Shown here in pieces: positions 1-20,341 of a stretch of DNA of 20,341 nt. Made by a program: the position numbers and the translations under genes. This DNA is from a virus. The stretch lies in IMG/VR virus record IMGVR_UViG_3300043446_001339, positions 1 to 20,341 of that record; one strand, 5' to 3'. The notes under the pieces are model-generated. The model was not told where the DNA came from, searched no databases, and was given only the letters and a program-made list of their open reading frames with translations. Numbering within the stretch: the first letter of the stretch is position 1; every line of letters starts with the position of its first letter.

Positions 1-130
1 CCAAAAAATCATCCTTGAAGCCTGGGAATCTTTTGTTGATCTGGTTGACCATGTCCCAAACATATTTTTTCCAACCATCACGCAGTCCTAGATCAACGTA
101 ATGATTCAACAAGCGCTCTCTTTCTGACAT
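1..130 (-). CDS. Hypothetical phage protein, partial (N-terminal 43 residues)
   Basis: Only the start of this gene is in the window; it runs off the left edge. The visible protein begins MSERERLLNHYVDLG and continues through GLRDGWKKYVWDMVNQ to GFKDDFL. The ATG at 130 shares a base with the TGA of the upstream helicase (TGATG), and GGGAG lies 7 bases upstream, so it is translated as the next gene of the replication operon. It is rich in charged and aromatic residues with no visible membrane segment. I do not know its function; its position after the helicase suggests a replication-linked accessory protein, which is inference. Confidence 0.75.
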   Translation of the reverse strand, partial: MSERERLLNHYVDLGLRDGWKKYVWDMVNQINKRFPGFKDDFL

Positions 131-1089
131 CACGGAACTCCCTTATAAAACTCCATAGAAGAATCGCCTTGTGCCTGTACGTATTGCATTGAGTCAGAGT
201 TGAACCACAGACTGATCGATGGCTCATGCTCACCATTGCGTTGCTTCCTGCACAACAATCTAGCATCAGGGTCTTTATACATCTTGCTGTTGATGCTGTG
301 CAACTTCATGTCGTCTTCCTTGGCTTTGTTGCGCCACACCAGCATGACGTTGTCCACCTGATCAACAATTGACCCACTGCCCTTGTTGTCGTATTTGTCG
401 GGAACTTCATTTTCATCCTTGGGCTTTTTAAGGTGGTGGATGAGGTGAATGTGAATGTTCATGTCCCTAGCGATACTGGTCAACTGATCAACAAAAAGCT
501 TCTGTCCGTTGTAGTCATCCTCGCCACGCACACACTTCATCAGTGAGTCAATGAACACATGATTGATGCCCAACTCTTTGGCCGAGTATTTCGTCATGCC
601 AAGCACATGATCAGATGATGCTGTTCCCTGTTGATCGTAGAACCACATCCATTTTTCAATCCATGACCCAAACTCATCGTAAAGACCCATCAGAATTTGA
701 CGGCCTTTCTCCCCTGCAAACTCTTCTGAATATGGATTGACACCTATGAATTGCCGAACCATGCGCTTGATGGTAGTCACAGGTTTCATCTCGAAACTGG
801 CAATACAAATCTTCTGCCCTTGACCAATCAGCGACAGAGCAATTTGTGAAGTCATCAATGATTTGCCATGACCGTTTTGCCCCGACCATAGAGTGACTTC
901 CCCAGGCCGAAAATCAAAGTATTCCTGCGTCTTGCTCCACGGCAGGTATATCTTGGTAACTTGCGAATCGTTAAGCAAATCATGCTTTGCATCCTCAATC
1001 CAGCCAGCCGCTGGCTTGACCATTGCACCGACATCCGTCTCATGCAAATACGCCTCGAAATCAATGTCGTCGGGTATCAAGTTGTACAT
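130..1089 (-). CDS. DnaB/Twinkle-like replicative helicase (RecA-fold ATPase)
   Basis: A 319-residue RecA-fold ATPase likely to unwind phage DNA at the fork as a hexamer. The N-terminal ~65 residues are non-catalytic. Walker A is GQNGHGKS near residue 72, and the Walker B strand is HVFIDS near residue 180. A catalytic-Glu-like FEMK follows Walker A by about 30 residues, and HLIHHLKKP matches the H motif. KGSGSIVDQVDN and KQRNGEHE match the DNA-loop and arginine-finger regions of DnaB-type enzymes. There is no primase domain, so a primase must come from elsewhere. Candidate starts are TTG 1104, ATG 1095 and ATG 1089. I chose 1089 because GAGGA sits about 8 bases upstream; 1095 is close behind. 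It overlaps the end of the upstream gene (stop at 1061-1063), which implies coupling. Confidence 0.93.
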   Translation of the reverse strand: MYNLIPDDIDFEAYLHETDVGAMVKPAAGWIEDAKHDLLNDSQVTKIYLPWSKTQEYFDFRPGEVTLWSGQNGHGKSLMTSQIALSLIGQGQKICIASFEMKPVTTIKRMVRQFIGVNPYSEEFAGEKGRQILMGLYDEFGSWIEKWMWFYDQQGTASSDHVLGMTKYSAKELGINHVFIDSLMKCVRGEDDYNGQKLFVDQLTSIARDMNIHIHLIHHLKKPKDENEVPDKYDNKGSGSIVDQVDNVMLVWRNKAKEDDMKLHSINSKMYKDPDARLLCRKQRNGEHEPSISLWFNSDSMQYVQAQGDSSMEFYKGVP

Positions 1090-1423
1090 ATCCATCTTCC
1101 TCAATTACTTCACATTCGGGTGTCCAAAACTGATACAAGCATTTGCTATTGTCTGAATAGCTTGATGTCAAAAGTATCGGTTTTGCTCTCTTTGCCTGTT
1201 CGTAAAAAGCCCTGGCCCTGTCCTTAGATGCACAATGTATGCACACGACAAGGCCAACAAGAAATCTCAGGTCAACAAGATAAGGATTGTCCTGGGAGAT
1301 ATCGATTTCCGGGGTCACCTGATCCCTGTCCCACCTAGGGTTCATGCCGCTGTCACCCATAAAAATGATGGGTGGCTTAAACCCACGCCTACGCATGGTC
1401 AGCAATGGTTCATGGCCGTTCAT
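1061..1423 (-). CDS. Hypothetical protein of the replication operon
   Basis: A 120-residue protein beginning MNGHEPLLTMRRRGFKPP. I do not recognise the family. The start at 1423 forms an ATGA overlap with the stop of the upstream gene (1420-1422), and this decides it over the longer in-frame starts at 1489 and 1468. Visible parts are an IIFMGDSG stretch, a hydrophobic strand LVDLRFLVGLVVCIHCA, and a C-terminal aromatic/acidic region ending EEDGYVQLDTRRH. Its tail overlaps the start of the helicase gene by about 29 bases. The position between a Rep-associated protein and the helicase suggests helicase loading or another replication accessory role, but no motif proves this. Confidence 0.75.
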   Translation of the reverse strand: MNGHEPLLTMRRRGFKPPIIFMGDSGMNPRWDRDQVTPEIDISQDNPYLVDLRFLVGLVVCIHCASKDRARAFYEQAKRAKPILLTSSYSDNSKCLYQFWTPECEVIEEDGYVQLDTRRH

Positions 1424-1803
1424 ATGTCGCCCTGGAAGCCCGACACAGGTCGATCTTTGTTCAGCCATGATGCCTTGAACCCTGCCCAACCATTCTCACA
1501 GCACAGTTCGATGGCTTGCTGGGGAGTAAGGCCAGATAACTTAATCTCTCCGACAATCTTTTTCCATGCTGTGGCGGTCAAAGGCAAGTATTTGGCCTTG
1601 CGGATACGCATCCAATCCTGCCAAGCTTCCTCGGTAACGCTGGATGGCCTTTCTAGGGCTTTTTCAGCCTTGACGGGTGTCTTGGCCTGTACCGTGATGG
1701 ATTGCGTCTCTAAGACCCGTTCTATGCCCTGCAAGAGGGATTCACGCATCACCGCAATCAACTCATTCAATATGGCCTCTGCGGCCTGTCTGTTTTCTGT
1801 CAT
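1420..1803 (-). CDS. Small replication-associated protein (O/Rep C-terminal-like)
   Basis: A 127-residue protein, first gene of the leftward replication unit. The start at 1803 is set by a near-perfect AGGAGGAG five bases upstream; the longer reading from 1821 has no ribosome site. The N-terminal half is helical (AEAILNELIAVMRESLLQGIE). The C-terminal half contains WQDWMRIRKAKYLPLTATAW and then a helix-rich segment ending in CCENGWAGFKASWL. That Ala/Trp-rich ending, from memory, is shared by the C-terminal domains of many replication-initiator or helicase-loader-like proteins of proteobacterial phages. Function is inferred from this and from the helicase two genes downstream. It has no ATPase motif. 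Confidence 0.82.
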   Translation of the reverse strand: MTENRQAAEAILNELIAVMRESLLQGIERVLETQSITVQAKTPVKAEKALERPSSVTEEAWQDWMRIRKAKYLPLTATAWKKIVGEIKLSGLTPQQAIELCCENGWAGFKASWLNKDRPVSGFQGDI

Positions 1804-1865
1804 AACTCCTCCTGCGAACATTCTACGGGTAGTATCTTCATCATAAACGTCAGGGTTTTCACCTA

Positions 1866-1894
1866 TTCATAAGATTGTAAACAATATGCTGTAA
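1866..1894 (-). promoter_or_regulatory. Candidate sigma70 promoter for leftward replication unit
   Basis: Reading the minus strand, TTACAG (1894-1889) and TATGAA (1871-1866) are separated by exactly 17 bases. Each matches four of six consensus bases. It points to the replication genes whose first start codon is at 1803. It overlaps a face-to-face candidate promoter on the plus strand. Seen only by pattern. Confidence 0.4.
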
Positions 1895-1902
1895 GCTTAT
1901 GA
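1867..1902. repeat. Inverted repeat TCATAAG / CTTATGA between divergent units
   Basis: TCATAAG at 1867-1873 and CTTATGA at 1896-1902 are exact inverted copies 22 bases apart. The two candidate -10 boxes fall on the two arms, so a dimeric regulator bound here could control both directions. The gap is long for a simple operator, so the symmetry may just reflect the paired promoters. Confidence 0.4.
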
Positions 1903-1903
1903 T
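1875..1903 (+). promoter_or_regulatory. Candidate sigma70 promoter for acetyltransferase/phosphoesterase unit
   Basis: TTGTAA (1875-1880), a 17-base spacer and TATGAT (1898-1903; five of six consensus bases). Transcription would start near 1910, leaving a leader of about 23 bases before the ATG at 1933. It faces and overlaps the leftward candidate promoter. Confidence 0.5.
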
Positions 1904-1932
1904 TCGTAATATTTTCTGATTGCCGACCAGAC

Positions 1933-2367
1933 ATGATCGACATGGGCATCAAGATCAAAAAGGTTAACCCACACAGGGAAGAGACGAAGCTTTTGCTCAA
2001 CCGTCTTCAAAAGGAGTGCCTTCCTTATGACCAACCATACTCTACTGACTCTGGTTATTGGTGGGTGGCTTTTGACGGTGATGATGCTATTGGCTTTGCT
2101 GGTTTCACTCAGACCAGGCAATGGCTGGATTGCGCTTATCTTTGTCGGGCTGGTGTGGTGTCCCGTTATCGCGGCCATGGCCTTCAGAAACGATTCATCG
2201 ATATTCGAGCAAGATACGCAAAACGAATCGGATATAACTGGATGATCACCGATACAACAGATAACTATCCAAGCGCAAATTCACTCATTTCATGCGGCTT
2301 TCGGCTGTATGAACCCGCTCAGAAATGGGCATTCAAACACAGTTTGTACTGGCGAAAGAGGTTGTAA
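1933..2367 (+). CDS. GNAT family N-acetyltransferase
   Basis: A 144-residue single-domain GNAT protein, close to the usual length of the fold, which would transfer acetyl from acetyl-CoA to an amine. The acetyl-CoA motif A is visible near residues 75-85 as VVSRYRGHGLQKRF, matching R/Q-x-x-G-x-G/A. The later NYPSANSLISCGFRLYEP matches the N..S...GF segment of motif B. The start is ATG 1933 or ATG 1942; neither has a convincing Shine-Dalgarno, and an in-frame stop at 1900-1902 excludes a longer form. The stop overlaps the next ATG (TAATG), so the phosphoesterase is coupled. The substrate cannot be told; phage GNATs may modify host proteins, DNA bases or virion proteins. A second reading frame with two membrane segments is nested inside. 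Confidence 0.9.
   Translation: MIDMGIKIKKVNPHREETKLLLNRLQKECLPYDQPYSTDSGYWWVAFDGDDAIGFAGFTQTRQWLDCAYLCRAGVVSRYRGHGLQKRFIDIRARYAKRIGYNWMITDTTDNYPSANSLISCGFRLYEPAQKWAFKHSLYWRKRL
2027..2245 (+). CDS. Possible nested small membrane protein (alternate frame)
   Basis: A 72-residue reading frame lying wholly inside the acetyltransferase gene in the +1 frame. It starts with ATG 2027 and has AAGGAG ten bases upstream (2011-2016). It encodes two strong hydrophobic segments (about residues 5-28, LLTLVIGGWLLTV onward, and 34-52, WIALIFVGLVWCPVIAAM) followed by a polar acidic tail. This is the layout of small holin-like or inhibitory phage membrane proteins. However, hydrophobicity in this frame follows directly from T-ending codons in the acetyltransferase frame, so it may be chance. 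The outer gene is certain; this one is speculative. Confidence 0.3.
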   Translation: MTNHTLLTLVIGGWLLTVMMLLALLVSLRPGNGWIALIFVGLVWCPVIAAMAFRNDSSIFEQDTQNESDITG

Positions 2368-3365
2368 TGGGTTTAGCAAAAGTCACAGACAAAGAGTTCA
2401 TTGAAATTTTTAGGTCTAGCACTTCTTATCGAGACGCGGCAGAACGCATGGGCATCATCGTTAGGTCGGTTTTAAGGCGCAGGAGACGCTTAGAAGCCAA
2501 ATACAAAATTGCGTTGGAAGTGATGGACACGCCAAACAACTTTAAGCAAAAACGAAATCACAGTCATTTGCAGACTGCTCACTTGCATGTTCCACGACTT
2601 AATTTAGGCATTGAAAATGGCACAGTACTTATCTTCTCAGATGCTCACTTCTATCCAGGTCTACGCACGGCGGCTTTTAAGGGTCTACTTTGGGCCATTG
2701 GTGAACTTGCTCCAACTGCTGTCATTGCAAATGGAGATGTATTTGATGGCGCGACTATCTCGCGTCATCCCAGGATTGGCTGGGACAACAAGCCATCAGT
2801 CATTGAGGAGCTTAAGGCTTGCGAAGCTTCAATGGGGGAGATTGAGGAGGCGGCAAAAAAGGCGCGGCACAATGTTCGTCTGATCTGGCCTCTAGGAAAC
2901 CATGATGCGCGGTTTGAGAACTTTTTGGCCGCCAATGCCCCGCAGTATGAGCATGTCAGAGGTTTTAGCCTCAAAGATCACTTCCCCGCCTGGACTCCGT
3001 GCTGGTCTTGCTGGCTAAACGATGAGACTGTGGTTAAACACCGATTTAAGGGCGGTATCCATGCCGTCCACAACAATACCCTTTGGTCTGGCAAAAACAT
3101 GGTTACAGGCCATTTGCACAGCCTAAAGGTATCTCCCATCACCGACTACGATGGAGTGCGTTACGGGGTCGATTCTGGCACTCTGGCAGACATCGATGGA
3201 GAGCAATTTCGAGATTACCTAGAAGAAAACCCGACCAATTGGAGATCGGGTTTTGTGGTGCTGACCTTTGTTGACGGACAGCTACTCATGCCAGAATTGG
3301 CAATGAAGTGGTCAGACGACTTTATTCAATTTCGAGGTCGTCTTGTAAGTCTGAAAGGGTTCTGA
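2367..3365 (+). CDS. Metallophosphoesterase with N-terminal helix-turn-helix
   Basis: A 332-residue protein with a calcineurin-like phosphoesterase domain. All core motifs are present in order: SDAHF (D-x-H), NGDVFD (G-D-x-x-D), GNHD, GIHAVH (metal His) and GHLH. They lie between about residues 90 and 260, so the two-metal site looks intact. Residues 1-50 form a helix-turn-helix-like segment (DKEFIEIFRSS, AAERMGI, SVLRRRRRLE), a fusion seen in phage members of this family that suggests DNA targeting. The start is ATG 2367, overlapping the acetyltransferase stop with AGAGG upstream, not the longer 2325 frame. Likely substrates are nucleic-acid ends or nucleotides, but the motifs do not decide. 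The 3' end overlaps the convergent gene ending at 3322. Confidence 0.92.
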   Translation: MGLAKVTDKEFIEIFRSSTSYRDAAERMGIIVRSVLRRRRRLEAKYKIALEVMDTPNNFKQKRNHSHLQTAHLHVPRLNLGIENGTVLIFSDAHFYPGLRTAAFKGLLWAIGELAPTAVIANGDVFDGATISRHPRIGWDNKPSVIEELKACEASMGEIEEAAKKARHNVRLIWPLGNHDARFENFLAANAPQYEHVRGFSLKDHFPAWTPCWSCWLNDETVVKHRFKGGIHAVHNNTLWSGKNMVTGHLHSLKVSPITDYDGVRYGVDSGTLADIDGEQFRDYLEENPTNWRSGFVVLTFVDGQLLMPELAMKWSDDFIQFRGRLVSLKGF

Positions 3366-3522
3366 TGCACTGCTTCAAGGCTTTGGTTTCGTCTCTGAGG
3401 GACTTCAAAACAACCATTGCCTCTTCATACTTGCGAAGCGCCAGGGTGTTGTACAAGTCCTTCTCTAGCGCCCTGATAGCAAGGCAGTGAGAACCGTAAT
3501 CATTCAACTCGGTCATCCACAT
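3322..3522 (-). CDS. Small coiled-coil protein downstream of Cro
   Basis: A 66-residue hydrophilic, helix-forming protein with heptad-like spacing (LEKDLYNTLALRKYEEAMVVLKSL, then LKQCIRTLSDLQDDLEIE). ATG 3522 has AGAGG six bases upstream and lies inside the last codons of the Cro-like gene, so the two are co-translated. It converges tail to tail with the phosphoesterase gene, overlapping by 44 bases. I do not recognise the family. A protein coupled to a repressor could be an anti-repressor or partner, but that is context only. Confidence 0.7.
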   Translation of the reverse strand: MWMTELNDYGSHCLAIRALEKDLYNTLALRKYEEAMVVLKSLRDETKALKQCIRTLSDLQDDLEIE

Positions 3523-3685
3523 TTTCGGCCTCTTTAAACCATTCAGGTTTGAGTTCCTTTAGCTGATACACCCGAAGCAATGGCACACCCGTCTTCTTCC
3601 ATTTGTAGGTCGAAGGAGGAGTCATGCCAAGCAACTTGGCGATCTCATATAGCGTTGCGTGTTTGGTCAATTCTTCTACTTTCAT
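3500..3685 (-). CDS. Cro-like transcriptional repressor
   Basis: A 61-residue DNA-binding protein of Cro size. The helix-turn-helix is TLYEIAKLLGMTPPSTYKW, followed by KKTGVPLLRVYQLKELKPEWF, the typical W-K-x-x-G-I/V-P ending of lambdoid Cro and YdaS-type regulators. The start is taken as ATG 3685; a longer in-frame reading from 3721 adds an unlikely Cys/Ser-rich lead. No strong ribosome site is visible. It is divergent from the early operon starting at 3811, and the palindrome at 3735-3751 between them is its likely operator. No CI-type partner is present in the window, so whether this works in a lysogeny switch or only for early shut-off is open. Confidence 0.85.
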   Translation of the reverse strand: MKVEELTKHATLYEIAKLLGMTPPSTYKWKKTGVPLLRVYQLKELKPEWFKEAENVDDRVE

Positions 3686-3710
3686 GCCGCATATGTTAGC
3701 GGACAATCTT

Positions 3711-3739
3711 TTGCAAGACAACTACTTTTTGAATATAGG
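3711..3739 (+). promoter_or_regulatory. Candidate early promoter (rightward)
   Basis: TTGCAA (3711-3716), a 17-base spacer and TATAGG (3734-3739); each box matches four of six sigma70 consensus bases. Initiation near 3746 would give a 65-base leader before the first early gene. The -10 box is overlapped by the palindrome at 3735-3751, so repressor binding there would block it. Confidence 0.5.
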
Positions 3740-3751
3740 GTTTATCCCTAT
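3735..3751. promoter_or_regulatory. Candidate Cro operator palindrome
   Basis: ATAGGG-TTTAT-CCCTAT is an exact 6-base inverted repeat with a 5-base centre, 17 bases in total, the size of lambdoid operators. It sits in the divergent region between the Cro-like gene and the early operon, over the -10 and start of the rightward candidate promoter. I found no second full copy nearby. Confidence 0.6.
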
Positions 3752-3810
3752 GTCCGAATGCGTTGAAGATGGTGGTAAGATGATCTCCGCAACGACAACA
3801 AGGAGTAAAC

Positions 3811-3990
3811 ATGGAAGCAACGGTACAAGTGAACAACAGTGACAGCATCAACATCCAGAACAGCATCTATGACGATGAAATCATCTTTTCTATCTGGAGG
3901 TCTGGCGCTCATGTGGCAACCTATCTTAAACAGGACGACCTCAAGAGATTGGTGGCCGAACTGTCTAGGTTCATTGAAGTAGAAGCTTAA
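3811..3990 (+). CDS. Small hypothetical early protein (59 aa)
   Basis: First gene of the rightward early operon. It encodes 59 residues starting MEATVQVNNSDSINIQNS and ending LSRFIEVEA. AAGGAG lies six bases before ATG 3811, an excellent ribosome site. The middle (IIFSIWRSGAHVATYLKQDD) looks like beta strands and the end like a helix (LKRLVAELSRFIE). There is no membrane segment and no recognised family. First-gene position under a Cro-type operator suggests an immediate-early product, possibly a host-takeover or regulatory protein (inference). Confidence 0.75.
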   Translation: MEATVQVNNSDSINIQNSIYDDEIIFSIWRSGAHVATYLKQDDLKRLVAELSRFIEVEA

Positions 3991-4000
3991 GGAGCAAGCA

Positions 4001-4219
4001 ATGTTTTCAATTTTCACAAACATGATCATCAACCCAGCCAGCGGCAAGATGTACACCAAGATGGGCAAAGACCTTGTCTCTGATGACGGCAGGTACTTTG
4101 TCAATGTTGGCGACACCTATGTTTCTGAAACTGGCCGTGTTATCCAGAAGGTCGGAGACGAATGGATGGATACCGCCACCGGGAAGATGACCCCGAACCA
4201 AGACCCGTTTGATTATTGA
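4001..4219 (+). CDS. Hypothetical early protein (72 aa)
   Basis: A 72-residue protein with AAGGAG eight bases before ATG 4001. The sequence has repeated short glycine-turn strands: NPASGKMYTKMGKDL, SDDGRYFVNVGDTYVSE, TGRVIQKVGDEWMDTATGKM. These look like tandem beta-hairpin units of about 15-20 residues with the pattern (S/T)G-(K/R)-x-(Y/I)-x-(K/N)-(V/M)-G-D. Such repeats occur in small all-beta phage proteins, but I cannot assign a function. Confidence 0.78.
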   Translation: MFSIFTNMIINPASGKMYTKMGKDLVSDDGRYFVNVGDTYVSETGRVIQKVGDEWMDTATGKMTPNQDPFDY

Positions 4220-4230
4220 TGGAGAAAGCA

Positions 4231-4425
4231 ATGGAAAAAGTAATGCAAATGCCAACGGAAATCTGGATTCCACCTGTGGGCGTAAAGACCACACAGCCCT
4301 GGATTCATGCCAACCACCCCGAGTACGTTTATCGACCTGGGGGTGACGTTCAATCTATCTGGAGAAAGTACGGATGGACACCCCCAAGCGAGAAGATGAC
4401 ACCACCCCCGCCAGAAAAGAAATGA
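4231..4425 (+). CDS. Hypothetical early protein, proline-rich end (64 aa)
   Basis: About 64 residues. ATG 4231 has GGAG six bases upstream, matching the style of its neighbours. An alternative ATG at 4219 would overlap the previous stop but lacks its own ribosome site. The protein has several Trp and Pro (EIWIPPVGVKTTQPWIHANH, SIWRKYGWTPPSEK) and ends in a Pro/Lys-rich tail. No known domain is seen. It overlaps the next gene by an ATGA junction at 4422. Confidence 0.65.
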   Translation: MEKVMQMPTEIWIPPVGVKTTQPWIHANHPEYVYRPGGDVQSIWRKYGWTPPSEKMTPPPPEKK

Positions 4426-4670
4426 CCTTCACAAACTGGCTGATGTTTTGGAATTTCGAGGAGGAGAGATTGAAAAACTACATCGAAGAGTACAAAGAAC
4501 AAGAGGCACATGTTCAGTATTGCCCCTACTGCATTGAACCCCGCAAAGGCAGATTGATGTGCTGTGGTGAGTCACATTGGATTGACTTCAATGATTTCGA
4601 TGATGACACGCAAATGCAGATCATCATGGAGGAATACGACAAGGCTTTTCGGCCTCGGGACAATAAATGA
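4422..4670 (+). CDS. Small zinc-ribbon-like protein (82 aa)
   Basis: An 82-residue acidic protein. A Cys cluster QYCPYCIEPRKGRLMCCGESH gives C-x2-C followed 9-10 residues later by C-C-G-x-x-H, a plausible single zinc site. The N-terminal part is aromatic (MTFTNWLMFWNFEEER) and the C-terminal half is acidic. ATG 4422 forms ATGA with the previous stop; the longer frame from 4374 would overlap the previous gene by 52 bases and is less likely. Function unknown. Small zinc proteins of this kind in phage early regions often bind nucleic acid or host factors (family knowledge, not shown here). Confidence 0.7.
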   Translation: MTFTNWLMFWNFEEERLKNYIEEYKEQEAHVQYCPYCIEPRKGRLMCCGESHWIDFNDFDDDTQMQIIMEEYDKAFRPRDNK

Positions 4671-4843
4671 CCGATCAAGAAATCAACAAGGAAATTTTGA
4701 AGATCATCATGAGAGCATTTCAAGTGTTGATTCAATCAGAACCAAGACTGAAAGAAGACGATTGGAATGTTGTCTACACGGCAACCACAATTGTCGGCAT
4801 GGAATTGTTAAGCATGGAAGAGGAAACTGTTTATGAGCATTGA
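4667..4843 (+). CDS. Small hypothetical protein upstream of Sak (58 aa)
   Basis: A 58-residue helical, acidic protein (MTDQEINKEILKIIMRAFQV ... MEEETVYEH). ATG 4667 overlaps the previous stop as ATGA, and its own end overlaps the Sak-type gene by 11 bases, so translation is coupled on both sides. No membrane segment or metal site is visible. No family recognised; its fixed place just before the annealing protein hints at recombination, weakly. Confidence 0.65.
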   Translation: MTDQEINKEILKIIMRAFQVLIQSEPRLKEDDWNVVYTATTIVGMELLSMEEETVYEH

Positions 4844-5450
4844 AAACCTGATGAAACTCAACGTGAACAACCACGTTGAAAAGAAAAACAACCTGTCTTA
4901 CCTGTCATGGGCTTGGGCATGGGCTGAGGCACTGAAGGCCGATCCTTCTGCTACCTATGAAACCCAGTTCTTTGATGGCAAGCCCTTTGTAGACATCAAC
5001 GGCACGGCCATGGTGTTTGTAACGGTCACCATGTTTGGCAAGCCCATGACCTGTCAACTACCCGTCATGGATTACAAGAACAAGGCTATCCCCGAGCCTG
5101 ATGCCTTTGCGGTCAATACGGCCATCATGCGGTGCATGACCAAGGCGCTGAGTCTGCACGGGTTGGGTCTGTACATCTATGCCGGGGAAGACCTACCGCA
5201 GGACGATCAGAAAGGCCCAGGAACGGTTATCAAGGCACTGCCTACCGTATCCCTGCCTGATGACCGCAAATCGCTCATGCATGACGTTGCCGAGGCCATC
5301 AATCAGCACATGCATTCTGATGATGTCCTGGGCGCATATGAAGAGGCTTCTGGAGTAACCGACTCCGAAGAAAAGACCTATCTTTGGTCTTTGCTTGACA
5401 GCAAAACTCGGTCTGCAATCAAACGTGTTTCCGCTGAACTGAAGGAGTAA
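4833..5450 (+). CDS. Sak-type single-strand annealing protein (DUF1071-like)
   Basis: A 205-residue protein resembling the DUF1071/Sak group of phage recombinases, which anneal complementary single strands during replication and recombination. Recognition rests on YLSWAWAWAEALK near residues 23-35 and the segment from PDAFAVNTAIMRCMTKALSL to GLYIYAGEDLP at about 88-124, both hallmarks of that group. The core spans about residues 1-125. The remaining 80 residues are a linker and a helical tail (SLMHDVAEAINQHM, TRSAIKRVSAELKE). The next gene encodes a protein with an SSB-like acidic tip, the usual partner arrangement of annealing proteins. It ends in an AGGAG that serves the next gene. Confidence 0.85.
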   Translation: MSIENLMKLNVNNHVEKKNNLSYLSWAWAWAEALKADPSATYETQFFDGKPFVDINGTAMVFVTVTMFGKPMTCQLPVMDYKNKAIPEPDAFAVNTAIMRCMTKALSLHGLGLYIYAGEDLPQDDQKGPGTVIKALPTVSLPDDRKSLMHDVAEAINQHMHSDDVLGAYEEASGVTDSEEKTYLWSLLDSKTRSAIKRVSAELKE

Positions 5451-5454
5451 ATGA

Positions 5455-5733
5455 ATGGAAATTTCGATTGAACACAAAGATGGAAAGTACCCGTCATTCA
5501 ATGTTCACCTGTCATCAAAAGCCGGGGCTGATCCCTTTTTGACCATCCGAGGATGTCGCATTGTCGATGGAAGCAAAGGTCAATTTGTGAGCTACCCCAG
5601 CCGCAAACAAGATGACGGCAAATATTGGAACCACATCTGGGCAAATGACAAGTTCAATGCCATGGTGCTGGAGAAAGCAACGGCTGGCAAAAAGCCGTCT
5701 AAGTCTTCTGATGACGACGACATTCCTTTCTAA
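5455..5733 (+). CDS. SpoVG-like protein with SSB-type acidic C-terminal tip
   Basis: A 92-residue protein. Residues 27-50 (FLTIRGCRIVDGSKGQFVSY, then PSRK) resemble the core of the SpoVG fold, a small nucleic-acid-binding family in bacteria. The end, KPSKSSDDDDIPF, is a Lys/Ser linker plus the acidic D-D-D-I-P-F tip by which bacterial SSB recruits partners. No typical OB-fold SSB sequence is visible. The likely role is as the phage's ssDNA-binding partner of the Sak-type protein encoded four bases upstream. ATG 5455 has AGGAG six bases before it. The SpoVG match is from memory of the motif. Confidence 0.8.
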   Translation: MEISIEHKDGKYPSFNVHLSSKAGADPFLTIRGCRIVDGSKGQFVSYPSRKQDDGKYWNHIWANDKFNAMVLEKATAGKKPSKSSDDDDIPF

Positions 5734-5744
5734 GGAGCAATGCA

Positions 5745-5975
5745 ATGGAGTATCAACTCACAGTAAAGACCGGAAACAAGACGATCACCGTCTCAACCAA
5801 TTTCGACTTTGGCGTGGCTCAAATCATTTCGATGATTGAGAAAGAAGGCAAGTATGAGGTGGTGTCCCCTAAAGACATCAAACCTCGAAAGTCAAAGCAA
5901 GGTCGGGATTGGACACCCGAAGCAAGGAAGCGGCAGTCTGAAATCATGAAGCGCCGCTGGTCAAAAAGCAAATAA
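5745..5975 (+). CDS. Small basic hypothetical protein (76 aa)
   Basis: A 76-residue protein with AAGGAG upstream of ATG 5745. The N-terminal half looks beta-stranded (YQLTVKTGNKTITVSTNFDF). The C-terminal half is strongly basic: PRKSKQGRDWTPEARKRQSE then IMKRRWSKSK. The W-T-P-E-A-R-x-x-x-S-E-x-x-K-x-x-W pattern resembles the short DNA-contact helix found in some homing endonucleases and phage DNA-binding proteins. DNA binding is therefore likely, but no specific function can be named. It follows directly on the SpoVG/SSB-like gene. Confidence 0.72.
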   Translation: MEYQLTVKTGNKTITVSTNFDFGVAQIISMIEKEGKYEVVSPKDIKPRKSKQGRDWTPEARKRQSEIMKRRWSKSK

Positions 5976-6016
5976 GAAAGGAGAAGGGAAAAGCCAGTGG
6001 CCTAGTACCTTCAATC

Positions 6017-6418
6017 ATGCGAATTGGTGGAGAACTGGTAAACAAGATCTTGGAATGTTTGCAGGAGCATAAAAGCTTGACCGCAAATGAAATTGCCGAA
6101 CTTTTGGGAAAGGATAGGTATGCAGTATCTGCTGTGGTGTCTAGGCTACATCGCCCTGGCAAGCGCATCCCCAGACGAATTTACATCTCTGCATGGGTCA
6201 GAGATCATCTTGGAGAACGAAAATATCCAAGGGCAGTGTATTCTATGGGAGACATGGAGGACAAGGCCAAACCCAGGGTGGACAAGAAAAAGATACGCCG
6301 CGAGTATGACCAAAGAGTCAGGATGAAATACACAACAAACAGTGTGTTCAACCTAGCAAAGACAAGAACTGAATTTAGGAGTGAGAAATGCTTGGAAAAG
6401 GATTCGGTACAGCAGTAA
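6017..6418 (+). CDS. Winged-helix DNA-binding protein (133 aa)
   Basis: A 133-residue protein with an N-terminal winged helix: helix 1 VNKILECLQEHKSL, helix-turn-helix TANEIAELLGKDRYAVSAVVSRL, then a basic wing (RPGKRIPRRIYISAW). The rest is basic with a conserved-looking RKYPRAVYSMGD and NSVFNLAK end. Proteins of this layout recur in early regions of proteobacterial phages (from memory). No clear ribosome site precedes ATG 6017; the purine-rich AGGAG near 5980 is too far. Translation may start slightly elsewhere. It overlaps the next gene by 31 bases. Confidence 0.78.
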   Translation: MRIGGELVNKILECLQEHKSLTANEIAELLGKDRYAVSAVVSRLHRPGKRIPRRIYISAWVRDHLGERKYPRAVYSMGDMEDKAKPRVDKKKIRREYDQRVRMKYTTNSVFNLAKTRTEFRSEKCLEKDSVQQ

Positions 6419-6693
6419 CGAAGCTCTTTAGAAAGACTGACCCCGACACATCTTTCGAGGCCGCTCTTTCTATCGACACCAAAAAGTGTGAGCAACTGGT
6501 TTATGAAACCATTGCAAGCTTTCCAGACGGGTGCATTCAGGATGAAGTCCTGCAAGTCCTGTCATTCCTTCCCTATTCGTCCGTAACAGCCCGATTTAAG
6601 GCGCTGAAGGATAAGGGCTACATTGAGGTGATTGGCACTCGCAAAGGGCGTTCTGGCAAGAACCAGAGCGTATTAAAGGTGAAGCATGGATGA
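6388..6693 (+). CDS. Winged-helix protein with 'KTDPDTSFEAA' motif (101 aa)
   Basis: A 101-residue protein. The N-terminal RKTDPDTSFEAALSI is a common phage signature preceding a winged helix. That domain follows: CEQLVYETIASFPDGCIQDE as helices 1-2, SSVTARFKALKDKGYIEVIG as recognition helix and wing. The C-terminal GTRKGRSGKNQSVLKV is basic. AGGAG six bases before ATG 6388 supports the start despite the 31-base overlap with the previous gene. It likely binds DNA; target unknown. Confidence 0.82.
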   Translation: MLGKGFGTAVTKLFRKTDPDTSFEAALSIDTKKCEQLVYETIASFPDGCIQDEVLQVLSFLPYSSVTARFKALKDKGYIEVIGTRKGRSGKNQSVLKVKHG

Positions 6694-6895
6694 GAACGAA
6701 GCCTGGGATCAACTGCGCCGTCAAAGTGGTTGGCGCAAACGGCAGATTGTTGATAAACAAGAAGAGGCCATCAAGCAGTATGAGCGAGAAGAGCTTATCA
6801 AGCAAACGGCTAAAAAGTGTGCAGAGATTGCCGACATGGCCGAACCGTACAAATCTGCTGACTTGATCAGAAAACATTTTGGAGTTGAAGAATGA
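6686..6895 (+). CDS. Small charged helical protein (69 aa)
   Basis: A 69-residue, almost entirely helical charged protein (MDENEAWDQLRRQSGWRKRQ, KQEEAIKQYEREELIKQTAK). AGG lies six bases before ATG 6686, and the gene overlaps the preceding one by 8 bases. Coiled-coil-like, with no metal or membrane motif. Function unknown. Confidence 0.7.
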   Translation: MDENEAWDQLRRQSGWRKRQIVDKQEEAIKQYEREELIKQTAKKCAEIADMAEPYKSADLIRKHFGVEE

Positions 6896-7113
6896 ATGAG
6901 TTTTACATTCTTGGCGAGTTGGATTTCGAGTATGACTTGCCCGAAGTTGACTACGAAATCGTGGTGGAGTGGGAAGAAGACACTGATGGTATTGAATGGA
7001 CTGTCACTCTAAACATGAACGGTGAATCACGCGACATCACTGAAGAACTGAACAAGAGTGATTACAACTACATCGTGTACAGAATTGAGCAGGACGCACA
7101 AGATGACTACTAA
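6892..7113 (+). CDS. Small acidic protein (73 aa)
   Basis: A 73-residue, very acidic protein (FEYDLPEVDYEIVVEWEEDT, later RIEQDAQDDY) with mostly beta-type sequence. GGAG lies seven bases before ATG 6892, and the start overlaps the previous stop as ATGA. The heavy negative charge resembles DNA-mimic proteins used by phages against DNA-binding host enzymes, but that is a speculation from composition. No family recognised. Confidence 0.68.
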   Translation: MNEFYILGELDFEYDLPEVDYEIVVEWEEDTDGIEWTVTLNMNGESRDITEELNKSDYNYIVYRIEQDAQDDY

Positions 7114-7522
7114 AGACGAAGCATTGAAGCTGGCTCTGTGGGCGTTGGAGGAATCACAACCAGAAGCCTACCGACACGTCATCACCGCCATCAAAGAAGT
7201 CTTGGCACAGCCAGAGCAGGAGCCTGTGGCGTGGGTGTACAACCGCGCCAGATATGGTCCGACCGATTTGCGCGGACAGCAATGGCGTCCAGAACTCTCA
7301 CTGCTAAAGCCGTACGAAGGCAACGGCATGGTGCGCGATGTGATTCCCCTCTACGCATCCCCGCCAGCACAGCGCAAACCACTTACGGAAGAGTTGGAAG
7401 CCTTGTTCACCAACATTGGTCACGCAATTTCAAGTGGCGCATGGAATGTGCAGAAGGGTTCGCAGACTTGGGAGATCATTGAACAGGCTAAAGCCGCCCA
7501 CGGCATCAAGGGGGAAGCATGA
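7103..7522 (+). CDS. Modular QEPVA/GIKGEA-family phage protein (139 aa)
   Basis: A 139-residue protein built from words common in proteobacterial phages. It has a leading helix DEALKLALWALEESQ, a second helix ending AIKEVLAQPEQEPVAWVYN, a variable middle, then PLTEELEALFTNIG and the end KAAHGIKGEA. The same words occur in the gene at 7907-8416, whose last 30 bases match these with only two differences. The start ATG 7103 lies inside the end of the previous gene; the longer frame from 7058 is unnecessary. No enzyme motif is visible. Function of the family is unknown to me. Confidence 0.75.
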   Translation: MTTKDEALKLALWALEESQPEAYRHVITAIKEVLAQPEQEPVAWVYNRARYGPTDLRGQQWRPELSLLKPYEGNGMVRDVIPLYASPPAQRKPLTEELEALFTNIGHAISSGAWNVQKGSQTWEIIEQAKAAHGIKGEA

Positions 7523-7662
7523 GCATTGAAGCAATGAAACAGGGCTACTACTGCGTGATATGCGGCAGGTTTTTGCCAGCGGACGAGCATGGTGTCATCG
7601 TGCATGATGACATTGAACATCCACAACAAATGGATTTTGGAGACGAGGAGAAACCGCAATGA
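7519..7662 (+). CDS. Tiny zinc-finger-like protein with borrowed N-terminus (47 aa)
   Basis: A 47-residue protein, MSIEAMKQGYYCVICGRFLP then ADEHGVIVHDDIEHPQQ and an acidic end. C-x2-C followed by H-x5-H and a further H could hold one zinc ion. The first residues (IEAMKQ) are encoded by a 20-base stretch (7524-7543) identical to one at the start of the DUF551-like gene (7915-7934). The N-terminus therefore looks copied or left over from a recombination event. ATGA overlaps exist on both sides. Function unknown. Confidence 0.62.
   Translation: MSIEAMKQGYYCVICGRFLPADEHGVIVHDDIEHPQQMDFGDEEKPQ
7524..7543 (+). repeat. 20-base direct repeat, copy 1
   Basis: Identical to 7915-7934. Both copies encode IEAMKQ just after a start codon, but the following proteins differ (zinc-finger-like here, DUF551-like there). 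It marks a likely recombination junction. Confidence 0.85.
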
Positions 7663-7910
7663 TTTTTAAATCACAGACCATGCGACAGATCATGGCGACC
7701 ATGATGGAAGTTGCAGACCACTGGCAAACAAGCAAATGGAAAGATAAAAGCGACTTGATTAACCCAGATGCGCCTGTTGTCATTCAAGTTGGCGATTATG
7801 GATACGAGGTGCAAAGCATTGGTGGTGATGGTGATGTCGAAGGCTTTGTCATCATGTGCAAGGAAGAACCAGTGTGCAAGTGGGAAGATATGGAGTGCAT
7901 CAAACTATGA
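7659..7910 (+). CDS. Hypothetical early protein (83 aa)
   Basis: An 83-residue protein beginning MIFKSQTMRQIMATMMEVAD, with a helical N-terminal third and a beta-type rest (VVIQVGDYGYEVQSIGG, EGFVIMCKEEPVCKW). ATG 7659 and the end at 7910 each form ATGA overlaps with neighbours; GAGGAG lies about 11 bases before the start. Two Cys (MCKEEPVCKW) are close together but no full zinc site is seen. Function unknown. Confidence 0.7.
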   Translation: MIFKSQTMRQIMATMMEVADHWQTSKWKDKSDLINPDAPVVIQVGDYGYEVQSIGGDGDVEGFVIMCKEEPVCKWEDMECIKL

Positions 7911-8416
7911 ACCACATTGAAGCAATGAAACAGGCGCTTGAGGCGCTGGAAAAAATGGTTACGCCACGAAACTTTCAAACGCATCAGTTCTGCCAAAAGG
8001 CATATGACGATTTACGCCAAGCCATCGCAGAGGCAGAGAAGCAAGAGCCTGTGGCGTATACGACAGGTCATTGCAAAGAAAAAGCGCAGCCGAACGGATG
8101 CCAACTGCATAACCTACATTGCGGATACCCTGCTTGCGACCGCAAAGCAGTTGCCGTCCCACAACCAAAGCGTGAGCCGCTGACGGAGTGGAAACCGATT
8201 GAGACTGCACCAAAAGACACGGAGGTGCTTTTGTATTGCAACAAGTTCATCCCTCTATACATTGGCAAAAAACGATATGGATGTCTTGGCGAGCCACAGC
8301 AGGACGAATTTGAGTGGCGTTGTAGTAGCTCTGGTCGGTTCGCAAACCCAACTTATTGGATGCCACTACCAAAATCACCAATCGAAGCCGCCCGCGGCAT
8401 TAAGGGGGAAGCATGA
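7907..8416 (+). CDS. DUF551-like modular phage protein (169 aa)
   Basis: A 169-residue protein with the family's leading helix (IEAMKQALEALEKMV), then AIAEAEKQEPVAY, and a Cys/His-rich insert (TTGHCKEKAQPNGCQLHNLH, CGYPACDRKA) that could bind zinc. It ends with a DUF551-type domain from EWKPIETAPKDTEVLLYC to ANPTYWMPLP, followed by the RGIKGEA terminus. ATG 7907 overlaps the previous stop as ATGA; the longer frame from 7856 is not needed. DUF551 is widespread in phages and prophages, function unestablished. The gene shares end words with 7103-7522 and its start with 7519-7662. Confidence 0.8.
   Translation: MNHIEAMKQALEALEKMVTPRNFQTHQFCQKAYDDLRQAIAEAEKQEPVAYTTGHCKEKAQPNGCQLHNLHCGYPACDRKAVAVPQPKREPLTEWKPIETAPKDTEVLLYCNKFIPLYIGKKRYGCLGEPQQDEFEWRCSSSGRFANPTYWMPLPKSPIEAARGIKGEA
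7915..7934 (+). repeat. 20-base direct repeat, copy 2
   Basis: Identical to 7524-7543 and placed at the same point relative to a start codon. Together with the near-identical 30-base gene ends at 7493-7522 and 8387-8416 it shows shuffling among these modules. Confidence 0.85.
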
Positions 8417-8634
8417 CTGATTGGGTAAAAGTTGAATGTCCTTTGTGTGGCGAAATGGCTGTGGCTGAAACGCATCCAAATCTGAAGCGTGAATGGGTTG
8501 GGCTGACGGATGAGGAGACGCAAACTTGTTGGGATAAAGCCGTGAACACAATCGCCCCTCAATACAGTATTGTCCGTGCCATCGAAGCCAAACTCAAGCA
8601 AAAGAACGGCTACGCCGAGGAGAAGAACACATGA
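8413..8634 (+). CDS. Small zinc-site protein (73 aa)
   Basis: A 73-residue protein. VECPLCGEMA provides C-x2-C near the N-terminus, but a matching second pair is not obvious (one later Cys in TCWDKA and one His). REWVGLTDEETQTCWDKA and the closing IVRAIEAKLKQKNGY recur in proteins of proteobacterial phages (from memory). ATG 8413 forms ATGA with the DUF551-like gene. Function unknown. Confidence 0.75.
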   Translation: MTDWVKVECPLCGEMAVAETHPNLKREWVGLTDEETQTCWDKAVNTIAPQYSIVRAIEAKLKQKNGYAEEKNT

Positions 8635-8825
8635 AGATATACACCCGCAAATGTAAGATGGATGACTTGAGAAAGTATTGTCATCTTTCAAAGGAACATT
8701 CATACATTGAAGTGACTGAGTGGGAGAACGGCGAGGGGATTGATGTAGCATTTGACGACAAGATCATCCAGCTTTCATGGGGAGAACTTGACGCAATCAA
8801 TGTCCTGGCACATTACAAGGAATGA
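8631..8825 (+). CDS. Small hypothetical protein (64 aa)
   Basis: A 64-residue protein (MKIYTRKCKMDDLRKYCHLS ... LSWGELDAINVLAHYKE). GAGGAG precedes ATG 8631, which overlaps the previous stop as ATGA. The middle is acidic and beta-like (SYIEVTEWENGEGIDVAFDD), the end helical. The closing pattern, a strand, then LSWGELDAI, then a helix, resembles small phage proteins of unknown role. No motif beyond this. Confidence 0.7.
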   Translation: MKIYTRKCKMDDLRKYCHLSKEHSYIEVTEWENGEGIDVAFDDKIIQLSWGELDAINVLAHYKE

Positions 8826-8828
8826 CAC

Positions 8829-9020
8829 ATGACACCAAAATTTACACAACTACTTGAAACCTGCATCATTGATGGTGTAACGATGGGACACATCAAAGCA
8901 TACAAACACAATGATTCACCAAGTAAATCAGAAATCAATGAGGCAATTGTCAATGCAGTATTGCTTGAAATATACGAGTGGTTTGATTTTGATGAAGTAA
9001 AGAATGAAACACATGAATGA
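8829..9020 (+). CDS. Small hypothetical protein (63 aa)
   Basis: A 63-residue protein, MTPKFTQLLETCIIDGVTMG, then HIKAYKHNDSPSKSEINEAI and a helical acidic tail. A weak AAGGA lies about 9 bases before ATG 8829. The end overlaps the DUF3310 gene by 8 bases. No recognised domain. Confidence 0.65.
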   Translation: MTPKFTQLLETCIIDGVTMGHIKAYKHNDSPSKSEINEAIVNAVLLEIYEWFDFDEVKNETHE

Positions 9021-9288
9021 TCCAGTAAACCAACCCAAACACTACATAACAGGTGGCATCGAAACCATCGACTACATCAAGGCAAAGCTACCTAGGGAAC
9101 ATTTCCAGGCTTACTGCATCGGAAATGTGATTAAATACGTCAGTAGGTACTCCCACAAAAACGGCGTGGAAGACCTCAAGAAAGCACAGGTGTATTTGCA
9201 ATGGGCAATTCAAGCAATGAGCAGGAACGACCACCAACAGTGTGGCCCTTCAAGTACTGGAACGGAATCCCAGTGGAATCGGAAATAG
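9013..9288 (+). CDS. DUF3310 protein (nucleotide-kinase-like phage family)
   Basis: A 91-residue protein that matches the short phage family DUF3310. The opening DPVNQPKHYITGGIETIDYI is its signature, followed by HFQAYCIGNVIKYVSRYSHK and NGVEDLKKAQVYLQWAI, all at their usual places. Members are often labelled nucleotide kinase by similarity, but no P-loop is present, so the enzymatic role is doubtful. The last 20 residues (MSRNDHQQCGPSSTGTESQW) are low in structure and shared in another frame with the next small ORF. Start ATG 9013 fits the family; ATG 9004 is an alternative. Confidence 0.88.
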   Translation: MNDPVNQPKHYITGGIETIDYIKAKLPREHFQAYCIGNVIKYVSRYSHKNGVEDLKKAQVYLQWAIQAMSRNDHQQCGPSSTGTESQWNRK

Positions 9289-9338
9289 TAAAACCGCCTC
9301 CACTGCCGCAATATAAGCCCGAGGAGGCTCCGTTTTAG
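9201..9338 (+). CDS. Possible overlapping proline-rich microprotein (45 aa)
   Basis: A 45-residue reading frame (MGNSSNEQERPPTVWPFKYW, then NGIPVESEIV and a Pro-rich end PPPLPQYKPEEAPF). It overlaps the DUF3310 gene by 88 bases in another frame and then continues 50 bases past it. Only AGG about 11 bases upstream supports the start. The protein has protein-like composition and fills otherwise empty sequence up to the convergent lysozyme gene, overlapping it by 4 bases. Plausible but not certain. Confidence 0.45.
   Translation: MGNSSNEQERPPTVWPFKYWNGIPVESEIVKPPPLPQYKPEEAPF
9290..9336. terminator. Candidate bidirectional terminator at convergent ends
   Basis: AAAA (9290-9293) precedes GCCTCC (9296-9301); GGAGGC (9323-9328) is its exact inverted copy; GTTTT (9332-9336) follows. 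Read from either strand this is a GC-rich stem followed by a short T run, at the point where the early and late transcripts meet. The loop is 21 bases, long for an intrinsic terminator, so strength is uncertain. Confidence 0.4.
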
Positions 9339-9844
9339 TCCTGACTAAGGAATAGGGCTTTCTCTGCCTCTCTGCGTCTCAGAAGCCCTTTTAAGACCTT
9401 TCCCCCGGCCTTTGACCAATCAAGGAATCCTTCTGCGGCTCCTTCCCAATCTTGTCGCAGAATCTTTTGCCGAATTCCGCTTCTTTGGAAGTTTCCCAGG
9501 CCAATGTTGTACGACAGGCAAACACAAGCGTCAAACTTTGCTTGACGGCCATCGAGAGTGGGAGCAAGACGAAGAACACCGCGCTCAAAAGATATGAGGT
9601 CATCCTTGAATAGAGCCTCCAGTTCTGACTTGGGCCAGATACGGTTATCTTGCGGTTTGAGTGGATATTCATCTCTGATCATCCCTTGGTAATTGCCAAC
9701 CCTTGCATTTGGTAGACGAAGCTGATCTGCGTATATAGCATGGCCATATCCCACCGTCCAAATCCTTGCACTGCACTGGTAGGGCTTGTCCCTGTAGCCT
9801 TCAAAAGTGTGCATCAAGTTGATGCCTTTTTCAGATGTTCTCAT
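9335..9844 (-). CDS. GH24 endolysin (T4/P22-type lysozyme)
   Basis: A 169-residue muramidase that would cut the peptidoglycan glycan chain at lysis. The catalytic triad has the spacing E-8-C/D-5-T: Glu in TFEGYRDKPY, Cys in YQCSA and Thr in IWTVGYGH. Cys replaces the Asp of T4 lysozyme, as in several GH24 endolysins. Downstream family blocks are FDACVCLSYNIGLGNF and LLRRREAEKALF. Start ATG 9844 overlaps the preceding stop as ATGA; the longer frame from 9895 is not needed. No signal peptide or SAR segment is seen at the N-terminus (MRTSEKGINLMH), so export depends on a hole-forming holin. Confidence 0.93.
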   Translation of the reverse strand: MRTSEKGINLMHTFEGYRDKPYQCSARIWTVGYGHAIYADQLRLPNARVGNYQGMIRDEYPLKPQDNRIWPKSELEALFKDDLISFERGVLRLAPTLDGRQAKFDACVCLSYNIGLGNFQRSGIRQKILRQDWEGAAEGFLDWSKAGGKVLKGLLRRREAEKALFLSQD

Positions 9845-9921
9845 ATGCCGTACAACGCTCCGAGGAAGTAGCAAACACAGCCGAATGCAATCCAAGCCAA
9901 CGTGTCAAATTCTTCTTTCAT
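9841..9921 (-). CDS. 26-residue membrane microprotein in lysis cassette
   Basis: A 26-residue frame with a short charged start (MKEEFDTL) and one hydrophobic segment (AWIAFGCVCYFLGALYGI). It fits exactly between the three-TM holin and the endolysin, with ATGA overlaps on both sides (start 9919-9921 with the holin stop, stop 9841-9843 with the endolysin start). Such exact packing argues that it is translated. GGA lies about seven bases upstream. It may tune holin timing or act as a link peptide for coupled translation; neither is shown. Confidence 0.6.
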   Translation of the reverse strand: MKEEFDTLAWIAFGCVCYFLGALYGI

Positions 9922-10421
9922 TTTTTGTTCCAGTTGCGTGAACCAAACCAAAAACCAATGATGCCACCAAGCATAGACATTTCGTCGGGACTGAAGATGA
10001 TCTCGGAGTACTTGATCACATCTTCCACGGTAACAATCAAGCCTGGGTGAGCAAACATGAAGTAGGTCAACCAAAGATTGATGGCAATCAACTCAAGGAC
10101 AAACAAGTAGGTGATGGTGGGGCGAACCGTTGCCACGTAGGTAGAAGCCCATCCAGCGGCCTTCTCCAGCACCTTGGCATCATGCTCATACGCCGCTTTG
10201 GTCATGTCGGCCTCAGTCTGCATGGCAATCTGGTCAGAACGGATTTCCTCAACCTTGGCCTGGGCGGCAAAACCCATAGCGGCCAGTTCTTTCTCTCGAA
10301 CCGTCTGCATCTCGGCCAAAGCCAGTTCATGCTTCTTGTCAGCCTTGTCTTGAAAGAATTCAAGAAGTTTGGGTAGACCAGAAATCAGAAGGCCACCAAG
10401 GGTTGAGATCAGCGAAAGCAT
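9918..10421 (-). CDS. Phage holin, GTA-holin 3-TM-like
   Basis: A 167-residue protein. N-terminal hydrophobic helix MLSLISTLGGLLISGLPKLL, then a long charged coiled-coil (about 25-90), then a strong hydrophobic segment TVRPTITYLFVLELIAINLW near residues 98-122. A third weaker segment is at the end (MLGGIIGFWFGSRNWNKK). The end with GGIIGFWFGSR and the T-V-R-P-T before the main TM are typical of the GTA-holin family (memory-based). GGAG lies five bases before ATG 10421. It likely forms the membrane hole that lets the signal-less endolysin out. Confidence 0.82.
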   Translation of the reverse strand: MLSLISTLGGLLISGLPKLLEFFQDKADKKHELALAEMQTVREKELAAMGFAAQAKVEEIRSDQIAMQTEADMTKAAYEHDAKVLEKAAGWASTYVATVRPTITYLFVLELIAINLWLTYFMFAHPGLIVTVEDVIKYSEIIFSPDEMSMLGGIIGFWFGSRNWNKK

Positions 10422-10452
10422 GGGTTCTCCAGTTCAAACAAAGTTAATAAAG

Positions 10453-10626
10453 TTACTGTGGTTTATCGTTGCCCGATAACTTTGACTTTTCAACTTCTTT
10501 TCTTAAGCGATCTACTGCCTGTACTTGTTCCCTTACCTCATGCTTTGCCGTCAGAATCTCCAAATAAATAAAAGACATTAGCGCGATCAACAACAAAATT
10601 ACGACCAGCGAAATGATGTTGATCAA
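10453..10626 (-). CDS. Single-TM coiled-coil protein, i-spanin-like
   Basis: A reading frame open back to ATG 10758 (101 residues). The first 43 residues of that longer form are Ser/Gly-rich, have no ribosome site and overlap the upstream gene by 136 bases, so I prefer TTG 10626, which overlaps that gene's stop as TTGA and follows GGGG. The 57-residue product would be an N-terminal membrane segment (IISLVVILLLIALMSFIYLE) followed by a charged coiled-coil (KHEVREQVQAVDRLRKEVEK). That is the layout of an inner-membrane spanin subunit, and the lysis-cassette position agrees. No lipobox partner (o-spanin) was found. If ATG 10758 is used, the topology is still one TM. Confidence 0.6.
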   Translation of the reverse strand: MINIISLVVILLLIALMSFIYLEILTAKHEVREQVQAVDRLRKEVEKSKLSGNDKPQ

Positions 10627-11318
10627 AAACCCCAGCGCATCATCCGATCTTGAGTTAGAAGATGCCAGATCATTCCCAGATACGCCAGAACGACCATACC
10701 CGCCAACACTATTAGCAGACGATCTACCAGCATTTCCTTGGTTCGATTTCGTTGCCATTTGATTTCGCGGTCTTTCTTGACTTTCTGCATCCGGGCGAAC
10801 TCTTGTTCCTCGGAAATAACACCTACCATCCTGATGACCTTTGTGTAAAGGTCGCCCATTCCTGGTGTCTGATAGACCATGATTTGCCGTATCTCATACT
10901 GCAACTTGTCCATCTCATCCAAGGCTAAAACTCTATGCAATGCGGACTCCATTACGTTTTGATCCGGGTCATATACATTTTGGGACTTTGCTTCTTCTTC
11001 TGCAATGTGCGCCTTAAGTTGCTCAAGTGCCTTGAAAAACTTTACAAGGTTGTCGGAGATGTCTTTTCTAACCTGCGCCTCATCAAAAACAACTTGTTTA
11101 CGCCCTTTTTGCACAACAGGTTCGTCATCGACATGAACCTCAACCTTGCGCTTGAAAAACCCCAGGAAACCACCAACCTCCCTGACGATCTTTTTCGCTT
11201 CACCAATAGTTTTTTGTGCCTCAACAACCTCACCTTTGAACTGGTTGTAAAGCTCGCAACCTTGCTTGATCGCGGAAACAGCACCCCGCGCAATGGCGAG
11301 AATGGTGAATGGGTCAAT
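10623..11318 (-). CDS. Lysis-region membrane protein with apparent ATT start (231 aa)
   Basis: The first ordinary start is GTG 11114 (163 residues), which has no ribosome site. The frame stays open and protein-like for 68 more residues up to ATT 11318 (DPFTILAIARGAVSAIKQGC onward). That ATT has AAGAGG five bases upstream and overlaps the previous stop as ATTGA, just like the ATGA junctions elsewhere. No ATG, GTG or TTG exists between 11327 and 11114. The protein has an N-terminal helix, a basic/acidic linker, a long charged helical region and a C-terminal TM (LLIVLAGMVVLAYLGMIWHL). It resembles, from memory, a phage protein family beginning I/M-D-P-F-T with one C-terminal TM. Function unknown; possibly lysis or virion-membrane related. 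Confidence 0.75.
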   Translation of the reverse strand: MDPFTILAIARGAVSAIKQGCELYNQFKGEVVEAQKTIGEAKKIVREVGGFLGFFKRKVEVHVDDEPVVQKGRKQVVFDEAQVRKDISDNLVKFFKALEQLKAHIAEEEAKSQNVYDPDQNVMESALHRVLALDEMDKLQYEIRQIMVYQTPGMGDLYTKVIRMVGVISEEQEFARMQKVKKDREIKWQRNRTKEMLVDRLLIVLAGMVVLAYLGMIWHLLTQDRMMRWGF

Positions 11319-11541
11319 GTTTGCCTCTTACCGAAGCCCACCACACGCCAACCACCGTGATAGCCCCGCCAATCCATAGCAAAGGCTTTGCGGCAGTGGC
11401 AATCCATCCTAAGACAGTAAATGCCCCCTGGACGGCCTTAAACGCCCCTACAAGCTCTCTTGTGTTGTCATCAATGGCATCGACTTTATGCTCGACTGCA
11501 ATCAGTCTGTCGTAGATGTCTTGGTGGCTCACCTGATCCAT
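11314..11541 (-). CDS. XhlA-like membrane protein, possible holin accessory
   Basis: A 75-residue protein. An N-terminal amphipathic coiled-coil (YDRLIAVEHKVDAIDDNTRE, then LVGAFKAVQG) is followed by a C-terminal hydrophobic part that could hold one or two short TMs (FTVLGWIATAAKPLLWIGGA, then ITVVGVWWASV). This matches the hemolysin XhlA/holin-accessory layout. GAGG lies five bases before ATG 11541, formed by the end of the preceding virion gene. It is the first gene of the lysis group and is coupled to the ATT-start gene. Confidence 0.75.
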   Translation of the reverse strand: MDQVSHQDIYDRLIAVEHKVDAIDDNTRELVGAFKAVQGAFTVLGWIATAAKPLLWIGGAITVVGVWWASVRGKH

Positions 11542-11543
11542 GT

Positions 11544-12842
11544 TTACCTCATAGGGGGGTTAACAAAACCGCGACCAGCCCCAACGCCGGGGATAGGACT
11601 CAATTCCATCATCTTGGCCGAGGCAGGACGGCCATCAAGAGTGCCGGGAGCAAGCTGAGACGAGCCAGCAAACGGCGGCACAATAAAGTCAGTCAGCATG
11701 TCGGTGACCTTGGCCCAATCACCCTTCTGAGCGGCCTCTGCAAAGCCAGGAATGGTTGCCAAGACAGACAAAGCACCAGCACCTTTAGCAACCTTTCCGG
11801 AAGAGATGTCCTTGAATGTGGACTTCATTTCATGGGTCAGATTGATCTTAGGGCCAGGGATAGTTTCCTTACGCCATTCTTTCACCTTGCCAAGCTGTTC
11901 GCCAGTAAGGCCACCGCCCTTACCTTTTTCATAGGCAGGGGGTTCTCCAAGGATGCTGACAACCTGCTTATAAGCCGCCTCACCAGCATCACCACCACCA
12001 TATTGGGCAACAAGGTAACGCTTCATGCCAGCTTGTTCTTTGGTCAAGCCAGAAACATCCACGGTGGGTTTAACAGGCTTTTTGGCTTCTGATGCGGGAG
12101 CAGGAGCTAAAGGCTTGGTGGCTTCATCAAGTGCGGTTGTAATCGGCTGAACGGTGGTTTGAGGGGCGCTCATGGCCGCAAGATCAGCAAAGGTAGCCCC
12201 AGGCGGCAAAGGTGCTGATGCCGGGGTTGGCGGCAATTGAGATGAATGCCACGGCTGATTAGCGACAGGAGGAGGAGCCACAGGGCCAGGACGGGCGGCA
12301 CGGGCTTGTTGCATACTCTGAAGCTTTTGCTCCGCAGTCTGCATTGGGGCGGCCTGTGTTTGCTGGGGAGGCACAATTCTTTCAGGCGCTGGTTCAGGAG
12401 CCATGGTCGGCTCAATCCTAGGGGCGCTTTGTTTTTTGCTTGCCTCAATACGGTCTTTAAGCTTGCCAGCAGAATAAGCGGCCAAAGCACCAGTGCCAAT
12501 CCCCAAGGCATAAGGCAAAACGCTGTCAGACATGCCAAGAGATTTCCCGGCAACCTCAACAGGATTTGGCGGCACAGGAACAGGTGTTACCTCTGCCATC
12601 GATTTATTGATTTGACTTGCCTGTTGAGCCACATTTGCTGGGGGCAAATCAACCTTTGGTACAGACAGCACGGGAGCAGGAACCTGGGTTACATCAACAA
12701 CCTTGGGCGCTTTTTTTGTCTCGGCAGGAGTTACAGGAGGAAGCGCAGTTGCCTGTGCTGGAGGAGCCGACGAAACACTGGGTTTTGATTCCCCAAAAGA
12801 AATCAAATTGAATGCTTCATCATTGCTGATTGTGTCGCTCAT
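11544..12842 (-). CDS. Pro/Ala-rich putative virion (ejection-type) protein, 432 aa
   Basis: A 432-residue low-complexity protein. Residues 20-275 are rich in Pro, Ala and Gln, interrupted by a small Gly/Ala-hydrophobic stretch (VLPYALGIGTGALAAYSAGK). The C-terminal 150 residues are more globular (TKEQAGMKRYLVAQYGGGDA, GLTGEQLGKVKEWRKETIPG, VLATIPGFAEAAQ). The likely role is an internal or ejected virion protein, judged from composition and from its place between other virion proteins and lysis genes. GAGG is five bases before ATG 12842. No enzymatic motif is visible. Confidence 0.7.
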   Translation of the reverse strand: MSDTISNDEAFNLISFGESKPSVSSAPPAQATALPPVTPAETKKAPKVVDVTQVPAPVLSVPKVDLPPANVAQQASQINKSMAEVTPVPVPPNPVEVAGKSLGMSDSVLPYALGIGTGALAAYSAGKLKDRIEASKKQSAPRIEPTMAPEPAPERIVPPQQTQAAPMQTAEQKLQSMQQARAARPGPVAPPPVANQPWHSSQLPPTPASAPLPPGATFADLAAMSAPQTTVQPITTALDEATKPLAPAPASEAKKPVKPTVDVSGLTKEQAGMKRYLVAQYGGGDAGEAAYKQVVSILGEPPAYEKGKGGGLTGEQLGKVKEWRKETIPGPKINLTHEMKSTFKDISSGKVAKGAGALSVLATIPGFAEAAQKGDWAKVTDMLTDFIVPPFAGSSQLAPGTLDGRPASAKMMELSPIPGVGAGRGFVNPPMR

Positions 12843-12849
12843 TTAGACC

Positions 12850-14283
12850 TCACTTGGTGCGAATGACTTTGTTGTTTTGATCAACAAGGATTGTGCCGGG
12901 AGCAAAAGCTGGTTGTTGGCCTGTCATGTGGTATTGCAAGGCCGCACCAAATTTATTGTTGATGCCTTGGAACACTTCACTTTTCTGAAATTTGTCTTGC
13001 AAATCGCTCATGTTCACATCAGCAATAGTGCCACCATTCTTTAAGATGTCGCGTGAGTTCTGATACAGGAACTTAGTCCAAGCCGCAGTCAGCGCATTGT
13101 TCTTCATCTGAATGACACGGTTTTGCAAGGCCGATTTGGATCCAGCAATGTTTGCATCGAACTCAGGAACTTCTTGGAAGCCTGGAGGACGGGCATCAAC
13201 AGGAACAGCCTCAAAGTTGCGCTTGTTGATTTCATCAAGTGCGTGATAGCGCATGAGGTTGTTGAATTCTTCCGGGGTCTTAACAGCGCCACCCATCAAG
13301 CCCATAATGGTTGATTGAAGATTCTGCTGTTCCTGTACGCTGGTTCCAGAGGTTTGTTCAGCACTTGAACGCGCACTTGCAGAACCAGACAACTGATTGC
13401 CAGCACTTGTGCCAACATTACCGCTAAGGTTGCCGCCCACGCCGCCACGGCCACCGCCAGAAACCCCGGCATCCAAGCCAACATTAGCGCCAGTGTTGGT
13501 TCCAGAAGTTGCGCTTGTGCCAGCAGTAGAAGCACCTGTGGTTCCTTTGCTGACGGTGTTGTAACGGGCAATAGCCGCCAACAGGGCCGCACGTTTCTCA
13601 GGAGGCAAGCTGGAAATTACATCCAGAGCATTTTGGATGCCGCCACTCTTGATGAGTTTGATCTGCTCAATCGCATTGTTGTTGCTGGCAGATGCACTGT
13701 TGGCCGCAGTGTAGGCATTGTTCTGAATCTTCACAAACTGGTTAACTTGACCGCCACCAAGCTGTGATTGCAGATAAGCCTGATTGCCCCAGGTGCTGGT
13801 TTGCAATGCACGTTGATCACTTTGAGAGATCAGGCCACCACGGGCATACAGATCTTTAACTTGCTGTTGAGAAAGCTTCCTACCAGTGGAGTCAAAAATT
13901 TCACCAGTAAAGCCTCGGCTGTTATAGACCTTAGTGTATTGCTCACCATTGACAGACAAAGCTTCTTCTTCTTTCTTTTGACCGCCGTTGTATGCGTTGT
14001 ATGCGCCAACATAGTTACGCATTAGCAAATTTGAGAACACGGCTCCCCAATCAGGCTGGACGTTTCGAGGAACAGTCTCAGTTTCCTTGGTGACTTTGTT
14101 GACGATTTCGCCAACCTTTACTCGGGATTGAGGGTTATTTGAATTGGCAACATGATCAGCCAAATCCTGAAAATCTGGTGCAACAACAGGAACCACATTC
14201 CTGCTGGAAACAGAAGGCTGTGCAACGCCAGGAGGCGGTACAGCAACGGCTTGATCTTCAGTGGGTGCAATTGGATCGGCCAT
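12850..14283 (-). CDS. Putative internal virion/ejection protein, 477 aa
   Basis: A 477-residue protein in three parts. The N-terminal segment (1-240) contains VNGEQYTKVYNSRGFTGEIF and helical, Gln/Asn-rich stretches. A low-complexity Gly/Ser/Thr/Ala region lies at about 250-315 (GTTGASTAGTSATSGTNTGA, GGGRGGVGGNLSGN). The helical C-terminal region follows (LMRYHALDEINKRNFEAVPV, ALTAAWTKFLYQNSRDIL). Glycine-rich linkers of this kind are common in ejected or elongated structural proteins. There is no recognised domain; ejection is inferred from composition and neighbours. It starts right after the 130-residue gene, with stop and start three bases apart. Confidence 0.7.
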   Translation of the reverse strand: MADPIAPTEDQAVAVPPPGVAQPSVSSRNVVPVVAPDFQDLADHVANSNNPQSRVKVGEIVNKVTKETETVPRNVQPDWGAVFSNLLMRNYVGAYNAYNGGQKKEEEALSVNGEQYTKVYNSRGFTGEIFDSTGRKLSQQQVKDLYARGGLISQSDQRALQTSTWGNQAYLQSQLGGGQVNQFVKIQNNAYTAANSASASNNNAIEQIKLIKSGGIQNALDVISSLPPEKRAALLAAIARYNTVSKGTTGASTAGTSATSGTNTGANVGLDAGVSGGGRGGVGGNLSGNVGTSAGNQLSGSASARSSAEQTSGTSVQEQQNLQSTIMGLMGGAVKTPEEFNNLMRYHALDEINKRNFEAVPVDARPPGFQEVPEFDANIAGSKSALQNRVIQMKNNALTAAWTKFLYQNSRDILKNGGTIADVNMSDLQDKFQKSEVFQGINNKFGAALQYHMTGQQPAFAPGTILVDQNNKVIRTK

Positions 14284-14285
14284 GA

Positions 14286-14678
14286 TTAATCTTCCACAGA
14301 ATATTTGTACAGAATGTTGGGAGTCCCAGGTCCAGCAGTCTGGACAGGTTGAGAAACCTGCGGCATTTTCATTTGACTGCCGGGAGCCACAGCACCACGG
14401 ATTTGACGAATTCCGGAAACAATGTTGCCTTGCCCAAGTTGTTGTGCACCACTAGCAACGCCTTGCATTCGGTTTGCAAAATCACCAACAGTTTGATTGG
14501 CAAGATCTTGAAATGATTCAACTGGAGGAGGAACTGCGCGGCCGTCAGACATGCCAAACGTTTGTTTGAATGCCTGAGTAACTCGGCTGTCTTCCATTTG
14601 ACCTGTTTTACGATCAAATCCAGCAAGACTTGCCCAATCTGAAAAATCAACAGGCGCAAATTGAAAAGCTCCGTTCAT
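14286..14678 (-). CDS. Small putative virion protein (130 aa)
   Basis: A 130-residue protein. N-terminus is aromatic (MNGAFQFAPVDFSDWASLAG), followed by helical PPVESFQDLANQTVGDFANR and a Gln/Gly/Pro-rich end (GQLGQGNIVSG, SQPVQTAGPGTPN). AAGGA lies six bases before ATG 14678. The short word FQDLA also occurs in the next protein (DFQDLADHVANSNN), perhaps a shared docking motif. Role inferred as a virion or ejection component from its place. Confidence 0.68.
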   Translation of the reverse strand: MNGAFQFAPVDFSDWASLAGFDRKTGQMEDSRVTQAFKQTFGMSDGRAVPPPVESFQDLANQTVGDFANRMQGVASGAQQLGQGNIVSGIRQIRGAVAPGSQMKMPQVSQPVQTAGPGTPNILYKYSVED

Positions 14679-14687
14679 GTGCGATCC

Positions 14688-15410
14688 TTAGAGTTTGAAG
14701 CCCTTGCCCGAACTGGACTGAGTTGTGGTTTGACCTTGAGTGCCAGCAAAATTGGGCGTGGTGCTTTGTTGTGGCAAACCGTAAACAATGCTGGCATATT
14801 TGCCATACACATCCAAAGGCGTTTGTGCGGCAGTAATTCCAAGTTGACCAGCCTGTAGACCAGTACCCAACAGATTTTGACCAGCACCCATGATTTGTTG
14901 AGCGGCGGCGGCACGGTTTTGCTGAACTTGAGCCTGTGCGCCAGCGGCGGCAGTAGCCTGACGTTGTGCGGTCAAAGACTCAAGGTTTCTGTTTGCCAAA
15001 GCCTGACGGGCAGACCCACCCATGCCAGCACCACCAAACATGGCATTTTGTGCGCCAATTGATTCACGGGCAGATTCACGACCAGCTTGCAATGCGGCTT
15101 GGATTTGATTCTGCTCATAATTGGGGTCAAACAACTGATAAAGAGTGTTTGCACCAGCGCCAATATATTGCTGACCAGCGCCCAGGGCATTGGAAGACAG
15201 CCTTGAGGATTGCCGAAGCAAATTTTGACCAGCAGAAATGGCAGAAGGAGTGGCAGAACCCAAAGCGGCTTGCGCCCCACTTACTGTTTGTCGGTAAGCA
15301 GGAAATGCAGTACCCGTCAAAAAATCAGTCTGAGCCGACAATAATTGTCGCTGTTCTGGGGTTAGTTGAGTGGTAGTTGTTCCACCACCGGAAGATTTAC
15401 CTGCACCCAT
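14688..15410 (-). CDS. Ala/Gln-rich putative DNA-ejection protein (240 aa)
   Basis: A 240-residue protein. After a Gly/Thr-rich start (MGAGKSSGGGTTTTQLTPEQ) it is almost wholly Ala/Gln/Gly helix: QNQIQAALQAGRESARESIG, AQRQATAAAGAQAQVQQNRA and AAAAQQIMGAGQNLLGTGLQ. The motif QAALQAGRESARESIGAQNA followed by FGGAGMGGSARQALANRN resembles ejection and tail-needle-region proteins of podoviruses and prophages (from memory). ATG 15410 overlaps closely with the previous stop, with AAGGGTG upstream. It probably travels inside the virion and is ejected with the DNA. Confidence 0.72.
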   Translation of the reverse strand: MGAGKSSGGGTTTTQLTPEQRQLLSAQTDFLTGTAFPAYRQTVSGAQAALGSATPSAISAGQNLLRQSSRLSSNALGAGQQYIGAGANTLYQLFDPNYEQNQIQAALQAGRESARESIGAQNAMFGGAGMGGSARQALANRNLESLTAQRQATAAAGAQAQVQQNRAAAAQQIMGAGQNLLGTGLQAGQLGITAAQTPLDVYGKYASIVYGLPQQSTTPNFAGTQGQTTTQSSSGKGFKL

Positions 15411-15412
15411 GA

Positions 15413-15667
15413 TTAAGCACCCTTACCTTTCCCAGCAGTTCTGGAGTTGTATTGATTATCTGACGAAACAATGGTATTTGCATAGGGATTTGGCGCTCCC
15501 ATTTGCGGTTGACCGCCTTGGCCGGGAAATGTCACGTTTTGCCCCATAGCCATAGGATTTGGGGTGGATGGCTGAACCACCCGAGATTGCTGGGATGAAC
15601 CCTTGCCACTTGCTTGCGTTGGAATTCCCATTTTTTCCTCAAGTTGGTTTTGTCGGCCAAACGACAT
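15413..15667 (-). CDS. Small Gln/Gly/Pro-rich virion-region protein (84 aa)
   Basis: An 84-residue disordered-looking protein (MSFGRQNQLEEKMGIPTQAS, PNPMAMGQNVTFPGQGGQPQ) ending in basic GKGKGA. AGGA lies nine bases before ATG 15667. Its start overlaps the upstream chaperone gene by 29 bases. It has no fold or motif that I recognise and is probably a small structural or packing component, by position only. Confidence 0.65.
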   Translation of the reverse strand: MSFGRQNQLEEKMGIPTQASGKGSSQQSRVVQPSTPNPMAMGQNVTFPGQGGQPQMGAPNPYANTIVSSDNQYNSRTAGKGKGA

Positions 15668-16043
15668 TAAACGGATATCCTGGTTGTGCAGGAATATCGC
15701 GCAATTGCTGTCGATAATCAGCCCACTGTTGCTGTTTTTCCGGAGTCAATGGATTGTTAGGCAGTTGAGTCCAATCAGACTGCATCAACAATTCATTTCT
15801 TTGGATTTTGACATTTTGTTCTGCCAACGGATATGAATCAACCCATTGCTTGGTCTGAAAATCAAAAACAGAATATTCGCTAGGTTTTGGAGGAAAAGGC
15901 ACTGCAACTTTATTTTCAACGTCAACATAATATTGAAACATTGAATAACCGCCTTCAATCCAATTATTTTCAGAAGGAACATAATTTTCCCCTGAAATGC
16001 ATAGATAAATTTCTCCATCAGGTTTGTACAGCGTATATTCCAT
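15639..16043 (-). CDS. Tail fibre assembly chaperone-like protein (134 aa)
   Basis: A 134-residue protein with the closing module of tail-assembly chaperones: LLMQSDWTQLPNNPLTPEKQ, then QWADYRQQLRDIPAQPGYPF and the VWPTKP end. The pattern is S-D-W-T, two short helices and a W-x-x-Y-R-Q-x-L-R-D, matching the Phage_tail_APC/XkdW type. The N-terminal 65 residues (MEYTLYKPDGEIYLCISGEN) are beta-type. It lies directly after the fibre gene ending at 16046, whose product it would help fold. Visibly AT-rich, like that fibre gene. Confidence 0.82.
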   Translation of the reverse strand: MEYTLYKPDGEIYLCISGENYVPSENNWIEGGYSMFQYYVDVENKVAVPFPPKPSEYSVFDFQTKQWVDSYPLAEQNVKIQRNELLMQSDWTQLPNNPLTPEKQQQWADYRQQLRDIPAQPGYPFNVVWPTKPT

Positions 16044-16045
16044 GC

Positions 16046-17209
16046 TTATCTCTTTGTCTGAATAATATACAAAACAGCGCTTTGACTTGAAGTTGAAATA
16101 ACCTCAAAAGATACAGTTCCATCAACATTAAAATTTGCAGGATTAATCAATCCACTATATGCCGCGCTAATATTTGGAGGGCGTAAATTAACGACTTGCT
16201 GGAATGAAACAACGTCATAAGTCATTACTCCAGAAAGAGGGCCAATTTTCATCCAAAGTTGTTCATAAGTGGCAGTTGTGGTTGCGCTAGGACTTCCGGG
16301 GCAAACAACAAAAGCAAAAATAGGATTTGTTGAATTTAACCCAGGAACATCTGCTTTAAATGCGGATGGCGCTCCAAAACTATTTTTTGTATTGCCCATC
16401 AAAGAAAATGGAACGGTAACAGCTTGACCTGCAATATTCAAGGTTTGTACTTCAGCAGTGCCAATATTTGCGCTCAAAATTGCCGCATTCGCAATAATAC
16501 CGCTTGCCGCAGTAATGGTTCCTACCTGCATATTTTGTGCGGTAATAGAACCATCAACAACCAGCTGTCCGGTCAAAATTTTCTGAAAAATTGTCCAGCT
16601 TCCAGAATATTTATATTGAATTGATCCAGCGCCACTGTTGTAATTGACAATACAAAGATCCCCGTTAATGGGAAGTCTGCCAATTGCCGACAATACTTCA
16701 GAATTTGTGGGAGGCGTGAAGTCATTTGCGGTTCTAATCACCGCAAAATTTGCGGGGCTTGTGGGCGCAGTGGTGACAAAATCTAGGTCAATGCTTGAAC
16801 CATTATCTTGCAGATAATATTGACTTGGGGCTGTTGTGCCAACATAAATCTCAATAGCTCGACCACCAGATGTCAAATAAAACAAGAACTTGGTCGTCCC
16901 AAATCCACCCGCCACCTGATACCAAACATAATCAGCAGGATTGGTGGACTCTACAGAAGAATCCGTATTTCTCAGACCGTAATAAGATTTATTGGTAGGC
17001 GTATTGCTAAATCCAACAGTGCCGTCAAAATTATCTGCATACTTGACTGCCAAGTATTTGTACAGATAAGACACGGTATTACCGCCTGGAGCAATAATCT
17101 GCCCTGTTTGCTGATTAACAGTCAATCCAGGCAACAGGTTTGCCAGCAAATAATTAATTGCTTCAGAAATCTCGCCAGGACTTGGATTGCTATCAAGTGC
17201 AAAAGGCAT
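16046..17209 (-). CDS. Tail fibre / receptor-binding protein (387 aa)
   Basis: A 387-residue protein. The N-terminal 45 residues include NYLLANLLPGLTVNQQTGQI. The middle is Ser/Thr/Asn-rich beta structure. Residues about 215-260 carry the fibre signature GQLVVDGSITAQNMQVGTIT, continuing into AASGIIANAAILSANIGTAE, as in central tail-fibre and J-type tip proteins. The distal end (from FSLMGNTKNSFGAPSAF) would face the receptor. ATG 17209 shares a base with the upstream stop (TGATG). It is followed by its chaperone. Base composition is clearly more AT-rich than the gene upstream, suggesting recent exchange. Confidence 0.8.
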   Translation of the reverse strand: MPFALDSNPSPGEISEAINYLLANLLPGLTVNQQTGQIIAPGGNTVSYLYKYLAVKYADNFDGTVGFSNTPTNKSYYGLRNTDSSVESTNPADYVWYQVAGGFGTTKFLFYLTSGGRAIEIYVGTTAPSQYYLQDNGSSIDLDFVTTAPTSPANFAVIRTANDFTPPTNSEVLSAIGRLPINGDLCIVNYNSGAGSIQYKYSGSWTIFQKILTGQLVVDGSITAQNMQVGTITAASGIIANAAILSANIGTAEVQTLNIAGQAVTVPFSLMGNTKNSFGAPSAFKADVPGLNSTNPIFAFVVCPGSPSATTTATYEQLWMKIGPLSGVMTYDVVSFQQVVNLRPPNISAAYSGLINPANFNVDGTVSFEVISTSSQSAVLYIIQTKR

Positions 17210-18822
17210 CAGTACGCATCCTCAACGATTGTGGTCTGCCAGTTGGCGGCAGTCACGTTCCAGGTGTTTGTAGCATCATTGGATTCGACCTTGAGCGCAA
17301 CCGTCCTTACAGCTTGTTGCTGAGTCGGAACCCACGGGGTATCGGTGTCAATATCCGTCACCCCAGTTGCACCATACTTGGCCGCCTGTGCAGTGCTATT
17401 AGCGCCGCCGACAGTAATGTTGATAGTGCCACTGCCAGAGACTTCAGGGAGCACTCGGTGAACGTAAACTTTGTTGCTGAAAGGCACGGGGCCATCAGGA
17501 GTTGCCAGGGTAATGTTAGTGCGCTCAAAAAGGGCAGGAATGGCCGTAGGGCCGACAAAAGCATTGCCCACGTTTGTCTGTATCAACTTCTGGTTTTGAG
17601 AGCCTCCACGGGCGTATATGACGGTTCTGGAGGCCAAGTTTAAAGTTCCAGACTGCACTACAGGGCTTTCCGTTCCCATACAGGCGTTCTGGATGGTCTT
17701 GGGGGCATTCCAGACTTGCAAGTCATATCTGTATGACAACATCTTGTTGCAAAAGCCCGTAGAGGTCAGATCGGGGTAGTAAATCTCAACTTGATACTTT
17801 TGCGTGTTGTTGACCATGAACATGCGGTCATAGTAGGCAGGATTTAGGTTTCGGAAGAAATAATCCTTGATTTTCTGGTTGCCCAGGGATGTGAAGTTAT
17901 TTCCGTCAAACACCCAGATATCCCGGCTGTCGATCCCATAAACCGAGGCATCCGTGTTTGTCCAGCAGTTATTGTTGATCAGGCCGCGACCCTGGTTCAG
18001 CAACCGCACTCCAAAGACGGGAGCCGTGGTGTTCTGATAAGCAATCGGGCTGAAAACGACTGTATCCCAATAGCTACATACGTAGAAGTTTGCCCCGAGG
18101 AAAAAGCCGTCAACGATAGGCCCACGGATAGGAATATCCACTTCGTTGGCTACGTTGTTCAGGGTTGGCTCCCAAGTGTCGGGATAACCAGTATTGGCAA
18201 AAGATTGCGACCAGCGCACCGTGGTGGGATAGTTGTACTGAGTGCCACCAATGGTCTTTGTCAGGTTCCCGGCAATCAGGATGTTGCCCACGTTGGGAGA
18301 AGAATAGTTGCGAACAAACCCAGCCACTGTCTTGGTAGACCCAACGTCATAGTTCCAGCTGGCATTAGGAGTAATGGTGATTTCCGTGGCCGTAGGCAGG
18401 AAATACATGGGGTTGTTTAGGGTGTCATTGATGAAGAACACATTGCCAACCCAAGAGGTGGTAATGTTTAGGCCATCAACGTATCCAGGCAAGCTGATAG
18501 AAGGATTTGATCCAACGCCAGGGGTAATGTTGGTCACGCCAGAAGTCGTCACCATGTACCATTTGCCGTTGTTGGAAGCATCTCGGGTGGCAACAATGTA
18601 AGCCCATTGGCTGGCTGATCGAAAACCAGCTTCAACAAAGATGGGATAACCTGGCACTGCGGTCAGAATCTCTTCTTCACCAGCAATCTTTTTGATGCCA
18701 CGAACATCAGCCTCCACGTTGTAGCCTGAGTTGTATTCGTTTGGCGACAAGGCGTTACTAGGCACATCCGGGGTAAAGGACATGGCAGTAAAAGGGGTAC
18801 GCAGACTAGTGTATTTGGACAT
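17209..18822 (-). CDS. Structural protein, likely tail hub or head-completion protein (537 aa)
   Basis: A 537-residue all-beta protein. It begins MSKYTSLRTPFTAMSFTPDV and has repeated strand-turn units with W/Y at blade ends: SQWAYIVATRDASNNGKWYM, NVFFINDTLNNPMYFL, ANFYVCSYWDTVVFSP, DSRDIWVFDGNNFTSL. These suggest a beta-propeller, as in the tail hub/stabilisation proteins (P22 gp10-like) of podoviruses. The C-terminal 100 residues form a further beta domain (GSGTINITVGGANSTAQAAK onward). It is joined to neighbours by TAATG and TGATG overlaps. The exact role cannot be fixed from sequence alone; no tape-measure or baseplate gene is seen in the window. Confidence 0.72.
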   Translation of the reverse strand: MSKYTSLRTPFTAMSFTPDVPSNALSPNEYNSGYNVEADVRGIKKIAGEEEILTAVPGYPIFVEAGFRSASQWAYIVATRDASNNGKWYMVTTSGVTNITPGVGSNPSISLPGYVDGLNITTSWVGNVFFINDTLNNPMYFLPTATEITITPNASWNYDVGSTKTVAGFVRNYSSPNVGNILIAGNLTKTIGGTQYNYPTTVRWSQSFANTGYPDTWEPTLNNVANEVDIPIRGPIVDGFFLGANFYVCSYWDTVVFSPIAYQNTTAPVFGVRLLNQGRGLINNNCWTNTDASVYGIDSRDIWVFDGNNFTSLGNQKIKDYFFRNLNPAYYDRMFMVNNTQKYQVEIYYPDLTSTGFCNKMLSYRYDLQVWNAPKTIQNACMGTESPVVQSGTLNLASRTVIYARGGSQNQKLIQTNVGNAFVGPTAIPALFERTNITLATPDGPVPFSNKVYVHRVLPEVSGSGTINITVGGANSTAQAAKYGATGVTDIDTDTPWVPTQQQAVRTVALKVESNDATNTWNVTAANWQTTIVEDAY

Positions 18823-19361
18823 TATTCGCCTTTGGGCCAGTTTTGAGCCATAACCACGTCAATCAATGCAGGGACATCGGCACAGGCATTGATGTCGGTT
18901 TCCAAACGGTTTGCTTCTGCAACAACTGCGGCGCGAAAAACAGAAACAGCCTCTGGCACGGAAACATCACGCTCCATCTTGCGGATGATCATCCAATCGG
19001 TTTGAGCCAACATCTTGCCAGCAGTGTCTTTGACCTGTGCAATCCATTGAGACTTCAACCCTTTGGTGACCAAACGCTTGTCTGAATCCACCATTGCAGG
19101 TTGACCATTGACCTCACCCAAGACCTTCTCATATAAGGGATTGCCTTGCTCGTCAACTTCCTCACGGTCATCCAGTTGCTTAGGATTGTCTACGCCCCAA
19201 TAAAACCGATCATCGTACGGCTCAGGGTCTGGCACTTCAGTGATACCGATGGCTTGCTTCTCCTCAAGCGTGGTGAGACGAAGCCAGTTGGCGGGGTAGT
19301 GCGTACCATCAACTTCAAAGGGCGTGTCGATGGGGAGCGGTTGTCCGTTGAGCATGAACAT
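18822..19361 (-). CDS. Tail fibre assembly chaperone-like protein 2 (179 aa)
   Basis: A 179-residue protein. N-terminal part MFMLNGQPLPIDTPFEVDGT followed by HYPANWLRLTTLEEKQAIGI is the phage tail-fibre-assembly type. The C-terminal helical module MLAQTDWMIIRKMERDVSVP, then FRAAVVAEANRLETDI and ALIDVVMAQNWPKGE, carries the same A/S-x-T/S-D-W hallmark as the chaperone at 15639. ATG 19361 has a perfect GGAGG six bases upstream. That ribosome site lies inside the 3' end of the HNH gene, indicating the HNH gene was inserted just in front of it. Probably folds the DUF7483-type protein or the large fibre. Confidence 0.82.
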   Translation of the reverse strand: MFMLNGQPLPIDTPFEVDGTHYPANWLRLTTLEEKQAIGITEVPDPEPYDDRFYWGVDNPKQLDDREEVDEQGNPLYEKVLGEVNGQPAMVDSDKRLVTKGLKSQWIAQVKDTAGKMLAQTDWMIIRKMERDVSVPEAVSVFRAAVVAEANRLETDINACADVPALIDVVMAQNWPKGE

Positions 19362-19959
19362 GAGAAACCTCCAAAATCTTTTCTGGTGAAAGGTTGCGTT
19401 TTACTCGGTCTTGGATCGTAGGGTATGGAATTCCAGTCTCTAATGACCAGTCTTTCATGCACATTGTTTTTCCATTGTGAGTAATAAAAACATTTTGCCG
19501 TGTGTTGCGATTCTGTTCGGCAATAGTTGCCCATCGGCAGTTTTCTTTGGAATAGCCTTTAGAGTTGTCAATTCTGTCCAAAGTCATACCATGTGGACGC
19601 TCGCCCATATCACGCACAAAATTTTCAAACAATTCCCAGTCCGCACAAAAACCCAATTCAGCATATCTAATGTTTGATGCTTGATTAAGGTTCGTGCATC
19701 TAGTTTTCATAGCTCGCCAAGATTTGTATGCGCCAGAATGAACTAGACCATGCACAAAATTTTTTGCGCTAGTTGTTTCGGAGCGTAGGCATCCACACGA
19801 TGATGTATGACCAGATCGAACAGATGCACCACTTGTTTCAATCGTGCCTCCGCACTCACAAGAAAACAAATAACGATAGCCGTGTCCATCTTTGCCAGTA
19901 TTTTGCAAAGCGATCAATCTTCCGTATTTGTTGCCGATCATTTGTATTTTTTTAGGCAT
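19315..19959 (-). CDS. HNH homing endonuclease with C-terminal HTH
   Basis: A 214-residue homing-type endonuclease. N-terminal zinc region: CECGGTIETSGASVRSGHTS then SCGC gives two C-x-C/C-G-C pairs. The core AMKTRCTNLN, then RPHGMTLDRIDNSKGYSKEN followed by CRWATIAEQNRN, is the HNH-family pattern (LDRIDN-x5-SxENCRW). The end NGKTMCMKDWSLETGIPYPT, with IQDRVKRNL, looks like a DNA-binding HTH. ATG 19959 shares a base with the stop of the fibre gene (TAATG), while the tail overlaps the chaperone gene by 47 bases. This free-standing insertion between tail genes is typical of homing genes in phages. It is more AT-rich than its flanks. Confidence 0.88.
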   Translation of the reverse strand: MPKKIQMIGNKYGRLIALQNTGKDGHGYRYLFSCECGGTIETSGASVRSGHTSSCGCLRSETTSAKNFVHGLVHSGAYKSWRAMKTRCTNLNQASNIRYAELGFCADWELFENFVRDMGERPHGMTLDRIDNSKGYSKENCRWATIAEQNRNTRQNVFITHNGKTMCMKDWSLETGIPYPTIQDRVKRNLSPEKILEVSHVHAQRTTAPHRHAL

Positions 19960-20341
19960 TAGAACCCCAAACTGTATTTGAATGGTGCAGATGCAAACGC
20001 AGCATATATCCATGTACCAGTGAATGACGAATTCCTCAGCTTGAATCCGTTTGAAAGAATATCCAAGTCGGTAACCGTTGACTCTGCATTGGAAAGGTTT
20101 GGATAAAGTTCTGCGCCAAGAACATTGTATGTATTTCGTGCCGTATCCCACACAATCCAATTGCTTGTTGAATCTGTGCGCTTTAGCAAAACATATCTTG
20201 GCAAGAATCCAGTGTAGACAAATGCGTTGTCAGAGGCTCCGTTAGCGGATACCGAACCAAATGCAGAGTAACCAGCGACTTCTGCGAAGCAGTAGGCGAC
20301 AAACCCAACCGATAAGCCTGTTTGAATTCCAGATGCAAATG
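19959..20341 (-). CDS. DUF7483-type tail protein, partial (C-terminal 127 residues)
   Basis: The gene enters from the right edge; only the last 127 residues are seen, and no start is in the window (ORF-caller starts such as 20204 are internal). The sequence runs ASGIQTGLSVGFVAYCFAEV, AFVYTGFLPRYVLLKRTDST, NWIVWDTARNTYNVLG and ends DILSNGFKLRNSSF with FKYSLGF. This is the pattern of the DUF7483 beta-sandwich found at the end of many phage tail/fibre proteins (family assignment from memory). Likely a virion surface or receptor-interaction domain. Its stop overlaps the HNH start. Confidence 0.8.
   Translation of the reverse strand, partial: FASGIQTGLSVGFVAYCFAEVAGYSAFGSVSANGASDNAFVYTGFLPRYVLLKRTDSTSNWIVWDTARNTYNVLGAELYPNLSNAESTVTDLDILSNGFKLRNSSFTGTWIYAAFASAPFKYSLGF

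Follow-up and report, generated by a model that had tools for sequence, protein, structure and literature searches.

The pinholin S21 and antiholins are membrane helices that act in lysis timing. In T4, the class III holin T and the antiholin RI set lysis timing via membrane helices as well (PMC11413866). Accessory lysis proteins can be small. Gp25 of phage Mu, a releasin (DUF2730), has 99 amino acids (aa), a single transmembrane domain (TMD) with the N-terminus out, and a large cytoplasmic domain, and it releases SAR endolysins (PMC9239132). LysF1b of the cluster F1 mycobacteriophages is a noncanonical lysis protein with a single TMD, predicted N-out/C-in; it works with a separate holin-like protein, and its deletion alters lysis timing (PMC13056207). 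A noncanonical single-TMD protein can thus be a lysis modulator, with LysF1b as the precedent (PMC13056207). Here we describe an ORF of 26 codons from the lysis operon of a phage. Small accessory membrane proteins of lysis are already known; what sets this one apart is that it consists of the helix alone, falls in no family that we tested, and behaves as an optional insert placed to the exact base.

The window, meaning the whole stretch of DNA analyzed, is a virus record of 20,341 bases. It would come from a "freshwater-type" phage, since the nearest annotated phages are from Manatee Spring. Late genes on the minus strand run, 5′ to 3′, from a 75-aa XhlA-like protein through a 163-aa protein, a 101-aa protein, a holin-like protein of 167 aa, and the micro-ORF to a PF00959 lysozyme. 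The first in the cassette is a small XhlA/holin-like membrane protein (11314 to 11541, minus strand) that matches phrog_689 at an E value of 0.54 only. The 163-aa protein (10623 to 11114, minus strand) is membrane anchored and counted from a GTG, and its true start may lie upstream; the 101-aa protein (10453 to 10758, minus strand) has one transmembrane (TM) helix and a coiled-coil-like tail. The 101-aa gene begins within the 163-aa gene, an overlap of 136 bases (10623 to 10758), and this nested layout is seen again in loci L182 to L185, L175, and L308. In L308 (MW202484, 4010 to 6257), the XhlA-like, 163-aa-like, and 101-aa-like module is joined to another holin and to a gene whose annotation is chitinase A; the downstream lysis module appears to have been swapped there en bloc. 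In L182 to L185 and L175/L179, the 101-aa homologue overlaps a lipoprotein gene as a spanin-like pair. The window (10421 to 10453) and L001 lack that lipoprotein gene, which leaves the window cassette without an obvious o-spanin partner. Beside structural genes, a minus-strand ORF at 19315 to 20160 resembles an HNH-type homing endonuclease by eye.

The 167-aa holin-like protein (P0002; 9918 to 10421, minus strand) matches phrog_6637, and its homologues reach phrog_3427 ("holin") and PF11351 (GTA_holin_3TM). P0002 itself scores 10.8 bits against GTA_holin_3TM, below the 24.8-bit cutoff. All 19 of the aligned relatives match phrog_6637, three match phrog_3427 (best, 7.8e-7), and one matches GTA_holin_3TM at 7.8e-4; an AlphaFold model of the protein is all helical, at low confidence (pLDDT 69). 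Judged by these matches, the evidence for the label "holin" appears weak but consistent. The lysozyme endolysin (169 aa; 9335 to 9844, minus strand) matches PF00959 and phrog_7, and its N-terminus, MRTSEKGINLMHTFEGY, has no TM segment, that is, no hydrophobic stretch of the SAR type. The initial annotation had placed a 26-residue ORF between these genes, with ATGA at both ends, and we found this to be exact on the minus strand: 26 codons encoding MKEEFDTLAWIAFGCVCYFLGALYGI and ending in a stop (9841 to 9921). The holin-like stop and the micro-ORF start share the ATGA at 9918 to 9921 (holin-like TGA at 9918 to 9920), and the lysozyme start shares the ATGA at 9841 to 9844, with the micro-ORF TGA inside. 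A weak Shine-Dalgarno (SD)-like GGAA (9928 to 9931; duplex, −3.3 kcal/mol) lies upstream of the micro-ORF start. The single TM segment that had been proposed is also borne out; there is one hydrophobic stretch, with one helix predicted at residues ~8 to 26 and a best 19-residue Kyte-Doolittle mean of 1.89 starting at residue 8.

That mean is reached by 2.2% of the stop-free 26-codon stretches in the window, and 0.5% of base shuffles give an open frame that is equally hydrophobic; by themselves, these two properties are therefore weak evidence. What raises the micro-ORF above chance, as we read the alignments, is conservation. A longer frame from TTG 10074 (77 aa) was rejected because its upstream extension is not conserved, which also indicates that the ATGA start is the real one. 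We rejected, too, an N-terminal extension of the lysozyme through this region, since that frame changes freely, and a lipoprotein reading of the micro-ORF cysteine, which has no lipobox.

No match to the micro-ORF was found in Pfam and PHROG, with the E-value limit set at 10 for L001 and L004 and at 1 for the window. Holins, which trigger permeabilization of the membrane and release of the endolysin, have one to three TM helices and are encoded in lysis cassettes, and the product agrees with this in being one hydrophobic helix found in two cassettes; it has no holin-family sequence match. T and RI of T4 and S21 are far larger, with soluble domains or two TMDs, and no sequence similarity to them was found. 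Gp25 is alike as a small, N-out, single-TMD accessory lysis protein (the micro-ORF topology being predicted). It differs in its DUF2730 sequence, its acidic cytoplasmic domain, and its SAR endolysin partner, whereas the micro-ORF product has 26 aa with nothing beyond the helix and no Pfam match, and its lysozyme is of the non-SAR type. An o-spanin would have a signal sequence with a lipobox and a periplasmic tail; no tail follows the cysteine here, and the lipoprotein of the second cassette described below is a separate gene. LysF1b resembles the product in its single TMD, its lysis cassette, and its separate holin-like protein, a likeness by description, not sequence; unlike the micro-ORF product, it belongs to a mycobacterial host and has not been described as a helix of 26 residues and nothing else.

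Equivalents in related cassettes, which the initial annotation had suggested seeking, do exist. Carriers form four lineages, namely, the window, L001 to L003, L004, and L175/L179, with peptides of 26, 26, 23, and 24 aa, respectively. L001 to L003, all IMG/VR contigs, have holins 89 to 90% and lysozymes 92 to 93% identical to those of the window and carry MSDEFDTLAWIAFGCVCYFLGALYGL at the same site. L004 (holin, 85%; lysozyme, 90% identity) was located via a holin search, independently of any micro-ORF pattern. Its order is holin, ATGA, a GIY-YIG endonuclease (193 aa; PF01541, phrog_7168), ATGA, MSNTSTWIFIAFVCYFLGALNGL, TGAACTATG, and lysozyme. The 3′ overlap is thus lost (TGAACTATG), yet the C-terminus VCYFLGALNGL is kept, which suggests that the peptide, not the overlap, sets the end. 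The idea that the overlaps fix the length to the base fails on the same ground, and the lengths vary among relatives. L175/L179, on 35-kb contigs, carry MIYETLAWLVFGATCYFLGALFGL; they were found by the pattern CYFLGALxG, and their C-terminal identity is partly ascertainment, with TLAW and FG outside the pattern. Eleven residues are invariant in all four sequences: M1, T7, W10, C17 to L23, and G25, including CYFLGAL-x-G. Matches to the pattern AWIAFGC beyond L001 to L003 were set aside as chance, among them an 83-aa TM/coiled-coil protein in L082/L085 with no lysis cassette visible around it. The relaxed pattern FLGALxG-stop matched 48 stretches and added no lineage, tblastn against annotated phages gave no micro-ORF match, and the genome collection gave six weak holin matches in MAGs, with no micro-ORF.

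The conservation is that of a peptide. The window and L001 differ at 11 bases, 9 of them at third positions; 7 codons, inside the helix, are synonymous, and the 3 replaced codons (2, 3, and 26) are at the ends. In a neutral simulation of this pair, so few replacements arose in 0.12% of runs (P ~0.001), and the 11 differences would replace 7 to 9 codons if translated in either of the other two frames. Retention of VCYFLGALxGL in L004 has a P of ~0.004; these tests are pairwise and share sequences, of which only four are distinct. The check for purifying selection that had been proposed thus came out positive. Frameshifts or stops in relatives with intact neighbors had been named as evidence against a gene; all carriers keep an intact frame, and most relatives are cleanly without the micro-ORF. 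From these comparisons we conclude that the micro-ORF is very probably a real, selected microprotein gene.

The second cassette gives the peptide a different setting. In L175/L179, the order is XhlA-like protein, 163-aa and 101-aa homologues (31 to 36% identity), a 60-aa lipoprotein, and the micro-ORF, which shares an ATGA with each neighbor, followed by a 98-aa TM protein, a 136-aa 3TM holin, and a Peptidase_M15_3 endolysin. The L179 3TM holin matches PF11351 above the Pfam cutoff and phrog_3427 at 1e-21. Across 80 loci around the 98-aa gene, the micro-ORF was present only in L228/L229, which are the L175/L179 contigs; in the next relatives (L230 to L233, 83%), which have no micro-ORF, the lipoprotein gene is one base from the 98-aa gene. 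The micro-ORF therefore occurs with two nonhomologous endolysins (PF00959 lysozyme and Peptidase_M15), each time with a 3TM-holin-type protein, and its place relative to holin and endolysin is not the same in both. A separate 38-aa ORF, MLETLFWILVGAFIGWNFPQPQYAKDIQTKIKSLFVKE, lies ~0.9 kb upstream of the 98-aa homologue in L295 (2009 to 2125) and L306 and weakly matches phrog_20849 (E, 0.023). The sporadic presence, small single-TM product, and varying operon position would suit a moron-type membrane gene with a nonlysis function, such as superinfection exclusion or action on a host membrane target, that is parked in the late operon. We regard this as distinctly unlikely, since both independent placements are inside lysis cassettes and none was found elsewhere in the records searched.

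We then considered translation. Coupling through ATGA is established (PMC6728339), and a minigene can enhance translation of the gene behind it (PMC8708949). The axe-txe minigene mg2, like the micro-ORF, is a very short ORF directly upstream of a coupled gene; it is two codons long, and the peptide it encodes does not matter (PMC8708949). Passage through the micro-ORF might likewise set endolysin output by two-step termination-reinitiation, with the peptide itself inert. In the window and L001, the micro-ORF is bounded by ATGA on either side, and the SD arrangement agrees with such a relay. In relatives with a direct seam, the SD-like bases of the lysozyme sit in the holin tail (median, −4.7 kcal/mol; 106 junctions). 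In carriers this holin-tail SD now precedes the micro-ORF, and the lysozyme is left with weak or badly spaced SD-like bases, in the window a GGAG 13 bases from the ATG. With the SD moved away from its start, the carrier endolysin probably depends on termination-reinitiation for expression. The duplexes before the micro-ORF start are −5.9 kcal/mol in both L001 and L004 and −10.3 kcal/mol in L179 (GGGAGG, the strongest among carriers), and that of the window is the weakest. The micro-ORF peptide, however, is conserved, unlike that of mg2. A spacer or relay minigene would leave its peptide unconstrained, whereas amino acids are held here amid synonymous divergence (7 synonymous versus 3 replaced codons). 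In addition, the same peptide precedes an unrelated gene, that of the 98-aa TM protein, L004 kept it after losing the 3′ overlap, and in most relatives the holin gene is coupled to the lysozyme gene with nothing in between. A gene that "only carries ribosomes to the endolysin start," one of the roles first suggested, is thus disfavored, and we hold a pure relay to be highly improbable. Coupling to the lysozyme start is most likely a by-product of insertion; it explains neither the peptide conservation nor the second cassette.

Holin and lysozyme overlap directly (−4) in 106 of 123 distinct junctions. The nearest insert-free relatives, L005/L006 (holin, 83%; 163-aa and 101-aa homologues present), lack the micro-ORF at the seam and throughout their 50- to 60-kb records. 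By gene order, the micro-ORF appears to be an optional seam insert, cleanly absent from most relatives in both cassettes, where the neighbors then touch. Any role would be conditional, since the micro-ORF is missing from the majority of cassettes that pair this holin with this lysozyme. Other inserts use the same seam. An unrelated 35-aa TM ORF (MMEFAALFAEYPVATSLILAAAANYLIITFAGMFE) lies there in L038 (2350 to 2457), L040, L041, L047, and L050; its lysozyme flank equals that of the insert-free L039 over the compared stretch, and the last ~50 bp of the holin are replaced (co-converted). Endonuclease-sized ORFs, several of the GIY-YIG type, occupy the seam at nine distinct junctions (L004, 3504 to 4085; L018, L035, L104, L120, L129, and L154; L136 and L150), free-standing and often regenerating RTGA overlaps. 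The holin-lysozyme seam thus looks to be a general landing site. Several of the seam endonucleases share a C-terminal CPxC..GGGGNMxRYHFxxC motif. In L039 (from ~3505) and L042, a hydrophobic out-of-frame ORF (MKEFVLALIVVLLFCGLLGLVTLLTLRILESN) lies within the lysozyme start, probably a frame coincidence.

These inserts raise the idea that the micro-ORF is a passenger of homing endonucleases: a GIY-YIG enzyme would cut the seam, and small inserts would persist by breaking its target (immunity) or would have come with it. The nine junctions, the order holin/GIY-YIG/micro-ORF/lysozyme in L004, and the co-conversion next to the 35-aa ORF all point this way. Left unexplained are the conservation of the peptide and the L175/L179 context, where no endonuclease is seen, and both inserted micro-ORFs encode TM helices, which also speaks against a mere passenger. 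We give this origin very little credence as an account of the gene.

A lysis role for the product is likely. In particular, we lean slightly toward an optional single-pass accessory (23 to 26 aa) that would modulate the membrane step of lysis in one phage group. The micro-ORF would be cotranslated with its neighbors, and the peptide would insert as one helix, probably N-out, an orientation favored by an acidic or uncharged N-terminus with almost no basic residues. Small-xxx-small patterns are typical of packed TM helices. In the peptide, C17, G21, and G25 fall on every fourth residue along one helix face (C-x3-G-x3-G), and this face may pack on itself or on the TM helix of a lysis protein. Candidate partners are the holin-like protein or 3TM holin, or a spanin-like protein encoded in the upstream module that carriers have in common. 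Because that module and a 3TM-type holin are present in the carriers, whose endolysins differ, the partner would most likely be the holin or an upstream membrane protein, not the endolysin. Such packing would tune the timing or efficiency of membrane opening, and a ribosome terminating at the ATGA would then be able to reinitiate on the gene that follows, so that insertion spares the endolysin.

The initial annotation had also suggested a holin regulator or a pinhole component, and whether the helix would modulate rather than form a pore we put at even chances. As a pore former, it would be a minimal pinholin or holin, or a helix like a type I toxin, that oligomerizes, depolarizes the membrane, and boosts lysis; its size, hydrophobicity, C-x3-G-x3-G repeat of small residues, and lysis-operon location all fit. 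But a 3TM-holin-type protein is already present in each cassette, most relatives manage without such a peptide, and the lysozyme has no SAR-type N-terminal segment for a pinholin to serve, so we think a pore unlikely. A bolder form of the modulator reading, which we offer tentatively and at less than even chances, is that of a new family of 23- to 26-residue membrane microproteins moving base-exactly between overlapped lysis genes and modulating the adjacent 3TM-type holin. If true, both micro-genes of this kind and homing endonucleases would regularly land in the gene seams of phage lysis operons.

Comparison with relatives is by itself enough to recognize a 26-codon phage lysis ORF as a selected gene; ORFs of this size are discarded by gene callers and are too short for ordinary annotation. 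Relatives with and without the micro-ORF offer a precise comparison for testing modulators added at seams. The finding suggests that optional single-helix modulators have been inserted into lysis cassettes where two genes meet. This would matter for when lysis occurs and for how small a lysis protein can be and still function.
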